From Acidobacteria bacterium UBA2994 (GTDB lineage: Bacteria > Acidobacteriota > Vicinamibacteria > Vicinamibacterales > UBA8438), in the NCBI GenBank assembly GCA_002346545.1, contig DEAA01000044.1, positions 19,344 through 83,343 on the forward strand: 64,000 nucleotides of DNA, given 5' to 3'. Below, one piece after another: positions 1-64,000 of this stretch (positions are counted from its first letter, which is position 1; every line of letters begins with the position of its first letter). A program made the translations under genes and the position numbers. Below the pieces are notes generated by a model that worked only from the letters and a program-made list of their open reading frames with translations, was not told the DNA's origin and ran no database searches.

Positions 1-19
1 CCAGCTGAGCTAAGGGCGC
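1..19 (-). tRNA. tRNA 5' end, cut by window edge (tRNA-Arg-like)
   Basis: Read on the minus strand, the first 19 bases give GCGCCCTTAGCTCAGCTGG. This is the acceptor strand, U8-A9 and the start of the D arm of a bacterial tRNA. GCGCCC with AGCTCAGCTGG resembles many tRNA-Arg genes, but the anticodon lies outside the window, so the amino acid is a guess. The tRNA nature is well supported by the intact D-stem motif. Confidence 0.75.
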
Positions 20-54
20 TTAGTGAGACCGGCTGGCGCCGGCACGGGGTTGAG

Positions 55-60
55 AGTATA
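55..60 (-). promoter_or_regulatory. Possible -10 box for the tRNA
   Basis: The minus strand carries TATACT, five of six matches to the sigma-70 -10 consensus, about 35 nucleotides before the tRNA 5' end. That distance leaves room for a short precursor leader. No convincing -35 hexamer is seen upstream. Confidence 0.3.
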
Positions 61-155
61 GCACTCAGGGGGCCGACGGGTTTTCGTCACCAGGCCACCC
101 TGGCGGGTCGTATATGATTCGAAGTTGATCCTGTTCGACTAGCCGGAGAGCCTTC

Positions 156-1637
156 ATGACCAACCGCACTCTGACCTGTGTCGTTACCCTGCTCACGCTC
201 GCGCCGGGCGCCGCTAGTCTCGCACAGACCCCGGTCGCGCAGGCCGAGGTGACCTTCACTAGGGACATCGCGCCGATCCTGCAGCGTAGCTGTCAGACAT
301 GCCATCGGCCTGACTCGGTGGCGCCGATGGCACTGCGGACTTACGACGAGACCCGGCCGTGGGCGCGGGCGATGAAAATGCGGACCAGCATGGGCCCCCG
401 GGCGGGCGTAATGCCGCCTTGGTATGTCGAGAAGAACCTCGGTATTCAGCACTATAAGAACGACCCGTCGCTGACCGACGAAGAGATTGCCAAGATCGCG
501 ACCTGGGCCGATACTGGCGCGCCCGAGGGCAACCCGGCCGACCTGCCCGAGCCGATCAACTGGAGCACCGCGGCCTGGGCCATCGGCGAGCCGGACCTGA
601 TCACGACGCTGCCCGACATCACCATGCCGGGCGATGCCCCAGACTGGTGGGGTGAGATCGAGACCACTCCTATCGGCAACACAGAGGACCGCTACGTGGC
701 GGCCCTCGAGTTCAAGGAGTTCAACGATTTCGATCCGTCTCAGGCACGCGACACGGTGGGCGGCCGCTTCATCTATCACCACATGATCTGGGCGACTCAG
801 GTCATGGACGAGAATGGCGTGCCGGTCCAAGACCCCGACCGCCAGACGAGAACGTCGTGGCCGATTCACGAAGTGGGCCGCAATGCCGACTTCCTCGACC
901 CGAAAGCGGGACGGCTACTGGCCGCCAATTCCAGCGTCGTCTCCAACTCGCTTCACGTCCACTCGAACGGCACAGACACCACTGGCCATCTGAAGATCGG
1001 CTGGAAGTTCCACCCGCTGGGCTACGAGCCAGAATACCGTCGGGTGGGCCGTGGGCTGGGTAATGGGCTCGACATCGACATTCGCGGAATGCAGGCCGAC
1101 CAAGAGTTGCATGCCTACTCGGTGCTCCAGCAGAACCAGAAGATCACCAGCTTCGAGCCACATCTGCACGCCCCCGGCGAGCGGATGTGCCTGGAAGCGA
1201 TCTGGGGCATGAACATCGAGACGCTTACTTGCGCGGGCTACGACCATAACTGGGTGCGCACCTACGAGTACCACGATGACTACGCGCCGCTACTGCCGAA
1301 GGGGACCATCCTCCACATCACCGGCTACATGGACAACTCGCCAACCAACCGAAACGTGCCAGACCCGCGCAACTGGCAAGGCTCTGGCAACCGGTCAGTG
1401 ACCAACATGTTCATCGACCTCGGGCTGGGCGTGGCGCTGACCGACGAGCAGTTCATCGCCGAGATGGCCGAGCGACGCGAGAAGCTCGGGCTGGGACCCA
1501 ACGATCACACGCTGGGCTGTCCGCTCTGTCCCTTCGACGACATCCAGTTGCCAGAGGAGTACAACCGGCGACCGACCGCCACGTCTGAGGAAGAGGACAA
1601 TGAGAACGAGGCCGACGGCCAGGCGTCCCGCCAGTAG
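156..1637 (+). CDS. Secreted monohaem cytochrome c / PHM-like copper protein
   Basis: The 493-residue protein starts with a signal peptide (residues 1-23, cleavage near S-L-A-Q). A short cytochrome-type domain follows with one haem motif C46-Q-T-C49-H50 in the context T-R-D-I-A-P-I-L. The remaining two thirds resemble the copper type II monooxygenase-like (PHM-fold) domain often fused to such cytochromes in Acidobacteriota and Planctomycetes. His pairs lie at about 207-208 (HHM), 266-268 (HVH) and 335-337 (HLH), and Met about 342. The C-terminus is acidic. The start is preceded by GGAGAG. It probably acts in the periplasm in electron transfer or oxidation, but the substrate is unknown. It is probably co-transcribed with the next gene, 24 bases downstream. 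Confidence 0.75.
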   Translation: MTNRTLTCVVTLLTLAPGAASLAQTPVAQAEVTFTRDIAPILQRSCQTCHRPDSVAPMALRTYDETRPWARAMKMRTSMGPRAGVMPPWYVEKNLGIQHYKNDPSLTDEEIAKIATWADTGAPEGNPADLPEPINWSTAAWAIGEPDLITTLPDITMPGDAPDWWGEIETTPIGNTEDRYVAALEFKEFNDFDPSQARDTVGGRFIYHHMIWATQVMDENGVPVQDPDRQTRTSWPIHEVGRNADFLDPKAGRLLAANSSVVSNSLHVHSNGTDTTGHLKIGWKFHPLGYEPEYRRVGRGLGNGLDIDIRGMQADQELHAYSVLQQNQKITSFEPHLHAPGERMCLEAIWGMNIETLTCAGYDHNWVRTYEYHDDYAPLLPKGTILHITGYMDNSPTNRNVPDPRNWQGSGNRSVTNMFIDLGLGVALTDEQFIAEMAERREKLGLGPNDHTLGCPLCPFDDIQLPEEYNRRPTATSEEEDNENEADGQASRQ

Positions 1638-1661
1638 TCAGGGGGAAGAAAGAGTCTGCTC

Positions 1662-2573
1662 GTGAGCTCGCAACCGAGAGACCGGCGGCGGGGCCAAACG
1701 CTGGCACTGGGGCTGGTCCTGGTCGCCACAACCGTCAGCGCCCAGACCCGACCCAACTACCAGCACGGCCAGAATGTCTTCCCCGCCTACGAAGGCTGGG
1801 AGGAAGACGAGCAGGGAAACCGCTTCTTCCTCTTCGGCTACATGAACCGGAACTGGGAAGAAGAGCTCGACGTGCCGGTGGGGCCAAACAACCACTTCGA
1901 GCCAGGTGGTCCCGACTTGGGTCAACCAACGCACTTCCTTCCACGCCGCAACCGCTTCGTCTTCAAGGTGCCGGTGCCGCCTGGCTTCACCGAGGACGAC
2001 GAGATGATCTGGACGCTGATCACCGCAGGCCAGGCCGAGCAGGCGTTCGCCACCCTGCGGCAGGACTACTACGTGGACTACCTGGTGCAGGCCTCCGAAC
2101 AGGGAGCGCTAGGCGCCGGCCGGAGTGACGCGACCATCCGAGCTAACACGCCGCCGGTCCTCAGAGTCGAAGGTCCGCGCACCCACTCCGTGCGAGTGGG
2201 TGAACCGCTTCCTCTGCTGGCGGTGGCCATCGACGATGGCGTACCGGCAGAGCGTCGTCGCAGCCGCAACCCCTGGCGCCCGCCGGTGCAGGTCACCGTG
2301 GGCAGCGCCACCGGACTACGGGTCTCCTGGTTCGTCTATCGTGGAGACGGGGATATAGCCTTCGAGCCGGTGCAAGCCAAGACCTGGGAGGATACCCGGG
2401 CCGGCGCCAACTCCCCATGGTCGCCGGGCTGGCAGACGCCGGAGCCGCCGCCCGACGGCGGCTGGGCCACCGAGGTGGTCTTCGAGGAGCCTGGCACCTA
2501 CGTGCTGCGGTGTCTCGCCTCTGACGGTGCCATCGGCGCCACCGCCGACGTCACGGTGACGGTCACGAACTAG
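1662..2573 (+). CDS. Secreted hypothetical protein with C-terminal Ig/PKD-like domain
   Basis: The 303-residue protein starts at GTG and has a signal peptide (hydrophobic L-A-L-G-L-V-L-V-A, cleavage near V-S-A-Q). The N-terminal half is rich in aromatic and acidic residues (F-P-A-Y-E-G-W-E-E-D, F-L-F-G-Y-M-N-R-N-W). The C-terminal half runs from T-P-P-V-L-R-V-E-G to a final V-T-V-T-V-T-N and has the strand pattern of an Ig or PKD-like fold, with G-T-Y-V-L-R-C-L-A-S-D-G near the end. I know of similar proteins beside monohaem cytochrome genes in Acidobacteriota, but no function is established. It ends one base before the convergent ArsC-like gene. Confidence 0.65.
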   Translation: MSSQPRDRRRGQTLALGLVLVATTVSAQTRPNYQHGQNVFPAYEGWEEDEQGNRFFLFGYMNRNWEEELDVPVGPNNHFEPGGPDLGQPTHFLPRRNRFVFKVPVPPGFTEDDEMIWTLITAGQAEQAFATLRQDYYVDYLVQASEQGALGAGRSDATIRANTPPVLRVEGPRTHSVRVGEPLPLLAVAIDDGVPAERRRSRNPWRPPVQVTVGSATGLRVSWFVYRGDGDIAFEPVQAKTWEDTRAGANSPWSPGWQTPEPPPDGGWATEVVFEEPGTYVLRCLASDGAIGATADVTVTVTN

Positions 2574-2574
2574 G

Positions 2575-2934
2575 TCAGCTCAGGAACGCCGGCACCCGGT
2601 CACGCGGACGTCCGACGATCGCCTTACCACCGCGCACGATGACCGGGCGCTGGAGCAGCGCCGGATGACGCTCCAGCACAGCCACCACCGCGGCAGCGTT
2701 CCCTTCGTAGTCAGCCGGATCAAGCCCAAGCTTCTTGAACTTCGAGTCCTTCCGCACGAGATCCTCGACGGGATCTTCGAGCATGCCGACCAGCGCCTCG
2801 AGCTGCGTCCGATCCGGCTTCTCCTTCATGTAGAGAATGGTGTGGTACGGCACCCCGTTGTCCTTGGCGACCGCCAAGGCATAGGCGGAGGTACTTCAAT
2901 GCGGGTTGTGGTAGATGGTCGCCGGTGTCCTCAT
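2575..2934 (-). CDS. ArsC/Spx-family oxidoreductase, candidate selenoprotein (UGA at 2896-2898)
   Basis: Reading from ATG at 2934, preceded by AAGGAG four bases upstream, gives M-R-T-P-A-T-I-Y-H-N-P-H, then UGA, then S-T-S-A-Y-A-L and an open frame to 2575. Counting UGA as residue 13, the product is 119 residues, the usual family length. T-I-Y-H-N-P-x-C-x-T-S is the active-site loop of glutathione/glutaredoxin-type arsenate reductase ArsC, and the UGA falls exactly on the catalytic Cys. Downstream family features are intact: L-V-R-K-D, H-P-A-L-L-Q-R-P-V-I-V and G-R-P. A perfect hairpin follows the UGA. I infer selenocysteine at residue 13. A shorter frame from TTG at 2877 would lack the active site. 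The gene starts 26 bases after the GH3 gene and is probably co-transcribed with it. Substrate (arsenate or another oxidised thiol/anion) is unproven. A sequencing error, TGA for TGC, is the main alternative. Confidence 0.8.
2862..2879 (-). promoter_or_regulatory. Candidate bacterial SECIS hairpin
   Basis: On the minus strand CCTTGGC-GGTC-GCCAAGG forms a perfect 7-bp stem with a four-base loop. The loop begins with GG, and its first G lies 24 nucleotides after the UGA. A 16-nt spacer (2880-2895) separates the UGA from the stem. Known bacterial SECIS elements have a short apical loop with a G in its first two positions, roughly 16-37 nt after the UGA. The Escherichia coli fdhF element also exposes GGUC in its loop. 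The fit is close, but SelB binding is not shown. Confidence 0.7.
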
Positions 2935-2960
2935 CGGTCTCCTTGGTCAGGGCAACGCCG

Positions 2961-4793
2961 TCACCGGGCAGCACGGGTCAGGCCGTGGCCAATCGGATAC
3001 TCGCCAAGCGCGATCGGGAGCCGGCCGGTAATGGGCGCCTCGCCGGTGATCGCGCGAACAGCGCTGGTCTCAGCAAGCGTGTAGAAATCGTAGGTTAGTA
3101 GCGTTGCCGGCAGCTCGGGCATGAAGGTGGCGGCATACGGGTTCCCGAAGAACACGGTAACGAACGGGACATCGCGCACCTCGGTGCGGCGGGCCACCGT
3201 GCGGAGGAAATCCTGCAGCTGGGACTCGAGATCCATGCGGCCGCTGTAGGACGCGGTCCGGACGAACACCGACGCCACCACCGCGTCGTAGGCACCGAGG
3301 TCGGCCCGCACCACGGCTAGTTCGCCGGACGTGGTCCGGTCGGACAGCTCCATCGCCGTCACGTCATCCCAGCGGGCGCGAAGCTCTGGTAAAAACGTGG
3401 CGCTTGGCGCGCCATGCCCCCAACCGGTTGGATAGTCGACCACCGAAAGATAGAGCACCGACGCGTCCCGAGGCACCCGTAGTGGTACGCTCCCGCGCTC
3501 GTCCTTCAGCAGCGTGATGCCACGCCGACTCACCTCGGCCGCGACCTCACGATGGGCGCGGCTGCCGACCAGGTCCGGCACTTGATCGAGACTGACCCGC
3601 CGGCTACCGTGGAGCCCCAGCGCTGCCTTGGCCTCGAGAATGCGCCGGACAGATCGATCGAGGCGTGCCTCGGAGATGGTGCCATCCTCGGCGGCGGCCT
3701 TGAGCGCGTCGAACGCCACCACGTCATCCGGCGAGTGGATGACCACATCGTGACCCGCAACCACGGCCTGCACCGCGGCCACACCAGGCGAAGCGAGCTC
3801 GGTCACCGCGCGCATCCGCATCGAGTCGGTATAGATCAGTCCGTCGAACCCAAGCGTGTTACGGAGGAGCCCCGTGACTACGGGCGGGCTAAGAGTGGCG
3901 GGACGAGAGGGCTCCGGGTCAAGCCCGGGAAGCTCGATGTGCGAGGTCATGACCGCCCCGGCGCCCGCGGCGATGCCAGCCCGGAACGGCGGCAGCTCGA
4001 TCCGTTCAAGCCGCGCGCGAGGATGCGGAATTAGCGGCAGGCCGAGATGCGAGTCAACGTCGGTGTCGCCATGCCCCGGAAAGTGCTTGAGCGTGGCCAC
4101 CATACCCCCGTCCTGCAGGCCGCGGACATAGGCAGAAGCAAGCCGCGATACAACATCCGGATTCTCGCCGAACGAGCGGGTGTTGATAACCGGGTTGCGC
4201 GGGTTGTTGTTGACGTCAGCCACCGGCGCGAAGTTCACGTGCACGCCAAGGGCGCGCGCTTCGAGCGCCGTGATCCGCCCGGCCTCCACCGCAAGGGCTT
4301 CGTCACCCGCGGCGCCGAACGCCATGGCGCGGGGAAAAGTCGTGGCCCCACCAATCCGGAAACCGACGCCGGTCTCGAAGTCGGCCGCGTTGAGCAGCGG
4401 GAGCGCCGACTCGGCCTGCAATCGATTGTTAGTGGATGCGGCCGCCAGCGGCTGGCCAGGAACACCGCGCGGATAGCCACCGCCGAGCAGGACGTTCGGG
4501 GCGGGCAACCGGCCGGCGAAGAGCAGAAAACCGCCAACGTGCTGTTCACGCACGAGCGACACGAGCCGGTCGTGGCGGTCACTGTCGTTACTGAAGTAGG
4601 TGGTGCGGAACGACGGCATGAGTAGCTGACCGATCTTCTGGTCAAGCGTCATGCCGTCCAGCGTCGAACTGACCCATCGGGCGGCCACCGGGCCAAGCTC
4701 TGGCGTCGCCGAGGGGCGGACGAGCGCCGCCGCGACGAGCGCCAGGACCAGCGCCGGAAGGGCTCGCACGCGCATCCGAGGATGGTAGACCAT
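2961..4793 (-). CDS. Secreted glycoside hydrolase family 3 (beta-N-acetylhexosaminidase type)
   Basis: About 610 residues. An N-terminal signal peptide (R-A-L-P-A-L-V-L-A-L-V-A-A-A) precedes the GH3 catalytic barrel (about 40-380) and the GH3 C-terminal domain (about 410-600). The NagZ-type signature K-H-F-P-G-H-G-D-T-D-V-D-S-H near residue 235 carries the His-Asp acid/base dyad. Y-T-D-S-M-R-M near residue 318 supplies the nucleophile Asp. NagZ-like enzymes remove N-acetylglucosamine from muropeptides. With a signal peptide this one acts outside the cytoplasm. The ATG at 4793 directly follows the upstream stop (TAAATG), suggesting translational coupling. An ATG at 4775 would also give a signal peptide. 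Confidence 0.85.
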   Translation of the reverse strand: MVYHPRMRVRALPALVLALVAAALVRPSATPELGPVAARWVSSTLDGMTLDQKIGQLLMPSFRTTYFSNDSDRHDRLVSLVREQHVGGFLLFAGRLPAPNVLLGGGYPRGVPGQPLAAASTNNRLQAESALPLLNAADFETGVGFRIGGATTFPRAMAFGAAGDEALAVEAGRITALEARALGVHVNFAPVADVNNNPRNPVINTRSFGENPDVVSRLASAYVRGLQDGGMVATLKHFPGHGDTDVDSHLGLPLIPHPRARLERIELPPFRAGIAAGAGAVMTSHIELPGLDPEPSRPATLSPPVVTGLLRNTLGFDGLIYTDSMRMRAVTELASPGVAAVQAVVAGHDVVIHSPDDVVAFDALKAAAEDGTISEARLDRSVRRILEAKAALGLHGSRRVSLDQVPDLVGSRAHREVAAEVSRRGITLLKDERGSVPLRVPRDASVLYLSVVDYPTGWGHGAPSATFLPELRARWDDVTAMELSDRTTSGELAVVRADLGAYDAVVASVFVRTASYSGRMDLESQLQDFLRTVARRTEVRDVPFVTVFFGNPYAATFMPELPATLLTYDFYTLAETSAVRAITGEAPITGRLPIALGEYPIGHGLTRAAR

Positions 4794-5807
4794 TTAGCCT
4801 GGCCCCGTCGTCGGGCGAAGCTCTTGGACCCGAGCGCCTCCCATCACACCCTCGACGGCATGATTGCCCTCATGACAGGCGTACTCGTAGATGATGTAGT
4901 CTGGCACTGTCCGGAACGGCACTTCCACCGTCCAGGGCGAGGCGTAGAATGGCGGGTCTTCGATGGTTGCTCGCCACAACAAGGTGCCCTCGTCGACCCG
5001 TCGAAACCGCTCCACCACCCGTAGCTTGTCGCTCTGCGGCACGGCGTGCATCCGCCCTGCCGAGGCATTTGACGAGATCCACCCTCTCGGATCGAAGTTC
5101 GTAGTCTCGACGACGAGGGTATCCCCCTCCCACCGTCCGCGCGAGTCGCCCATCCAACCGCTGATCTTGGGGGAGATATGCGGCGATCCGTCGAGCGGAA
5201 TGATCCGAATGTGCATCATCTCCGGCCGGATGACGACATAACCAGGAATCTGCAGGATCTGGTAGCCGTTGTTGTAGACCTGCGGGAACATGGTGCCGGG
5301 CACGCCACGCGTGATACAGCGGCTGTAGACACTCATGTTCTCGATCTGGTCGGCACGATATTCGACCAAATAGTCACGGCGCTCCTCGGCCTCTGGCCGG
5401 AGCGGTACCCGCCCGTCTGGCGGATCGATGACCAGCGACGAGCGTCGAGTCTCGACGATCTGGTACCGAGGGCCCAACCAGAACTGGTTGACTGAGCCGG
5501 GATTGCCACCCACCGGGAGCGGCTCGGTGCGCACGACGCTCGGCGCGTTCGCCTCGGCCCGACGCGCTAGCGCCTGCTCCTGGGCTGCCTGAGCGTCCTC
5601 TTCTGTAATGAACTCCGGCTGCGCCGGCCGCCGCTCAAACGGTGTGATGGTGGTGTTATTCCACAGCCCCTGCAAATCCGGCACGCCGTCCGGCATCCGC
5701 GGAACCACCCAGCCATCATCGGTCTGGGCCAGCGCCGGACCGGCGGTGAGCACCAGCACCGCGACAAGACCGGCCAGGCCAGTACGGGATGTGAGGGACG
5801 TCGTCAT
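4794..5807 (-). CDS. Secreted protein of an uncharacterised acidobacterial family
   Basis: The chosen ATG (5807) gives a 337-residue protein with a typical signal peptide (L-A-G-L-V-A-V-L-V-L-T-A-G-P-A-L-A-Q). The mature protein begins W-V-V-P-R-M-P-D-G-V-P-D-L-Q-G-L-W, a start I recognise from a family very abundant in Acidobacteriota. The C-terminus contains Y-A-C-H-E-G-N-H, also typical. The middle has a mostly beta pattern with W-M-G-D-S-R-G-R-W-E-G-D-T-L-V-V-E-T. Function is unknown. The open frame extends upstream to 5975, but that part overlaps the divergent moaB leader and lacks a secretion signal. It is directly followed by the GH3 gene. Confidence 0.7.
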   Translation of the reverse strand: MTTSLTSRTGLAGLVAVLVLTAGPALAQTDDGWVVPRMPDGVPDLQGLWNNTTITPFERRPAQPEFITEEDAQAAQEQALARRAEANAPSVVRTEPLPVGGNPGSVNQFWLGPRYQIVETRRSSLVIDPPDGRVPLRPEAEERRDYLVEYRADQIENMSVYSRCITRGVPGTMFPQVYNNGYQILQIPGYVVIRPEMMHIRIIPLDGSPHISPKISGWMGDSRGRWEGDTLVVETTNFDPRGWISSNASAGRMHAVPQSDKLRVVERFRRVDEGTLLWRATIEDPPFYASPWTVEVPFRTVPDYIIYEYACHEGNHAVEGVMGGARVQELRPTTGPG

Positions 5808-5934
5808 GGCGGTCCATGATCGCACGATGACGGGCCGAAAGGCGGGCCCATGGAAACTCGCGCCGGCGAGTCTAAAGACCTGCCCTGCAGCAGCGACCCC
5901 GGACAACCGCAGGCTACCGGGTATGATTCCGCCG

Positions 5935-6438
5935 ATGAGCCACCAGGAACACAAGCGGGCGTCACCGACCAACATTAGGTGCTATGTGCTGACAGTCAGC
6001 GACACCCGCACGGAAGAAACTGATACCGGCGGGCGCCTGCTCCGTGAACTGCTGACCGAAAACGGTCATGAGGTCATCGGGCATGCCATCGTGCCCGACG
6101 AGGCCAAGACGCTGCGCTATGCCATTTCGGCCCAGCTCGATACCGATGTCGTGCAGGCGGTGATCACCACTGGCGGCACCGGCATCAGCCGTCGAGACGG
6201 CACCTACGAGGTGGTCAGCGATCTCCTGGACAAGCGACTCGATGGCTTTGGCGAGTTGTTCCGGACGCTCAGTTTCGAGGAGATCGGTCCCTCGGCCATG
6301 CTATCGAGAGCCTGTGCGGGGGCAGCCCGCGGTAAGGTCCTGATCTCGATGCCAGGTTCACAGAACGCGGTCCGACTGGGAATGACCAGACTGGTACTAC
6401 CCGAGCTCGGTCATCTCGTGCGCGAGGTAACACGGTGA
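5935..6438 (+). CDS. moaB: Molybdenum cofactor biosynthesis protein MoaB/Mog
   Basis: The 167-residue protein belongs to the MoaB/MogA family, which adenylates molybdopterin before molybdenum insertion by MoeA. V-S-D-T-R at 21-25 and T-T-G-G-T-G at 78-83 are the family's nucleotide and pterin-binding motifs. The C-terminal M-P-G-S-x-x-A-V is also present. Start at 5935; an in-frame ATG at 5923 would add four residues. The stop overlaps the GTG start of moeA by four bases, so the two are translated as a unit. MoaB and Mog cannot be told apart securely from sequence alone. Confidence 0.88.
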   Translation: MSHQEHKRASPTNIRCYVLTVSDTRTEETDTGGRLLRELLTENGHEVIGHAIVPDEAKTLRYAISAQLDTDVVQAVITTGGTGISRRDGTYEVVSDLLDKRLDGFGELFRTLSFEEIGPSAMLSRACAGAARGKVLISMPGSQNAVRLGMTRLVLPELGHLVREVTR

Positions 6439-7664
6439 ACACCGGTACAAAGATGCGGCCGATCAAGAAGACAATTCCGATCGAGGAGGCGCTGTCGCTG
6501 ACCGAGCAGGCGAGCGTGCCACTCGACCGGATCGAGCGGGTCGACCTCGACGGGGCGGTCGGCCGGGTCCTCGCCAGCGCCATCGTGGCGGACCAGGATG
6601 TACCGCCGTTCGACCGGGCGGCCATGGACGGCTACGCGCTAGTCGCCGAGAACACCTTCGGCGCCAGCCGCGACGAGCCCCGTCGGCTCACCTGCTTGGA
6701 GACGGTGCACACCGGCGGCATCCCGTCAAAGACGGTCGCAGCGGGCCAGTGCACGCAGATCGCCACCGGAGCGCCGATGCCCGACGGCGCCAACGCGGTG
6801 GTGATGGTCGAGGAAACCGAACGCGTCGGTGACGACGTTTCGGTCTTCACCCCGATCTATCCACGCCAGAACATTGGACGGCGGGGCGCCGACATCTCCA
6901 CGGGCACCGAGCTACTCGAAGCCGGAGACCATCTGACACCAAGCCGCGTCGGCTCCATCGCGGCCCTCGGCATCGCCGAGGTCAACGTCTATACCCGACC
7001 GCGCGTAGCCATCCTGTCCACCGGCAACGAGATCACTGCGCCAGGTCAGCCACTGGGACCCGGCCAGATCTACGACATCAATCGGTATTCGCTCGGCGCG
7101 GTGATCCAGGAGCATGGTGGGGTCGCATTCCCGCTGCCCACGGCGCCCGACAGCATCGACGAGCTCGGCGCCACTGTCGACGCCTGTTTGGCCGACGGCG
7201 CCGACATCCTGGTCTTCTCGGGCGGCAGCTCGGTGGGCGAACGCGACCTGACCATCGACGTGCTGCGACTGAAAGGCGAGGTGCTGTTCCACGGCATCGC
7301 GGTCAAGCCGGGGAAACCGACCGTTCTCGGCCGGATCGGGAGCACTCCGGTCCTGGGCATGCCCGGCTACCCCACCTCCTGCCTGTCGAACGCCTATCTG
7401 CTGCTGATGCCCATGCTCCGCCGCATCGCCCGTCTCCCTCCGCACCGCTTCCGCACGGTCACCGTACCGGCCGGGCAACGGTTCAACTCGGTGTCGGGAC
7501 GCCACCAGCTCTACTCGGTGCGGGTGGTCGACGGCAAAGCGATTGGTGCGTTCAAGGCGTCAGGCGATATCACGAGCATGTCGCGAGCCGACGGCTACAT
7601 CGAGATCCCAACCCGAACCAACGTTGTCGAAAAGGCTGAGCTTGTGGAAGTGAAGCTGTTCTAG
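6435..7664 (+). CDS. moeA: Molybdopterin molybdenumtransferase MoeA
   Basis: 409 residues, normal for MoeA, which inserts molybdenum into adenylated molybdopterin. Visible signatures: P-F-D-R-A-A-M-D-G-Y-A-L near the N-terminus; I-A-T-G-A-P-M-P-D-G-A-N-A-V-V; the central MPT-binding domain with I-L-S-T-G-N-E-I and F-S-G-G-S-S-V-G-E-R-D; then V-K-P-G-K-P-T-V-L-G and M-P-G-Y-P-T-S. A small C-terminal beta domain follows. The GTG at 6435 overlaps the moaB stop; ATG at 6453 is the alternative start. Its presence means the cell makes molybdoenzymes. Selenocysteine formate dehydrogenases are one such class, though none is seen here. Confidence 0.93.
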   Translation: MNTGTKMRPIKKTIPIEEALSLTEQASVPLDRIERVDLDGAVGRVLASAIVADQDVPPFDRAAMDGYALVAENTFGASRDEPRRLTCLETVHTGGIPSKTVAAGQCTQIATGAPMPDGANAVVMVEETERVGDDVSVFTPIYPRQNIGRRGADISTGTELLEAGDHLTPSRVGSIAALGIAEVNVYTRPRVAILSTGNEITAPGQPLGPGQIYDINRYSLGAVIQEHGGVAFPLPTAPDSIDELGATVDACLADGADILVFSGGSSVGERDLTIDVLRLKGEVLFHGIAVKPGKPTVLGRIGSTPVLGMPGYPTSCLSNAYLLLMPMLRRIARLPPHRFRTVTVPAGQRFNSVSGRHQLYSVRVVDGKAIGAFKASGDITSMSRADGYIEIPTRTNVVEKAELVEVKLF

Positions 7665-7719
7665 CCGGTTCCGCAGGCCATACCGGCTACCCTCACCCAG
7701 TCGTCCAGCAGCACCCCGC

Positions 7720-8184
7720 CTAGCGCTTCCCGACTTTACGCTCGTATTCCGGCTCGAGCTCGTCTGCGGTGTGGAGATCGAACGGCGGCGCTGAATGCTC
7801 AAACGACCCTCGGAACTCAGCGTGGCAGCGGTAGCAGACCGTCAGGTCCTTGAGGCGGCTGTAGATAAATAGGTCGATCAGGGCGGCACCGCCCAAAACA
7901 CCGTAGGCGATCAGATCCTGACCGTAGAAGTAGAAACCCGCGCTGATCAACGCCGCGATGACGATGACCGTGACCCCGACCTTAGGGTCGAAGTCCTTGC
8001 GCATGTAGAAATCGCCGCCTTCACAGACGGGGCACTGGTCGACCTTCGTGCTGGCCCGAACGTCGTCCGAGAAGCTCAGCATGAACGCCTGCTTGCAGCG
8101 TCCGCAGTTGATCTGCAGCGATTCCTCAGCTGCATCGACCGGGAGGGCGCTCCCACACTGATGACAAACGACGGTAACTTCCAG
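7720..8184 (-). CDS. Zinc-ribbon membrane protein, apparent CUG start
   Basis: From CTG at 8184 the product is 154 residues. It opens with an MJ0042-type zinc ribbon (C-H-Q-C ... C-G-R-C-K-Q-A-F) at about 8-35. A second Cys set (C-P-V-C, later C-Y-R-C-H) flanks two membrane helices (V-G-V-T-V-I-V-I-A-A-L-I-S-A and the L-I-A-Y-G-V-L-G-G-A-A-L-I-D region). The C-terminus is acidic/basic. The first ATG in frame (8082) would remove the zinc ribbon. Between the upstream TAG (8221-8223) and 8082 there is no ATG, GTG or TTG in frame. CTG at 8184 has GAGAGGT seven bases upstream, so I chose it. Function unknown. It follows the next listed membrane protein in the same direction. Confidence 0.6.
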   Translation of the reverse strand: MEVTVVCHQCGSALPVDAAEESLQINCGRCKQAFMLSFSDDVRASTKVDQCPVCEGGDFYMRKDFDPKVGVTVIVIAALISAGFYFYGQDLIAYGVLGGAALIDLFIYSRLKDLTVCYRCHAEFRGSFEHSAPPFDLHTADELEPEYERKVGKR

Positions 8185-8220
8185 GGGTCGACCTCTCGAG
8201 TTTTGAGCTTTGGTGTCGGG

Positions 8221-9027
8221 CTAGACAGGAACGGTGGTCGCCACCAAGAGATACTTGGCAAGCACCTCGCCCACCATCACGGTGAAGAAATCGACGTACA
8301 GAATGCCGGTGGCCGACTGGGTAGCCTGAATCTTCGCGGTCTCCCAAGTCATGTAGGCGAGCACGGCCGGACCAAGTAGCCCGAACAGAATCCGCTGCCA
8401 GAAGAAGATGCCGTCGATCGACATCATGTAGCGATAGAAGCCCGGCTCGGGTAGGTCGGCCACGCTGAGCGCCCACCAGACTGCCACCCCCACCACGAGG
8501 ATGCGCGCCGCAGTCGACCCGATGTGGAACTTCACCACCGATTGCAAGTGGTCGACCGGCATCGAGGGCAGCACGAGATACCAGTGGCCGAGCGTCATCG
8601 CAGTGCAGGTGCCACCTAAGAGCGCCGTCGAGGTCAGAAAGCTGACTGCCGTAAGGGTGGCGACCAAGTTCGAGGCATCTCCCGAGATCGCCAGCGCCTG
8701 AAGCAGCAGCCCGACGGTGCCGGCCACCACCGCGGTGCCGAGCAGAATCGGCCGCAACCACGCCGCCACCCGTCCGATGGTGGCCCAGTAGATCAGGATG
8801 GCCCCGGTACACACGATCACCGCCAGGAACGCGTTGCCCTGGGTGCCGGGCGCCAACTCGATCTCGCCAGGCCTGAAGGCGAGCGCGATCAGCAGCAACA
8901 CGGCCGCGAGCCCTGCGTTGAACCGAAAAAACGCAACGCCCGCTTCCCTACTGACAAGCAGCAGCGAGAAAATAACCCCGATCCCGAGATGGGCTAGGAA
9001 CAGAAACAGGACGAAGGACAGGGTCAT
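8221..9027 (-). CDS. Polytopic membrane protein, unknown function
   Basis: 268 residues with about eight predicted membrane helices covering almost the whole chain, for example F-V-L-F-L-F-L-A-H-L-G-I-G-V-I-F and V-V-A-G-T-V-G-L-L-L-Q-A-L. A central G-H-W-Y-L-V-L-P segment with nearby His (D-H-L-Q-S-V-V-K-F-H) could bind haem or metal, but I do not recognise the family. The stop TAG lies in the same frame as the zinc-ribbon protein downstream, with no stop between, so a readthrough fusion is formally possible. Confidence 0.55.
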   Translation of the reverse strand: MTLSFVLFLFLAHLGIGVIFSLLLVSREAGVAFFRFNAGLAAVLLLIALAFRPGEIELAPGTQGNAFLAVIVCTGAILIYWATIGRVAAWLRPILLGTAVVAGTVGLLLQALAISGDASNLVATLTAVSFLTSTALLGGTCTAMTLGHWYLVLPSMPVDHLQSVVKFHIGSTAARILVVGVAVWWALSVADLPEPGFYRYMMSIDGIFFWQRILFGLLGPAVLAYMTWETAKIQATQSATGILYVDFFTVMVGEVLAKYLLVATTVPV

Positions 9028-9078
9028 GTGTGAGGAAGGACCGGACCGCCCGTCGCGGTCCGGTCCCCTAGGCAGAGA

Positions 9079-9678
9079 CTACCCCAGGCGACGATTGACC
9101 TCGTCCCAGTTCACGACGTTCCACCAGGCCGAGATGTAGTCGGGCCGCCGGTTCTGGTAGTTCAGGTAGTAGGCGTGCTCCCAGACGTCCAGACCCAGGA
9201 GCGGCGTCTTGCCTGCCATCACCGGGCTGTCCTGGTTCGGCGAGCTCTCGACCGCCAGCGAATCGCCGTCCTTCAGAAGCCAGGCCCAGCCGCTCCCGAA
9301 CCGGCCCACGCCAGCCGCGGCGAACTGTTCCTTGAAGCTGTCGAAACTGCCAAAGGTGCCGTTGATCGCGTCGGCAATCGCTCCGCTCGGCGCGCCGCCG
9401 GCGCCCGGCGCCATAACCTGCCAGAACAACGTGTGGTTGGCGTGGCCGCCGCCGTTGTTGCGGACGGCGCCCCGGATCGCCTCGGGCACGGCATCCAGAT
9501 CGGCAATTAGATCCTCGACCGACTTGGCCGCCAGGTCCGCATGTCCGTCCAGTGCGCCGTTGAGCTTGGTGATGTAGGTCGCGTGGTGCTTACCGTGGTG
9601 GATGCGCATCGTCTGTTCGTCGATATGCGGGGCCAGGGCATCAAAGCCGTAGGGCAGGTCGGGAAGCTCGTACGCCAT
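9079..9678 (-). CDS. sodB: Superoxide dismutase, Fe/Mn family
   Basis: 199 residues starting [10 protein letters not shown], with AAGGAGA upstream of ATG 9678. Family features: [13 protein letters not shown] with the first metal His at about 27, H-x-x-x-W equivalents in the N-terminal helices (H-T-L-F-W-Q-V-M), and [11 protein letters not shown] near the C-terminus with the last Asp and His ligands. It is cytoplasmic (no signal peptide). The metal, iron or manganese, cannot be fixed from these motifs, so the symbol could equally be sodA. Confidence 0.93.
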
Positions 9679-9738
9679 CAGAACACTCTCCTTCACAAGT
9701 GGGATCAAGAAACGCGATACAACAACGGTTGTGGCAAA

Positions 9739-10845
9739 TCAGGCCGGCATCGAAACGACGTTATAGAGCGTGTCCCGCTCGACCGGGTCACGGCCCGCCA
9801 CCCGGATCAGCCGACTGATATCCTCGGTACTCAGCGCCTCCGGGGTGCGGGCGCCGGCCATGTGGTAGATCTGCTCTTCCTGGACGGTCCCGTCCAAGTC
9901 ATCCACGCCGAACCAGAGTGAGGTCTGCGCAGTCTCCACGCCGGTGGCTATCCAGAACGCCTTGATGTGGGCGACGTTGTCCATCATCAGTCGGGCGACC
10001 GCGTGCACCCGCAGCGTGTCGACCGCGGTCGGCGCGGGTAACTTACGCATCTGGTTGTTGTCGGGGTGGAACGCTAGCGGGATAAATGCCTGGAACCCTC
10101 CGGTCTCGTCTTGCAACGCACGTGCCCGCAGCATGTGATCGATGCGCTCTTCGTTCGTCTCGATGTGACCGTAGAGCATGGTGACGTTCGACCGCATGCC
10201 TAGACGGTGCGCCGTGCGATGAATGTCGAGATAGCGGTCGCTGCCGCACTTGTCGTGACAGAGCTTCTGACGGACCCGTTCCGAGAACACCTCGGCGCCA
10301 CCGCCAGGCAGCGAGTCGAGTCCGGCCTCCATCAACTCTCGCAGAACCTGCTCGTCCGTGCGGCCGTAGATATCGGCAAAAAAGGCTATCTCGACGGCGG
10401 TGAAGCACTTCAGGTGCACGTCCGGGCGGATCTTCTTGAAGCCCCGCAGCAACTCCAGGTAGTAGTCGAACGACAGGTCGGGATGGAGCCCATTGACCAC
10501 ATGTACCTCGGTCAGCGGTTGGTCGGCCCGCACCCGTAGCTTCTCCCAGACCTGTTCGAGCGACAACGTGTAGGCGCCGTCATCACCGGGCTGCAGCCGG
10601 GCAAACGCGCAGAAGAGGCAACTGGCCACGCAAACGTTGGTCGCCTCGATCCGGATGTTGTGGTTAAAGAAAGTCTGACCGGCATGCCTCCGCTCGCGCT
10701 CGCGGTTGGCCAACCAGCCGACGGCAAGCAGATCGGAACACTCGAACAGACGGACACCATCCTCAAGCTCGAGCCGGATACCCGCATCGAGCTTGTCGGC
10801 GATCTCGGAGAGCCCGCTCTGGGCCAGTCGTGTCTGCATAGTCAT
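9739..10845 (-). CDS. mqnE: Aminofutalosine synthase MqnE (radical SAM)
   Basis: 368 residues. A-T-N-V-C-V-A-S-C-L-F-C-A-F holds the radical-SAM Cys triad C-x3-C-x2-C. Later motifs G-L-H-P-D-L, L-P-G-G-G-A-E-V-F, the H-I-E-T-N-E-E-R region, I-Y-H-M-A-G-A and V-E-R-D-T-L-Y-N-V-V fit MqnE rather than MqnC. MqnE joins SAM-derived adenosyl radical to carboxyvinyloxybenzoate in the futalosine route to menaquinone. The start at ATG 10845 is moderately certain; ATG 10839 is close by. The open frame continues upstream to 10902 through the relic of another gene. No other mqn gene is in the window. Confidence 0.88.
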   Translation of the reverse strand: MTMQTRLAQSGLSEIADKLDAGIRLELEDGVRLFECSDLLAVGWLANRERERRHAGQTFFNHNIRIEATNVCVASCLFCAFARLQPGDDGAYTLSLEQVWEKLRVRADQPLTEVHVVNGLHPDLSFDYYLELLRGFKKIRPDVHLKCFTAVEIAFFADIYGRTDEQVLRELMEAGLDSLPGGGAEVFSERVRQKLCHDKCGSDRYLDIHRTAHRLGMRSNVTMLYGHIETNEERIDHMLRARALQDETGGFQAFIPLAFHPDNNQMRKLPAPTAVDTLRVHAVARLMMDNVAHIKAFWIATGVETAQTSLWFGVDDLDGTVQEEQIYHMAGARTPEALSTEDISRLIRVAGRDPVERDTLYNVVSMPA

Positions 10846-10889
10846 CGAGACGCGGCGCCATCCATCGTGCGCCACACCGGGGCCCGCAG

Positions 10890-11051
10890 TTGAAGGGGAC
10901 ACGGGCCAGCCTCGGGCTCGGCCGTGCTGGCCAGCACCGCGTCCGTCAGTTGCTCCGTCAGGCCGACCACTTCGGCCCGCTGAGTGGTGGAAATGACGAG
11001 GTCGCGGGTCGTGACCCGAAGCCCCCCGGTCGCTGCATCCGCGTCGGTCAC
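10890..11051 (-). pseudogene. N-terminal relic of a YjbQ-family (UPF0047) gene
   Basis: From GTG at 11051 the minus strand encodes L-R-V-T-T-R-D-L-V-I-S-T, then V-V-G-L-T-E-Q-L-T-D-A-V-L-A-S. This pattern matches the first 35-40 residues of the YjbQ family (secondary thiamine-phosphate synthase). The frame then turns into unrelated sequence and stops beside the mqnE start. A neighbouring frame gives S-P-S-T-A-G, reminiscent of the family's H-x-T-A-G motif, so a frameshift plus deletion is likely. The intact family is about 135 residues. A real 69-residue protein cannot be excluded. Confidence 0.4.
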
Positions 11052-11112
11052 GAACCGCTATCGTACGCCGGAGTCACGGCGGCAGGCAACCGGCCACGCC
11101 GACCGACCGTGG

Positions 11113-11118
11113 TATACT
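11113..11118 (+). promoter_or_regulatory. Possible -10 box of the cobalamin-regulated operon
   Basis: TATACT, five of six consensus matches, lies a few bases before the start of the riboswitch fold, as expected if transcription starts at about 11125. The -35 region is not recognisable. Confidence 0.35.
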
Positions 11119-11124
11119 TCGCCC

Positions 11125-11292
11125 TCTTTCGACGCTCCCCGGTTGGCAAGGGAAGTGGGTGCGAAGCCCACACGGTCCCGCCACTGTAAGCGAGGAGCGG
11201 TTCGGTACCCGGCCTCCGGGCCCGCCACTGCGCACCGCGTGGGAAGGCGCCACCGAGCCGCGTTGATTCGCGAGTCAGGAAACCTGACCACC
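11125..11292 (+). promoter_or_regulatory. Cobalamin (B12) riboswitch
   Basis: The leader contains the conserved elements in order. First comes AAGGGAAGTGGGTGCGAAGC at about 11149-11168. Then comes the core CCCGCCACTGTAAGCGAGGA at about 11177-11196, which includes the GCCACTG box. Last is GTCAGGAAACCTGACC, the closing P11-type hairpin with the family's GTCAGGA..CCTGAC pattern. Together these define the cobalamin riboswitch class. It precedes btuD-btuC-btuF-otsB and, further down, a TonB-dependent receptor. It should switch expression off when adenosylcobalamin is abundant. Confidence 0.93.
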
Positions 11293-11309
11293 GGGTTCGT
11301 CCTTTCGCA

Positions 11310-11327
11310 CCGTCCGCATGCGGACGG
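11310..11327 (+). promoter_or_regulatory. Perfect hairpin after the riboswitch (possible expression platform)
   Basis: CCGTCCGCATGCGGACGG is an 18-base perfect palindrome lying 18 bases after the aptamer and about 110 bases before btuD. It could be part of the expression platform. No U-run follows directly, so a classic intrinsic terminator is not evident. Confidence 0.4.
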
Positions 11328-11435
11328 GCACGGCGCGTGGAAACGCCGGAAAGGAACCAGTGGTCTCCTCTCGTTTTCTCCATCTCGCAGGTCGGACCCC
11401 CTTTACCGCGACGCCCCACTGCGTCCGCCCAGACG

Positions 11436-12238
<803 letters not shown>

Positions 12239-12242
<4 letters not shown>

Positions 12243-13306
12243 CGACGCCCTCCTACGTGGGTCTGCTGCCGGTCGTCGCCGGGGTCACCGCCGGGGCGCG
12301 TCGCCGCCGGGTCTGGGCCGTGCAGATCGGTTTCCTGCTACTGGCGGTGCTCGCCGTCCTCTGTGCGCCGCTGGTCGGCCCGACCGCGATCAGCCTGCGG
12401 CAGGTCTTCGACCCGACGATAGCATTCGCCGACAACGTCGACGCGCAGATCTTCTTCATCGCGCGGTTACCCCGCACCTTGGCAGGCGCCCTGGTCGGCG
12501 GGGCGCTCGCCGCGGCTGGCGTCGTGCTGCAAGCTCTGCTGCGAAACCCTCTGGCCACCCCGTTCACGCTCGGCGTCTCGGCCGGCGCCTCACTTGGCGC
12601 GATGCTGGTTATCACGTTCGGCTTGCCACTAACGCTGGCCGGCATTCCGGCCGTTCCGTTGGCTAGCTTCGTAGGCGCCCTGGCCGCGGTCGGCGTGGTC
12701 TATGGGCTCGCCACGATGCGACGCCAGGGGCTCTCCACCAACGTACTACTCCTGGCGGGCGTGACACTCAACTCGCTGTTCTCGGCCATCATCCTGTTCG
12801 TCCAGTATCTGGCCGATTTCACCCAGAGCTTCCAGGCCATCCGCTGGGTCATGGGCAACCTGGACGTGAGCAGCTATCAACCGCTCCTTTGGGCGTTGCC
12901 GATGCTACTCGTGGCGGCCGGAGCTTTCGCGGGACTACCCCGGGCGCTCAACCTCCTAACCCTAGGCACCGACAGTGCGGCTGCGCGAGGTATCGACGTG
13001 CTCCGCACCCAGCGACTGGCGTTCGTCAGTGCCTCTCTGGCAACCGGCGCCGCGGTCGCCCTCGGAGGACCGATCGGGTTCATCGGCATCATCGTTCCGC
13101 ATCTCGTCCGGCTACTGATCGGCGCCGACCACCGCTTCGTACTCCCAGCTTCGGCCTGTCTGGGCGCGACGTTCCTCGTCGTCTGCGACACGGCCGCACG
13201 CACCCTGCTCTCCCCCATGGAACTTCCCGTGGGGGTCATCACCGCCATGCTCGGCGGCCCGTTCTTCCTCTGGCTGCTCGTGACCCGAGGCGGAGGTCCT
13301 CGATGA
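12239..13306 (+). CDS. btuC: Cobalamin ABC transporter permease BtuC (FecCD family), apparent CUG start
   Basis: About 355 residues with around ten membrane helices. FecCD signatures are clear: A-R-L-P-R-T-L-A-G-A-L-V-G-G-A-L-A-A-A-G near the N-terminus, then L-R-N-P-L-A-T-P-F-T-L-G, and a C-terminal G-F-I-G-I-I-V-P-H-L-V-R. GGAAGGAG ends seven bases before CTG 12239, which overlaps the btuD stop as CTGA. The only nearby standard start, GTG at 12257, is too far from that ribosome-binding site. I therefore chose CTG; the N-terminus is uncertain by six residues. It overlaps btuF by four bases (ATGA). Confidence 0.87.
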
Positions 13307-14169
13307 CGCCTGTCTGCCGTCTCCTTGTCTCCTTTGCACTAGCGGTGTGGGTCGCTGCGCTTCCGGCTCAGACCCGACCCGGACGCATCATCTCCATCGT
13401 GCCCGCGCTCACTGAAGCATTGTTCTCGATGGGCGCGGGCCCACGGGTTGTCGGGGTGGGGAGCTTCGATCGCCATCCGGCCGAGGTCGACTCCCTTCCC
13501 AAGGTAGGCGGGCTGATCGACCCGGACATGGAACAGATCATCGCGCTGACGCCGGACCTCGTGGTGCTGTACGGCAGCCAGGAGGACCAGCTCGCGCAGC
13601 TTGAGCGTGCCGGGATCTCCGTGTTCGTGTACGCCCATGGGGGGCTGAACGACACGCTGGCGACCATTCGCGAGCTTGGAGTCCGAACCGGGCAGCGGAT
13701 GCCCGCAGACGCGCTGGCCGACCGTATCGGGAGCCAGATCACGCGGGTCAGCAACCGGGTAGCGGACCAACCCAAACCACGGGTGATGCTCGTGTTCGGC
13801 CGCGAGCCAGGTACCTTGTCGAACGTGTATGCAAGCGGGGGCATCGGGTTCCTGCATGACATGGTCGAGGCGGCCGGGGGCGACAACGTCTTCGCCGCCG
13901 TCGCGCGCGAATCGGTGCAGCTCTCTTCGGAGTCGATCCTGACCGCCGCCCCAGACATCATCATCGAGCTGAGCTACGACGAACGGATGACGCCCGCCCG
14001 CCAGGTCGCCGAGCGCGCGGTCTGGAGCCGTCTCCCGGCGATCCCGGCCGTCCGCGCCGGACGGGTCCACCTCCTGCTCGGCAACGAGTTCGTGCAGCCC
14101 GGTCCCCGGATGGGGGACGCAACCGAGGCGATCGCGCGCGCCCTGCATCCGAAGGCCTTCCAGGAGTGA
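13303..14169 (+). CDS. btuF: Cobalamin-binding periplasmic protein BtuF
   Basis: 288 residues with a signal peptide (L-L-V-S-F-A-L-A-V-W-V-A-A-L-P-A-Q). The mature chain has the cluster A helical-backbone binding-protein pattern: R-I-I-S-I-V-P-A-L-T-E-A-L-F, V-V-G-V-G-S-F-D, P-K-V-G-G-L-I-D-P-D-M-E, then Y-A-S-G-G-I-G-F-L-H-D-M-V-E-A-A-G-G-D-N-V-F. This matches BtuF-like corrinoid binders that deliver B12 to BtuCD. The start codon overlaps the permease stop, and its own stop overlaps the otsB start, so four genes are tightly coupled. Confidence 0.87.
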   Translation: MTPVCRLLVSFALAVWVAALPAQTRPGRIISIVPALTEALFSMGAGPRVVGVGSFDRHPAEVDSLPKVGGLIDPDMEQIIALTPDLVVLYGSQEDQLAQLERAGISVFVYAHGGLNDTLATIRELGVRTGQRMPADALADRIGSQITRVSNRVADQPKPRVMLVFGREPGTLSNVYASGGIGFLHDMVEAAGGDNVFAAVARESVQLSSESILTAAPDIIIELSYDERMTPARQVAERAVWSRLPAIPAVRAGRVHLLLGNEFVQPGPRMGDATEAIARALHPKAFQE

Positions 14170-14972
14170 CTCCGGTACGCTATGACGCGGTCGAGACGGT
14201 GGCCCGGGCGGTATGCCACGAAGAGGGTTCGCTCCTCCTGCTGACCGACTTCGACGGCACGCTCTGCGAGTTCCAGACCGACCCAGAACAGGTCGCTCTG
14301 TCCCCAGCGCGACGCCAGCTTCTGGCCTCGCTGGTCGAGCATCCGCGGTTCGATGTCGGGATCGTGAGCGGTCGACCACTGGGCGACATCAAGAGCCGGG
14401 TCGCTCTTGACGGCGCGGTCTACTACGCTGGTCTCCACGGGTGCGAGATCGAAGGTCCTCACAACGCCGCCACCGCCCCCATCGACGATGCCGAGCTGCC
14501 CGACTTGGCCGAGGCGGCCACCCGGTTGGACGTGATCGCGGCCGCTGTCGAGGGAGCCTTCGTCGAATGCAAGCGCCAGTCGGTAACGTTGCACTTGCGG
14601 GCGACCACGACTGAAGACCGGCGGCGCGCAGAGTCGAGGTTCCACGACGACACCCGCGATCTTCTCGCGCGACAACGGTTGCGCCTGCAACCAGGTGACT
14701 GCATCCTCGAGCTACTCGCGGCGTCATCATGGACGAAGGGAGACGCGGTCATCTGGATCCGCCGTGATGTGGAACGCCGTCGTGCCACCTCGGTTCGGTT
14801 GGTCTATCTCGGCGATGACCAGACCGACGAACATGCCTTTGCGGCCCTGGGTTCCGACGGAGTCAGTGTGGCCGTCGGCCCGCGTCCAAGTGGCGCCCGC
14901 TATCGCCTGCCCGATCCCCCAGCGGTGGAACATCTGCTCGGCCGACTGGTGGAGGACATAACCACAGCATGA
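14166..14972 (+). CDS. otsB: Trehalose-6-phosphate phosphatase OtsB
   Basis: 268 residues from GTG 14166, overlapping the btuF stop (GTGA). HAD-superfamily motifs: D28-F-D30-G-T-L with nucleophile Asp, I-V-S-G-R-P (motif II region), and Y-L-G-D-D-Q-T-D-E-H-A-F (motif IV), the trehalose-phosphatase version. It removes phosphate from trehalose 6-phosphate. Its partner otsA is on the other strand at 20592-22067. Its position at the end of a B12-controlled transporter operon is odd and implies expression linked to the cobalamin riboswitch, unless an internal promoter exists. Confidence 0.9.
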   Translation: MTPVRYDAVETVARAVCHEEGSLLLLTDFDGTLCEFQTDPEQVALSPARRQLLASLVEHPRFDVGIVSGRPLGDIKSRVALDGAVYYAGLHGCEIEGPHNAATAPIDDAELPDLAEAATRLDVIAAAVEGAFVECKRQSVTLHLRATTTEDRRRAESRFHDDTRDLLARQRLRLQPGDCILELLAASSWTKGDAVIWIRRDVERRRATSVRLVYLGDDQTDEHAFAALGSDGVSVAVGPRPSGARYRLPDPPAVEHLLGRLVEDITTA

Positions 14973-15087
14973 TCTTCAAAAACGCTTCAAACGCCGTCAG
15001 ATGGGCCTCTTGGAGCTCCGTCTAGACTCCAACCAAGCCATCATCTCGACCACTCGCCTTGTTCGTTCACACATCGGAGGTAGTAAA

Positions 15088-17448
15088 GTGATTTCGCGCA
15101 CGTTCTCGGCGCTCGTCCTGTTTCTCTCCCTGGCCGCGGTGGGCTCCGCCCAGACCATCAGCGGCACCGTCAGCGACACGACCGGGGCGGTGCTCCCCAG
15201 TGCCACCGTCGAAGCGTCGCTCGGCGAGCGTCCCGTGGGCATCGCCACCACCGACGCGAACGGCCGCTACCAGCTGACACTCGAGGGGGGCTCCTATCAT
15301 CTGACGGTCCGGCTTGGAGGATTCACCCAGGGTACGGCCGACGTCGATGTGTCGGCGGCGGCGACCCAGGACTTCCAGCTCGGGCTGGCTCCCCTCAACG
15401 ACACGGTCGTGGTCACCGCCTCCCGCACGGCACAAAGCCAGCAGTCGGTTACCGAATCACTTTCGGTCTTCAGCAAAGACGACATCGAACGACTGGGCGC
15501 GGCCTCGCTAGCCGACATCGTCCGGTTTACCCCGGGACTCAGCATCGAGACCACCGGACGCGAAGGTGAGTTCTCGTCGCTCTTCAGCCGCGGGGGCGAG
15601 TCGGACTACAACCAGGTGCTGATCGACGGAGTGCAGGTGAACACCAGCGGCGGAAGCTTCGACTTCAGCCGGGTATCGGCGGCCGAGGTCGAACGGGTCG
15701 AGGTGGTGCGAGGCGCCCAGTCGGCACTCTACGGTTCCGACGCCATCGGGTCGGTCATCCAGATCTTTACCAAGCGGGGCACGCCCACCGGGGCACCGGC
15801 CGTCCAGGGGTCGATTGAAGGAGGCAGCTTCAACAGCGCCCGGGGCGACGCCCGCGTTCTGGGAGGAGCACGCAACCGGCTCAACTATCAGTTCGGCAGC
15901 GCGTTCCGTCGGACCGACGGCGCTTTCGAGGACCAGCTCCCCGAGAACGACGAGTTCCGCCAGGGCTCAGTCGACGGGGGCCTGGGCGTCATCGTCGGCA
16001 ACCAGACCCGGTTGCGGGTCGGTGGCCGCTACAGCGACGCCGAGGGACGCTCAGTCGGTCAGATCGGCTTTACCCCCGGCGACACCGGAACCGGCTACGA
16101 CACCAACGACTACTCCTACTACCTAACGATGGACCAAACCCTCCGGAACTGGTTCACGCACTCGGCCGGGATCACCTACTTCCGCAACGATTGGGTCTCG
16201 GTCGACAAGACCGGCGACAGCTTCCCGAGTGTGTATGCGGTGCTATCAGGCACCCCGGGTGCCCTGTTCCCTGACAGTCCGCGACTGGTGCGGCTGCTCG
16301 ACCAGGCCACGTTCACCAGCCTCGCCGCCAATACATTCGACCTCGGTGTCGGTGAGTTTCTCGCTGCGACGCCGTTCGGCGTGTTCGACTTCCCGTTCCT
16401 GTTCGAGTCGGAGCACCGTCGCTACTCGGCCCAGTATCAGGCCAACGTGACCTGGGCCGGAGATCAGGTGCTCAGCGCCGGCTACGAGTTCGAACGCGAG
16501 GAGGACCCGCTCCGCGAGAACGCGACACTAGGTGGCGGCTTCGAGATCGAGAACAACGCCTTCTTCGTGCAGCAGCGCCTGGCACTGGCCGGCCAGTGGT
16601 ATGCGACCGTAGGCGTCAGGATGGACGACAACAGCAGGTTCGGCACCGAGGCCAGCCCCAAGCTCTCAGCCGGTGGCTACCCGGTGCCGATCAACGAAGG
16701 GGCAGTCTCGTCAGTGAAGCTCTTCGGCAACGTCGGCAGTGGGATCAAGAACCCGACGTTCTCCGAGCTCTTCGGCTCCGACTTTGTCAACGGGAACCCC
16801 GACCTCAGGCCGGAGCGGGCCACCACCATCGACGCGGGGGTCGAGCTCACCTTCAACGCCCAGCAGTGGCTCGGACGGGTGACCTACTTCGACAACGACT
16901 ATGAAGACCAGGTGGCTTTCCAGTTCTCCCAGGGGTTCGGCGGCGACGGCATCCCCGACTACCTGAACATCGCCGGATCCCAGGCCCGGGGGGTGGAGAT
17001 CGAAGGGGGCCTACAGCGCCCGATCGGAGGACTCACGGTAACCGGGTCCTACGCGTATACGGACACTGAGGTGGTCGCCACGGTTAACACCAGCCAGCAG
17101 TTCCGGGCGGGTCAGCCGCTGCTGCGGCGCCCGAAGCACTCAGGAAACGCGCAGGCCACGTTCACGCAGGGCGACGCGAGCCTCCACCTGAACGTGAGGT
17201 TCGTCGGCGACAGGCACGACTCCTCGTTCCTCGGGCTCTCAAGGGTGTCTGACGGAACGCCCGTCGACATCACCGTCAATCCTGGCTACACGCTGGTGGG
17301 TGCTGGCGGCCAGTATCGGGTCAGCCCCGAGTTCACCGCCTTCGCACGCATCGAGAACCTGACCGACGAGAAGTACTTCAGCGCGCTGGGCTACCCGGGG
17401 ATGCCGCGGGCATTCGTGGTTGGGGGACGATTCACCCTGAGCCGCTGA
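15088..17448 (+). CDS. TonB-dependent receptor with carboxypeptidase-regulatory-like N-terminus (likely BtuB role)
   Basis: 786 residues from GTG 15088, with GGAGG seven bases upstream. Signal peptide 1-20 (L-F-L-S-L-A-A-V-G-S-A-Q), then a carboxypeptidase regulatory-like domain (I-S-G-T-V-S-D-T-T-G-A-V-L-P; about 21-105), plug (V-V-T-A-S-R-T-A-Q-S through Y-G-S-D-A-I-G-S-V-I-Q-I), and a 22-strand barrel region. Lying 115 bases after the B12-uptake genes, it is probably the outer-membrane corrinoid receptor. That substrate is inferred from position only. Its 3' end overlaps the convergent sensor kinase by 17 bases. Confidence 0.85.
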   Translation: MISRTFSALVLFLSLAAVGSAQTISGTVSDTTGAVLPSATVEASLGERPVGIATTDANGRYQLTLEGGSYHLTVRLGGFTQGTADVDVSAAATQDFQLGLAPLNDTVVVTASRTAQSQQSVTESLSVFSKDDIERLGAASLADIVRFTPGLSIETTGREGEFSSLFSRGGESDYNQVLIDGVQVNTSGGSFDFSRVSAAEVERVEVVRGAQSALYGSDAIGSVIQIFTKRGTPTGAPAVQGSIEGGSFNSARGDARVLGGARNRLNYQFGSAFRRTDGAFEDQLPENDEFRQGSVDGGLGVIVGNQTRLRVGGRYSDAEGRSVGQIGFTPGDTGTGYDTNDYSYYLTMDQTLRNWFTHSAGITYFRNDWVSVDKTGDSFPSVYAVLSGTPGALFPDSPRLVRLLDQATFTSLAANTFDLGVGEFLAATPFGVFDFPFLFESEHRRYSAQYQANVTWAGDQVLSAGYEFEREEDPLRENATLGGGFEIENNAFFVQQRLALAGQWYATVGVRMDDNSRFGTEASPKLSAGGYPVPINEGAVSSVKLFGNVGSGIKNPTFSELFGSDFVNGNPDLRPERATTIDAGVELTFNAQQWLGRVTYFDNDYEDQVAFQFSQGFGGDGIPDYLNIAGSQARGVEIEGGLQRPIGGLTVTGSYAYTDTEVVATVNTSQQFRAGQPLLRRPKHSGNAQATFTQGDASLHLNVRFVGDRHDSSFLGLSRVSDGTPVDITVNPGYTLVGAGGQYRVSPEFTAFARIENLTDEKYFSALGYPGMPRAFVVGGRFTLSR

Positions 17449-18829
17449 GGATGTCCTGGCGGGGCAGCTGGATCCGGAAACAGCTGCCGCCGGCCGCCAC
17501 GGGCTGGTAGGTGAGTTCGCCGTGGTTCGCCTCGACGGCCCACTTGGCGATGGACAGCCCCAGACCGCTGCCACCGGGGTCGGCTGCGTTCTCGCGGCTC
17601 CGGAAGAGACGCTCGAACAACCGGGCCCGGTCTCGCTCTGGGATCCCGGGACCGGTATCGGTCACCTCCAGGCACACGTTGGACCTCGTCTCGTAGACTC
17701 GCAGAAGAATCCGGCCTCCTTCGGGGGTGTAGCGGATAGCGTTGTCGACGAGGTTGATCACGGCCTGACGTGTGGTGATGTGGTCGGCAAGGCACGGCGG
17801 TGACGCGTTCACGTCCACGTCGAGTGTCTGACCTTTCTCTTCGGCGAGCACGCCAAGATCAGTGGCCACGTCCTCGGCGAGCGACCCCAGGTTCACCTTG
17901 GTCATTCCGGGTGTAACGTCGCCACCATCGGCGCGAGCCACGGCGAGCAGCTGGTTGACCAGTCGGGTAAGCCGATCGGTCTCCTCCAGCATGCTCTCGA
18001 TCACTTCGCGATATGCCGCCGCATCACTGGGACCTCGCAGGCCGACCTCGCCTACGCTGCGAATGGCTGTCAACGGGGTCCGGAGCTCATGGGAGACGTT
18101 CCCGGTAAAGCGGCGCATCTGGAGAAAAGAAGACTCGAGCCGCCCCAGCGTGTCGTTGAACACCGCCGCCATGCGACCAAGCTCGTCCTTGGGTGTATCG
18201 ATGGGCAACCGCTCGTCGAGACGTGATGCGGTGATATCGCGAGCGCGCTCCCCCATCCGAGCCACCGGAGCCAGTGCGCGCCGCGCCACCACATAGCCGA
18301 CACCGCCGGCCAGCGCGACAGCCAGCGGTAATCCCAGCCCGAGCAGCAGCGCCATCTCGCGCACCTCGAGGCGCATGGTCGCCTCCGACCGCCCCACTTG
18401 GAGCACGACCGGACGACCACCCACGGTGGCTCGATCCGTCAAGAGCCGGAATGGCGCCGGGTCGGAGGGGACCGCCACGATACGTCCCACCGCACTGCGG
18501 CTCAGCTGCTCGCTGTCGGAAACCGGCAACCGCTGCGCCATCGCCGTGCGGTAGATCAACTCGCCGTCGCCGGAAAAGACCTGCAGCCAGGGACTGTCAG
18601 TGCCCCACGGATCACCCTCGAACCAAGACAGGGATCCGTCGGGCCCTTGCTGCGCCATCTCGGCGGCCCATCTGAAATCGCTGCGAAGGCGGGAATCGAT
18701 CGTTCCCGACAGGTTCCTGGTAACCAGCCACAGCACCAGCCCGACATACAGGCCAAGCACTACCACCATCGCGCACACCTGCCAGGCGGTGAGCTGCGCC
18801 CGCAAACTGTGTGGCCACCAGCTGCGCAT
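17432..18829 (-). CDS. Sensor histidine kinase, OmpR-partner type
   Basis: 465 residues. A transmembrane helix at about 15-37, a periplasmic sensor region of about 130 residues, a second helix near 170-190, HAMP (A-P-V-A-R-M-G-E-R-A-R), HisKA with F-T-G-N-V-S-H-E-L-R-T-P-L-T, and HATPase_c with N-L-V-D-N-A-I-R-Y-T (N box), D-T-G-P-G-I-P (G1) and G-S-G-L-G-L-S-I-A (G2). All catalytic elements are present. Its start overlaps the stop of the response regulator (TGATG), so they form one operon. The stimulus is unknown. Confidence 0.92.
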   Translation of the reverse strand: MRSWWPHSLRAQLTAWQVCAMVVVLGLYVGLVLWLVTRNLSGTIDSRLRSDFRWAAEMAQQGPDGSLSWFEGDPWGTDSPWLQVFSGDGELIYRTAMAQRLPVSDSEQLSRSAVGRIVAVPSDPAPFRLLTDRATVGGRPVVLQVGRSEATMRLEVREMALLLGLGLPLAVALAGGVGYVVARRALAPVARMGERARDITASRLDERLPIDTPKDELGRMAAVFNDTLGRLESSFLQMRRFTGNVSHELRTPLTAIRSVGEVGLRGPSDAAAYREVIESMLEETDRLTRLVNQLLAVARADGGDVTPGMTKVNLGSLAEDVATDLGVLAEEKGQTLDVDVNASPPCLADHITTRQAVINLVDNAIRYTPEGGRILLRVYETRSNVCLEVTDTGPGIPERDRARLFERLFRSRENAADPGGSGLGLSIAKWAVEANHGELTYQPVAAGGSCFRIQLPRQDILSGSG

Positions 18830-19554
18830 CAGTCGGCGTCCTCACGCAGAACGAAGCCGACGCCCCGCACGGTCTGGATGAGCTTCACGGGCTGACCTTC
18901 GTCGATCTTCCTCCGAAGTCGGGAGATGTGCACGTCGATCACGTTGTCGAGGGTGGTGCTGCGAGCGGTTTCTCGCCACACCTCACGGGCAAGTGTGTCG
19001 CGCGACACCACCTGCCGGGCATGCAACGCCAGGTAATGCAGCAAATCAAACTCCTTGGCGGTCAGGTCGAGGGTGTGTCCCGCCCGCTCGACCCGCCTGG
19101 TCGCATGGTCGATGCTGAGCGTCTCGACCGTGATCTGTTCCGGCTCTGCCGGACGGCCCCGGCGGGCCACCGACCGGATTCGGGCCAGGAGCTCGGCGAA
19201 CGCAAAGGGCTTGACCAGGTAGTCGTCGGCACCGGCATCGAGCCCGACGACACGGTCATCGAGGCTGTCACGCGCTGTGAGCACCAACACCGGAACGTCG
19301 AGCCCCTGCTGCCGCATGGTCGTCAGTACCTCGAGACCATCCCAACCGGGCAGATTGAGATCGAGCACCACGGCATCGAACCCCTCCTTGCCGAGTCGAA
19401 AGCAGGCATCCTCCCCGGTACCCTCGACCACCACCTCGTACCCATCCCGCTCGAGACCCGTGCGAAGCGCGGACGCTACCTTTTCCTCGTCCTCGACAAC
19501 CAGGAGCCGAACCGCCCGTTTGAAGTTTTCGCTGAGCTGTTCCTCCGCGGTCAT
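18829..19554 (-). CDS. OmpR-family response regulator
   Basis: 241 residues. A receiver domain (about 15-130) has the acidic pair in V-V-E-D-E-E, phosphoacceptor Asp in V-L-D-L-N-L-P-G, T in V-L-T-A-R-D and K in D-Y-L-V-K-P-F. A winged-helix DNA-binding domain (about 145-240) has R-R-V-E-R-A-G-H-T-L-D-L-T-A-K-E-F-D-L-L and V-D-V-H-I-S-R-L-R-R-K-I. It is transcribed away from the DUF6152-type gene at 19655, which shares the 100-base upstream region and is a possible target. Confidence 0.92.
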   Translation of the reverse strand: MTAEEQLSENFKRAVRLLVVEDEEKVASALRTGLERDGYEVVVEGTGEDACFRLGKEGFDAVVLDLNLPGWDGLEVLTTMRQQGLDVPVLVLTARDSLDDRVVGLDAGADDYLVKPFAFAELLARIRSVARRGRPAEPEQITVETLSIDHATRRVERAGHTLDLTAKEFDLLHYLALHARQVVSRDTLAREVWRETARSTTLDNVIDVHISRLRRKIDEGQPVKLIQTVRGVGFVLREDAD

Positions 19555-19654
19555 CTGGACAGCTTACCGAACGCCGTCCCTTTTCAGGGAATCTTCAGGC
19601 GATCCCTTGCGACGACGACATATCATAGAGAGCAGACCCGTCGAGGTAGCAGTC

Positions 19655-20062
19655 ATGACGCGCTGGATCGCCCTACTCGTGGCCGGATGGACCATCTTGG
19701 GGGCCGCGATCTACGCGCACCACCCTCTGAGCGAGGTCTACGACGAGGAACAGACGCTGATTCTCGAAGGCGAGGTCTCGTCGTTCCTCTTCGGAGATCC
19801 GCACTCGATGGTGCACCTTCGCGTACGAGAGATCGACGGTGAAGAGCACACCTGGGCCGTCGAATGGCGCGCCGCCTTGCAGCTCGAACGACAGGGATGG
19901 AACGCCGGCGTCCTGAGCGAAGGTGAACGCGTCCGGATCTGCGGTCACCCGGGTCGGGACCCAGGCGTCTTCCGACTCTATCTGCGGAGCTTGACCCAGC
20001 TCGCGACCGGCCGCACCACGCTCTCTCCCCAGCCAGACGATTCAACTCCCTGCGCCCGCTAG
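19655..20062 (+). CDS. DUF6152-like secreted protein
   Basis: 135 residues, ATG 19655 with GAGGT upstream. A signal peptide or anchor (I-A-L-L-V-A-G-W-T-I-L-G-A-A-I-Y-A) is followed by H-H-P-L-S-E-V-Y-D. Then comes the conserved pattern E-G-E-V-S-S-F-L-F-G-D-P-H-S-M-V and W-A-V-E-W-R. The invariant Pro-His suggests ligand or metal binding. This matches the DUF6152 pattern common in Acidobacteriota and Proteobacteria; function unknown. It may be regulated by the divergent two-component system. Confidence 0.6.
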   Translation: MTRWIALLVAGWTILGAAIYAHHPLSEVYDEEQTLILEGEVSSFLFGDPHSMVHLRVREIDGEEHTWAVEWRAALQLERQGWNAGVLSEGERVRICGHPGRDPGVFRLYLRSLTQLATGRTTLSPQPDDSTPCAR

Positions 20063-20087
20063 AATCGCTGGTGCTACACTCCTCGAC

Positions 20088-20591
20088 ATGTCCCTGTTAG
20101 GACCACTGCGGCACGTGGCCGGCCATCCGATGCGCGCCTACTACGTCCCCATTCTTGGCGGCGTGGTCCTGGGCAGCAGCGCCTTCATGCCCTGGATCGT
20201 GGTCGGCTCAGACCAGTACGGCGGGGTACCGGACCTGGCCGGCTTCTGGGTACTGGGGCTGGCGATGCTGGCCCTGGTGCTGGCCGTGCTCAGTATCGCG
20301 ACCCGGAAGAACTCCCGGCACCCACTACTGCTCGTCGGCTTGTTCGCCTTCGGTGTGCTCTTCCTCGGAGAGCGGCTGATGGAGCGCGCAGCCGCGCAGC
20401 AAAGCTGGGCCACCGAGCAGGCGCGCGCGATCGTCACCGGCAATGAGGCACGGAGCGTCTCCGAACCCTCGATGGCGCCAGGCGCCTACCTCGGGCTGGG
20501 CGCGTCGACCGTGATCGCGCTCTTTGGTCTGACCGTTGTCGTCAAACGGGCCCCCCAGATACGCGCCCTGCCCGAAGACGACGACGTCTAG
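20088..20591 (+). CDS. Small integral membrane protein, unknown
   Basis: 167 residues with about four membrane helices (I-L-G-G-V-V-L-G-S-S-A-F-M-P-W, then V-L-G-L-A-M-L-A-L-V-L-A-V-L, then L-L-L-V-G-L-F-A-F-G-V-L-F-L, and Y-L-G-L-G-A-S-T-V-I-A-L-F-G-L near the C-terminus). A soluble loop lies between helices 3 and 4. No recognised domain. It sits 25 bases after the DUF6152-like gene and abuts the convergent otsA. Confidence 0.55.
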   Translation: MSLLGPLRHVAGHPMRAYYVPILGGVVLGSSAFMPWIVVGSDQYGGVPDLAGFWVLGLAMLALVLAVLSIATRKNSRHPLLLVGLFAFGVLFLGERLMERAAAQQSWATEQARAIVTGNEARSVSEPSMAPGAYLGLGASTVIALFGLTVVVKRAPQIRALPEDDDV

Positions 20592-22067
20592 CTAGCGCTG
20601 GCGTGGCGGCCAGGAGGTCGGGGCCTCGAGCCCCTCGAGAATGTCGGAGGCCCACCGGAACACATCGCGCCCGGCCACCACACGCCGCAACGCTCGCATC
20701 CGACGGTGCTTCTCGCCCTCGCTCATCCCCAGCGCGAGCTCGAGCCCGTCAGCGAAACTCTCGACATCGTAGGGATTGATGATCACGGCGTCGTGCAGCT
20801 CCTGCGCCGCGCCGGCCAGCTCGCTGAGCACGAGCACCCCGCCGAGGTCTTCGCGAGCGGCCACAAACTCCTTGGCAACCAGATTCATGCCGTCGTGCAG
20901 CGAGCTCACCAGGCAGAAATCAGCGAGCCGATAGAGCGCTACGAGACGTCGGACGCGTAGCGCGGACGTTCGATAGCGAATAGGACCATCGGTCGGTCTA
21001 TGTCCGTGCTTGATGTTCAACTCGGCCACCCGGCAGTCGATGTCGGCCGCCACGGCGGCGTAGCTCTCGAGCTTGGAACGGGAAGGCACGGCGATTTGAA
21101 CAAAGGTGAGCTCGTCGCACAACTTTGGCCAACGCGTGAACAGGCAGTCGAGCGCGTTCAGCCGCTCCGGGATCCCCTTGGTGTAGTCCAGCCGATCGAC
21201 ACCAATGCCCACCTTCGGCGTCTCGATGCGCAACTCCCGACGGAGGCGCGTCATTTCGGTGTCAAGCCCGGGGTCACAGGTCACACTTCGGATCCGATCG
21301 AAGTCGACGCCGATCGGGACCGCGCAGACGCTCGTGGTCCGATTGTTCAGATGCACGCGGCTGCGGCTCGCTTTAGCTCCGAGCTCAGCGCGAGACGCGG
21401 CAAGAAAGTTCCGGCGGTCCCGTTCGAGCTGGAAGGCTAGCAGGTCGGTGGCTACCAGTCCTTCCAGAATGTCGCGCCGATAGGGACAACTCCGGAACTT
21501 GTCTGGGTGTGGAAACGGAATGTGCCAGAAGAGCGCGATCGGCGTCTCCGGATGTGACTCGCGCAGATAACGAGCCACAAGCGTCAGGTGGTAGTCCTGT
21601 ATGAAGACCGGCGTCCCGGAGTCGGGAAGCTCAGCCGCCACCGCTTCGGCGAACCGGCGATTGATCTCCTGATATGCACGCCAGTCGGCCGAGCGAAACA
21701 CCGGCTCTACATGGGCCACGTGGCAAAGCGGCCAGAGGCCCTCGTTCGCGAACCCCTCGTAGTAGTGGCGCTCTTCCGTCTCGGTCAGCCAGATGCGGCG
21801 GAGGGTGTAGGTCGGGGCGTCGGGTGGCACCTGTACCCGGTCGGCCTCGTCGACTATGTCCCGGTCGGCATCCCCCGCCCCGTGCGCGATCCACACGCCG
21901 CCACGCTCACGCATGAGGGCATCGAGCGCGACCGAGACGCCACCGGTCGTGGGCGACCAGGTAACCCGGCGCTCGTCGTCGAACGCATGCAGATAGGGCT
22001 CGCGGTTCGACACCACAGCGAGCGGCCGGGTCGACCCGCCGTAACGAGAAGCCTCAAACCGCGACAT
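20592..22067 (-). CDS. otsA: Trehalose-6-phosphate synthase OtsA
   Basis: 491 residues of GT20. N-terminal [38 protein letters not shown], then [14 protein letters not shown] and [16 protein letters not shown] are the family's substrate-binding motifs. It makes trehalose 6-phosphate from a nucleotide-glucose and glucose 6-phosphate for OtsB. It lies 74 bases after the HesB/ErpA gene in the same direction, so it could be the last gene of the sulfur operon or have its own promoter. Confidence 0.93.
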
Positions 22068-22141
22068 CGCTCACAGGTGTACGCCGATCGCACGGGCGAT
22101 CGACACGCGGCCGCCAGGAAAAACCTGGACGAAATCCGGCT

Positions 22142-22468
22142 CTACACGCCGAACGAGAGCCCGCAACCACACTCGGTCGTCGCGTTCGGATTTCGCAGCA
22201 CGAGGTTCTGTCCCAGCATGTTCGGGTCGCAGTCGAGGACGGTGCCGTCGAGATACTTGAAGCTCTTAGGATCAACGAAGATGCGGGTACCGCCGTGGCC
22301 TTCGAACACCTGATCCCCATCCGCAGGAGCCTGCTCCCACTTGAAGATGTAGCTCAGACCGTTGCAACCGCCAGCCTTGATGCCCACGCGCAGACCGCCG
22401 TCAGCGATCCCCTCCTGATCCATCCCGCTCTGAATCCGTTTGGCTGCCGCTTCGGTGATCTCAATCAT
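22142..22468 (-). CDS. erpA: Fe-S cluster assembly A-type carrier (HesB/ErpA family)
   Basis: 108 residues from ATG 22468 (M-I-E-I-T-E-A-A-A-K-R-I). The three cluster-ligand cysteines are present: G-G-C-N-G-L-S-Y near 43 and T-E-C-G-C-G near the C-terminus. A-type carriers pass Fe-S clusters from scaffolds to apoproteins. It lies 55 bases after iscS, and no IscU scaffold is in the window. IscA, ErpA and HesB cannot be told apart with certainty. The longer frame from 22567 overlaps iscS and is unlikely. Confidence 0.88.
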   Translation of the reverse strand: MIEITEAAAKRIQSGMDQEGIADGGLRVGIKAGGCNGLSYIFKWEQAPADGDQVFEGHGGTRIFVDPKSFKYLDGTVLDCDPNMLGQNLVLRNPNATTECGCGLSFGV

Positions 22469-22523
22469 GATGTCCACGTCCAGTGTATCGCACCGCGGGC
22501 CAGCACCTGCCAGGCACCCCACC

Positions 22524-23711
22524 TCAATCGGACCAACCTGGCGGCAGCGGCTCGTCGGCGAGATCAAAGACCTCGATCGGCGCCCGGAGACGAATGACTA
22601 GGGTGCGGACCAGCTCGACCACGCGGTCGACCTCGTCGGCGGTGTTGAACCGGCCCAGTCCGAAACGGAGTGAGGCCTTGCTCAAGGTCGACGACAAGCC
22701 CAGTGCCTGGAGCACATGGGACGACCCTGCCGACGTCGTCGTACACGCCGCGCCCGACGACACGGCGACGTCTGTGAGTCCGGTGAGCAACTGCTCTCCA
22801 CTGACCCCTTCGAAGGACACGTTCAGATTATGCGGAAGTCGCGCCTCCATCGAACCGTTCACGTGTACGCCGTCGAGCGCACCCCGCAGTCCGTCAGCGA
22901 GTCGATCCCGCAACGCCGCCAGTCGAGCCGACTCCTCGGCCATGCCGTCGAGGCCAATGCGCGCGGCCTTTCCGAACCCGACGATGGCAGGGACGTTCAG
23001 GGTGCCGGACCGGAGCCCGGTCTCGTGCCCGCCCCCTTCGACCAGCGGGGTCAGCTCCAGACCATCTCGGACGAACAACGCGCCGATGCCCTTCGGCCCA
23101 TGAAGCTTGTGGGCGGTGAGGGACACCAAGTCGATCGGATCAGCCGAAACGTCGAGGTGGATCCGGCCCACGGCCTGCGCCGCGTCGGTGTGAAACCGTG
23201 CCCCCCCCGCCCGGGCCACCCGGGCTAGCTCGCCCACCGGGTGTAGGACCCCAATCTCGTTGTTCGCCGCCATGACCGAGACCAGGATCGTCTCTGGGGT
23301 CAGAGCACTGACCAGCGTATCCGTCTCGAGGAGCCCGTCGTCCCGAACCGGGAGATATGTGACCCGTAGTCCCTGTCGTTCGAGAGCCGCGCACGGATCG
23401 AGGACCGCCCGGTGCTCGGTCTCCACAGTCACGACATGGTTGCCCGCCGAACGCTCGGCGTCGGCAACCCCCTTGATGGCGAGGTTGTTTGACTCGGTAG
23501 CGCCGCTCGTGAACACCAACTCGCGGGCCGAGCTGCCGACGAGCGCGGCCACGTCTGCCCGGGCGGCAGCAACCGCATCCCTCGCGGTCCAGCCAAACCG
23601 ATGATGGCGGCTCGACGCGTTACCGAAGTGCTCGTCGAAGAACGGGACCATCGCCTCAATGACACGGGGATCGACCCGCGTCGTGGCGTGCCCGTCCATG
23701 TAGATGGTCAA
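22524..23711 (-). CDS. iscS: Cysteine desulfurase (IscS/NifS group)
   Basis: 395 residues. Y-M-D-G-H-A-T-T (start loop), S-G-A-T-E-S-N-N, H-T-D-A-A-Q-A-V, PLP lysine K202 in L-T-A-H-K-L-H-G-P-K-G, and catalytic C323 in S-S-G-A-A-C-T-T-T-S-A-G-S-S-H. The long C-loop is typical of group I enzymes. It converts cysteine to alanine plus enzyme-bound persulfide for Fe-S clusters and other sulfur transfer. It could also supply selenide for selenophosphate. The start overlaps the iscR stop by four bases. Confidence 0.93.
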   Translation of the reverse strand: MTIYMDGHATTRVDPRVIEAMVPFFDEHFGNASSRHHRFGWTARDAVAAARADVAALVGSSARELVFTSGATESNNLAIKGVADAERSAGNHVVTVETEHRAVLDPCAALERQGLRVTYLPVRDDGLLETDTLVSALTPETILVSVMAANNEIGVLHPVGELARVARAGGARFHTDAAQAVGRIHLDVSADPIDLVSLTAHKLHGPKGIGALFVRDGLELTPLVEGGGHETGLRSGTLNVPAIVGFGKAARIGLDGMAEESARLAALRDRLADGLRGALDGVHVNGSMEARLPHNLNVSFEGVSGEQLLTGLTDVAVSSGAACTTTSAGSSHVLQALGLSSTLSKASLRFGLGRFNTADEVDRVVELVRTLVIRLRAPIEVFDLADEPLPPGWSD

Positions 23712-24190
23712 CGACCCGACGCGGCTATCCGGGAGGCTGGACTGGTGGCGGAGCGAGGCGAGATGGCAATCGGCACCAGCGGCGGTTCATCCGCGGCCAG
23801 TTCCTTCAAGCTGTATGAAGTCAGCGCCCGGACGATCTGATCCTTGATACGCCAGAGCGGATCGCGGATGTTGCAGGTTGCGTACTGTTCGCAGTCGTCG
23901 TCGGAAGTCGTACACGCCGTTACCATCACCGGTCCGTCGATGGCTTCGATCACGTCGGCCACCGCGATCTTGGCTGCGGGGCGACCGAGCAAATAGCCGC
24001 CGCGGGTGCCGTGTTGAGACACCAATAGCTTGCGGCGGGCCAGGCGCTGCAGCACCTTGGCCATTAACTCCACGGGAATGCCGTAGCGGCTGGCGATCTC
24101 GCGAGCGCTGGCAGCCTCGGTCTCCGACCGTGAAGCCAGATCCTTGAGCGCCATCAACGCGTACTCGGCTTTCTTGGACAGTCGTAACAT
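23708..24190 (-). CDS. iscR: Rrf2-family Fe-S regulator IscR
   Basis: 160 residues. A winged-helix N-terminus starts M-L-R-L-S-K-K-A-E-Y-A-L-M-A-L. The recognition region is Q-R-L-A-R-R-K-L-L-V-S-Q-H-G-T-R-G-G-Y. Three cysteines C93, C100 and C106 (C-x6-C-x5-C) form the [2Fe-2S] site. It probably represses this operon when clusters are sufficient. Unlike the classic isc operon it sits inside a run with the cysteine synthesis genes upstream and iscS downstream. Confidence 0.9.
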   Translation of the reverse strand: MLRLSKKAEYALMALKDLASRSETEAASAREIASRYGIPVELMAKVLQRLARRKLLVSQHGTRGGYLLGRPAAKIAVADVIEAIDGPVMVTACTTSDDDCEQYATCNIRDPLWRIKDQIVRALTSYSLKELAADEPPLVPIAISPRSATSPASRIAASGR

Positions 24191-24235
24191 TGCTACTCCG
24201 GTGGCGCCATTGTATCGCGCCCCCCCACGGCCGCG

Positions 24236-25390
24236 TCAGTACTTAGGCAGACGGGGATCAATCTGGTCAATCCAGGCCAGGATCCCACCCTCCAAATTCC
24301 GCGCACCGGCGTATCCCGCCTCGCGGAGCAGAGCCACGGCCTTGCCGCTCCGCACACCGGACTTGCAGTGCACGACGAGATCCTCGGCACCTTCGAGCTC
24401 ACCCAGACGGGTGGGCAGCTCCCCGAGCGGGATCAGGCGCGAGCCCGGAATTCGACAAATCTCGAACTCCCGGTTCTCCCGTACGTCGAGCAGCAGGAAG
24501 TCGTCGCCCCGATCGATCCGCTCCTTGAGCTCGGCCACCGTGACCTCACCATCGGCCGCTTCAGGAGCAGGAGGCGGTGTGGGCACGATGCCGCAGAACT
24601 GCTGGTAGTCGATCAGCTCTGTAACGGTAGGCGCATCGCCACAGACCGGACAGTCGGAATCACGTCGGACCTTCAGCTCGCGGAACCGCATCTTAAGCGC
24701 ATCGAACAGCAGGAAGCGCCCGACCAGTGGCTCCCCGGCACCCAAGATCAACTTAATCGCCTCAGTTGCCTGCAGCGTGCCCACGACACCAGGCAGGATG
24801 CCGAGCACCCCACCCTCGGCGCAGCTCGGAACGAGCCCGGGCGGCGGCGGCTCGGGAAACATGCAGCGGTAGCAGGGACCGTCCGGCACGCCAAAAACCG
24901 ATGCCTGACCCTCGAACTGGGAGATGCTGCCGTAGACATTGGGCTTACCGGACAGGACGCAGGCGTCGTTGACCAGATAGCGCGTCGGGAAGTTGTCGGT
25001 GCCGTCGACCACCATGTCGTAGTCGGCAAACAGCTGGAGCGCGTTCTCGGAGGAGAGCGCCATCTCGTGCGGCACGACGTTCACCTCCGGATTCAGTGCC
25101 TGCAGGCGGGAGCGTGCGGACTCGAGCTTCGGTCGACCGACGTCCGGGGTTCCATGGATAATCTGCCGGTGAAGGTTGCTGAAGTCAACCTCGTCGAAGT
25201 CGACGATCCCCAGCGTGCCCACTCCCGCAGCGGCCAGATAGAGCGCCACCGGTGAACCGAGCCCGCCGGCGCCGACGCAGAGCACCTTGGCGCCCTTGAG
25301 CTTCAGCTGCCCGTCCATACCGACTTGCGGCATGATGAGGTGCCGGCTGTAGCGGGCCACCTCGTCGTTGGTCAGGGGTACGACGCTCAC
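24236..25390 (-). CDS. moeZ: MoeB/MoeZ-type adenylyltransferase fused to rhodanese
   Basis: 384 residues. The ThiF/MoeB domain (about 1-265) has ATP loop V-G-A-G-G-L-G-S-P-V-A, D-F-D-E-V-D-F-S-N-L-H-R-Q, D-G-T-D-N-F-P-T-R-Y, zinc Cys pairs (C-Y-R-C and C-P-V-C) and S-C-A-E-G-G-V-L-G. The rhodanese domain (about 285-384) has active C342 in V-V-H-C-K-S-G-V-R-S. It adenylates the C-terminal Gly of a ubiquitin-like carrier and replaces AMP with sulfur, giving the thiocarboxylate. The neighbouring CysO-like gene is the obvious partner. Its GTG start overlaps that gene's stop. Confidence 0.92.
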   Translation of the reverse strand: MSVVPLTNDEVARYSRHLIMPQVGMDGQLKLKGAKVLCVGAGGLGSPVALYLAAAGVGTLGIVDFDEVDFSNLHRQIIHGTPDVGRPKLESARSRLQALNPEVNVVPHEMALSSENALQLFADYDMVVDGTDNFPTRYLVNDACVLSGKPNVYGSISQFEGQASVFGVPDGPCYRCMFPEPPPPGLVPSCAEGGVLGILPGVVGTLQATEAIKLILGAGEPLVGRFLLFDALKMRFRELKVRRDSDCPVCGDAPTVTELIDYQQFCGIVPTPPPAPEAADGEVTVAELKERIDRGDDFLLLDVRENREFEICRIPGSRLIPLGELPTRLGELEGAEDLVVHCKSGVRSGKAVALLREAGYAGARNLEGGILAWIDQIDPRLPKY

Positions 25391-25671
25391 CGTCCGCTCC
25401 CACCCGCCACCGACGGGATGATGCTGACCGTGTCATCGTCGGTCACTGGGGTCTGTTCCTTCTCGAGATACCGGATATCGTCGTCGTTCACGTAGATGTT
25501 CACGAAGTTCCGGAGCGACCCATCCTCGCCGTACAGGTGCTTGCGCAGCTCAGTGTGCTCGCTAGCCAGGTTGGCCAGGAGCTCGCCGACCGTGCTGCCG
25601 GTCGCCTCCACCTCCTCCTGGTTGCCGGTGTAACCGCGCAGCGGGGTGGGAATCAGAATCTTGGTTGCCAT
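25387..25671 (-). CDS. cysO: Ubiquitin-like sulfur carrier, CysO/MoaD/ThiS family, with masked GG tail
   Basis: 94 residues from ATG 25671 (M-A-T-K-I-L-I-P-T-P-L-R). The chain follows the MoaD/CysO beta-grasp pattern with N-I-Y-V-N-D-D-D-I-R and the late T-V-S-I-I-P-S-V-A-G-G. The double glycine at 90-91 is followed by Ser-Gly-Arg, so the carrier must be trimmed before adenylation. The adjacent JAMM peptidase gene could do that. By analogy with the Mycobacterium CysO system, its thiocarboxylate supplies sulfur to CysM. A MoaD role is less likely beside cysM and mec. Confidence 0.88.
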   Translation of the reverse strand: MATKILIPTPLRGYTGNQEEVEATGSTVGELLANLASEHTELRKHLYGEDGSLRNFVNIYVNDDDIRYLEKEQTPVTDDDTVSIIPSVAGGSGR

Positions 25672-25693
25672 CGTCTTTGTCCGTCTTCGTTCT

Positions 25694-26140
25694 TCATACC
25701 CCGGCGTCCTCATCATCCGGGTCTGCCTCTATGAGCTGCTCTTGGTCGAACGCAGACCGATCGTTGCGGAGCCGCCATGACGTCATCTGGCCCGGGTCGC
25801 CACCGTCCACGCCGATGATCACGTACGAGAACACCGGCCAGGCATGCTCGAGGTCATAGCGCGATGGCCGAGCCGGTGCGTCCGGGTGCGAGTGGTAGAA
25901 GCCAAGCAACCCGGCGTCCAGCTCGGCCGCGTGCCGCTCGGCCGCCTGATAGTCGTTCGGACGCACCAAGAACCGCCGCCGCGGCCCATCGTCGGTTGTG
26001 TTGGGCAGCGCCAGGGCGGCCGTGACGAGTCCGCCGAGGCCGATCAGGGCCCCACAGCATTCGTGGGGATACGTCTCGCGACCGTGGTGTCGGATCGCGG
26101 ACGCTGCCACCGGCCGCAAGGTCAGTCCGGACCGCACCAT
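25694..26140 (-). CDS. mec: JAMM/MPN metallopeptidase (Mec-type, CysO processing)
   Basis: 148 residues. The JAMM zinc site is complete: E27 in Y-P-H-E-C-C-G-A-L, then H83-S-H85 and S93-x-x-D96 (H-x-H-x7-S-x2-D). Mec hydrolyses the CysO-cysteine adduct to release cysteine, and the related QbsD trims residues after the GG of its carrier. Both activities would be needed here because the CysO carrier has a three-residue tail. It lies one base after cysM and 22 bases before cysO. Cytoplasmic, no signal peptide. Confidence 0.88.
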   Translation of the reverse strand: MVRSGLTLRPVAASAIRHHGRETYPHECCGALIGLGGLVTAALALPNTTDDGPRRRFLVRPNDYQAAERHAAELDAGLLGFYHSHPDAPARPSRYDLEHAWPVFSYVIIGVDGGDPGQMTSWRLRNDRSAFDQEQLIEADPDDEDAGV

Positions 26141-26141
26141 C

Positions 26142-27488
26142 TCACGCCGAGTCGGTCTCGTATCCTTTCTCTCGCCAGGCCAACGTGCCGCCGTCCATGC
26201 TCCGCACGTTGCGATAGCCGAGCGACTTCAGGAACAGCAGCCCCGACAAGGACGCATTCCCTCGCTGGCAGACACTGAAAATCGGCGCGTCCAGATCCTG
26301 GGGCAGGATCGCCTCGACCCCGCTCTCGCCGGCCAGGTCAGCGAGCGGCACGTTGTAAGCGCCAGGAATGTGCGCCTCGTCGTACTGCTCGCGCGGCCTG
26401 ACGTCCAGTACGAACGGCTTGCTCTCGGTCCATTGTTCGTGCGCAGCGTCCACCCCGACGGTTAGCTCCGAATTACCACGGATGTTCTCGCGCATCCGCT
26501 CCATCAGCAGGTTCTTGCCCGCGCCGTTGGTCGCCCCCTGCGCCGCCATCCCTGGTAAATGCCGGACAAAGGAGGAGGCGTACTTGAACGCGTTGTCCGG
26601 AAAAATGACGACCACAATGTTGCCTGGCTTGTCTGGCACCAGCTTCAGCGCACCGGCCAGCGCCATCGAGCAACTCGGCCCGGCGGTGATGCTCTCTTCC
26701 CGGTTGAGCCGGAGGCACAGGTTGTATGCTGTCTCGTCGTCCACCTCGACAACCGCGTCGTACTCATCGGGCCGGAACAGCTGGGTCTGCTCGAGCTGGC
26801 GCAAGCTCCGGACACCAGGAATGTCGTGTCCGTCCATAGGATGGACGCCGATTACCTGCACGTCCACCCGCTGCTCTTTGAGATATCGTCCGGTGCCGGT
26901 GATGGTGCCGCAGGTCCCCAATCCAGCCACGAAGTGCGTCACGCGCCCCTCGGTCTGACGCCAGATCTCTGGCCCCGTGGTCTTGTAGTGGGCCTCCGGA
27001 TTCGCCTCGTTCACATACTGATTGAGCATGTGAAAGTCGGAACGGTCACCGAGCTCCATCGCCTTGGCGATCGCCCCCTCCGGCGCCCCAGGGGCAGGGC
27101 ACAGCGTGTCTTGCAGCTCCATGACGTCGGCGCCAAAGAACCGGAGCATGGTCCGCTTCTCCAGCGGAATCTCGCTCGACAAGGGAGTGGTCAGCGAGTA
27201 GCCCTTGGCGTTGGCCAGCATCGCCAGGGCCATCCCGGTATTGCCCGAGGTCGGCTCGACCAGCTTCTGGCCCGGCCCGACGGTCTGGCGCTCCTCGCCG
27301 TCTTCGAGCAAGTTGTCCGCCACCCGGTCCTTGACCGCACCGAACGGGTTGTACCACTCCAGTTTCGCGTAGACCTGGGTATGCTCGAAGCCCACCACGC
27401 GGTTCAACCGCACGAGGGGCGTCGGATTGTCCGCGTCACAGCGCAACCCGAGAATCGAGTCGTAGATCCGCAGCGCATGGTCGTTCAT
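26142..27488 (-). CDS. cysM: PLP cysteine synthase (CysM type) fused to rhodanese
   Basis: 448 residues from ATG 27488. The fold-II PLP domain (about 1-330) has the PLP lysine K53 in N-P-F-G-A-V-K-D-R, S-G-N-T-G, a G-T-C-G-T-I-T-G-T-G-R-Y phosphate loop and I-T-A-G-P-S-C-S. The rhodanese domain (about 345-448) has active Cys407 in S-V-C-Q-R-G-N. It probably forms cysteine from O-phosphoserine or O-acetylserine using CysO thiocarboxylate. The fused rhodanese is an addition to the usual CysM and may load sulfur. It heads the seven-gene sulfur operon. Confidence 0.88.
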   Translation of the reverse strand: MNDHALRIYDSILGLRCDADNPTPLVRLNRVVGFEHTQVYAKLEWYNPFGAVKDRVADNLLEDGEERQTVGPGQKLVEPTSGNTGMALAMLANAKGYSLTTPLSSEIPLEKRTMLRFFGADVMELQDTLCPAPGAPEGAIAKAMELGDRSDFHMLNQYVNEANPEAHYKTTGPEIWRQTEGRVTHFVAGLGTCGTITGTGRYLKEQRVDVQVIGVHPMDGHDIPGVRSLRQLEQTQLFRPDEYDAVVEVDDETAYNLCLRLNREESITAGPSCSMALAGALKLVPDKPGNIVVVIFPDNAFKYASSFVRHLPGMAAQGATNGAGKNLLMERMRENIRGNSELTVGVDAAHEQWTESKPFVLDVRPREQYDEAHIPGAYNVPLADLAGESGVEAILPQDLDAPIFSVCQRGNASLSGLLFLKSLGYRNVRSMDGGTLAWREKGYETDSA

Positions 27489-27703
27489 CGCGTGGCCTGT
27501 CCTGGTATGAACACGATGGCGGTCAGAGTCCGAACCGTACATGTTATGCCGCGGGAGGTCGTGCTTCAAGCGTTCCCCCGGAGAGGCCAAACACGCCGCA
27601 ACGGCGAGTTACACTGTGGGACGCGTCACGACCGTGACCGGATCCGGCCAGCTAAGCGACCGGCTCGGCGGTCCGCCCACCCGGACGAATAGAGGACCTC
27701 GAC

Positions 27704-29110
27704 GTGGACACTGTTTCGCTGCTCGTAGGCCTAGCCCTTGGCCTTGTGGTCGGAGGGACCGCGGGCTGGCTCCTCGCCAAAACTGGCGGTGGGAACACGT
27801 CGGCCGCCGCACAGGCCGCCGCCGCCCGGGCCCGGGCGGAGGAGATCGGCAAACGGGTGAACCAGCTCGAACAGGATCTGGCCCAGCGTGAACGGGAACT
27901 GAGCGAGGCCCGGCAGCACGCCAGCGAGCTGGCCGAACGGGTGATCCGGGCGACGGCCGAACTCGACGGCGAACGCCGCTCCACGGCCGAGCGGGTCCGA
28001 CTGCTCGAACAGGCGGAGCAGACACTGCGCGAGGCGTTCGCGGCAGTCTCGGCCGAGGCGCTGCGCGCCAACAATCAGTCGTTTCTGCAACTGGCGAAGA
28101 CCGCGCTCGGCGAGTTACAGAAACAAGCGACAGTGGACCTAGACCATCGGCAGCAGTCGATCGACAACCTCGTGCGGCCACTCCAGGACACCCTTGGTCA
28201 GGTCCAAGCGAAGCTGCAGGAGGTGGAACGCGACAGGGCGAGCTCCAACTCCAGGCTCGGCGAGCAACTGCAGACGCTCGCGACCGCCACGACCAACCTG
28301 GAGCGCGCCCTGCAGACCCCACATGTCCGCGGTGGGTGGGGCGAGGTACAGCTCAGGCGGGTGGTCGAGCTGGCCGGCATGCTCGACCACTGCGACTTCA
28401 CCGAGAAGACGGCGGTCACCTCCGACGACCGCAAGCTCGTCCCCGACATGGTGGTGAAGCTGCCGGGCGGGCGACGCATCATCGTCGACGCCAAGGTGCC
28501 GTATGTTGCCTATCGCCAGGCGGTGGAGAGTCAAGGGCAGGAGGAGCGGCTCGCCCGGCTGAAGGAGCACGCCGGTCAGGTAAAGGCGCACATGACCGAG
28601 CTTGGCAGCCGGGGCTACTGGGCCCAGTTCCAGCCGGCACCGGAGTTCGTCTTTATGTTCCTTCCCGGCGAAGGCTACTTCAGCGCCGCCCTGAAGCACG
28701 ACCCGGGACTGATCGAGTTCGGGGTAGACCAGCGCGTAATCCCGGCCAGCCCGCTGACCCTGATCGCGCTCCTGCGTGCGGTTGCCTACGGGTGGCAGCA
28801 AGAACGGATCGCCAGAAACGCCGAGACGGTCAGTCAGCTCGGGCGTGAGTTGTACGAACGGATCTGGCGGCTGGCTGGACATCTCGACGATCTGTCCAAG
28901 GGACTGACCAGAACGGTGGACGCCTACAACCGCACCGTCGGAACCATCGAATCCCGGGTCCTGGTGACCGCGCGCCGGTTCAAGGAGCTTGGGGTCAGTG
29001 CCGCTGAACCGATCCCGGAGACCAACACGGTCGAACGGACCCCACGCCCCCTGCAGGCGCCGGAGATGGCGGACATGTTCGGCGACCCTGACGACGAGGA
29101 CCCGCAGTGA
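27704..29110 (+). CDS. rmuC: RmuC-family protein (recombination-associated)
   Basis: 468 residues from GTG 27704. One N-terminal membrane helix (L-L-V-G-L-A-L-G-L-V-V-G-G-T-A-G-W), a long coiled coil to about 200 rich in Glu, Arg, Ala and Gln, then the RmuC nuclease-like core with R-G-G-W-G-E-V-Q-L-R, D-A-K-V-P, F-M-F-L-P-G-E-G-Y-F and P-L-T-L-I-A-L-L-R-A-V-A-Y-G-W. RmuC limits inversions at short repeats in E. coli and has been linked to phage defence. It is divergent from the sulfur operon and overlaps the next gene (TGATG). Confidence 0.9.
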   Translation: MDTVSLLVGLALGLVVGGTAGWLLAKTGGGNTSAAAQAAAARARAEEIGKRVNQLEQDLAQRERELSEARQHASELAERVIRATAELDGERRSTAERVRLLEQAEQTLREAFAAVSAEALRANNQSFLQLAKTALGELQKQATVDLDHRQQSIDNLVRPLQDTLGQVQAKLQEVERDRASSNSRLGEQLQTLATATTNLERALQTPHVRGGWGEVQLRRVVELAGMLDHCDFTEKTAVTSDDRKLVPDMVVKLPGGRRIIVDAKVPYVAYRQAVESQGQEERLARLKEHAGQVKAHMTELGSRGYWAQFQPAPEFVFMFLPGEGYFSAALKHDPGLIEFGVDQRVIPASPLTLIALLRAVAYGWQQERIARNAETVSQLGRELYERIWRLAGHLDDLSKGLTRTVDAYNRTVGTIESRVLVTARRFKELGVSAAEPIPETNTVERTPRPLQAPEMADMFGDPDDEDPQ

Positions 29111-30207
29111 TGCAGGTCCCCTCATTCGACCTCGAGCGCTGGCAGTCGCTCCACGAGCATCAGGTGGAGATCAACCTCTCGGAGAGTGGTGTCAAACCGC
29201 TCCGGCTGGAGGAGCTGACCGACGCAATCGGTGACGTCCTGGGACCGACCGAGCTGGGTTACGCGCAGACCAACGGCACCGCCGCACTCCGCGACCGGAT
29301 AGCCACGCTCTACCCCGGAACCGGACTCGCCGAGATCCTGGTCACCAACGGCAGCTCCGAGGCTAACTTCATCTGCGCCTGGCACCTGATCGAACCGGGC
29401 GACGAGATCGTCGTAGTCCAGCCTAACTACATGCAGGTGGCGGGGACCGCCCGCTCGTTCGGCGCCACCGTCCACCCGGTCTGGCTCGAGGAAGGCCCGG
29501 ACGGCTGGCAGCTTGATCTCGACGCTGTCGCCGAGACGGTCAGCCCCCGCACCCGCCTGATCGCCTTCAGCAACCCGAACAATCCGACCGGAAGCCAGAT
29601 CGATGCTGCTAACCTCGACCGGCTGTGCGATATCGCGGCCACGCATAGTTCGTGGATCCTGGCCGACGAGGTATATCGCGGCGCTGAGCTGTCTGGACCA
29701 CTCACCGAGACGGCGTGGGGTCGGTATGACCGGACGCTGGTGGTCAGCGGGCTCTCGAAAGCGTACGGACTCCCGGGCCTCCGAGTCGGCTGGGTCGTGG
29801 GTCCGACCGACACCGTGGCGGAGCTGTGGGGGTGCCGAGACTACACGTCGATCGTCTCCGGAACCCTGAGCGACCGCCTCGCCCAGCTGGCCCTCGATCA
29901 ACGGGAGCAACTGCGGGCCCGGGCCCGCAGGATTCTCCTCGACAATCAGGCGCGGGTCGCGCGCTGGGTCGAATCCACAGACGGCTACCATCAGACACCG
30001 CCCCGGGCCGGTGGTGTGACCTTGATAGGCTATGCTGGTTCGGTTGGTTCCGCTGAACTTGCCGAGACGCTCTTGATCGAGCACGGGGTGCTGATCGTCC
30101 CGGGCTCCCAGTTCGATCTTGAGGGGTATCTCCGTGTCGGCATCGGTGGCACAGCGGCACCTCTTGCCGAGGGCTTGGCCCGCTTGGCTCTCGCTTTCTC
30201 GCAGTGA
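29110..30207 (+). CDS. Class I/II PLP aminotransferase
   Basis: 365 residues from ATG 29110. Fold-I features: N-G-S-S-E-A-N, F-S-N-P-N-N-P-T-G, D-E-V-Y-R-G, PLP lysine in S-G-L-S-K-A-Y-G-L-P-G-L-R-V-G-W, and the C-terminal R-V-G-I-G carboxylate-binding Arg. Close to aspartate/capreomycidine-type aminotransferases. The amino donor and product cannot be told. Its start overlaps the rmuC stop, and a CoA-transferase gene follows 54 bases later. Confidence 0.87.
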   Translation: MQVPSFDLERWQSLHEHQVEINLSESGVKPLRLEELTDAIGDVLGPTELGYAQTNGTAALRDRIATLYPGTGLAEILVTNGSSEANFICAWHLIEPGDEIVVVQPNYMQVAGTARSFGATVHPVWLEEGPDGWQLDLDAVAETVSPRTRLIAFSNPNNPTGSQIDAANLDRLCDIAATHSSWILADEVYRGAELSGPLTETAWGRYDRTLVVSGLSKAYGLPGLRVGWVVGPTDTVAELWGCRDYTSIVSGTLSDRLAQLALDQREQLRARARRILLDNQARVARWVESTDGYHQTPPRAGGVTLIGYAGSVGSAELAETLLIEHGVLIVPGSQFDLEGYLRVGIGGTAAPLAEGLARLALAFSQ

Positions 30208-30261
30208 ACGGACGCTGCCGGTTCACGGCGCGATCAGCATTCTTGGAGTGAGACAATCAGC

Positions 30262-31479
30262 ATGAGTGACAACGCGACGAGCAATCCGACCAACAACGGC
30301 CCGTTGGCGGGACTCACCGTCTTGGACCTGACCCGGGTGCTCTCCGGCCCCTACTGCACGATGATGCTCGCCGACATGGGCGCCCGCGTCATCAAAGTGG
30401 AACAGCCAGGCAAGGGCGATGACACCCGGGGGTGGGGGCCGCCGTTCCAGAAGGGTGAAAGCTCCTACTTCCTCAGTGTGAATCGGAACAAGGAAAGCAT
30501 CACCCTCAACTTCAAGCAAGCTGAAGGCCGCGCGGTGCTCGACAAGCTGATCGCCGAAGCCGACGTGCTGGTCGAGAACTTCCGCCCCGGAGCGCTGGGC
30601 CGTCAGGGGTTGGACTACACGAGTCTGTCGGCGTCGCGTCCGGATCTCGTGTACTGCTCCATCTCCGGATTCGGCCAGACTGGGCCGCGCAGCTCTGAAC
30701 CGGGCTACGACGCGGTCATGCAGGGCGAGGGTGGCCTGATGAGCATTACCGGCCCCGCCGGCGGCACCCCGTACCGGCTCGGGGTCGCCATCGCCGACAT
30801 CGTAACCGGTATGTTCGCTGCCTACGGCGTCGCGATGGGCCTGCTGGCACGCGAGCGCACCGGGAAGGGCCAGCACATCGACGTCGGGATGCTGGACTCA
30901 GTAGCGGCCGTCTTGACCTATCAGGCCGGCATCTACTTCGCCACCGGCCAAGCGCCGCCCAGACTGGGCAACCAGCATCCGACCATCGTGCCCTACGAGA
31001 CCTTCAGCGCCTCAGATGGCGATATCGTGGTGGCAGTCGGCAACGACAACCTGTTCGTCAAATTCTGTGGTGTCATCGGCACGCCAGCGTTGGCCGAGGA
31101 CGAGCGCTTCGCCACCAACGCAGGGCGGATCGAGAACCAGGATGCATTGCGCCCGCTGCTGGCCGAGCGGATCGGCACCCGGACCCGTACCGACTGGCTG
31201 TCGGCGCTCAAGACTACCGGCATCCCGTGCGGCTCGGTGCGGGATCTTGCTGAAGTGCTGACCGACCCTCAGCTCCAGGAGCGGCTGATGGTGCTCGGCG
31301 TCGATCATCCCAAGGTCGGACCAATGCAGGTCCTTGGCGTGCCAGTCAAACTGGCTACCACCCCCGGCGGGGTACGCACGCCGCCCCCAACCCTCGGTCA
31401 GCACACCGACACAATCCTCGAGGAGCTTGGCTACAACGCTGCCGCTCGTGGTGCGCTTGCCGAGGCGCAAGTGATCTGA
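30262..31479 (+). CDS. Family III CoA-transferase (CaiB/BaiF)
   Basis: 405 residues with GGAGTGAG before ATG 30262. G-L-T-V-L-D-L-T-R-V-L-S-G-P-Y-C-T, I-K-V-E-Q-P-G-K-G-D, N-R-N-K-E-S-I-T-L-N and V-E-N-F-R-P-G-A form the N-terminal CoA-binding part. The catalytic Asp is in the region G-Y-D-A-V-M-Q-G-E-G-G-L. Such enzymes move CoA between carboxylic acids (formyl, oxalyl, succinyl, mesaconyl or carnitine types). The acid used here is not evident from sequence or neighbours. Confidence 0.9.
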   Translation: MSDNATSNPTNNGPLAGLTVLDLTRVLSGPYCTMMLADMGARVIKVEQPGKGDDTRGWGPPFQKGESSYFLSVNRNKESITLNFKQAEGRAVLDKLIAEADVLVENFRPGALGRQGLDYTSLSASRPDLVYCSISGFGQTGPRSSEPGYDAVMQGEGGLMSITGPAGGTPYRLGVAIADIVTGMFAAYGVAMGLLARERTGKGQHIDVGMLDSVAAVLTYQAGIYFATGQAPPRLGNQHPTIVPYETFSASDGDIVVAVGNDNLFVKFCGVIGTPALAEDERFATNAGRIENQDALRPLLAERIGTRTRTDWLSALKTTGIPCGSVRDLAEVLTDPQLQERLMVLGVDHPKVGPMQVLGVPVKLATTPGGVRTPPPTLGQHTDTILEELGYNAAARGALAEAQVI

Positions 31480-31493
31480 CGGGGCAAGGGCAT

Positions 31494-31928
31494 GCAGGCC
31501 TTTCGGAGACGACGCGGCTTAGCTGCGCGTTGCCGGGCACGGTCCTGCTCACGGCCGGCGCCGCCTACGCGCACTTTCTGTCGCCAAGCGGAGGACCACT
31601 CCCGCTCGACCTCAAAACCCGCACCGTTTCTCTCAATTTCGTGGCCCGGCTCTTTCTGACGACCCGGATCGCGAGCGTGCAACCGCGTGTGGGCGTCAGG
31701 GCAACCCTGGGCTTCTGGCGCTAGACCGAGGCGGGCAACTTCGTGAACTTCACGGACCGATCCAGCTTCCGGGGCAGCTTCATCGATCAGGGTGTCGCAG
31801 TCGGACCGATGGTTCTGGGTGCCGTGCGCGTTCTCCTTGGCGAACGCGTGCTCGTGGGAGTCGCGGTTCGCTACCCGGTCAGCTACGCTTTCTGGATTAA
31901 CCCTCTTACCGCGCCACGAAAACTTTGA
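31494..31928 (+). pseudogene. Possible relic of a beta-barrel outer-membrane protein
   Basis: This stretch has no intact gene. One plus-strand frame, broken only by TAG at 31722-31724, reads L-P-L-D-L-K-T-R-T-V-S-L-N-F, then V-Q-P-R-V-G-V-R-A-T-L-G-F. After the stop it continues N-F-T-D-R-S-S-F-R-G-S-F-I-D-Q-G-V-A-V-G and L-V-G-V-A-V-R-Y. Alternating hydrophobic strands with Gly and aromatic ends resemble the last strands of a small beta-barrel. No start codon or ribosome-binding site fits. It may be a decayed fragment. Chance openness in GC-rich DNA is the alternative. Confidence 0.3.
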
Positions 31929-32337
31929 GGGCATCCAGCAGAAACGCAAGGACGTGCTCATCGGTCAGCTGGCCAAGCGGAACGTCCGGCGCAAGCGGGC
32001 GTTCGACCCTGGACACGCGCCGGCCCCGTGCATGCGCCACCTCGGTCAGAATCGTGACCGGATCAGCGGTCGCGTCGATCGACAGGTCCACGTAGTCCTC
32101 CTTCTGCCGCTCCGAGACCAGCCGCACCGAACCGGCCGGCGTCGACAGACGGAACTCAAATCCTTCTACGCGAAGCACTCTTGCCACCTGCTGCATGACC
32201 GGCGTGGCGACCGACTCAAGGAATCGCTCGGCAGTGCCGGCGTCCTCCTCAGCTCGCCGTCGGCGCTCGGCAGCTTCCTGGCGCGCCTGCTCGATCATCC
32301 GTTGGAGGCGCTGGCGCACATCGGCTACGTCACTCAT
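31906..32337 (-). CDS. Hypothetical protein, charged N-terminal coiled coil
   Basis: 143 residues. The N-terminus (about 5-45) is a charged helix (Q-R-L-Q-R-M-I-E-Q-A-R-Q-E-A-A-E-R-R-R-R). The rest has alternating strands and helices (F-E-F-R-L-S-T-P-A-G-S-V-R-L-V-S, D-Y-V-D-L-S-I-D-A). No motif is recognised. Start overlaps the stop of the upstream gene by four bases, so both unknowns belong to the metal operon. Confidence 0.6.
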   Translation of the reverse strand: MSDVADVRQRLQRMIEQARQEAAERRRRAEEDAGTAERFLESVATPVMQQVARVLRVEGFEFRLSTPAGSVRLVSERQKEDYVDLSIDATADPVTILTEVAHARGRRVSRVERPLAPDVPLGQLTDEHVLAFLLDALKVFVAR

Positions 32338-32774
32338 GTCTCGGCCTCATCGGGACGGTCCGCGCCAACCTCGTAGATCCGCACGAGCTCAACAAGCTTG
32401 TAGCCACGGGTCTGATAGGCCGGCACAATCCGCTCCGTCCGCAGATACTGCAGCATCCCATCATCGGCATAGTCCGGCAAACCAACGTCGTCAAGCTCGC
32501 CCAGCTCGCGCTCGAGCCCGTTCATAGTCATCACCGCTTCTTCCACCTGTCGTCGAACCGGAATCATTCCGAACCGACGTTGCCGGACTTCACGCTCGCG
32601 AGTCTGGAACCGTACGAACAGCTCGTTGCTAATGAAGTTGTACTCGACGTCCGCATGAGAAGAAGAGGCATCCTCGACCCGGACGAACGACACGGCGTCG
32701 ATCGTGCGCAGGGCTTCGACCAGGACCTGGGTGAACGCACCCTCACCCGACCAGCTGTCGGTATCGAGCTCCAT
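32334..32774 (-). CDS. Hypothetical protein, acidic alpha/beta
   Basis: 146 residues without signal or membrane segment. A stretch A-D-V-E-Y-N-F-I-S-N-E-L-F-V-R-F looks like a beta hairpin. R-Q-R-R-F-G-M-I-P-V-R-R is basic, and the C-terminus is acidic. I recognise no family. It lies 27 bases after the cupredoxin gene and overlaps the next gene. Confidence 0.6.
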   Translation of the reverse strand: MELDTDSWSGEGAFTQVLVEALRTIDAVSFVRVEDASSSHADVEYNFISNELFVRFQTREREVRQRRFGMIPVRRQVEEAVMTMNGLERELGELDDVGLPDYADDGMLQYLRTERIVPAYQTRGYKLVELVRIYEVGADRPDEAET

Positions 32775-32801
32775 AGTGACCGTGTCGCAACGGCAGCCGC
32801 G

Positions 32802-33254
32802 TCAGCGTGGGTCGCCGACCACCTCAATGACGCCGCGCATCATCTCACGGTGCGGAGAACAGGTGTAGCTCTGCGTACCGGACCCCGCAGGCGCCTCGAG
32901 CTCGAGGGTGGTAACGGTGTCAGCCTCGATCGTACGAGTCGCCAGGCCCCAGTCGTCGATCGCGAGGTTGTGGTCGATGCCAGGGTCGAGGTTACGCAGC
33001 ACGAACCGGACCCGTTCGCCCGCCTGGAGCCGAATCGTGGGGTTGGGTCGCGTGTCGCCTTCGAGGTAGAACGCCATGTCGCGGGTGACGAGCGTGATCT
33101 CGCGCGCCACGGGGGTACTGGTGGCGGCCAGGGGCAGCAGCAGGAAGAGCCCCACGAACACCAAGACCACCGCCGCCGCGACCACGCCGCGAGATCCGCC
33201 CCAACTATCGCCCCGACCGGACCGCTTCGGTCGCCACTCTTCGTCACGCTCCAT
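32802..33254 (-). CDS. Membrane-anchored cupredoxin
   Basis: 150 residues from ATG 33254 (TTG 33266 is possible). One membrane helix at about 23-45 (V-V-A-A-A-V-V-L-V-F-V-G-L-F-L-L-L-P) is followed by a plastocyanin/azurin-like domain. Copper ligands are visible: His in D-P-G-I-D-H-N, then Cys, His and Met in Y-T-C-S-P-H-R-E-M-M, ending G-V-I-E-V. It faces the periplasm. Between a ZIP permease plus multicopper oxidase and two unknown genes, it is a likely electron carrier for the oxidase. Confidence 0.82.
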   Translation of the reverse strand: MERDEEWRPKRSGRGDSWGGSRGVVAAAVVLVFVGLFLLLPLAATSTPVAREITLVTRDMAFYLEGDTRPNPTIRLQAGERVRFVLRNLDPGIDHNLAIDDWGLATRTIEADTVTTLELEAPAGSGTQSYTCSPHREMMRGVIEVVGDPR

Positions 33255-33297
33255 CGTTGTCCTCAATCTCCAAGCTCGCCATCGAACGTCGTTCGCC

Positions 33298-34497
33298 TCA
33301 TCCGACGATGAGACCCGTCACGTACATCACGGCTACCCCGACCAGTAGTCCACTCGCCACCGGGGTGGTAGCCAGATGCCGGCCAAGCGGCTGCTCACCG
33401 GCCGTCTGCCTGACCAGCTGCAGGATCACCTGGGCGATGGCACCCGCCCCCAAGGCCAGGCAAACCACCGACCAAATCGGCGAGTAAACGAGACCGCCGA
33501 TCCAGGCACCCAGGATCGTCGGGGCGCCACCCAAGATGCCGAGGCGGACGAGCTGTCCCAGCCGGACGCGAGTCCTGGCCAGCGGCGCCACGATCGCGAG
33601 TCCCTCGGTCGTGTTGTGCAGCGTGAACCCAACAATGAGCACCGTGCCCAACGCCGCCTCTCCTAGCGCGAAGGCGGCTCCGATGGCCAGCCCTTCGCCG
33701 AAGTTGTGCAGCCCGATGCCGGTCGCGATCAGCAGGGCCAGCACCCAGCCGCGTCGCCCCGCTTCGGGTACGCTCTGCCGGGTGCGCAGCCAGGCCCCCA
33801 CCATTTCCAGACCGAGGAACGAGGCGCCGGTGACGGTAAGAAACAGGGCGACAGCCTGGAACGAACCGGGCGCCAAGGCGGCCGCCTCGAGTCCGTCGTG
33901 CCCGGCCTCGATCAGCAGGAACAGCAACAACCCGGTGGTCAAGGCCAGGATGAAGTCTAGCCCCCGCTTCTCCATCCGCCCGACCATCGGCAGCCAGAGC
34001 AGGCCGATGGCGACCGGAATCACTCCGACATAGATTCCGATCAAGGCGAAGACGGCGAAGAACCGGACGCCCGCACGCGGGGCCTCCACCGCCACGGCGA
34101 CCTCGTGATCGAACGTCACCCCGGTAGAGGTAACGATCCGCACGACGTGCGCGTCACCACTCACCCAGGGATAGGGAATGGTGAGTCTGGTCTGCCCAAG
34201 ATGCCCCAAGGTTGCCGCGGGTTCGGAAGTGAACGACCAGTAGGCGTCGTCCACCTGCACCTGGGCAATCGTGACCGTGTCTGGCCCGTCGTTCAGCACG
34301 GTGGCCACGATCCCGTCTGGGCCCAGCGCGACCCGCTGAAACGCAAGCTCTTCGACCGGTGGGAAGTCCTCGCCTCGCACCGCGTCGGCCGGACCGTTCC
34401 AGTAGATGAGACCGAGCAACCCGGACAGCAACACCAGCGGCAGAAGGGCGCGGCCCCAGGCGAAGCCGGTCCCGGCTGATAACGCCGTCTCAGTCAC
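33298..34497 (-). CDS. ZIP-family metal permease with extra N-terminal domain
   Basis: About 399 residues from GTG 34497, which overlaps the multicopper oxidase stop by eight bases. One helix (L-L-P-L-V-L-L-S-G-L-L-G-L-I-Y), then a periplasmic beta-rich domain of about 100 residues. The ZIP core follows with metal motifs H-N-F-G-E-G-L-A-I-G and H-N-T-T-E-G-L-A-I in the two central helices, and a last helix ending at the C-terminus. ZIP proteins import Zn, Fe or Mn. The extra periplasmic domain might contact the oxidase. A longer frame to 34686 lies inside the oxidase gene and is rejected. Confidence 0.82.
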   Translation of the reverse strand: MTETALSAGTGFAWGRALLPLVLLSGLLGLIYWNGPADAVRGEDFPPVEELAFQRVALGPDGIVATVLNDGPDTVTIAQVQVDDAYWSFTSEPAATLGHLGQTRLTIPYPWVSGDAHVVRIVTSTGVTFDHEVAVAVEAPRAGVRFFAVFALIGIYVGVIPVAIGLLWLPMVGRMEKRGLDFILALTTGLLLFLLIEAGHDGLEAAALAPGSFQAVALFLTVTGASFLGLEMVGAWLRTRQSVPEAGRRGWVLALLIATGIGLHNFGEGLAIGAAFALGEAALGTVLIVGFTLHNTTEGLAIVAPLARTRVRLGQLVRLGILGGAPTILGAWIGGLVYSPIWSVVCLALGAGAIAQVILQLVRQTAGEQPLGRHLATTPVASGLLVGVAVMYVTGLIVG

Positions 34498-35590
34498 TGT
34501 GGGTGCGCTCCTCGGCCCTGAAGAGTCCCATCCACCCCAGCTCAGCGAACTCGCTCTGGTGGGCGTGGAACATGAAGTCACCGGGGTGGCGGAAGGTGGT
34601 CTCCAGGATGGCCCGCTCGCCCTGACACAGCATGATCGTGTCGGTAGTCTCAGTCGGAACCAGGGTGGTCCCGGTCCGTAAGACATCGAAGAACATCGCG
34701 TGGAGGTGGAAGCTGTTAATGAGATCGAACTCAGTCAGATTGACGACATACATCCGCACCCGCTCGCCCACCCGCACCGTAACCGGCTCGTGCATGTAGA
34801 AGCTGGCCGCGGTGTTGACCGCATAGACCTCGTTCTCGGCGTCGAAGTTGGTGTCGAATGCGTTGAGCACCATGACGAGCTCGTCGGCAGGGGGACGCGG
34901 CGTCTCGGCAGGCGGATCGACGATGAAGGCGCCGTAGAGTCCCTTATGCACGTGGCGCTTCAGCGGATTAGCGTGACAGTGATAGAGGTGGACGCCGAAC
35001 GGGTCGGCGTCGAACTCGTATACGAACCGATCGCCAGGCATCACCTGATGGGCCGGCAGCGACCCATCCATCTCTGGCGTGTGCCAGCCATGAAAGTGGA
35101 TGGTGTGCGGATGGGCGCCCTGGTTGACGAAGTTGATCCGGATACGGTCGCCAGCCGTGGCGCGAATCGTCGGCCCTGGCACCTGCCCGTTGTAGGTCCA
35201 AGCGGGGAAGAAGACACCCGGTGCGATCTCGATCTCCCGGTCTACGGCAAACAGCTCGTACTCGCGGAGGAGCGTGCCGTCCTGGCGTGGGGTCTCCCGG
35301 TAGAAGCGCGCCCGCTCATCGGCCGGCAGGTCGGAGAAGTTCCAGGCTCTGAGAAAGGCCGTGGGGTCGAACGACTCGGTCGAGACGCGGCCGACCGGCC
35401 CCATGGCGTTGCCGAGATGGTCGGGACCCGACCCCTCGGGTCCTGCCTGACCGCCAGCGACCCCTCGCGAGGCCAGCGCGACGCCCCCGGTGAGGGAACC
35501 GAGACCGGCCGCACGGATCCATGCGCGTCGTGACCAGTGCCTGTTTTCGGTCTCTCCCTGGTTCTGCATTTGAGTCGTTGACAGTTCCAT
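34490..35590 (-). CDS. Tat-exported two-domain multicopper oxidase
   Basis: 366 residues. Twin-arginine signal S-R-R-A-W-I-R near 20-26, then two cupredoxin domains. Domain 1 carries H-F-H-G-W-H, and H-L-Y-H-C-H-A-N-P with type 1 Cys flanked by two His, then H-V-H-K-G-L-Y-G. Domain 2 carries F-H-L-H-A-M-F-F-D and F-M-F-H-A-H-Q-S-E-F; the Cys of the usual HCH is replaced by Ala. The type 1 copper is therefore only in domain 1, as in type C two-domain oxidases and NirK. It may be a metal (Fe/Mn/Cu) oxidase or nitrite reductase-like. ATG 35590 overlaps the palindromic site; ATG 35569 is an alternative start. Confidence 0.85.
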   Translation of the reverse strand: MELSTTQMQNQGETENRHWSRRAWIRAAGLGSLTGGVALASRGVAGGQAGPEGSGPDHLGNAMGPVGRVSTESFDPTAFLRAWNFSDLPADERARFYRETPRQDGTLLREYELFAVDREIEIAPGVFFPAWTYNGQVPGPTIRATAGDRIRINFVNQGAHPHTIHFHGWHTPEMDGSLPAHQVMPGDRFVYEFDADPFGVHLYHCHANPLKRHVHKGLYGAFIVDPPAETPRPPADELVMVLNAFDTNFDAENEVYAVNTAASFYMHEPVTVRVGERVRMYVVNLTEFDLINSFHLHAMFFDVLRTGTTLVPTETTDTIMLCQGERAILETTFRHPGDFMFHAHQSEFAELGWMGLFRAEERTHSD

Positions 35591-35606
35591 TTTGAGAAAT
35601 CAAAAT
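35589..35606. promoter_or_regulatory. Perfect palindrome, likely DtxR/MntR-type operator
   Basis: ATTTTGAGAAATCAAAAT is a perfect inverted repeat (7-base arms, 4-base spacer). It overlaps the oxidase start codon in the 65-base gap between the oxidase and the divergent DtxR-family gene. AT-rich arms of this size are typical targets of the MntR/DtxR family. Binding is inferred. Confidence 0.55.
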
Positions 35607-35655
35607 ATAGGGTGAATAGGCTACACATGTCAAACTTCCGCCGAACAGCTCCGTG

Positions 35656-36327
35656 ATGCTCCCTTCAAGCACCGTCGAGAACTACCTCAAGGCCCTGTAT
35701 CAGGCACAGGTCGCACTCGAGAACGACAAGGCACTGGTGCCGATGGGTCAGCTGGCAAGCGCAGTGGGGGTGGCTCCTGGCACGGCGACAACCATGATCA
35801 AGGCGCTGGCCAAGTCCGGGCTGGTGGAGTACGAACCGTATCTGGGTGTCCGGCTCTCAACCGCCGGGACAGCGCTGGCGGCCATGGTCCTCCGGCGACA
35901 CCGCCTTATCGAGCAGTTCCTGGTCGAGATCATGGGAATGAGCTGGACAGAGGTGCACGAAGACGCCGAGAAGCTCGAGCATGTCGTCTCGGACCGCCTG
36001 ATCGAGCGGATGGACGCCATGCTGGGACACCCTTCGGTCGACCCGCACGGCGACCCGATCCCGACTCCTGATGGGGACATGGCGCCGCACCGCTATCACT
36101 CGCTGCTGACCTGTCCGCTGCACACCCAAGTGAAGGTGACTCGGGTTGCCGATCAGGACGCAACCTTCCTGCGGTTCCTGGAAGCGCAGCGGCTCAAGCC
36201 TGGTCAGGCGCTCGAGGTTGAAGCGCGGGACTCGGCCGCTGACAGCGTGCAGCTGCTGACGGAGGGGCAGCGGCGCATCACGATCGGCACCAAGGCCGCC
36301 TCGAAGGTGCTGATAGAAGTCGCCTAA
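35656..36327 (+). CDS. DtxR/MntR-family metal-dependent regulator
   Basis: 223 residues from ATG 35656. Winged helix at about 1-70 (S-T-V-E-N-Y-L-K-A-L-Y-Q, then G-T-A-T-T-M-I-K-A-L-A-K-S-G-L-V). A dimerisation/metal domain follows with R-R-H-R-L-I-E-Q-F-L-V, W-T-E-V-H-E-D-A-E-K-L-E-H and H-P-S-V-D-P-H-G-D-P-I-P. A C-terminal FeoA/SH3-like domain starts at about 150. Metal ligands (Glu, His) of the family are in place. It is divergent from the oxidase/ZIP operon and probably represses it when Mn or Fe is plentiful. Confidence 0.9.
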   Translation: MLPSSTVENYLKALYQAQVALENDKALVPMGQLASAVGVAPGTATTMIKALAKSGLVEYEPYLGVRLSTAGTALAAMVLRRHRLIEQFLVEIMGMSWTEVHEDAEKLEHVVSDRLIERMDAMLGHPSVDPHGDPIPTPDGDMAPHRYHSLLTCPLHTQVKVTRVADQDATFLRFLEAQRLKPGQALEVEARDSAADSVQLLTEGQRRITIGTKAASKVLIEVA

Positions 36328-36713
36328 GGGTGCTACCACGGAGACGTCGAAGACCCTCGATGTGGCGTCCGATGGGTGATTCCCGGCAAGGCTTCCTACT
36401 GGAACTGAGGCGATAGACGTGTTGCCGACCTCTCCTTACCTTCCCAACCGACCGATCAACTAGCGAGCTCGCCGCTAATTGCGCAAGAAGTTTCCTGTAG
36501 AAATGACCCTCCGTACTCATTCACCAACCAACTCGCACAACCTCTCGATTCGGTAGGGAAAAAATCCCTGCGGTGGTGGAAAAATCTCCGAAGGCCGCCT
36601 CGTGGAAGCTAAACCCGATCTTCGGGTTCGGCCAGAACTCGACAGTGTCTATTTGTGTCTTAATCTATTGCCACAAAAAACGTCACTCGTTCGAGGACGA
36701 TGAGCCAATACGC
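36328..36713. other. Gene-free stretch, locally AT-richer
   Basis: No convincing gene on either strand in these 386 bases. The part around 36540-36700 is clearly poorer in GC than its surroundings and has several A-runs (GGGAAAAAATCCC near 36556). AACCCGA-TCT-TCGGGTT at 36612-36628 forms a perfect 7-bp hairpin without a U-run. It separates the ends of the convergent DtxR and QueD-like genes, so it may hold transcription termination signals. Confidence 0.4.
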
Positions 36714-37115
36714 TTAAGCGGCGTAGGTTGCCGAGGAGGTGGGCGTTTCCCACACGGTAACCCGTGTCACCGGCAGGCCACTCGCGCGCGCCTGCAAGTA
36801 GATCAGCTCGGCTAGACACTCAGCGGTTGGGTTGACGTCGACCACAAACACTGGCTCCCCCATCCCCCGCAACGCGTCGACCAGCGGGTCGTCCCGGCGA
36901 AGGATCATCTTGTGATCCAGCTCGCGATCGACCCACCCACCGATCAACTCCGAGATCTCACGAAAATCGCGCACCATCCCGCGGCGATCGAGCTCCTGAG
37001 CAGACACCTCGATCTCGACCACGGCGTTGTGGCCATGCGGATGCCGGCAATCGCCGTCGTACTCCATCAGGCGGTGGCCATAACAGAACGAGATCCGTTT
37101 CATCACAGCGTGCAT
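36714..37115 (-). CDS. 6-pyruvoyl-tetrahydropterin synthase / QueD-like protein
   Basis: 133 residues from ATG 37115 (ATG 37145 or 37103 possible). The PTPS/QueD fold is recognised by F-C-Y-G-H-R-L (first zinc His), C-R-H-P-H-G-H-N (catalytic Cys and two zinc His), L-D-H-K-M-I and W-E-T-P near the C-terminus. QueD makes 6-carboxytetrahydropterin for 7-deazaguanine synthesis, and other members act in pterin metabolism. The usual A-A-H near the first His is replaced by C-Y-G-H, so substrate use may differ. It follows the deoxyhypusine-synthase-like gene by 50 bases. Confidence 0.82.
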   Translation of the reverse strand: MHAVMKRISFCYGHRLMEYDGDCRHPHGHNAVVEIEVSAQELDRRGMVRDFREISELIGGWVDRELDHKMILRRDDPLVDALRGMGEPVFVVDVNPTAECLAELIYLQARASGLPVTRVTVWETPTSSATYAA

Positions 37116-37165
37116 GGCAGTGTCAGAAGTTCCATGGATCGACAAACTCGATCGCCGACAACCTG

Positions 37166-38299
37166 CTAGTCGCCCCCATCGCCCTCGGCACGGGCCCGCG
37201 CCTGGCGCTCAAGCTCCGCCACGAGCTCGTCACGGCGGTGGACAAGCTCGCGACGCGGCCGACGCGCGTGCGAGGACCCTACCGCGTACTCACAGAAGAT
37301 CGGGAACGCTATGGTCGTATCGCAGTAAGCCACCACGGCGTCCGGCAGCATGCCAGGGTTTACCTTCCCCCAGCTAACAGCCTCCGACGGTGTCGCGCCT
37401 GAGAGCCCGCCCCAGACCACCTGATCGGTCGTGATCTGAATGAAGTACTCGTTCCCGCCCTTCGGAATGCCGTAGATCTCCCACAGCGTCGGCTGGCCCT
37501 GCAGGTAGAAGTTCTTTGGCGACCCGCCTCCCAGGATCACGCAGCCGTTCCGGGTGCCGGAGAGGATGATGGCCGCGACCTCGTTGACATCTCGGCTGGG
37601 GTCGATGACGCATCCGCCACCCGCGCCCAGCAACGACTGCCAGGCGACGTTCATGCCAATGGAACTGTCGCCTGGTGAGGAAGTGTAGACCGGCACGCCC
37701 GCCGCTGAGGCAGCCGCCACCAGCGAATGCGACTCGCAACCGGGGTGACACTCCCGTAGGTCGTCGCCGAGCGCCTGATGAAAGGTGGCCGACGCCACCG
37801 GGCCCTCTAGCCCGCTCCGCACCAGGAAGTCCCGGACGTAGGCATCGGTCTCGAGCAAGACATCGGCCGGGAAGAGCACGTCATAGATACGGATGATCCC
37901 GTCTTCGTGGAGCTCCACGTCATCGAGAAACGGCGAGCCGCGGTGCAGTGTGAAGTTCAGGGCATAGTGGAGGTCGTGGTAGAGGTTCGCGCCAGTGCTA
38001 ATCACAAAGTCGACCAGCCCCCGCTCCATCAGCTCGATGACGCACCCGCCAAGCCCAGCCGGAGTAAGTGCCCCGGCCATCGTAAGGCCGATGGTCACGT
38101 CATTGCCGGGGTCGAGCATCTTGTCACTATAGACCCGGCAGGCTTCCGACAGACGACCGGCGTTGAACGCCTGAAAGCCGTCGTCGACGAGGCGGCGGAT
38201 TTGCGGCTGACCGGTCGGCCGGTAGTACTTGATGGGCTGTCCCGAGAGATGACGGCTAGCGCCAGACCGGCCCGAGGGAGCTGATGGACGATGGGGCAC
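37166..38299 (-). CDS. Deoxyhypusine synthase-like protein
   Basis: 377 residues. NAD-binding and active-site motifs of the DHS family are present: G-L-T-M-A-G-A-L-T-P-A-G, D-F-V-I-S-T-G-A-N-L-Y-H-D, V-I-L-G-G-G-S-P-K-N-F, and S-G-A-T-P-S-E-A-V-S-W-G-K-V with the lysine that carries the aminobutyl intermediate. In eukaryotes and archaea DHS modifies eIF5A. Bacteria lack that target, and bacterial members are often homospermidine synthase-like or of unknown role. A long Arg/Glu-rich C-terminal helix is added. Probably co-transcribed with the QueD-like gene. Confidence 0.85.
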   Translation of the reverse strand: MPHRPSAPSGRSGASRHLSGQPIKYYRPTGQPQIRRLVDDGFQAFNAGRLSEACRVYSDKMLDPGNDVTIGLTMAGALTPAGLGGCVIELMERGLVDFVISTGANLYHDLHYALNFTLHRGSPFLDDVELHEDGIIRIYDVLFPADVLLETDAYVRDFLVRSGLEGPVASATFHQALGDDLRECHPGCESHSLVAAASAAGVPVYTSSPGDSSIGMNVAWQSLLGAGGGCVIDPSRDVNEVAAIILSGTRNGCVILGGGSPKNFYLQGQPTLWEIYGIPKGGNEYFIQITTDQVVWGGLSGATPSEAVSWGKVNPGMLPDAVVAYCDTTIAFPIFCEYAVGSSHARRPRRELVHRRDELVAELERQARARAEGDGGD

Positions 38300-38420
38300 G
38301 GGCTTCGCGTCTTGGAAGACAGGCCGACGTCACCCATGCGCCGACTCGTCGGGGCGAGAGTGTACCACTTTTCGACAGTGACCCTGACAGGAGCTGGGTT
38401 AAGGGAAAAAGTATCGATGA

Positions 38421-38519
38421 TGGGCCAAGATCCTCGAGATCAGCCGAGGCACGCTGTATCGCAAGATCGTGGAATACAACCTCGAGCCCCAGTCGGACTC
38501 GACGGCGGGGTTGGACTGA
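38421..38519 (+). pseudogene. C-terminal relic of a Fis-type HTH (NtrC-family regulator)
   Basis: After an in-frame TGA the plus strand reads W-A-K-I-L-E-I-S-R-G-T-L-Y-R-K-I-V-E-Y-N-L and stops at TGA 38517-38519. A-x-x-L-x-I-S-R-x-T-L-Y-R-K-I-x-E-Y is the Fis-type helix-turn-helix that ends sigma-54-dependent response regulators. There is no start and no upstream receiver or AAA domain, so this is a truncated remnant of about 32 codons. Confidence 0.7.
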
Positions 38520-38523
38520 CGCG

Positions 38524-38778
38524 TCAATCTGAATCGAGCGGTTCGTCAGGATCTACCCAATCCGGCCGGCGACCAGCGACGCCGGTCAACAGCAGTGCCG
38601 CTCCAGTCCCGCCCGCTATTAGAGTGAGACCATCGGTCACCCAGTTCTCGAACGTAAACTCCCCCACCATCAGCGCTACGGCTGGAACCAAGAGCACCGC
38701 CCCGGCTACGACCGCCGTGGCTCGATGCATGACCAACCTGAGCAGGGTCCCGCGCACGCGGCGGATGGTGACGCTCAT
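38524..38778 (-). CDS. Small membrane protein
   Basis: 84 residues from ATG 38778. A basic N-terminus (R-R-V-R-G-T-L-L-R) is followed by two membrane helices (A-T-A-V-V-A-G-A-V-L-L-V-P-A-V-A-L-M-V and L-T-L-I-A-G-G-T-G-A-A-L-L-L-T-G-V), then an acidic tail. No family recognised. It lies 31 bases after the BON lipoprotein gene, same direction. Confidence 0.5.
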   Translation of the reverse strand: MSVTIRRVRGTLLRLVMHRATAVVAGAVLLVPAVALMVGEFTFENWVTDGLTLIAGGTGAALLLTGVAGRRPDWVDPDEPLDSD

Positions 38779-38809
38779 AGCTCCGGGCCGCCGCGGGACA
38801 CCGACCCGA

Positions 38810-39100
38810 TCATCTCGCGAACTGGAGCCGCGAAGAGACCTCGCGAACCCCATCGCCCCTCTTGGTGAGCGTCGGGGCGCGCCCCTCGATCACGACCGAC
38901 TCGACCATGCCGGAGAAGGTTACGATGCCGCGCACGGTCTCGGCCTCGATCTGCACCGTAGCGGTACCCGGTTGGTTTAGGAGCGCCCCGCGCGCACGAG
39001 CGTTGATCGTCGAGTCGTGCAGGCTGGTGGAAGCGAGGGGGGTGACGCACCCGCTGGCCAGGAGTAGCACCGCCGAGAGCAGGAAGAACACGCGAGGCAT
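38810..39100 (-). CDS. BON-domain lipoprotein
   Basis: 96 residues. A signal with lipobox L-L-A-S-G-C (Cys18) is followed by one BON domain: I-N-A-R-A-R-G-A-L-L, V-Q-I-E-A-E-T-V-R-G-I-V-T-F-S-G-M-V, ending R-L-Q-F-A-R. BON domains bind phospholipid or envelope components and are linked to osmotic protection (OsmY, DolP). Outer-membrane periplasmic face is likely. Confidence 0.75.
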   Translation of the reverse strand: MPRVFFLLSAVLLLASGCVTPLASTSLHDSTINARARGALLNQPGTATVQIEAETVRGIVTFSGMVESVVIEGRAPTLTKRGDGVREVSSRLQFAR

Positions 39101-39120
39101 CAGACCACGCGGCTGAGCGA

Positions 39121-39825
39121 CTAGCGGGAGCGGCCTTTCCCCCGGTTCCGCTGGCTTCGGTTTTGGCGTTCGGCCCTGTTCCCTGAACTGCGATTCCGCG
39201 AGCTGCGCGAGTTGCCGTTCTTGTTCTGACCCTGGCGTGTCGTCTGGCCCTGATGCCCGTCGCTGCGGTTACCGTTTACCTCACCACCCGAGCGGCCGCT
39301 GCGTCGTTTCCGCGAGGGCTGTTGGGACGTCGGGGCGACGTTTCCGCTCGCTCCCCGCTCGAGGATCGCGTCGCGACCGCTCTCGCGAATCGTGAAGACC
39401 GGAGGCACGCGGGCCGGCGGCGGTGTGCCCTCGGGCCGGGCGAGAGAAGCTCGAATCAGTGGACGGTGCGTCGAGTCGCTGGGCGGCGGTGGCGGCGACG
39501 AGACCGGCTCAATGTCCTCGACCTCAGTCATCGCCGCCGGGGGGGCTGCAGGAACAGGGGCCGGTGCCGGCTCCTGTTGCTTTGCAGTCGCGGCCAGAGC
39601 GGGGGTTGGCCCGTCCTCCGACTTCGAGAGCGCAGCTACGAGCTTGGTTTGTCGTCGTGGTGGCACTTTCGCTTCCTTGTAGGGATGCTCGTTGTCACAG
39701 GTCGTGCATCGCGTTAGCTTAATCTCGTCGCCAACAATGGCGACGACGGCGTGGTTGGTCACGCGTCGTTCGCGGGGGCAGTAGTCGTCAAGGACGTCGC
39801 CCAGGCGAACCTGGTGCTGCTCCAT
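39121..39825 (-). CDS. Zinc-ribbon-like protein with Pro/Ala linker and Arg/Asn/Gly-rich tail
   Basis: 234 residues in three parts. Residues 1-55 have Cys at C-P-R-E-R-R and C-T-T-C, a possible zinc knuckle with V-V-A-I-V-G-D-E-I-K between. Residues about 75-150 are a Pro/Ala linker with P-P-P-P-P. From about 165 the tail is made of R-S-G, N-R-S, S-R-N-R repeats rich in Arg, Asn, Gly, Ser and Gln without hydrophobics. Such disordered RGN tails are common in RNA-binding proteins. Function unknown. Confidence 0.6.
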   Translation of the reverse strand: MEQHQVRLGDVLDDYCPRERRVTNHAVVAIVGDEIKLTRCTTCDNEHPYKEAKVPPRRQTKLVAALSKSEDGPTPALAATAKQQEPAPAPVPAAPPAAMTEVEDIEPVSSPPPPPSDSTHRPLIRASLARPEGTPPPARVPPVFTIRESGRDAILERGASGNVAPTSQQPSRKRRSGRSGGEVNGNRSDGHQGQTTRQGQNKNGNSRSSRNRSSGNRAERQNRSQRNRGKGRSR

Positions 39826-40053
39826 GAATGCCTCTCTAGCAGTGGGTAGCCGCTACACGCTGGCATTGGCAACCAGCACGTACTTGCAGAAACAGGCCCA
39901 AGTCACACAACACGGTGAAGCACTAGTCCGTCGCTTCAAGAAGAGTTAGGTTTGCGATTCGCAGCAGGACGGCGTCTAATCAGCCAGGCGGCCATATACC
40001 CTCTTCGCGGGGGGCGGCGTGGCTAGACTGCGAAGCGCAATGACCCCATTCTA

Positions 40054-41475
40054 CTACTCAGAGGCGGGATCGTAAACGTTTTCCGTATCCGCCGAACCGA
40101 CCCGCTCGGTCAGCCAACGTCTCGTCTCATCGAGGGCGGCGGCCACAGCGTCTGGGGCGGTCGATTGCGGTGTCTGCCGAGCCTCGACCGAACCACGCGC
40201 CGAGATCAGCGCGGCGGCCTCGACGTCCAGTCGCTCGTGGTAGCCGCGCCACTCGTCTGGCGACAGCGCGCTGAAGTCGCGACCAGCCTCCAGCAGGTCG
40301 CGCACCATCCGGCCGACGACTTCGTGCGCCTCCCGGAACGGCACCCCGCGTGCCACCAGCAGGTCAGCCACGTCGGTGGCCAGTGACAGACCCGACGCCG
40401 CCGCATCGGTCCGCACCGGGTCGAGCGCGAGGGTACGCACCACCGCGGCCACGGCCCGCAGCGACCGGCGGACTGTCACCTCGGTGTCGAAGACCGCCTC
40501 CTTATCCTCCTGCAGATCCTTGTTGTAGCCACTGGGCAAGCCTTTCATCGTCGCAAGCCACCCGCTCAGTCGACCGATCACCCGTCCCGACTTTCCGCGA
40601 ACGAGCTCTAATGGGTCGGGGTTCTTCTTCTGAGGCATGAGACTGCTTCCCGTCGTGACCGCGTCAGACAACGCGAAGAACCCAAACTCCTCGCTAGTGA
40701 ACAGGATGAGATCCTCGGCCAACCGGCTCAGGTGGATAAGGGTTCCCGCGGAGGCGTGCAAGAACGCCGACACGAAGTCCCGGTCGGCGGTGGCGTCGAG
40801 GCTGTTCGAGACCACGCGCGTGAATCCGAGCCGCGCGGCAAGGGCGACCGTGTCCACCGCGTAGCTCGTGCCCGCGATCGCGCCAGATCCGAGCGGTAGG
40901 GCGTCGGCCTCATCGGCCGCAACGGCGAAGCGACGATCGTCGCGCCGAAAGGCCGCTGCGTGCGCCAGCAGATAATGACTCACCAGGATCGGCTGAGCGC
41001 GGCGCAGGTGGGTGTAGGACGGCATCAAGGCAGACCCGGCGGCCTCGGTCTGAGCCACTAGCGCCCCGACGAGGGCCGCCAGCTCGCGGCGCAGCCCGAG
41101 AATATGGCGCCGGAGGTAGAGCCTGAGATCGAGCGACACCTGCTCGTTCCGGGACCGGCCAGTATGCAGACGCTTGCCCGCGTCACCAATGCGAGCGATC
41201 AGTTGACGTTCGACGAATGCGTGGACATCCTCGTCATCGCCATCGATGAACGCGGGGTCGGCCCGGCCAGCCGCGAGTATCTCCTCGAGCGCGCAGCGGA
41301 TATCCTGGGCGTCGTCCTCCGAGAGTACACCGGCAGCGGCCAGAGCCTCGGCCCAGGCCAGGCTGCCCGTCACATCGTCCTCGAACAACGCGCGATCGAA
41401 GACGAACGACGACTGGAACTCGAAGACTTCTTTGTTGGGGGCCGAGTCGAAGCGACCGGACCAGAGATGAGTCAT
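40054..41475 (-). CDS. argH: Argininosuccinate lyase ArgH
   Basis: 473 residues. Signature G-S-S-L-M-P-Q-K-K-N-P-D holds the mobile catalytic loop. H-T-G-R-S-R-N-E-Q-V-S-L-D and Y-T-H-L-R-R-A-Q-P-I carry substrate and catalytic His residues. It splits argininosuccinate into arginine and fumarate, the last step of arginine synthesis. It follows argR by 18 bases on the minus strand. The argG gene for the preceding step is not in the window. Confidence 0.96.
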   Translation of the reverse strand: MTHLWSGRFDSAPNKEVFEFQSSFVFDRALFEDDVTGSLAWAEALAAAGVLSEDDAQDIRCALEEILAAGRADPAFIDGDDEDVHAFVERQLIARIGDAGKRLHTGRSRNEQVSLDLRLYLRRHILGLRRELAALVGALVAQTEAAGSALMPSYTHLRRAQPILVSHYLLAHAAAFRRDDRRFAVAADEADALPLGSGAIAGTSYAVDTVALAARLGFTRVVSNSLDATADRDFVSAFLHASAGTLIHLSRLAEDLILFTSEEFGFFALSDAVTTGSSLMPQKKNPDPLELVRGKSGRVIGRLSGWLATMKGLPSGYNKDLQEDKEAVFDTEVTVRRSLRAVAAVVRTLALDPVRTDAAASGLSLATDVADLLVARGVPFREAHEVVGRMVRDLLEAGRDFSALSPDEWRGYHERLDVEAAALISARGSVEARQTPQSTAPDAVAAALDETRRWLTERVGSADTENVYDPASE

Positions 41476-41493
41476 AAGACGCGTCCTCGTTAA

Positions 41494-41955
41494 TCACGCC
41501 CCGGAGCGACCGCGGACCCACTCGATGAGCCGCCGCTCGAGCCCTGTGGCATCGCGAGCCGAGCGCGTGACGAGCAGGATCGTATCGTCTCCAGCGACCG
41601 TCCCGACAATCTCGGACCAAGCCGCGTGGTCGAGGGCGTAGGCCAGGGGCTGCGCCTGCCCCGGATTGGTCTTCAAAACCAACAGCTGGTCGACGCGTTC
41701 CAGACGCCGGAGGTAGTCGAGCACGGCCTTGCGGATCCGCCCCTCGGACGGAGCCTTGTCCGAGAGAGCCTCCGCGGTCTGATAAGCTCCATCGGCTGCC
41801 CGCTTGACGAGACCCAGCTCTTTGATGTCACGTGACATCGTCGCCTGGGTCGCCACGATACCCTGTTCGGCCAAGCGCCGGCGAAGGGCGTCCTGGCTCC
41901 GGATCGCCTGCTGGGCTACCAGCTCGAGAATCGCTGATTGGCGAAAGTTCTTCAT
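41494..41955 (-). CDS. argR: Arginine repressor ArgR
   Basis: 153 residues. The winged-helix DNA-binding domain (1-75) has [28 protein letters not shown] in two overlapping helices. The C-terminal hexamer/arginine-binding domain contains [10 protein letters not shown] with the Asp pair for arginine. It is divergent from argC, so it can control both argR-argH and argCBDJF from the 127-base gap. Confidence 0.93.
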
Positions 41956-42067
41956 AGTTATTCAGAATGCTGGAATACTATACATCGCCCTGGAAACCAT
42001 GTCACCAGTATTTCCAGAGCCTTCCCGGTTGACGGGTAGGATAGAGTGACGTATAAATACCCCTAGA

Positions 42068-42085
42068 TAAGAATAAGTATTCATG
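42068..42085 (+). promoter_or_regulatory. Candidate ARG box overlapping the argC start
   Basis: The core AGAATAAGTATTCA (42070-42083) matches the ArgR consensus TGAAT-N4-ATTCA with one mismatch and ends on the argC start codon. A further ATTCA half-site lies at about 41960 near argR. Repressor binding here would block argC transcription or translation start. Confidence 0.55.
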
Positions 42086-43072
42086 CCTGAAATTTCTATC
42101 GGCGTCGCCGGCGCAACCGGATACGCGGGGCAGGAGCTGATTCGGCTGGCCGCCCGACATCCCGCCGCCACCGTGACCTGCGCGATGGCATCGGCCTCGA
42201 CCGATGGTAACCGCCGCCTCCCCGCGCTGACACGCATCTGGAACGGCGAGGTGGAACCGCTGTCAGTGGACCGGTTGGCTGCGGAGTGTCAAGCGGTGTT
42301 CATGACGCTGCCTGACGCAGTGGCCGCCGAAGTGGGACCGGCGCTGACGGAACGAGGAGTCCGCGTATTCGACCTGGCCGGAACGTTCAGACTGCGCGAC
42401 CGCTCGCTGCGGCTCCGGTGGTACCCGGCGACCCCGGACCTGGACGAACCGGCGGTCTACGGACTGACCGAGTACTACCGAGACGAACTACAGACAGCTC
42501 GCCTGGTCGCGTGTCCCGGCTGCTACCCCACGGGCGCACTACTGGCACTCCGACCGCTGACTGACGCTGGACTCCTCGAGGGTGACATCATCATCGACGC
42601 CAAGTCCGGCATTTCCGGCGCCGGCAAGAAGCCCTCGGAACGGACCCATTTCTCTGAGAACCATGGGAGCGTCGCGGCCTATAGCGTGCTGGGTCACCGG
42701 CATGGGGCCGAGATCGAGCAGGAGCTCGATCGACCGGTAACGTTCACACCGCATCTCGTGCCACTCGACCGAGGCATCCTGGAGACCATCTACGTCCGGA
42801 CCCGGCCGGGACTGAGCGCCGCCGCAATCGCCGAGGCGTTCGACGCGGCCTACAGGGACGCCCCCTTCGTCCGAGTCGACGGCGACGTACTGCCCGAGAT
42901 CAAGCACGTAGTGCACACCAACTTCTGCGACATCGGCTGGCGCTGGGACCAGGCGTCTAGACGCCTGGTTCTTGTTGCCTGCCTCGACAACCTGGTCAAA
43001 GGGGCGGCTGGTCAAGCCCTGCAAAACCTGAACGTGGCCTTCGGACTCGATGAGACGACGGGCCTCTCATGA
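42083..43072 (+). CDS. argC: N-acetyl-gamma-glutamyl-phosphate reductase ArgC
   Basis: 329 residues. N-terminal NADP fold I-G-V-A-G-A-T-G-Y-A-G-Q-E-L, catalytic Cys in V-A-C-P-G-C-Y-P-T-G-A, K-S-G-I-S-G-A-G and the catalytic His region G-H-R-H-G-A-E-I. It reduces N-acetylglutamyl phosphate to the semialdehyde. First gene of a five-gene operon; its stop overlaps argB (ATGA). Confidence 0.95.
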   Translation: MPEISIGVAGATGYAGQELIRLAARHPAATVTCAMASASTDGNRRLPALTRIWNGEVEPLSVDRLAAECQAVFMTLPDAVAAEVGPALTERGVRVFDLAGTFRLRDRSLRLRWYPATPDLDEPAVYGLTEYYRDELQTARLVACPGCYPTGALLALRPLTDAGLLEGDIIIDAKSGISGAGKKPSERTHFSENHGSVAAYSVLGHRHGAEIEQELDRPVTFTPHLVPLDRGILETIYVRTRPGLSAAAIAEAFDAAYRDAPFVRVDGDVLPEIKHVVHTNFCDIGWRWDQASRRLVLVACLDNLVKGAAGQALQNLNVAFGLDETTGLS

Positions 43073-43890
43073 CCGCCGGCCTGACCGTTCTCAAGTTCGG
43101 CGGCGAACTGCTCGAGACCGATGAGCGGCGCGGCGCGATGGCGACCGCGATCCGGCGCGTGTCCCAGGCTTCGGCGCTCGTAGTAGTCCATGGAGGCGGA
43201 CGTGAGGTCGACGCCGACATGGCAGTGCACGGCATCGACAAGCGCGCGGTAGACGGACTCAGGATCACCGACGCCCGGACCCTCGAGATCGTCGTCGGAG
43301 TGCTCGCGGGACGCGTAAACACCCGCCTGGTCGCGACGCTCGGGAGTATGGGAGTGCGCGCCGTCGGCCTGACAGCGGCCGACGGCGATGTCGCCAGCGT
43401 ACAAGTGGCGGCGCCCTATGCGGCCGCCGACGGCGCGACGGTTGACCTCGGCTTCGTTGGTCAACCCTTCGGCGACGGGTCACAACTGATCGAAACGCTC
43501 TGCGCTGGCGGATTTGTGCCAGTCGTAGCGAGCATTGGCGCCAACAACGACGGCCAGCTTCTGAACGTCAACGCCGATACCCTAGCGGGACACCTCGCGG
43601 CGTCGCTTGGCGCCGACCGGTTGCTCATCGCAGGCGGCACGGCCGGCGTGCTTGACCCGGACGGCGCGACCATTCCGGTGGTGGACGGGGCGCTGATGGA
43701 CCAGCTGATCGGAGACGGCCGGGCCAGCGCGGGGATGGTGGCCAAGCTGACGGCCTGCCGCGCTGCGGCCAGGAGTGGGGTCGCGCGCGTAGACATCGTC
43801 ACCGGCAAGCAGACCGCCGACCTGGATGCCAGCCCTGGTACTCGAATCGAGATCCCCTCGATGGACGGATCGGAGTCGACAGAGTCATGA
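43069..43890 (+). CDS. argB: Acetylglutamate kinase ArgB
   Basis: 273 residues, amino-acid-kinase fold. V-L-K-F-G-G-E-L-L (phosphate-binding), V-V-V-H-G-G-G-R-E-V, I-G-A-N-N-D-G-Q-L-L-N-V-N-A-D and the C-terminal M-V-A-K-L-T-A-C. It phosphorylates N-acetylglutamate. ATGA overlaps join it to argC and argD. Confidence 0.94.
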   Translation: MTAGLTVLKFGGELLETDERRGAMATAIRRVSQASALVVVHGGGREVDADMAVHGIDKRAVDGLRITDARTLEIVVGVLAGRVNTRLVATLGSMGVRAVGLTAADGDVASVQVAAPYAAADGATVDLGFVGQPFGDGSQLIETLCAGGFVPVVASIGANNDGQLLNVNADTLAGHLAASLGADRLLIAGGTAGVLDPDGATIPVVDGALMDQLIGDGRASAGMVAKLTACRAAARSGVARVDIVTGKQTADLDASPGTRIEIPSMDGSESTES

Positions 43891-45086
43891 CCACCGACGC
43901 AGCCGATATTCAATCCCTCGAAACTGAATACCTGCTCCAGGTGTACCGGCGCATTCCCATCGTACTCAACCGAGGCGAAGGCAGCCACCTGTATGACACC
44001 GCAGGGCAACCGTATCTCGACTTCATCTCCGGTCTCGGGGTGGCCTCGATGGGTCACGCCAATCCAGTACTGGCGGAGGCGCTGGCTGATCAGGCCAAGA
44101 CGTTGCTCCACACGTCGAACCTCTACTTCCACCCCCTCCAGGGTCAGGTGGGAGAACGCCTGGCGAGGCTCTCGGGTCTGGCCCGCGTGTTCTTCTGCAA
44201 CAGCGGCACCGAGGCTGTCGAAGGCTGCCTAAAGTTCGCCCGGCGCTACTGGTACAGCCAGGACGTACACAGCCGCACCCGGTTCGTCGCGCTGGAACGT
44301 TCCTTCCACGGTCGCACCCTAGGCGCGTTGTCGACCACGGCCGAACCGGGGTATCGCGCTCCGTTCGCCCCACTGCTGGACGTGACCTTCGTCTCGCCCG
44401 ATGACCCATTGGCACTGGAGGCGGCACTGACCGACGAAGTCGCGGCCCTGATCGTCGAACCAATCCAGGGTGAAGGCGGGGTGTGGCCGCTGTCGAACGA
44501 GCTGGCCGAGGTGATCACGGTCGGGTGCCGCCGAAGCGGCACGCTGCTCATCGCCGACGAGATTCAGTGCGGACTCGGCCGGACCGGCGCCGCCTTCCAC
44601 TCGGCGACGTTGGGGCTCAAGCCAGACCTCATGTCGCTGGGTAAAGCGCTTGGCGGCGGCGTGCCGATCGGAGCGTTACTGATGAGCCAGGCGGTCGCCG
44701 ACGCCGTGTCCCCGGGCGACCACGGCACCACATACGGCGGCAACCTGCTTTCCTGCCGTGCGGCCCTCGTATTCCTCGACATGCTGGAACAGGGCGGCCT
44801 CGAGCGCGTCCGCCAAGCGGGCGATCGGCTGAGCCAGGGTCTGGAGGCGATCGCCGCGCGACACGAGGTGGTCCAGGAGGTGCGTGGGGCCGGGCTCATG
44901 CGAGGCATCGCGATGACCGAGAAGGCCGCGATCGCTGTGGTCGCTGGTGCCCAAGAGCGACGCCTGCTGGTCAATCGCACGGGCGGGAACGTCGTGCGGA
45001 TGTTACCGCCGCTGACGGTCACCGACGACGAGATCGACCGGGCATTGGACATCCTGGAGCAGGCGCTGGCCAACCACACCGGCTAG
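43887..45086 (+). CDS. argD: Acetylornithine aminotransferase ArgD
   Basis: 399 residues, class III aminotransferase. L-D-F-I-S-G-L-G-V-A-S-M-G-H, N-S-G-T-E-A-V-E-G, A-D-E-I-Q-C-G-L-G-R-T-G, PLP lysine in M-S-L-G-K-A-L-G-G-G-V-P-I-G, and H-G-T-T-Y-G-G-N. It converts N-acetylglutamate semialdehyde to N-acetylornithine. Many ArgD enzymes also serve lysine synthesis. Confidence 0.94.
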   Translation: MTTDAADIQSLETEYLLQVYRRIPIVLNRGEGSHLYDTAGQPYLDFISGLGVASMGHANPVLAEALADQAKTLLHTSNLYFHPLQGQVGERLARLSGLARVFFCNSGTEAVEGCLKFARRYWYSQDVHSRTRFVALERSFHGRTLGALSTTAEPGYRAPFAPLLDVTFVSPDDPLALEAALTDEVAALIVEPIQGEGGVWPLSNELAEVITVGCRRSGTLLIADEIQCGLGRTGAAFHSATLGLKPDLMSLGKALGGGVPIGALLMSQAVADAVSPGDHGTTYGGNLLSCRAALVFLDMLEQGGLERVRQAGDRLSQGLEAIAARHEVVQEVRGAGLMRGIAMTEKAAIAVVAGAQERRLLVNRTGGNVVRMLPPLTVTDDEIDRALDILEQALANHTG

Positions 45087-45108
45087 ACGGCGCTGGCGGA
45101 GCGAGATC

Positions 45109-46311
45109 ATGGTGGAACGGATCGAGGGCGGCATCACCGCACCAGCTGGATTCACGGCTGCTGGCGTGGCGTGCGGAATCAAAGCGTCAGGGCTGGACCT
45201 GGCGTTGCTAGTGGCCACGCCCGCCGCGCGCGCTGCCGGGATCTTCACGACCAACCTGGCCGTGGCGGCGCCGGTCGTGGTAACCCGCGAACACCTTGCT
45301 CGCTCGGGCGCAACCACTAGGGCCGTGGTGGTCAACAGCGGATGCGCCAACGCATGCACGGGTCCCTCTGGACTCGACGTCGCCCGGGCCATGGCCGACG
45401 ACACGGCCCTGGCGGTAGGGTGCCCGCCGGAGCAGGTGCTGGTGTCCTCCACGGGTGTGATCGGGGCGCCACTCGACCCGGCCAAGATCAAGGCTGGCGT
45501 CTTGAGTGCCACCCAGACCCTTGGACGAGACCAGCACACCGCTGCGGCCGAAGCGATCATGACCACCGACCCCTGGTCGAAGGAAACGGCGGTGCGCGCC
45601 GACACCCCGGCGGGGTCGTTCCGGGTCGGCGGGATGGCTAAGGGGGCGGGCATGATCGAGCCGAACATGGCGACCATGCTGGCGTTCCTGACCACCGACG
45701 CCGAGATCAGCCCAGGCGGGCTCCACCGTGCGTTGCGCGAAGTAGCAGACCCAACCTTCAACGCCATCACCGTGGACGGTGAGACCTCGACAAACGACAT
45801 GGTGCTCCTACTCGCTGGCGGTAGCTCCGGCGTGCAGATCGACGAGGGCCTCTACCCGCACTTCGTCGAAGCGCTCCATGCAGTCTGTCACGAACTGGCG
45901 TTGGCAATCGTGCGCGGCGGCGAGGGTGCGTCGAAGCTGGTCTCGATTCACGTCGCCGGCGCGGGATCGGTCGACGAGGCGCGACAGGCCGCCAAGGCCA
46001 TGGCCAACTCCCCGCTCGTCAAGACGGCGGTCCATGGCGAAGATCCGAACTGGGGACGACTGGTGGCAGTGGCGGGCCGCGCCGGGGTGGCCTTCGAGCC
46101 GACTCGGGCCAGAGTCTTCGTCGGGCCTGTCGAGCTCTTCGGCCACGAAACGGTGTATGCCGATCGGGAACCGGAAGCGGCCGCGCACCTAAAGCAGGAT
46201 GAGGTCTCCCTAATCGTCGACCTTGGCACCGGCGGCACAGCGTCGTTTACCGCCTGGACCTGTGACTTCAGCGCCGAGTACGTGCGGATCAACGCCGACT
46301 ATCGGACCTGA
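45109..46311 (+). CDS. argJ: Ornithine acetyltransferase ArgJ
   Basis: 400 residues. The self-cleaving nucleophile Thr is in the motif G-M-I-E-P-N-M-A-T-M-L. Other signatures are V-V-V-N-S-G-C-A-N-A-C-T-G, S-S-T-G-V-I-G and G-E-D-P-N-W-G-R. It moves acetyl from N-acetylornithine to glutamate (and may also use acetyl-CoA), recycling acetyl in arginine synthesis. No separate argA is seen here, so a bifunctional enzyme is plausible. Confidence 0.94.
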   Translation: MVERIEGGITAPAGFTAAGVACGIKASGLDLALLVATPAARAAGIFTTNLAVAAPVVVTREHLARSGATTRAVVVNSGCANACTGPSGLDVARAMADDTALAVGCPPEQVLVSSTGVIGAPLDPAKIKAGVLSATQTLGRDQHTAAAEAIMTTDPWSKETAVRADTPAGSFRVGGMAKGAGMIEPNMATMLAFLTTDAEISPGGLHRALREVADPTFNAITVDGETSTNDMVLLLAGGSSGVQIDEGLYPHFVEALHAVCHELALAIVRGGEGASKLVSIHVAGAGSVDEARQAAKAMANSPLVKTAVHGEDPNWGRLVAVAGRAGVAFEPTRARVFVGPVELFGHETVYADREPEAAAHLKQDEVSLIVDLGTGGTASFTAWTCDFSAEYVRINADYRT

Positions 46312-46322
46312 CCCCTACGACC

Positions 46323-47312
46323 ATGACGACCACATCGCCTACGCCCAAGTCGAACCAGGCTGCCCGGACAGCACTCCGAGCGCCGGGCCGGACCTACCTG
46401 TCCGTACTCGATCTGACCCCGAGCGCGCTCGAAGCGGTGCTCGCGCTGGCGGGGCGTCTGAAAAAGGAACGGGCGCTGGGGCCCGACGCGCCGACCGCGC
46501 GCGCCCTGGCGGGGCAGTCATTGGCCCTGCTGTTCGACAAACCCTCGCTCAGGACCCGTACCGGATTCGAGATCGCAATGCGGGAGCTCGGCGGCAACGT
46601 CACGTGCCCGCCGTCGGCGGACGCGCTCGGCACCCGGGAGACGCTCGCCGACGTGGCCCGCACCCTGGAGCGATGGGTCTCGGTGGCCGCCATCCGGACT
46701 TTCGAGCAGTCACGGCTTCAGGAGTTCGTCAACGCCACGGCACAACTCAGAGTGGTCAACGCTCTGACCAACGAGGAGCATCCCTGTCAGGCCCTGGCCG
46801 ACTGCCTCACCATTGCCGAACGCTGCGGCTCGGTCCGGGGACGCACGCTGGCCTACGTGGGTGACGGCAACAACGTCGCCACCTCGCTGACTCACGCCGC
46901 CGTCACGCTGGGAATGAACCTGAGACTCGCGTCGCCGGAGGCCTATCAGCTACCTGAATCGACCCTGGCCGCGGCACGGGCCCGCGGTTCGGGAGGGATG
47001 GAGATCGTCCAAGTCACCGACCCGTCCGAGGCGGTGGAGGGCGCCGATGCGGTGTACACGGACGTCTGGACCTCGATGGGACAGGAAGCGGAAAGTGCCC
47101 GCCGGATGCAGGCGTTCGAAGGCTATCGGGTCTCATCCGCACTGATGGATCTGGCAGGACCGGATGCCTTCTTCATGCACTGTCTGCCAGCCCACCGTGG
47201 CGAGGAGGTCGATGCCGACGTCCTCGACGGGCCACGTTCAGCGGTCTTCGACCAGGCGGAGAACAGACTCCACACCCAAAAGGCGCTGCTGTTGACGTTG
47301 TTGGGGCGGTAG
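46323..47312 (+). CDS. argF: Ornithine carbamoyltransferase ArgF
   Basis: 329 residues. Carbamoyl-phosphate motif K-P-S-L-R-T-R-T-G-F-E, E-H-P-C-Q-A-L-A-D, the ornithine loop D-V-W-T-S-M-G-Q-E and F-M-H-C-L-P-A-H-R-G-E-E. The latter is the OTC form rather than the acetylornithine carbamoyltransferase form. It makes citrulline. Last gene of the arg operon, 11 bases after argJ, ending 14 bases before the convergent purE. Confidence 0.93.
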   Translation: MTTTSPTPKSNQAARTALRAPGRTYLSVLDLTPSALEAVLALAGRLKKERALGPDAPTARALAGQSLALLFDKPSLRTRTGFEIAMRELGGNVTCPPSADALGTRETLADVARTLERWVSVAAIRTFEQSRLQEFVNATAQLRVVNALTNEEHPCQALADCLTIAERCGSVRGRTLAYVGDGNNVATSLTHAAVTLGMNLRLASPEAYQLPESTLAAARARGSGGMEIVQVTDPSEAVEGADAVYTDVWTSMGQEAESARRMQAFEGYRVSSALMDLAGPDAFFMHCLPAHRGEEVDADVLDGPRSAVFDQAENRLHTQKALLLTLLGR

Positions 47313-47326
47313 CGAAGCTGGTTTCC

Positions 47327-47824
47327 TCAAGGCTGGACCAGCTCGGCCGCCGCCTTCTCGACCTTGGCGGTCTGCTTCACCCGGTAGGCATCTACCTGCT
47401 CCGCCACGGCCGGATCGCCGATAGCGAGGATCTGAGCCGCCAGCACGGCGGCGTTGGTTGCGCCCGCCTTGCCGACGGCCACGGTTGCGACCGGCACGCC
47501 CGGCGGCATCTGCACCGTGGCGAGCAACGAGTCGAAACCCTTTAGCGGCGACGAGTCGATCGGCACCCCTATGACGGGCAGCGCGGTGTGCGCCGCCACG
47601 ACGCCGGCCAAGTGGGCGGCAGCACCGGCACCGACCACGAACACCTTCACCCCTCTGACGATCGCCTCCTCCATCACCTTCTGGACCCGAGCCGGTGAAC
47701 GGTGCGCCGAGGCCACGGTCATCTCGCTCGAAATGCCGAGGTCGCGCAGGGTGCGCACGGTATTGGCCATCACGTCCGCGTCGGACCCGGACCCCATCAG
47801 CACTTGCACTTGCAGATCACTCAT
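47327..47824 (-). CDS. purE: N5-carboxyaminoimidazole ribonucleotide mutase PurE (class I)
   Basis: 165 residues from ATG 47824. M-G-S-G-S-D-A-D-V-M binds phosphate, and S-A-H-R-S-P carries the catalytic His. G-A-A-A-H-L-A-G-V-V and P-V-I-G-V-P follow. Class I enzymes convert N5-CAIR to CAIR and normally need PurK, which is not in the window. It follows purD by 18 bases. Confidence 0.93.
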   Translation of the reverse strand: MSDLQVQVLMGSGSDADVMANTVRTLRDLGISSEMTVASAHRSPARVQKVMEEAIVRGVKVFVVGAGAAAHLAGVVAAHTALPVIGVPIDSSPLKGFDSLLATVQMPPGVPVATVAVGKAGATNAAVLAAQILAIGDPAVAEQVDAYRVKQTAKVEKAAAELVQP

Positions 47825-47842
47825 CTCCCTCACCCTTCTCCG

Positions 47843-49120
47843 TCAAGACCGCAGGGCCTTGCGTCCGATATCGGTCCGCACCTGCTTATCGGTAAACGTC
47901 ACACACTGCTCCGCCGCATAGGCCCGCGCAATGGCGGCGCCATAGTCTGCTCCCCGGCCGACCACGGTCAGCACCCGGCCGCCGGTCGTCACCACCGAGT
48001 CACCGTCGAGCCTAGTACCGGCATGGAACACCAACACGCCTTCCTGTTCGGCCGTCTGGTCGAGTCCACTGATCGGCAGGCCCTTCGCGTAAGCCCCAGG
48101 ATAGCCGCCCGAGGCAAGGACCACCCCGACATGCGGGTCAGTCGTGTGGCGACACACCGAGGTCGAGAGACTGCCAGCCGCGGCCGCCGCCAGCATCGGC
48201 GCGAGCGAATCCTCAACCATCGGCAGAACGACCTGCGCCTCCGGATCTCCGAGCCGGACGTTGAACTCGATGACCTTGGGCCCATCTACGGTCAGCATCA
48301 AACCGACATACAGGAACCCGTGATACGCCGCTCCTTCGGCGGCCAGCCCCTCGAGCACCGGTCCGACGATCTCCTCACGGATGCGCCGCTCGACGGCCGG
48401 GGTCACCAGCGGACTGGGCGAAAACGCACCCATCCCTCCGGTGTTGGGTCCCTGGTCGTCGTCGTAAGCGCGTTTGTGGTCCTGGGCCGTCGGTAGGGCG
48501 AGCGCCGCTCGCCCGTCGCAGATGGCGAAATACGAAGCCTCAGGACCAACGAGACATTCCTCGATCACCACCCGACGGCCAGCATCGCCAAAGCGATCGT
48601 CAAGCATCGCCTCCCGGATCGCCGCCTCGGCCGAGCCGCGATCCGACGCAACGGTGACGCCCTTTCCAGCGGCCAGGCCGTCGGCCTTGACCACGACTGG
48701 AAAGCCGAACTGCTCGCCCGCCACAGACGCCAGTGCCCCCTCGGCTGTGTCGTGCACGGCGAATCTAGCAGTCGGCACCTCGTGTCGCTGCATGAATTCC
48801 TTGGCAAACGCCTTACTCGACTCGAGTCGCGCGGCAGCCTGACTGGGACCGAACAGGACACGCCCGGCAGCCGCAAACCGATCCTGAACCCCTAGCGCCA
48901 GGGGTAGTTCGGGTCCCACCACCGTCAAGTCGATGTCCTCCGCCTCGGCCAAGGCCAGGACGGCCGCCGGGTCGGACATGTCGAGATCGAGGGCGCGCGC
49001 CACCTCACTGGTGCCGGCGTTGCCCGGCGCGCACACAACCTCCCGGACGCCGGCTTCACGGCCCAGCTTCCAGGCGAGCGCATGCTCACGCGCGCCGCTA
49101 CCGACCACCAGTATCTTCAT
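47843..49120 (-). CDS. purD: Phosphoribosylamine-glycine ligase PurD
   Basis: 425 residues, ATP-grasp. V-V-G-S-G-A-R-E-H-A-L-A-W-K-L at the N-terminus, G-P-E-L-P-L-A-L-G, V-V-K-A-D-G-L-A-A-G-K-G-V, the C-terminal-half L-A-S-G-G-Y-P-G and the metal-binding E-F-N-V-R-L-G-D-P-E-A-Q. It makes glycinamide ribonucleotide in purine synthesis. purD-purE form an operon; the upstream gap to rpsU is 287 bases. Confidence 0.95.
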   Translation of the reverse strand: MKILVVGSGAREHALAWKLGREAGVREVVCAPGNAGTSEVARALDLDMSDPAAVLALAEAEDIDLTVVGPELPLALGVQDRFAAAGRVLFGPSQAAARLESSKAFAKEFMQRHEVPTARFAVHDTAEGALASVAGEQFGFPVVVKADGLAAGKGVTVASDRGSAEAAIREAMLDDRFGDAGRRVVIEECLVGPEASYFAICDGRAALALPTAQDHKRAYDDDQGPNTGGMGAFSPSPLVTPAVERRIREEIVGPVLEGLAAEGAAYHGFLYVGLMLTVDGPKVIEFNVRLGDPEAQVVLPMVEDSLAPMLAAAAAGSLSTSVCRHTTDPHVGVVLASGGYPGAYAKGLPISGLDQTAEQEGVLVFHAGTRLDGDSVVTTGGRVLTVVGRGADYGAAIARAYAAEQCVTFTDKQVRTDIGRKALRS

Positions 49121-49260
49121 GAATCAGCCTCGAAATGGAACGCCAACGCCACCGACCTCACGTGGGTGGGGCGGGAACGTCGGTTGCCCCGGCCGCAGAC
49201 AACCTGTCGCGCCCGTGAATTCTGTTGCGCCACAACACAATAGGGCACTAGAATTTCTGT

Positions 49261-49312
49261 TTGCCCCTTAAGCAAGCGGGGCAACCAATGCTCGTTCCGG
49301 CCAGCTGGCCGG
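49261..49312 (+). promoter_or_regulatory. Two hairpins upstream of rpsU
   Basis: TTGCCCC (49261-49267) pairs perfectly with GGGGCAA (49278-49284) across a 10-base loop. Thirteen bases later, CCGGCCAGCTGGCCGG at 49297-49312 is a 16-base perfect palindrome. Both lie in the purD-rpsU gap, 95-150 bases before the rpsU start. They could form a structured rpsU leader or a purD operator. The remainder of 49121-49260 shows nothing I can name. Confidence 0.4.
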
Positions 49313-49407
49313 GGCTAGCCTAGCACACTCGATGAGCTCCGGCACCGCGGATGCCGGGCCCCCGCGAAGACGGCATCGCTGACCGCGCGAGGGAGGTGTC
49401 AAGCAGT

Positions 49408-49605
49408 TTGGCTGAGGTCAAAATCAATGAGGGCGAATCGGTTGAGAGCGCGTTGCGCCGCTTCAAGCGAAAGGTCCAGCAGGAAGACATCATCAAGGAC
49501 ATCAAGAAGCACTCGTACTACTTGAAACCTGGTGACAAGCGCCGAGCGAAGCAAGCCCTTGCTCGAAAGCGCACCCGCAAGAAGCAGCGTCGCGAGACCG
49601 AGTAG
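49408..49605 (+). CDS. rpsU: 30S ribosomal protein S21, TTG start
   Basis: From TTG 49408 the product is 65 residues, M-A-E-V-K-I-N-E-G-E-S-V-E-S-A-L-R-R-F-K-R at the start and a strongly basic C-terminal helix (K-R-R-A-K-Q-A, R-K-R-T-R-K-K). This matches S21 length and sequence. GGGAGGTG lies about nine bases before TTG. A GTG at 49396 is in frame but coincides with the ribosome-binding site. S21 sits by the anti-Shine-Dalgarno region of 16S rRNA and helps initiation. Confidence 0.93.
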   Translation: MAEVKINEGESVESALRRFKRKVQQEDIIKDIKKHSYYLKPGDKRRAKQALARKRTRKKQRRETE

Positions 49606-49630
49606 GCCGACCGCCAGTGTCAGCGTGTAT

Positions 49631-49659
49631 TTGACAGACCCCAGGGATCATAGTACTTT
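49631..49659 (+). promoter_or_regulatory. Possible sigma-70 promoter of the STAS gene
   Basis: A perfect -35 box TTGACA (49631-49636) is followed after 17 bases by TACTTT (49654-49659), a weak -10. It lies about 90 bases before the STAS gene. Confidence 0.4.
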
Positions 49660-49747
49660 TTTCAGCGGCTCTGAGTCAGTTAAAGCTCAATAGCACAGGG
49701 TCTTACGGCGTTTCATACCGCGCCGGGAACTCAGTGGGAGAGTCTTC

Positions 49748-50089
49748 ATGGAAATCGAGGAAAGAACACTCGAGAACGTCGTCGTGCTGGATCTGAAAGG
49801 GAAGCTCACCATCGGCGAAGGCGACGAGCTCCTGAAGGAAAAGATCAACAACCTGCTGCAGCAGGGACACAAGAACCTGCTACTGAACCTCGAAGACGTT
49901 CCCTACGTCGACAGTGCCGGTCTCGGCGAGATCGTGCGGACCTACACGACCGTTAGCCGCCAAGGTGGCACTCTAAAGCTCGTGAACCTCACGAAGCGGA
50001 TCACCGACCTGCTGGCCATCACCAAGCTGTTGACGGTGTTCGACACCTTCGAGTCCGAAGCCGACGCGGTCAGCAGCTTCAGCAGCTGA
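49748..50089 (+). CDS. STAS-domain anti-sigma factor antagonist
   Basis: 113 residues, a single STAS domain. V-V-V-L-D-L-K-G-K-L-T-I-G-E-G-D begins the fold. The phosphorylation site is Ser56 in Y-V-D-S-A-G-L-G-E-I, as in SpoIIAA. L-V-N-L-T-K-R-I-T-D-L-L and V-F-D-T-F-E-S-E follow. It would bind and neutralise a partner-switching kinase/anti-sigma factor when unphosphorylated. No kinase partner gene is adjacent; STAS genes beside rpsU and polysaccharide genes suggest an envelope or stress role. Confidence 0.88.
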   Translation: MEIEERTLENVVVLDLKGKLTIGEGDELLKEKINNLLQQGHKNLLLNLEDVPYVDSAGLGEIVRTYTTVSRQGGTLKLVNLTKRITDLLAITKLLTVFDTFESEADAVSSFSS

Positions 50090-50098
50090 CCGTCGGGT

Positions 50099-50125
50099 CG
50101 CCCCGCCCCGCTCCGGCGCGGGGCG
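50099..50125 (+). terminator. GC-rich hairpin after the STAS gene
   Basis: CGCCCCGC (50099-50106) pairs perfectly with GCGGGGCG (50118-50125) across an 11-base loop, ten bases after the STAS stop and ten before the next start. There is no U-run, so it may be a Rho-type pause, an attenuator, or may hide the next ribosome-binding site. Confidence 0.3.
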
Positions 50126-50134
50126 CCGGACGCG

Positions 50135-51079
50135 ATGGCGCACTACAGCTCCGAGCACGGGATGACCGACGTCTCGCCCCACCGGGAGACGTCGGCCTTC
50201 AACCTAACGGCCGACCTCGTCACCTCCCTCCGGCCGGACCAGTGGACCAAGAACCTGATCGTGTTCGCCGGGCTCGTCTTTGGCGGGCAACTGATGGAAC
50301 CAACGTCCGTCTTCAGGGCGGCCGGCGCCTTCGGCGCGTTCTGCGCACTGTCGAGCGCGATGTATCTCGTCAACGACCTAGGAGACCGGAGAGCAGACCG
50401 GCTGCATCCGGTCAAGGCCAAGCGCCCGATCGCCGCCGGACGTATCTCAAGCGGCGTGGCGATCGGCGCCGTCGTGGTGTTGCTGGCGCTTGGTCTCGGT
50501 GCCGGCTTCGTTCTCAACCCGATGCTGGGCGGGCTATCGCTGCTGTTCGTCGCGTTGCTCACGCTCTACTCACGGCTCCTCAAGCACATGGTCGTGCTCG
50601 ACGTGCTGACGATCGCGGTCGGCTTCGTACTCAGGGCGGTGGCTGGCGCCGTCGCCGTCGGCGTTCCGTCGAGCCAGTGGCTACTGGTCTGTACCTTGCT
50701 GGGCGCCCTGTTCCTCGGCCTCACCAAGCGGCGACAGGAGGTGGACGCACTGGGTGAGCATGCGACCGAGCATCGGCCGGCGCTGGGCCGCTACAGTGTG
50801 CAGGGACTCGACCAGATGGTCACGATCGTGGCCGGAGCCACCGTGCTGAGCTATGCGGTCTACACAACCGACCCGAACACGATCGCCACCTTCGGCACCG
50901 ATCTGCTGACCTTGACGATTCCATTCCCGGTCTATGGGGTACTCCGCTATCTGCTGATCATGCGAGAACACCCGCTGGCCAGTCCCTCCGACCTGTTGCT
51001 ACGGGACCGCGGGCTGGCCTGGTGCGCCGTGGGCTGGTCGGTAGCGGTCGCCCTGATCATCTACCGCCCGCTCGGATAA
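50135..51079 (+). CDS. UbiA-family decaprenyl-phosphate phosphoribosyltransferase-like protein
   Basis: 314 residues with about eight to nine membrane helices. R-P-D-Q-W-T-K-N-L-I-V-F-A-G-L at 27-41, and the Asp-rich N-D-L-G-D-R-R-A-D-R-L-H-P with K-A-K-R-P-I-A-A-G match the UbiA branch that transfers phosphoribose to decaprenyl phosphate (Rv3806c-like). The second metal site region has V-L-D-V-L-T-I-A-V-G-F. In actinobacteria this leads to arabinose donors. Elsewhere such genes sit beside glycan genes, as here. An internal ATG at 50162 is an alternative start. Confidence 0.8.
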   Translation: MAHYSSEHGMTDVSPHRETSAFNLTADLVTSLRPDQWTKNLIVFAGLVFGGQLMEPTSVFRAAGAFGAFCALSSAMYLVNDLGDRRADRLHPVKAKRPIAAGRISSGVAIGAVVVLLALGLGAGFVLNPMLGGLSLLFVALLTLYSRLLKHMVVLDVLTIAVGFVLRAVAGAVAVGVPSSQWLLVCTLLGALFLGLTKRRQEVDALGEHATEHRPALGRYSVQGLDQMVTIVAGATVLSYAVYTTDPNTIATFGTDLLTLTIPFPVYGVLRYLLIMREHPLASPSDLLLRDRGLAWCAVGWSVAVALIIYRPLG

Positions 51080-51111
51080 CGCCCGCATCAACTACACTTA
51101 TCTGGCACACA

Positions 51112-52239
51112 ATGGCCGAGTTCAACATTCAGTCAGATTCCGTCGACGTCACCCGGATCATGGAGCAGATCCGCGAACGTATCCGTGAAAAGCGGGGCGC
51201 CGACTACACCGAGGAGCATGTTCGCGAGCTCGCCTCGGTGAAACTCGAACGCTTTCTCGACCCCCGGCAGGTCCGCTCGGGTCTGGTCGAGCAGTATCGT
51301 CAACTGGATGCTGCGGAGGGGCAGGACCCGATCGACTGGTCGACTCCGTCGCTCCTGGGACCGCCTCCCGAGTCGTTCGAGTTCGACACGGAAACCATCT
51401 ACAAGTCATCCCGTGGACCTACGGGCAAAATCATCCAGATGATCCGGAAACTCCTGAATCCGTTTCTCAAACTACTGTTCAACCCTGACCCGATGGTCCA
51501 TGCCCTGACTCGGCAGGCCGAGATCAACGCCTACACCCTTCAGCTCTTGCAACAGCAGACCGACCTAGCCGAACGGGTCACGAAGCAGTTCGAGCGGGCC
51601 GGCGCAAAATTCCAGGCACGCGAAGAGCTCGATTCGCTGAACTACGAGGTGCTGAACAACCTCGTCGTCGAGATGACCCGACTGTCAGTGGACATGAAGA
51701 ACCACATGATGCGGGTCGAATCGGTGGCCGGCCGACTAGACTTCGCCGAACGTCGGGCGCGTGCGCTGGAAACCGTGGTACAGCACCGCTCGACCCCGTC
51801 GACTGACGAAGCCGGGTCGAGGGACGGCGACAGCACGAGCGGCTCTGGGTCGGGACGCACCCGGCGGCGGCGGCGACGGTCACGTCGCCGGGGCGGCGGC
51901 TCGGGCGAGGCGGACGCCCCGGCGGCAACCCAGCCAGCGACCGACGGCGGAAACGGCGACACACCGGTGCCAACAGACGCGGCTCCCGAGCCGAGCGGCG
52001 GCGGCACGTCGGCCGAGGCAAGCGCACCGGCCGTCGACACAGACACAGCGAGCCCGACGCCGGAGGAGCCGGTCCCGAGCGCGGCGGCGCCAGAGACGGC
52101 TCCATCCGTTGAGACAGCCACGCTCGCCTCGCCACCGACTACAGGCGACGCCGGAGGAGACGCGGGTGGTCCCCAGGACACGCCAGTATCGGCGGACCCG
52201 GAGCCGGGAGAACGCTCAGGCGATCCCGACGAGCAGTGA
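51112..52239 (+). CDS. Coiled-coil protein with disordered Ala/Pro/Gly tail, glycan-cluster associated
   Basis: 375 residues from ATG 51112. Residues 1-60 are charged and helical (I-M-E-Q-I-R-E-R-I-R-E-K-R). A basic/hydrophobic patch is at about 110-130 (K-I-I-Q-M-I-R-K-L-L-N-P-F-L-K-L-L-F). A helical coiled coil at about 135-225 includes I-N-A-Y-T-L-Q-L-L-Q-Q-Q. From about 230 the chain is low complexity: an Arg block (R-T-R-R-R-R-R-R-S-R-R-R) then Ala/Pro/Ser/Asp. No enzyme motif. Its stop overlaps the first glycosyltransferase start, so it is likely an accessory or membrane-association factor. Confidence 0.65.
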   Translation: MAEFNIQSDSVDVTRIMEQIRERIREKRGADYTEEHVRELASVKLERFLDPRQVRSGLVEQYRQLDAAEGQDPIDWSTPSLLGPPPESFEFDTETIYKSSRGPTGKIIQMIRKLLNPFLKLLFNPDPMVHALTRQAEINAYTLQLLQQQTDLAERVTKQFERAGAKFQAREELDSLNYEVLNNLVVEMTRLSVDMKNHMMRVESVAGRLDFAERRARALETVVQHRSTPSTDEAGSRDGDSTSGSGSGRTRRRRRRSRRRGGGSGEADAPAATQPATDGGNGDTPVPTDAAPEPSGGGTSAEASAPAVDTDTASPTPEEPVPSAAAPETAPSVETATLASPPTTGDAGGDAGGPQDTPVSADPEPGERSGDPDEQ

Positions 52240-53543
52240 AGCTTGCCGTCGTCGTCCAGCGCTACGGCGCCGACCTGAACGGCGGCGCCGAGCTCCACGC
52301 CAGATACGTTGCTGAGCACCTCGCTCCACATGCCGACGTCGAAGTGCTCACCACGAGCACGACCGACTACATCACCTGGAAGAACGACCTGACCCCTGGG
52401 GTCGAACAGGTGAATGGGATTCCGGTTTGTCGCTTCCCGGTGAGTCGAGAACGTGATCCTGACGACTTCGGACGACGGTCCGAGCACGTGTTCGGGGAAG
52501 AGCACTCCATCGGGTCCGAGCTCGCCTGGCTCCGCAGCGAGGGACCGACCTCCCCGGCTCTCGTCAAGCACCTGCGACGGCACGGGCACGAGTACGATTT
52601 CTGCGTCTTCTTCAGCTATCGCTACTACCACGCCTATCACGGGGCGCGCGTAACACCGGATCAGGCGGTGCTCGTGCCTACCGCCGAGCGGGATCCGGCA
52701 CTCGGCCTCGAGATCTTCGGTCCGGCGTTCCGTGGCGTGCGAGCGCTGATGTACAACTCGCACGAAGAGCGCGCGCTGATCCAAGGTGTGTCCGGCAACG
52801 AACGGGTCCCTGGCGTGGTGGTGGGCATCGGCTCGGAAGTGCCGTCGGATCCCCAACCCGACCGGTTTCGTCAGCGAACCGGACTACATGGCCCCACCCT
52901 TATCTATGTTGGCCGCATCGACGAGAACAAAGGGTGCAAGGAACTCTTCGACTTCTTCCAACGATACGCCAGGATCGACCAGGCCCTGACACTGGTGCTC
53001 ATCGGCAACCCGATCATGGCTATCCCGGAGCATCCGCGCATCCGGCACCTTGGCTTCGTCAGTGACGAGGAGAAGTTCGACGCCATGGCGGCCGCCGAGC
53101 TCCTTGTGATTCCGTCCTACTACGAAAGCCTGTCGATGGTCACGCTCGAAGCGTGGGCCCTGGGGCGCCCCGTGCTCGCCAATGGTAAGTGCGACGTTCT
53201 GTGCGGGCAGTGCGTCCGCAGCAATGCGGGTCTCTATTACGAGAACTACGAGGAATTCGCCGAGTCGCTACACATAATCCTGACGCAGCGCCGGCTCCGC
53301 GAAGCGCTCGGCGCCAACGGACGGATCTACTTCGACCGGCACTACACCTGGCCGACCATCGAACGGAAGTATCTGGACATGTTCGACCGGCTCCAGCAAG
53401 AAGATCCGGCCAACCGACCGGCTCGGGAAGCAATACCTGGCTGGTTCGGCCGTCGTCGCCGGACCGTACCACCGGCGAGCGACGTGGTCGACCGGCTCCC
53501 CCGCGGACCAGCCAGCGGCGAGGGCGGAGCGGCGGCGTCATGA
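52236..53543 (+). CDS. GT4 glycosyltransferase, paralogue type A (copy 1)
   Basis: 435 residues from GTG 52236. N-terminal V-V-V-Q-R-Y-G-A-D-L-N-G-G-A-E with the loop for the acceptor, D-Y-I-T-W-K-N, then I-Y-V-G-R-I-D-E-N-K-G-C-K-E-L (donor domain) and the E-x7-E region P-S-Y-Y-E-S-L-S-M-V-T-L-E-A. A GT-B fold retaining enzyme using a nucleotide-sugar; specificity unknown. It is clearly similar to the gene at 55873 (shared V/I-Q-R-Y-G-A-x-L-x-G-G-x-E and D-Y-I-T-W-K-N). The C-terminal 40 residues are low complexity. Overlaps neighbours on both sides. Confidence 0.87.
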   Translation: MKLAVVVQRYGADLNGGAELHARYVAEHLAPHADVEVLTTSTTDYITWKNDLTPGVEQVNGIPVCRFPVSRERDPDDFGRRSEHVFGEEHSIGSELAWLRSEGPTSPALVKHLRRHGHEYDFCVFFSYRYYHAYHGARVTPDQAVLVPTAERDPALGLEIFGPAFRGVRALMYNSHEERALIQGVSGNERVPGVVVGIGSEVPSDPQPDRFRQRTGLHGPTLIYVGRIDENKGCKELFDFFQRYARIDQALTLVLIGNPIMAIPEHPRIRHLGFVSDEEKFDAMAAAELLVIPSYYESLSMVTLEAWALGRPVLANGKCDVLCGQCVRSNAGLYYENYEEFAESLHIILTQRRLREALGANGRIYFDRHYTWPTIERKYLDMFDRLQQEDPANRPAREAIPGWFGRRRRTVPPASDVVDRLPRGPASGEGGAAAS

Positions 53544-54775
53544 GTAGCGCCAGGTCGGGCCGCCCCCCCGCGGTGCATCAGGTGCTCGCCACGCTGGGCT
53601 ACGGAGACGCCATCGGCAACGAAGTCCTGGGCATCACCCGCGTGCTGCGCGAGGCAGGGTACGAATCGGAGATCTTTGTGGAAACCGCCGATCCGCGACT
53701 CGAAGATCTCACACTGGACTACCGCGACCTTATCGATGCCTCGCACCCGGACAACATCCTGATCCACCACTTCTCAATCGGATCCCGGGCGTCACGCATC
53801 GCCTACGCGCTGCCGGACCGCATGGCGCTCGTTTATCACAACATCACGCCGCCGGAGTACTTCGTCGGCGTACATAAGGATCTCGTCCGTTTCTGCTATA
53901 GCGGACGGCGCGAGCTCCAGGCCTACGTCGACCGCTGCGATCTTGCCCTGGGAGATTCGGAGTTCAACCGGCAAGAACTCGCGCGCTTCGGTTTCGAGCG
54001 GACCGGCGTGCTTCCGGTGGTGCCGAGCCTAACCCATCTCGAGGAAACCCCAGACCTGACGCTCGTCTCCGAATTCGATGATGAACGGGTAAACCTCATG
54101 TTCGTGGGCCGCGTGATCCCGAACAAGCGGATCGAGGACGTCATCCGCTTCTATCACGCCTACCGCGCCAAGTACCAGCCCCGATCGCGGCTTCTGCTGG
54201 TCGGCTCCTGGGGTGGGTTCGAGTCCTACCTCGCGTCTTTACACCATCTGATCGCAGATCTCAGGGTGCCTGATGTGCACCTGCTGGGCCACGTTTCCAA
54301 CGCCGAGCTGACCGCCTGCTACGACGTGGCGGACCTCTTCTTGTCGGCCAGCGAACATGAGGGATTCTGCGTCCCGTTGATTGAAGCGTTTTCGAAACGG
54401 GTCCCGGTAGTGGCCTACGCCGCGGCGGCGGTACCGGCGACAATGGATGGCGCCGGCGTGCTGTACGAGTCGAAGGACCCGCGTCATGTTGCCTCGATCC
54501 TGCACACCGTGCTGTCGAACCCCACCCTCGAAGAGGAGATCGTTCGCGAACAGGATGCCGCGCTCAACCGCCTGCTGGCGCGCGACTTTCGTGGGACGCT
54601 GCTCGCGGCGATCGACCGGGTGGTCGAGACGCCACGAAAGCCCCGTCCACGGGTGCGAGACGACTTCTGGGATCGGTTCGCGGAATGGGAGCGACTCGAG
54701 GAGCTACGGCTATACCGACCATCGGCTTACAAAGCACTGCCGTTCGCAACAGGTGAGGGTAGTGAGAACCCGTGA
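53540..54775 (+). CDS. GT4 glycosyltransferase, paralogue type B (copy 1)
   Basis: 411 residues from ATG 53540. H-Q-V-L-A-T-L-G-Y-G-D-A-I-G-N-E, Y-H-N-I-T-P-P-E-Y-F, D-L-A-L-G-D-S-E-F-N-R-Q-E-L, M-F-V-G-R-V-I-P-N-K-R-I-E-D, and the E-x7-E site in S-E-H-E-G-F-C-V-P-L-I-E-A. It shares most of these with the next gene at 54800, so the two are paralogues. An upstream open frame to 53189 lies inside the previous gene. Confidence 0.87.
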   Translation: MSSARSGRPPAVHQVLATLGYGDAIGNEVLGITRVLREAGYESEIFVETADPRLEDLTLDYRDLIDASHPDNILIHHFSIGSRASRIAYALPDRMALVYHNITPPEYFVGVHKDLVRFCYSGRRELQAYVDRCDLALGDSEFNRQELARFGFERTGVLPVVPSLTHLEETPDLTLVSEFDDERVNLMFVGRVIPNKRIEDVIRFYHAYRAKYQPRSRLLLVGSWGGFESYLASLHHLIADLRVPDVHLLGHVSNAELTACYDVADLFLSASEHEGFCVPLIEAFSKRVPVVAYAAAAVPATMDGAGVLYESKDPRHVASILHTVLSNPTLEEEIVREQDAALNRLLARDFRGTLLAAIDRVVETPRKPRPRVRDDFWDRFAEWERLEELRLYRPSAYKALPFATGEGSENP

Positions 54776-54799
54776 CCCGGCGCCACCATTCGTGAACCA

Positions 54800-55864
54800 A
54801 TGATCATCAACCAATGGTTGCCCGCAGCGCACCGCGGCGACGCGGTCGGCGATAGCGCCAGGCGAGTCCGCGCGCTTCTGCGCTCCCTCGGACACGAATC
54901 CGACATCTTCGCGCTGACCATCGACGAGGACCTTCAAGGAGAGATCCGCCCGTTCTCGGATCCCGAGGCTCGACGCGGCGACGTGACGATCCTGCACTTC
55001 GCCATCGCCTCACCGTTGACCGAAGCCCTGGCCAGCCTGGAGACGGGGCGAGTCATTCAGTACCACAACATCACCCCGGCGCATTTCTTCGCAGGATACG
55101 ACGCCAGTCTGGTCGGTCTGGTCACCCGAGGACGTGAAGAACTCGCCAGCCTAGTCGGCCGGGTTGATCTGGCCCTAGGCGACTCGGAGTACAACCGCCA
55201 GGAACTGGAGGCGCTCGGATTCGCCGAAACCGGCGTGTTTCCGATCGCCGTCGATACCGAGCGGTTGACGTCCGCTCCCCCGCGGCCGGCCCTCGAGCGC
55301 GTGCTCAGAGACGGACTCACCAACATCTTGTTCGTAGGCCGAATGGTGCCAAACAAGAAGCTCGAGGATCACCTGCGCCTGGCCGAGCAGTACAAACGCT
55401 ACATTGACGCGTTCTACCGCTTCATCTTCGTGGGGCGGGAAGACGCATGTCCTCGCTACTACTCGATGATCCGGGCGCTAATGAACGAATACCGGATGAC
55501 GAGCGAGCGCTTCTGGTTTGTGGGCTCGGTCCCGGACGCCGACCTGGCAGTGTTCTATCGCACCGCCAGCGCCTACGTCTCACTCAGTGAACACGAAGGC
55601 TTCTGTGTGCCGCTCCTCGAAGCGATGGCCACCAATGTCCCGGTACTGGCCTATGCCTCCACGGCTGTGCCAGAAACCTTAGGCGGGGCTGGCATCGCCT
55701 TCTCACCCAAGGACTTCGAGTACGCCGCTGAGACGCTCGGGCTCCTGGTGTACGATGACGGGCTGCGCGCCCAGGTCATCGAGGGTCAGCGGCGACGGCT
55801 CCGTGATTTCTCTGACGCGACCTTTGCCGGTCATCTTGATCGACTGGTCGCGCAATTCGCCTAG
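54800..55864 (+). CDS. GT4 glycosyltransferase, paralogue type B (copy 2)
   Basis: 354 residues. W-L-P-A-A-H-R-G-D-A-V-G-D-S-A, Y-H-N-I-T-P-A-H-F-F, D-L-A-L-G-D-S-E-Y-N-R-Q-E-L, L-F-V-G-R-M-V-P-N-K-K-L-E-D, S-E-H-E-G-F-C-V-P-L-L-E-A. It lacks the C-terminal extension of the type B copy 1. GT-B fold; nucleotide-sugar and acceptor unknown. Lies 24 bases after copy 1 and eight before the next gene. Confidence 0.87.
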   Translation: MIINQWLPAAHRGDAVGDSARRVRALLRSLGHESDIFALTIDEDLQGEIRPFSDPEARRGDVTILHFAIASPLTEALASLETGRVIQYHNITPAHFFAGYDASLVGLVTRGREELASLVGRVDLALGDSEYNRQELEALGFAETGVFPIAVDTERLTSAPPRPALERVLRDGLTNILFVGRMVPNKKLEDHLRLAEQYKRYIDAFYRFIFVGREDACPRYYSMIRALMNEYRMTSERFWFVGSVPDADLAVFYRTASAYVSLSEHEGFCVPLLEAMATNVPVLAYASTAVPETLGGAGIAFSPKDFEYAAETLGLLVYDDGLRAQVIEGQRRRLRDFSDATFAGHLDRLVAQFA

Positions 55865-55872
55865 AGGATACG

Positions 55873-57210
55873 GTGAAGATCGCGTTCGTCATACAGCGTT
55901 ACGGCGCGGAGCTCATTGGCGGCTCCGAGTATCACTGCCGTCTCATCGCCGAGCGGCTTGCCACCCGCCACCAGGTCGACGTGCTGACGACCTGTGCCCG
56001 CGACTACATCACGTGGAAGAACGAGTATCCGGAAGGCGAGGATCGGATCCGGGGCGTGACGGTGCGACGGTTTCCGACCGATCGGACTCGCGACCTCCAG
56101 TCATTCAACGAGTACTCGGACTGGATCTTCCACAACGAGCACACACCGGCCGACGAGCAAAAATGGCTCGAACAGCAGGGTCCCTGGAGCCCAGCACTGC
56201 TCGAGTATCTCAAGCAACACCATAAGCGCTACGATACCCTCATCTTCTTTACCTACCTGTATGCGCCGACGGTCCTCGGTCTCAAGATCGACCCGGCTCG
56301 GAGCATTCTGGTACCCACGGCCCACGATGAACCAGCGATCCGTCTCGGCCTATATCGGGAGGTGTTCTCGCTCCCGGCGGGCATCGCCTACAACACCCAT
56401 GTGGAGCGCGGTTTCCTGAAGCAACTCTTCAATGTACAGGCAAAGGTCGAAGAAACAGTTGGCTGCGGTGTCGAGCTCCCCCCGTCGAGACTGCACGAGC
56501 TCCCGGGTCATGCGCGTGGCGGCACCCAGGAACCCGAAGCGGCGGCCGAGGAGGACGACAACAGCGAGTCAAACGGGGACCAGCCCCTCGGGAGTCCGTT
56601 GACAGCGCGGGGAGCCGTCTTTCGGCGTCGGCATCGACTATATGAACCATTCGCGCTCTACGGCGGTCGGATCGACCCGGGGAAAGGGTGCGAGGAGCTG
56701 CTGGACTACTTCGGTTCCTACGCGGAAGCGAACGGCGATGCGTCGCTGGTCCTTATGGGCCTCAAGCTCATGCCGATTCCCGAGTCACCGAGTGTCCGCT
56801 TCGCCGGCATGCTCTCGGAGACCGAACGCTTCGAAGCACTCGAGGCGGCCACGGTCGTCGTCGTACCGTCTCCGTTCGAAAGCCTGTCGCTCCTGGCCCT
56901 CGAAGCGTTCTCAGTGGGAACCCCGGTGTTGGCCAATGCCCGGAGCGAGGTGGTCATGGACCACTGCCAGCGCAGCAACGGCGGGCTCTACTACGGCAGC
57001 CGGGAAGAATTCCACGAATGCCTCCGCATGCTCGTGGCCGACGACCGACTGCGCGCCGTGATGGGCCGGCACGGCAGACAGTATGTCCGGGCGAACTACC
57101 GGTGGGACGTCATCATGGACAAGTACGATCGTCTGATTGGCGGCGTACGACGTCCCCGTCAGGAGGGACGCCAGCGCCGGGGGCGCCGTCGAGGCGGGCG
57201 CAAGAACTAG
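55873..57210 (+). CDS. GT4 glycosyltransferase, paralogue type A (copy 2)
   Basis: 445 residues from GTG 55873. V-I-Q-R-Y-G-A-E-L-I-G-G-S-E, D-Y-I-T-W-K-N-E, L-Y-G-G-R-I-D-P-G-K-G-C-E-E-L and P-S-P-F-E-S-L-S-L-L-A-L-E-A. Between the two Rossmann domains (about 215-250) it carries an acidic low-complexity insertion (E-P-E-A-A-A-E-E-D-D-N-S-E-S-N-G) absent from the type A copy 1. The C-terminus is basic (R-R-G-R-R-R-G-G-R-K-N). Last gene of the glycan run. Confidence 0.87.
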   Translation: MKIAFVIQRYGAELIGGSEYHCRLIAERLATRHQVDVLTTCARDYITWKNEYPEGEDRIRGVTVRRFPTDRTRDLQSFNEYSDWIFHNEHTPADEQKWLEQQGPWSPALLEYLKQHHKRYDTLIFFTYLYAPTVLGLKIDPARSILVPTAHDEPAIRLGLYREVFSLPAGIAYNTHVERGFLKQLFNVQAKVEETVGCGVELPPSRLHELPGHARGGTQEPEAAAEEDDNSESNGDQPLGSPLTARGAVFRRRHRLYEPFALYGGRIDPGKGCEELLDYFGSYAEANGDASLVLMGLKLMPIPESPSVRFAGMLSETERFEALEAATVVVVPSPFESLSLLALEAFSVGTPVLANARSEVVMDHCQRSNGGLYYGSREEFHECLRMLVADDRLRAVMGRHGRQYVRANYRWDVIMDKYDRLIGGVRRPRQEGRQRRGRRRGGRKN

Positions 57211-57272
57211 GTTTCTCGGCAATCCGCCAAAAAACCGCCCAAGAACCTTTCTTCATCACCGGGGCCAGCCCA

Positions 57273-58802
57273 CTACACCCGCCGGTTGACCCTCGTCCGC
57301 CCGGGCGCTAGGTCTTGACTTGCTCCACCGTCCCCGGGGCCTGCATCGAGCGTCGCCTTGGCGCCCGCCCGCCTACGCCGGGGTCGCATGTCGTGACGCT
57401 TGATCATCTCGTTCAGCGTCGTGGGCTTGATCCGCAGCATCTCGGCCGCCCGCTTCTGCACTCCCCCCGCGGCAACGAGCGTGCGTTCGATCAGCTGGAT
57501 CTCGAACGCGGCAATGACCTCCTTGAAGGAGATTCCTTCAGGAGGCATCACGAACTGTGGAATCTGGAACGGCCGCGATGTCCGCACGGCATCGGGGATC
57601 AGCTCGGGGCCAATCCGGGACTCGGTCGAGAGCACGACCGCCCGCTCGATGACGTTCTCGAGTTCCCGAACGTTGCCTGGCCAGTCGTAATCCTCCATGA
57701 GATCGAGCGCGGCCGCGGTCAGCTCGAGGTCCTGCTTCTCGTTCTCCGCTCCGTATTTTTCGAGGAAGTGCTGCGCCAGCAGGCGAATGTCCTCCCGGCG
57801 CTCGCGCAGCGGCGGCAACTTCACCGTAATGACGTGGAGTCGGTAGTAGAGGTCCTCGCGGAACCGGCCTTCCTCCACCATCCCCTTGAGGTCTACGTTG
57901 GTCGCCGCGATGATCCTGGCGTCCACCTTGATGGTGTCGACCCCGCCCAACCGCATGAACTCCCGCTCCTGAATCACCCGAAGCAGCTTGGCCTGGGTCT
58001 CAAGCGGTACACTGCCGATCTCGTCGAAGAAGATGGTCCCCCGGTCGGCGAGCTCAAACAATCCCTTCTTCGGCGCCACCGCGCCAGTGAAAGCGCCCTT
58101 CAGGTGTCCGAAGAGATTCGACTCCAGCAGGTCCGGCGGCAGGCTACCAGAATTGACGGTGACGAACGGTCGGTCGGCGCGGGGCGAATTCCCATGGAGC
58201 GCCCGAGCCGCCAACTCCTTGCCGGTGCCGCTCTCACCCTCGACCAGGATAGTAGTCCGGCTCGGGGCCGCCTGCGCGATTAGGTCGAAAACCTTTCCCA
58301 TTGGAGGGCTCTGGCCGATGATTTCGCCAAACTGGCTCGTTCGGGCACGCAGATTCTCGCGCAGGGTACGGTTCTCAGTCACCAACCGTCGACGCTCGAC
58401 GGCGTTGCGCAGAACGACCAGCACCTCTTCGTTCTTGAACGGCTTGGTGACGTAATCGAACGCCCCACGCTTCATCGAAGCGATGGCGTTCTCGACCGAA
58501 GCGAAGGCGGTGATGAGGATCACTGGCAGCTCGGCGTCGAGCTCGTGTAACTCGTCCAGCGTCTCGATCCCGTCGATGCCAGGCATCATGACGTCGACAA
58601 CGACGACATCGAAAGCGTGCGATCGGGCCAATGCGAGCCCTTCCTCGCCAGACGCCGCCACCGACACGCGGCATCCTTCTCGGTCGAGGAGCGTTTGCAG
58701 GATCTCCCGCATGATCTCCTCGTCGTCGATGACTAGCACCGACGCCCCTTCCAACATCAGCGTGTCAACCGCCGGATCTTCGACGCCGCTAGCTCTGGAC
58801 AC
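57273..58802 (-). CDS. NtrC-family sigma-54-dependent response regulator
   Basis: 509 residues. Receiver (about 20-135) with V-I-D-D-E-E and phospho-Asp in V-V-V-D-V-M-M-P-G; AAA+ domain (about 155-385) with Walker A G-E-S-G-T-G-K-E, the sigma-54 contact loop G-A-F-T-G-A, Walker B T-I-F-F-D-E-I-G and R-fingers region; then Fis-type HTH R-A-A-E-M-L-R-I-K-P-T-T-L-N-E-M-I-K-R. The C-terminal 35 residues are basic and disordered. Its start overlaps the kinase stop by 14 bases. It faces the glycan cluster, a plausible target. Confidence 0.93.
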   Translation of the reverse strand: MSRASGVEDPAVDTLMLEGASVLVIDDEEIMREILQTLLDREGCRVSVAASGEEGLALARSHAFDVVVVDVMMPGIDGIETLDELHELDAELPVILITAFASVENAIASMKRGAFDYVTKPFKNEEVLVVLRNAVERRRLVTENRTLRENLRARTSQFGEIIGQSPPMGKVFDLIAQAAPSRTTILVEGESGTGKELAARALHGNSPRADRPFVTVNSGSLPPDLLESNLFGHLKGAFTGAVAPKKGLFELADRGTIFFDEIGSVPLETQAKLLRVIQEREFMRLGGVDTIKVDARIIAATNVDLKGMVEEGRFREDLYYRLHVITVKLPPLRERREDIRLLAQHFLEKYGAENEKQDLELTAAALDLMEDYDWPGNVRELENVIERAVVLSTESRIGPELIPDAVRTSRPFQIPQFVMPPEGISFKEVIAAFEIQLIERTLVAAGGVQKRAAEMLRIKPTTLNEMIKRHDMRPRRRRAGAKATLDAGPGDGGASQDLAPGRTRVNRRV

Positions 58803-61710
58803 CGGACAGCCTTTCCGTGCTCGAGACCATCGGGAGGGTGACGCGGAATCGCGCTCCTTGATCCGGCCCGCTCTGACATTCGATCGATCCGTTGTGTTCT
58901 TTGATCACCCCATAGGTGATCGAGAGTCCCAGCCCCGTCCCCTGTCCGACCGCCTTGGTCGTGAAGAAGGGGTCGTAGATCCGGGACAGCGCCTCGGCCG
59001 AAATACCGGTGCCGGTGTCGGCCACCTCGATGACGGCCTGGTGCTCTTCGGTGCGGGTCACCACCGTCAGCCAACCCCCGGTGGGCATCGCATCCCGCGC
59101 GTTGAGGAATAGATTCAAGAACACCTGCTGGAGCTTGAACTCCACTCCCTGCACCATGGTGGGCGTCGACGACAGCTCGCGACGAAGCTGGATGTTGCCG
59201 GTCTGCAGCTGGTGCTCGAGCAACCCCAGTACATCGTTGATCACGGCATTGACGTCGACCGGGCCGGCCGCATCGGTGCGACCCGGCCGGGCAAGATTAA
59301 GGAGTCCATTGACTATCTTGGCCGCCCGGAACGTCTGCTGCTCGATCTTCTCGAGCAGCTGGGTCCTCGGATCTTCGGTGTCTGTGCTCTCGAGCAACAT
59401 CTGGGTAAAGCTCGAGATCCCGGTCAGCGGCGTGTTCACCTCATGGGCAACCCCGGTCGCCAGCAAGCCGATCGACGCCATCTTGTCCGATAGCTGGAGC
59501 TGCTCTTCGAGCCGCACGCGAGAGGTGATGTCCTCTAGGATCACCATCGTCCCCTCGGTTCCCCCGTCGGAGGCCCGCAGCGGCGCTACCGCCGCGTTGA
59601 CCAGCAACTGTCGACGCTCGTCCTCATGCCGCGACGAGAGTGGCACCCGATAGAGGAGCGTCCCGGCCGGCTGCTCCCGCCGTGCCTGACCGAGGCGCTC
59701 GACAAAGCCCGCATCGAACAGCTCGCCCAGTGGCTGGCCGATCGCCTCGGTGCGGGACACCCCGTGCAGACGCCCCAATGCGCGGTTCCACCGCACGATC
59801 CTGTCCTCGAGGTCCAGCACCACTAATCCGTCGTTCAACGACTCAATGATGTTCTCGTTGAACTCCCGGATCTGATCGACCTCCGACGCCTTGTCTTGCA
59901 GCTGCGTGTACAACCGTCCGTTCTCGATGGCGGTCGCCACCTGGGCCGCCACCGCAGCGAGGAGCGCCACGTCCTCGCTGCTCAACGGCTCGCCGCTGGT
60001 TTTGGCGCCAAGCGCCAGCACCCCGATGGTGCCACCCTCAGAAACACAGGGAACGAAGTAATGGATCCCCTGGTTCTGCCAGAACTGGACATCCTCTACA
60101 GGCTGCCGGCGCATCACAGCCGGTTCATCCAGCATGAGGGTGTGGCCCTCGACCAAACGGCGGCCGATGCTCGACTGCCGGTCGAGTGAGGGCCAGCTGG
60201 CAACGGGCCGCTCGCCGGCCGCGCGAAACGGCACGAAGGCCCCCGCCCCCCCGTCAAGCGGCGACAGCATCAAGACCGTATGGTCGATGACCAGCGTCTC
60301 GGTCACCCGGTTCACGAGCCGGGCGGCCAGACGGGGAAGATCGAGATCGCTGTTCAGCTCGCGCGCGAACCCCACGAGGGCTCGCCGATAGTCGTAACGG
60401 TCACGGTAGTAGACTCGGTCCAGCATGGACTGGATCGCGTTCTTGACGGGACTCGCGACCAGGACCACCACGGCCGTGGCCAAGAGCGCGATCACGGCGT
60501 TGTAGCCATCCTCTTCGTCGAGAAACACCTCGGTGGCCAGACGCTCGAGCACCATGTAGATGGCGACCATCGCCGAGACTGCGGCAGTGTAGACCAGGCC
60601 TCGCTTGATAATGACCTCGACATCCCGGAGACGGTAGCGGACGATGGCCGACGCAAAGGCCAACGGGATCAGGCTGAGAGGAATCGCCGTCAGATCGAGT
60701 GGAGCGGTGTCGAAACCGAAGGCCCAAGGAAAAGCGTAGCCGAGGGCGAACGGGAGGCCGCCAAGCAACGCGCCGCCGACGATCCACCGGAGCTGCCGCT
60801 TCGAGGTCATCGACGGCACGCGCCGCAACGTGAGAATCATCAGCGCCAAGCCGGAGACGACGCATACCGCCAGATAGGCGAACTGCAGCCGCCAAATCGT
60901 CTCAATCGAGGACGAGAATAGGGCCGTCGACGCATCGGCCATCAACGCCATCGCCTCGGCCACCCCGAGCGCCACCGCCGGACCGTAAACCAGCGGCAGC
61001 AGGGTACGCCCGAGGCGATCTCGAATCCAGCCCGTCGCCCGCTCCGGGAACACCAGCGCGAAATGGACGAACATCGGAGCCAGCAGTAAGGTGGAGATCG
61101 CGTCGGCCCAGTAGAACAGCCAGTCCAGCCGATCGAGCCGACCAGAGAACGAGAAGGCGAACATGCCGAAGAAAGCAACGCTCAACCAGAAGAAGTGCAA
61201 AGTGGCCGGCGTCCCGGGTCGACGCAGCCGCACGAGCGTGCCTACCAGCAGAGTGAAGACTCCTATGGCAGCCAGTACGAAGTACACCTGGGGCTGGCCG
61301 GTGGGCACCGGCCGCAAGGACAGCTGCAACAACCGGGACTCACCCAGCCGAAGCAACGAGTAGGTCAATGCGGCGCCTGGCCGGCTCGCGTGGAGCGCGA
61401 CCGGCACGTCGTCTTCGGTCTCGATGGGCTGGTCGCCGATGAAAAGGAGAACGTCGCCCGGTTCCACGCCGGCGAGGGCGCCGGCCTCGCCAGGACCGAC
61501 TTCGGCCGCCATGACGCCATCGGGACCGGTCGTCCAGAGGACGCCATCGACCAGTTCGCTCCAGTTGGAGCGCACGACGACATTGGCACCAGCGAGACAG
61601 ATGAGTGACGCGACGAGCGCCACGGCCAGACCGGCTGGTATCCACCCCCGCCAGCGCTGTCGTCGGCGGACCGACGCGGCAGGCAGGTTCACGCGCACCC
61701 CCCCAGACAC
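58789..61710 (-). CDS. Membrane sensor histidine kinase with PDZ, GAF and PAS domains
   Basis: 973 residues. One helix (L-A-V-A-L-V-A-S-L-I-C-L-A-G-A), a periplasmic PDZ domain at about 50-125 (A-L-A-G-V-E-P-G-D-V-L-L-F-I-G-D), then seven or so helices to about 400. A GAF domain follows at about 440-610 (V-A-T-A-I-E-N-G-R-L-Y near its end), then PAS at about 625-740 (N-D-G-L-V-V-L-D-L-E). HisKA has G-V-A-H-E-V-N-T-P-L-T-G-I, and HATPase_c has N-L-F-L-N-A-R-D-A-M and G-T-G-L-G-L-S-I. It resembles PrsK-type kinases paired with NtrC regulators, with an added PDZ domain. The overlap with its regulator shows co-translation. Confidence 0.9.
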   Translation of the reverse strand: MSGGVRVNLPAASVRRRQRWRGWIPAGLAVALVASLICLAGANVVVRSNWSELVDGVLWTTGPDGVMAAEVGPGEAGALAGVEPGDVLLFIGDQPIETEDDVPVALHASRPGAALTYSLLRLGESRLLQLSLRPVPTGQPQVYFVLAAIGVFTLLVGTLVRLRRPGTPATLHFFWLSVAFFGMFAFSFSGRLDRLDWLFYWADAISTLLLAPMFVHFALVFPERATGWIRDRLGRTLLPLVYGPAVALGVAEAMALMADASTALFSSSIETIWRLQFAYLAVCVVSGLALMILTLRRVPSMTSKRQLRWIVGGALLGGLPFALGYAFPWAFGFDTAPLDLTAIPLSLIPLAFASAIVRYRLRDVEVIIKRGLVYTAAVSAMVAIYMVLERLATEVFLDEEDGYNAVIALLATAVVVLVASPVKNAIQSMLDRVYYRDRYDYRRALVGFARELNSDLDLPRLAARLVNRVTETLVIDHTVLMLSPLDGGAGAFVPFRAAGERPVASWPSLDRQSSIGRRLVEGHTLMLDEPAVMRRQPVEDVQFWQNQGIHYFVPCVSEGGTIGVLALGAKTSGEPLSSEDVALLAAVAAQVATAIENGRLYTQLQDKASEVDQIREFNENIIESLNDGLVVLDLEDRIVRWNRALGRLHGVSRTEAIGQPLGELFDAGFVERLGQARREQPAGTLLYRVPLSSRHEDERRQLLVNAAVAPLRASDGGTEGTMVILEDITSRVRLEEQLQLSDKMASIGLLATGVAHEVNTPLTGISSFTQMLLESTDTEDPRTQLLEKIEQQTFRAAKIVNGLLNLARPGRTDAAGPVDVNAVINDVLGLLEHQLQTGNIQLRRELSSTPTMVQGVEFKLQQVFLNLFLNARDAMPTGGWLTVVTRTEEHQAVIEVADTGTGISAEALSRIYDPFFTTKAVGQGTGLGLSITYGVIKEHNGSIECQSGPDQGARFRVTLPMVSSTERLSGVQS

Positions 61711-61935
61711 ATCTGCGATCCACGTCGATGCAATCGTCGTTCCACCTTCGACTGAGACACCTAACTTAAATCATAGCAAATAAGTCACTTGCATGGACAA
61801 AGCTGCATCGGAGTGAGCCAGGGATCCAAGCGAATGATTATTAGATCCGAAAATATGAATCTCTTGACTGGGTGAAACGGGTTCCCGGCACGCTATGGAG
61901 TCGCACCCTTGCACTCTTGGGGGTTGGAGCGCCAG

Positions 61936-63816
61936 TCAGAAATGGACGACGAGACCGCCGACGACCTGCTTGGGAGGCCGCGTGACGAGCAGCTCGTCGA
62001 ACATCGAAGCGGCGCTCTGGGGTCCGAAGAAGAGGCTGCGCACCGCGACCAACGCCTCCCAGCGCCCGGTGTCGAGCGGTGAGAAGGGCAGCTCCTGCCG
62101 TACCCGGATGTCGAATCGCGGTTCCATGCCATCGGCGTCGCCAGGCTCGGTCGGCACAAACCCGCCGCTGACACGGCAGCGCACGTAGATACTGGTCGAA
62201 GTCTCGGGGATCACGGCCTGGACGGTGGCACTCAAATCATGAAACCACTCGGTAGGCGGACGGATGGCACCCGGCACCGCGAGCCCGAGCTCGGTGTCGA
62301 CGCTCGACTGGGCCCAGAACGCATCGGCCATTGCATAGTCGATCGAACCGTTGATCCGGTCACCAAATTCACGCCGAACGCTGAGGATCCAGCCCCGGCT
62401 CATGACACCGCCAGCTCGGGCCAGGTAGTAGTGACCGGTCGGCGCGACCCCCAGCTCATCGACGCCGAACAGTGTAGCCATCTGATCGGTGACGTCCTGG
62501 TAGAAGCGCCGTACACCGACGACGTAACCATCGGTGACATCGCCTTCGATACCAATGTCGAAGTGCCGGGTAACCTGCGCATGTAGCCCGTACTCGGGCG
62601 ACAGGGCAGCGAACGTCCGCTCGGGGGGCAGCCACAGTTCACTGTCCACCGGAGGAAGAAACTCCTCGGCGCCAGGCGCGGTCACCTCACGCGAGCCGGC
62701 GATACGCAGACGAATGCCCTGTGTGAACTCGTAGTCCAGGGCTGCTCGAGGGCTGAACAGACCACGCTCCTGCAAGTAGCCATAGGTCGCGTAGCGCGCG
62801 CCCAGCTCCGCGGTCAGAGTCGGGCTGAGCGTCCATCGGTCAGACACCCCGAAACTGGCGGCGTACCGACTCTCGGAGGCGACCGTCAGTGCGGCAGGAT
62901 TCCCGCCGTAGTACTGCTGCCGGCCATAGGACACGTCGAGGCCAAGCTGATGCGGGGTGTCCGAATCGGCGATCCACTCTCCCGCCACAACCCACGAACT
63001 CACGTCTCCCGTGGTCATCGCCCCTTGCGCCGACCAATCGCCACCCCACACCGGGGCCCCGACCGACAGGTTGGCGATCCCGGCTGGCCGTGGCTGGCCC
63101 ACGTCGAACAGGGACGGCGACTCGAAGGAGCTCCGAGTGAGCAGATTGACCTCTGCGCGCAGCGGTATGCGCTCAAGCGGCGTCGGTCCCAGGTTGCGGG
63201 CCATTGCCATGTGACCCGCGTTGTCGGTGTCGCCGAGAAATCCGCTCGCGGAGACGTCTTTAAGAACACTGCGTCGCGCTCGACGGAGCCGCCATGCCCG
63301 CTCGCTGTGATCGTGGGGCGCCGTGGTCCCGACCACGTCCTCGGTGTCTGCCTCGTCCTCAGCTTCGTCCCGTACACCGATCGCCCGGGTCGGAAGAGCC
63401 GCGCCCGCGAGCAAGGCGGCCGACACTTTGGACGCCTGGGACAAGGTGACCGGCAACACGACGGGGGGCCCAGGCGCAACCTGAACCAACTCACGACGCG
63501 ACGCCGCGTAACCCGTGCGGTGCACTTGTACGAGATAGGAGCCAGGAATCAGAGACAACAGCGAGAAACCACCGTCGCGATTGGACCTAGCGAGCTCGGC
63601 TCCCGAGGGACCAAACACCGACACCAACGCTCCAGACAGCGGTTCGCCGGCGACGTCGGTCACAGCGCCCACGATCTCACCGGTCACCACCGCCGCGGTC
63701 GTCAATCCGGAGGCAGGTGCCGATACCGGCACCTGCGCAGCGACCGCGGCAACTCCCAGGGAGCCGAACCACACGCCGACGGATACGCTGACGAGCAATC
63801 GGTGAGGAACATGCAT
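61936..63816 (-). CDS. Outer-membrane beta-barrel protein with carboxypeptidase-regulatory-like domain
   Basis: 626 residues. Signal peptide (V-G-V-W-F-G-S-L-G-V-A-A-V-A-A-Q), then a carboxypeptidase regulatory-like fold at about 45-130 (I-V-G-A-V-T-D-V-A-G-E-P-L-S-G-A, G-S-Y-L-V-Q-V-H-R-T-G-Y). From about 190 there is a beta-barrel region (W-S-A-Q-G-A-M-T-T-G, Y-A-A-S-F-G-V-S-D-R-W). No TonB plug is evident, so it is a TonB-receptor relative rather than a full receptor. The gap 61711-61935 before the kinase gene holds AT-richer sequence but no gene I can see. Confidence 0.7.
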   Translation of the reverse strand: MHVPHRLLVSVSVGVWFGSLGVAAVAAQVPVSAPASGLTTAAVVTGEIVGAVTDVAGEPLSGALVSVFGPSGAELARSNRDGGFSLLSLIPGSYLVQVHRTGYAASRRELVQVAPGPPVVLPVTLSQASKVSAALLAGAALPTRAIGVRDEAEDEADTEDVVGTTAPHDHSERAWRLRRARRSVLKDVSASGFLGDTDNAGHMAMARNLGPTPLERIPLRAEVNLLTRSSFESPSLFDVGQPRPAGIANLSVGAPVWGGDWSAQGAMTTGDVSSWVVAGEWIADSDTPHQLGLDVSYGRQQYYGGNPAALTVASESRYAASFGVSDRWTLSPTLTAELGARYATYGYLQERGLFSPRAALDYEFTQGIRLRIAGSREVTAPGAEEFLPPVDSELWLPPERTFAALSPEYGLHAQVTRHFDIGIEGDVTDGYVVGVRRFYQDVTDQMATLFGVDELGVAPTGHYYLARAGGVMSRGWILSVRREFGDRINGSIDYAMADAFWAQSSVDTELGLAVPGAIRPPTEWFHDLSATVQAVIPETSTSIYVRCRVSGGFVPTEPGDADGMEPRFDIRVRQELPFSPLDTGRWEALVAVRSLFFGPQSAASMFDELLVTRPPKQVVGGLVVHF

Positions 63817-63826
63817 CGTGACTGCC

Positions 63827-64000
63827 TCAGGATGCCGACACCGAGAACTCGATGTTTCGGGTCAGCGTTGCGCCATTTGTCTTGTCGGTCACCGTGATGT
63901 CGAGCCGATAATCTGCAGCCGGAAACGCTGTGAGCGGCACCGCCTGCCCGGCCACCAGTTGGTGACCGGCGGCCAGATCGAAGCCGGGTGGCAACGTCTG
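63827..64000 (-). CDS. C-terminal end of a secreted protein (truncated by window edge)
   Basis: The last 57 codons are visible: L-P-P-G-F-D-L-A-A-G-H-Q-L-V-A-G-Q-A, then D-Y-R-L-D-I-T-V-T-D-K-T and a final F-S-V-S-A-S before TGA at 63827-63829. It looks like the closing beta-sandwich of an acidobacterial secreted protein. I recall a similar ending in GWxTD-domain proteins, but the diagnostic part lies outside. It is ten bases before the outer-membrane protein gene and probably co-transcribed. Confidence 0.6.
   Translation of the reverse strand, partial: QTLPPGFDLAAGHQLVAGQAVPLTAFPAADYRLDITVTDKTNGATLTRNIEFSVSAS

What the first reader, a model, noticed from the sequence alone, without database searches (positions are those of the whole stretch)
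2575..2934. Selenocysteine codon at the catalytic position of an ArsC/Spx-family protein
The minus-strand frame from ATG 2934, with AAGGAG upstream, is open for 119 codons except one UGA at 2898-2896. That UGA replaces the catalytic cysteine in the loop T-I-Y-H-N-P-x-C-x-T-S, and family motifs on both sides are intact. A random stop would rarely land on the one residue that selenocysteine typically replaces. The gene would be missed or truncated (TTG 2877 start) by standard gene callers. Sec-containing ArsC-like sequences have, as I recall, been noted in marine metagenome surveys. A chromosomal case beside a GH3 gene is worth confirming.
Basis: partly seen in the sequence, partly recalled or inferred. 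Interest (0 to 1): 0.9.

Follow-up and report, generated by a model that had tools for sequence, protein, structure and literature searches.

The report
Selenocysteine version of an arsenate-reductase-like enzyme
A small ArsC-type gene in an acidobacterium very probably reads its one internal stop codon as the rare amino acid selenocysteine at the catalytic position; the gene looks real and would be truncated by standard gene calling, but this type of selenoprotein has been known from ocean surveys since 2005.

Summary
Confirmed. The minus-strand frame 2934-2575 is open except for one UGA (2898-2896) at the catalytic position of an ArsC-family (PF03960) protein, motif HNPH-U-STS. The genome carries selA, selB, selD and a tRNA-Sec with anticodon TCA. 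A 7-bp hairpin with a GGUC loop begins 16 nt after the UGA and meets published bacterial SECIS rules. Of 39 distinct homologous loci scored, 8 (this one and seven at 45-92% identity) have TGA at this codon and 31 have TGC/TGT. Six of the 8 keep the hairpin in register with all pairs formed; two do not. Five of 17 AhpC-TSA matches in the genome also have one in-frame TGA, at the redox motif. Three arginines aligned with R60, R94 and R107 of E. coli ArsC are kept, so a monoselenol arsenate reductase is likeliest, but that is inferred: the TIGR00014 cut-off is not met and no complete ACR3 pump was found. The kind is known: 'Arsenate reductase, UxxS', Sargasso Sea 2005 and GOS 2008. New member of a known kind.

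The parts
2575..2934 (-). Sec-containing ArsC-family gene, 119 residues read with UGA as Sec; terminates at its own UGA 2577-2575
   Evidence: PF03960 54.5 bits, cut-off 24
2896..2898 (-). UGA codon read as selenocysteine (residue 13), catalytic position
   Evidence: aligns with Cys12 of E. coli ArsC chain 1jzw
2862..2879 (-). bacterial SECIS-like hairpin: stem CCUUGGC (2879-2873) with GCCAAGG (2868-2862), apical loop GGUC (2872-2869); 16 nt between UGA and stem, 23 nt between UGA and loop
   Evidence: rules in PMC13188914
2939..2944 (-). Shine-Dalgarno-like AAGGAG, 4 nt before ATG 2934
   Evidence: read directly
2752..2754 (-). codon of Arg61, equivalent of R60 of E. coli ArsC (oxyanion-binding role recalled)
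   Evidence: invariant in the 36 sequences of A2; alignment
2647..2649 (-). codon of Arg96, equivalent of R94 of E. coli ArsC
2608..2610 (-). codon of Arg109, equivalent of R107 of E. coli ArsC
2961..4793 (-). upstream glycoside hydrolase family 3 gene, 26 nt before the ArsC start; possibly co-transcribed; recognised only in two of the seven other UGA loci
   Evidence: PF00933 302 bits; neighbouring frames listed

Best explanation
It is a selenoprotein of the ArsC family (UxxS type). The UGA at 2898-2896 is decoded as selenocysteine by the cell's own SelA/SelB/SelC/SelD system, directed by the hairpin that begins 16 nt downstream. Likely chemistry, inferred: the Sec13 selenolate attacks arsenate held by Arg61, Arg96 and Arg109, and the Se-As adduct is resolved by an external thiol system (glutaredoxin or a small thiol), because the protein has no cysteine of its own. 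Shown by computation: gene structure, conserved UGA, hairpin, sel genes, fold family, conserved arginines. Not shown: Sec insertion itself, and arsenate as the substrate (I put arsenate at about 0.55; the confidence below is for Sec decoding of an ArsC-family gene).
For: Frame and motif. selC RF01852 69.9 bits, gathering 47, ARAGORN tRNA-SeC anticodon TCA. selB 346 bits for its two pieces, cut-off 242; selA 443 bits, cut-off 268; selD 292 bits, cut-off 125, on the window's contig. TGA in 8 of 39 distinct loci, Cys codons in the other 31. Hairpin in the same register in 6 of 8, all 42 pair cells paired, 2 of 7 pairs changed on both sides. Synonymous resampling reaches an in-register stem as long in 401 to 1537 of 50000 draws for each of those six. 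Five of 17 AhpC-TSA matches in the same genome have one in-frame TGA, at the redox motif. The gene ends in UGA itself and 29 of 48 long stop-to-stop frames (300 codons or more, not all of them genes) of the window end in TGA, so UGA does not look globally reassigned. AF2 model mean pLDDT 93.5, best PDB matches ArsC enzymes. G054, the one Cys-type match among the 60 relatives, has no selA match.
Against: No peptide or 75Se evidence. The window's own fold is only modestly better than shuffles (z -1.69, 13 of 200 as good). The covariation sample is six sequences and 27 of 500 shuffles reach each of its measures. By folding energy against synonymous resampling L023 is not unusual (0.34 of draws as good), nor are L024 (0.11) and L025 (0.36). 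L024 and L025 keep the UGA but not this hairpin; their best simple hairpins are 7 and 6 bp elsewhere. A 7-8 bp simple stem somewhere in the stretch is not rare: 6 of 31 Cys loci have one. TIGR00014 scores 86.9, below its cut-off 106.05. No complete ACR3 arsenite pump was found, only a 40-residue C-terminal match below cut-off. The selA match is split by a run of N, so its intactness in this genome is not shown. sel genes are so common in the order that their presence is a weak test.
Confidence: 0.93

Rival explanations
1. A pseudogene or a sequencing error: the UGA is a recent nonsense change or a misread Cys codon and the gene is dead or ordinary.
For: TGC or TGT is the codon in 31 of the 39 distinct homologous loci scored, and one base separates them from TGA.
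Against: The same UGA stands in seven other loci, 45-92% identical. Against L022, 59 downstream codons show 13 synonymous and 4 non-synonymous differences; the 7 codons before the UGA are identical in L022 and differ by 3 synonymous and 2 non-synonymous codons in L023 and by 4 and 1 in L028.
Confidence: 0.02
2. The real product starts downstream (TTG 2877) and is a 100-aa protein without the catalytic residue, as gene callers imply.
For: 47 of the 120 listed database proteins are called from a start after the UGA.
Against: AAGGAG precedes ATG 2934 and no such motif is seen before TTG 2877. The codons before the UGA are conserved as protein. TTG 2877 lies inside the conserved hairpin stem. Such a protein would lack the first strand (residues 5-9) and the catalytic loop of the model.
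Confidence: 0.03
3. UGA is read as another residue (Trp, Gly or Cys) by a code change or a suppressor.
For: 12 of the 120 listed homologues carry Trp at this place in the databases, most simply from gene callers that used a TGA=Trp code; their DNA was not seen.
Against: UGA ends this gene and 29 of 48 long stop-to-stop frames of the window; a Sec system is present; the hairpin fits a bacterial SECIS.
Confidence: 0.02
4. It is a selenoprotein but not an arsenate reductase: another ArsC/Spx-fold selenol oxidoreductase, for example one acting on a different oxyanion or on protein thiols. (This rival shares the Sec claim with the best explanation, so the two confidences are not exclusive.)
For: Below the TIGR00014 cut-off; no full ACR3 in the genome; none of seven window neighbours scanned matched an arsenic family, though four of the seven matched no Pfam family at all; its clade is separated from classical ArsC with SH-aLRT 99.
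Against: All three oxyanion arginines invariant in 36 aligned sequences; closest solved relatives by sequence and fold are ArsC. Other arsenite pumps (ArsB and others) were not searched for.
Confidence: 0.4

Closest known systems
Arsenate reductase UxxS selenoprotein (Sargasso Sea 2005, PMC1088965; 'ArsC 1', GOS 2008, PMC2398784; the review PMC13188914 lists it under TIGR00014, example MBT3519430.1)
   Same: COG1393/PF03960 family, Sec in the catalytic position, motif UxxS (here U-S-T-S), SECIS-like hairpin after UGA, Cys homologues exist; a near relative of the window's protein (P0004) carries a 'tara' source label
   Different: Nothing in kind that I could find. Here the gene sits in a genome bin with all four sel genes and with relatives. 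The published sequences themselves were not compared (no accession could be opened here).
Arsenate reductase 2 / NF041106 arsenate-reductase-like selenoprotein (UxxC)
   Same: ArsC family, Sec in the same position
   Different: Has a second Cys (UxxC). NF041106 is not among the matches of P0001 listed at E up to 10. Genes with UGA at the catalytic place of a UxxC motif occur in the same order: L071-L074.
E. coli ArsC (PDB 1i9d, 1jzw)
   Same: Fold, catalytic position, three arginines
   Different: Cys12 instead of Sec; about 30% identity over the structural alignment.
Spx/MgsR transcription regulators
   Same: Same fold
   Different: Lower score: TIGR01617 48.6 bits, cut-off 75.05; Spx proper has CxxC (recalled), here UxxS.

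Membership tests
Bacterial selenoprotein gene | In-frame UGA at a position held by Cys in homologues | tested here: met
   TGA in 8 of 39 distinct loci, TGC/TGT in 31
Bacterial selenoprotein gene | SECIS: apical loop 3-9 nt, upper stem 4-16 bp, G in first two loop positions, 16-37 nt from UGA to loop, MFE at most -7.5 | tested here: met
   loop 4 nt GGUC, stem 7 bp, 23 nt, -15.3 kcal/mol on 34 nt; rules from passages of PMC13188914. bSECISearch itself was not run
Bacterial selenoprotein gene | selA, selB, selC, selD in the genome | tested here: met
   selA interrupted by a run of N
Bacterial selenoprotein gene | Sec present in the protein | not testable with these tools
   needs mass spectrometry or 75Se
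ArsC family (PF03960) | score over the gathering cut-off | tested here: met
   54.5 bits, cut-off 24
TIGR00014 arsenate reductase (glutaredoxin), equivalog | score over 106.05 bits | tested here: not met
   86.9 bits
R773-type (E. coli plasmid) arsenate reductase | catalytic Cys12 position with R60, R94, R107 | tested here: met
   Sec13 in place of Cys, R61, R96, R109; the role of the arginines is recalled
R773-type (E. coli plasmid) arsenate reductase | reduces arsenate with glutathione/glutaredoxin | not testable with these tools
   two glutaredoxin-domain matches exist in the genome; glutathione synthesis not searched
UxxC ArsC-like selenoprotein NF041106 | match to the family model, UxxC motif | tested here: not met
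   not listed at E up to 10; motif is USTS
Spx regulator (TIGR01617) | score over 75.05 bits | tested here: not met
   48.6 bits

The most novel reading that the evidence does not exclude
The UxxS ArsC clade is primarily a selenocysteine lineage (SH-aLRT 99 against classical ArsC), with Cys forms as side branches, and members such as this one, which has no cysteine at all, catalyse a selenol-only reaction on an oxyanion other than arsenate or with an unusual partner thiol.
Probability: 0.15. Interest if true: 0.55.

Novelty: new member of a known kind. Interest (0 to 1): 0.32.

Why it matters
It gives a published metagenomic selenoprotein family a genome context with the full sel system, a SECIS element supported by comparison, and a set of relatives. 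It also suggests how widely the family is mis-annotated: of the 120 listed relatives 47 start after the UGA and 12 carry Trp at the Sec place (DNA of these not seen). The phrase search (six phrases, open-licence PMC papers only) found no paper on a Sec-containing ArsC enzyme, so its chemistry looks like an open, testable question.

Tried and rejected
Pseudogene, sequencing error, downstream start and code change were weighed and rejected (see rivals). The GH3 neighbour as a functional partner was set aside: one search prints frames with their first 40 residues only; by resemblance an upstream same-strand GH3 frame is seen in the window, L027 and L023 and in none of the other five loci, some of which are short on that side. 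A broken selA was suspected from the split match; searches show a run of N between the pieces instead, and the same-genus genome has an unbroken selA match. A second tRNA-Sec candidate (47.8 bits, just over the gathering score) is tRNA-Ser by ARAGORN. The in-register stem count used an offset wrong by one base; one search repeats it correctly, and only the free energies are used. Association of Sec-ArsC with sel genes is weak as a test because 52 of 60 relatives have selA and 47 of 60 have selB over cut-off. Among the five UGA-ArsC genomes, selA matches in 5 of 5 (4 over cut-off, G024 a fragment of 127 bits), while selB is over cut-off in 2 of 5 (G000, G008), with fragments in G001 and G024 and nothing convincing in G025 (65% complete). 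One note (one search's successor) says 26 of 34 loci have Cys; the recount is 30 of 34. The tree used 148 rows: of the 120 listed database proteins all 12 Trp rows but only a numbered subset of the truncated (31 of 47) and of the Cys rows; loci L089 and L099 were dropped because the match does not reach the residue, L074 and L096 because tblastn missed them, and short matches (L026, L059) were left out. It has 119 columns and many open forks and cannot root or date the Cys/Sec changes. The Rfam scan of the window found only a cobalamin riboswitch.

Full report
OBSERVATION. The minus-strand frame from ATG 2934 to the stop at 2575 is open for 119 codons except for TGA 2898-2896, and AAGGAG stands 4 nt before the ATG. 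Read through, the protein is a PF03960 ArsC-family protein (54.5 bits, cut-off 24). The UGA aligns with Cys12 of E. coli ArsC in the printed alignment to chain 1jzw. In this frame ORF calling leaves only a 100-aa TTG ORF.

CONSERVATION. tblastn over the loci held (41 rows; L021 repeats the window and L027 contains L022, so 39 distinct loci) gave TGA at residue 13 in 10 rows, 8 distinct loci, and TGC/TGT in 31. Of the 34 loci found in genome contigs, 4 have TGA and 30 Cys. Record titles of the four named TGA loci are an uncultured Acidobacteria bacterium (L027, 92% identical), an Acidobacteria MAG (L030), a Kofleriaceae MAG (L029) and a record called Acidimicrobiaceae whose isolate name says Acidobacteriota (L028). 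L022 (G001, same genus as the window's genome) lies inside L027, so the window's organism is an acidobacterium by inference. In the order of the window (162 genomes) 16 have a match; 9 of these 16 have one TGA: five of the UxxS type, all in the window's family, and four of the UxxC type (L071-L074). In a phylum-wide sample (396 genomes) 93 have a match; only fetched loci were inspected, and among them TGA stands at the catalytic place in L082 (UxxS), L092 (two genes) and L096 (UxxC). Other one-TGA rows were not looked at, and in L099 the TGA was not located.

MACHINERY. The genome (96% complete, 82 contigs) has tRNA-Sec (RF01852 69.9 bits; ARAGORN tRNA-SeC, anticodon TCA), selB (346 bits with both pieces), selA (443 bits) and selD (292 bits, on the window's own contig). 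The selA match is split by a run of N; that is a gap in the sequence and says nothing for or against the gene. The genome also has 17 AhpC-TSA matches, five with one in-frame TGA, which stands at the redox motif in the translated frames. So the cell has other selenoprotein candidates to decode. Sec machinery is widespread in the relatives: selA over cut-off in 52 of 60 and selB in 47 of 60. The one relative of these 60 with a Cys-type match, G054 (a partial match at a contig end), has no selA match.

SECIS. From the UGA, 16 nt lead to CCUUGGC-GGUC-GCCAAGG. The published bacterial model asks for a loop of 3-9 nt, a stem of 4-16 bp, G in the first two loop positions, 16-37 nt from UGA to loop and MFE at most -7.5 (PMC13188914, passages); all are met (4 nt, 7 bp, G first, 23 nt, -15.3 on the 34-nt stretch). 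Six of the 8 UGA loci have it in the same register; all 42 pair cells are standard pairs, 2 of 7 pairs change on both sides, and sliding the partner drops pairing to 24-64%. Shuffling controls are modest (27 of 500 reach each measure) with six sequences. Synonymous resampling with local codon use gives as long an in-register stem in 401-1537 of 50000 draws per sequence; the six are related, so these must not be multiplied. By folding energy the same kind of control gives 0.004-0.026 for five of the six but 0.34 for L023. None of the 31 Cys loci shows the GGUC hairpin at that place in the printed stretches; in two (L048, L054) a 6-bp stem ends at the same base with another loop, and 6 of 31 have a 7-8 bp simple stem elsewhere. 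Against: L024 and L025 lack this hairpin (best simple hairpins 7 and 6 bp elsewhere), and the window's own fold is only z -1.69.

FUNCTION. Arg61, Arg96 and Arg109 are invariant in the 36 sequences that I chose for A2 and align with R60, R94 and R107 of E. coli ArsC; that these hold the oxyanion is recalled knowledge. The AF2 model (Cys in place of Sec, pLDDT 93.5) matches ArsC structures best (E 4e-9), with Spx from E 6.5e-7 on. The protein has no cysteine, so the Se-substrate adduct would have to be resolved from outside; the genome has two glutaredoxin-domain matches. Against an arsenic role: TIGR00014 cut-off not met; only a 40-residue ACR3 piece below cut-off; none of seven window neighbours scanned matched an arsenic family, four of them matching nothing. 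ArsB-type pumps and glutathione synthesis were not searched.

EVOLUTION. In a quick tree of 148 rows an 86-row clade with SH-aLRT 99 holds the 8 UxxS UGA loci, the 31 truncated proteins used, the 12 Trp-labelled proteins and 35 Cys proteins. L082 and the UxxC UGA genes lie outside. With every row that is not Cys taken as a UGA gene, the Cys label needs 7 changes, and starred branches force at least 4, so Cys and Sec have been exchanged more than once in the family; the direction is not resolved. The Trp-labelled and truncated proteins are taken as UGA genes by inference; their DNA was not seen.

WHAT IS KNOWN. The Sargasso Sea paper (PMC1088965, passages and tables seen) lists arsenate reductase as a new selenoprotein family with 14 sequences and motif UXXS. 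The GOS paper (PMC2398784, passages) lists ArsC 1 (pfam03960, UxxS, 77) and arsenate reductase 2 (UxxC, 42). The 2006 survey (PMC1794560, passages) lists 2 ArsC-like selenoproteins, and 4 selenoproteins in Acidobacteria. The 2022 and 2026 reviews (PMC9312934, PMC13188914, passages) list both types. A phrase search for a Sec-containing arsenate reductase found 0 papers; it covers open-licence PMC papers and six phrases only. So this is a new member of a known kind: well supported, usefully placed in a genome, not a new class.

Noticed in passing
window 11113-11305 (+): Cobalamin riboswitch RF00174, 79.8 bits.
   Followed up: no
own genome C53, C57, C14, C82, C50 (L104, L105, L107, L108, L114): Five AhpC-TSA family genes with a single in-frame TGA at the redox motif (for example FTGG-U-TAQC, SAVW-U-PYC): further selenoprotein candidates of this genome.
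   Followed up: partly
L092 (G299, same phylum): Two ArsC-like UxxC genes about 0.9 kb apart on one strand, each with UGA at the catalytic place.
   Followed up: no
L082 (G501, same phylum): UGA at the catalytic place of a protein (HNPG-U-SKS) that falls among classical Cys ArsC proteins in the tree: probably a separate Sec/Cys exchange.
   Followed up: partly
own genome C11:3000-10192 (L115): Short contig with the last 40 residues of an ACR3-like pump abutting a stretch that reads like a sulfate permease, near a ParA-like ORF (these last two names from reading the translations, no family search): mobile, chimeric or contaminant DNA.
   Followed up: no
database proteins P0021, P0023, P0031, P0032, P0035, P0040, P0052, P0054, P0076, P0088, P0106, P0121: Homologues recorded with Trp at the catalytic place, most simply UGA genes translated with a TGA=Trp code; DNA not seen.
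   Followed up: partly
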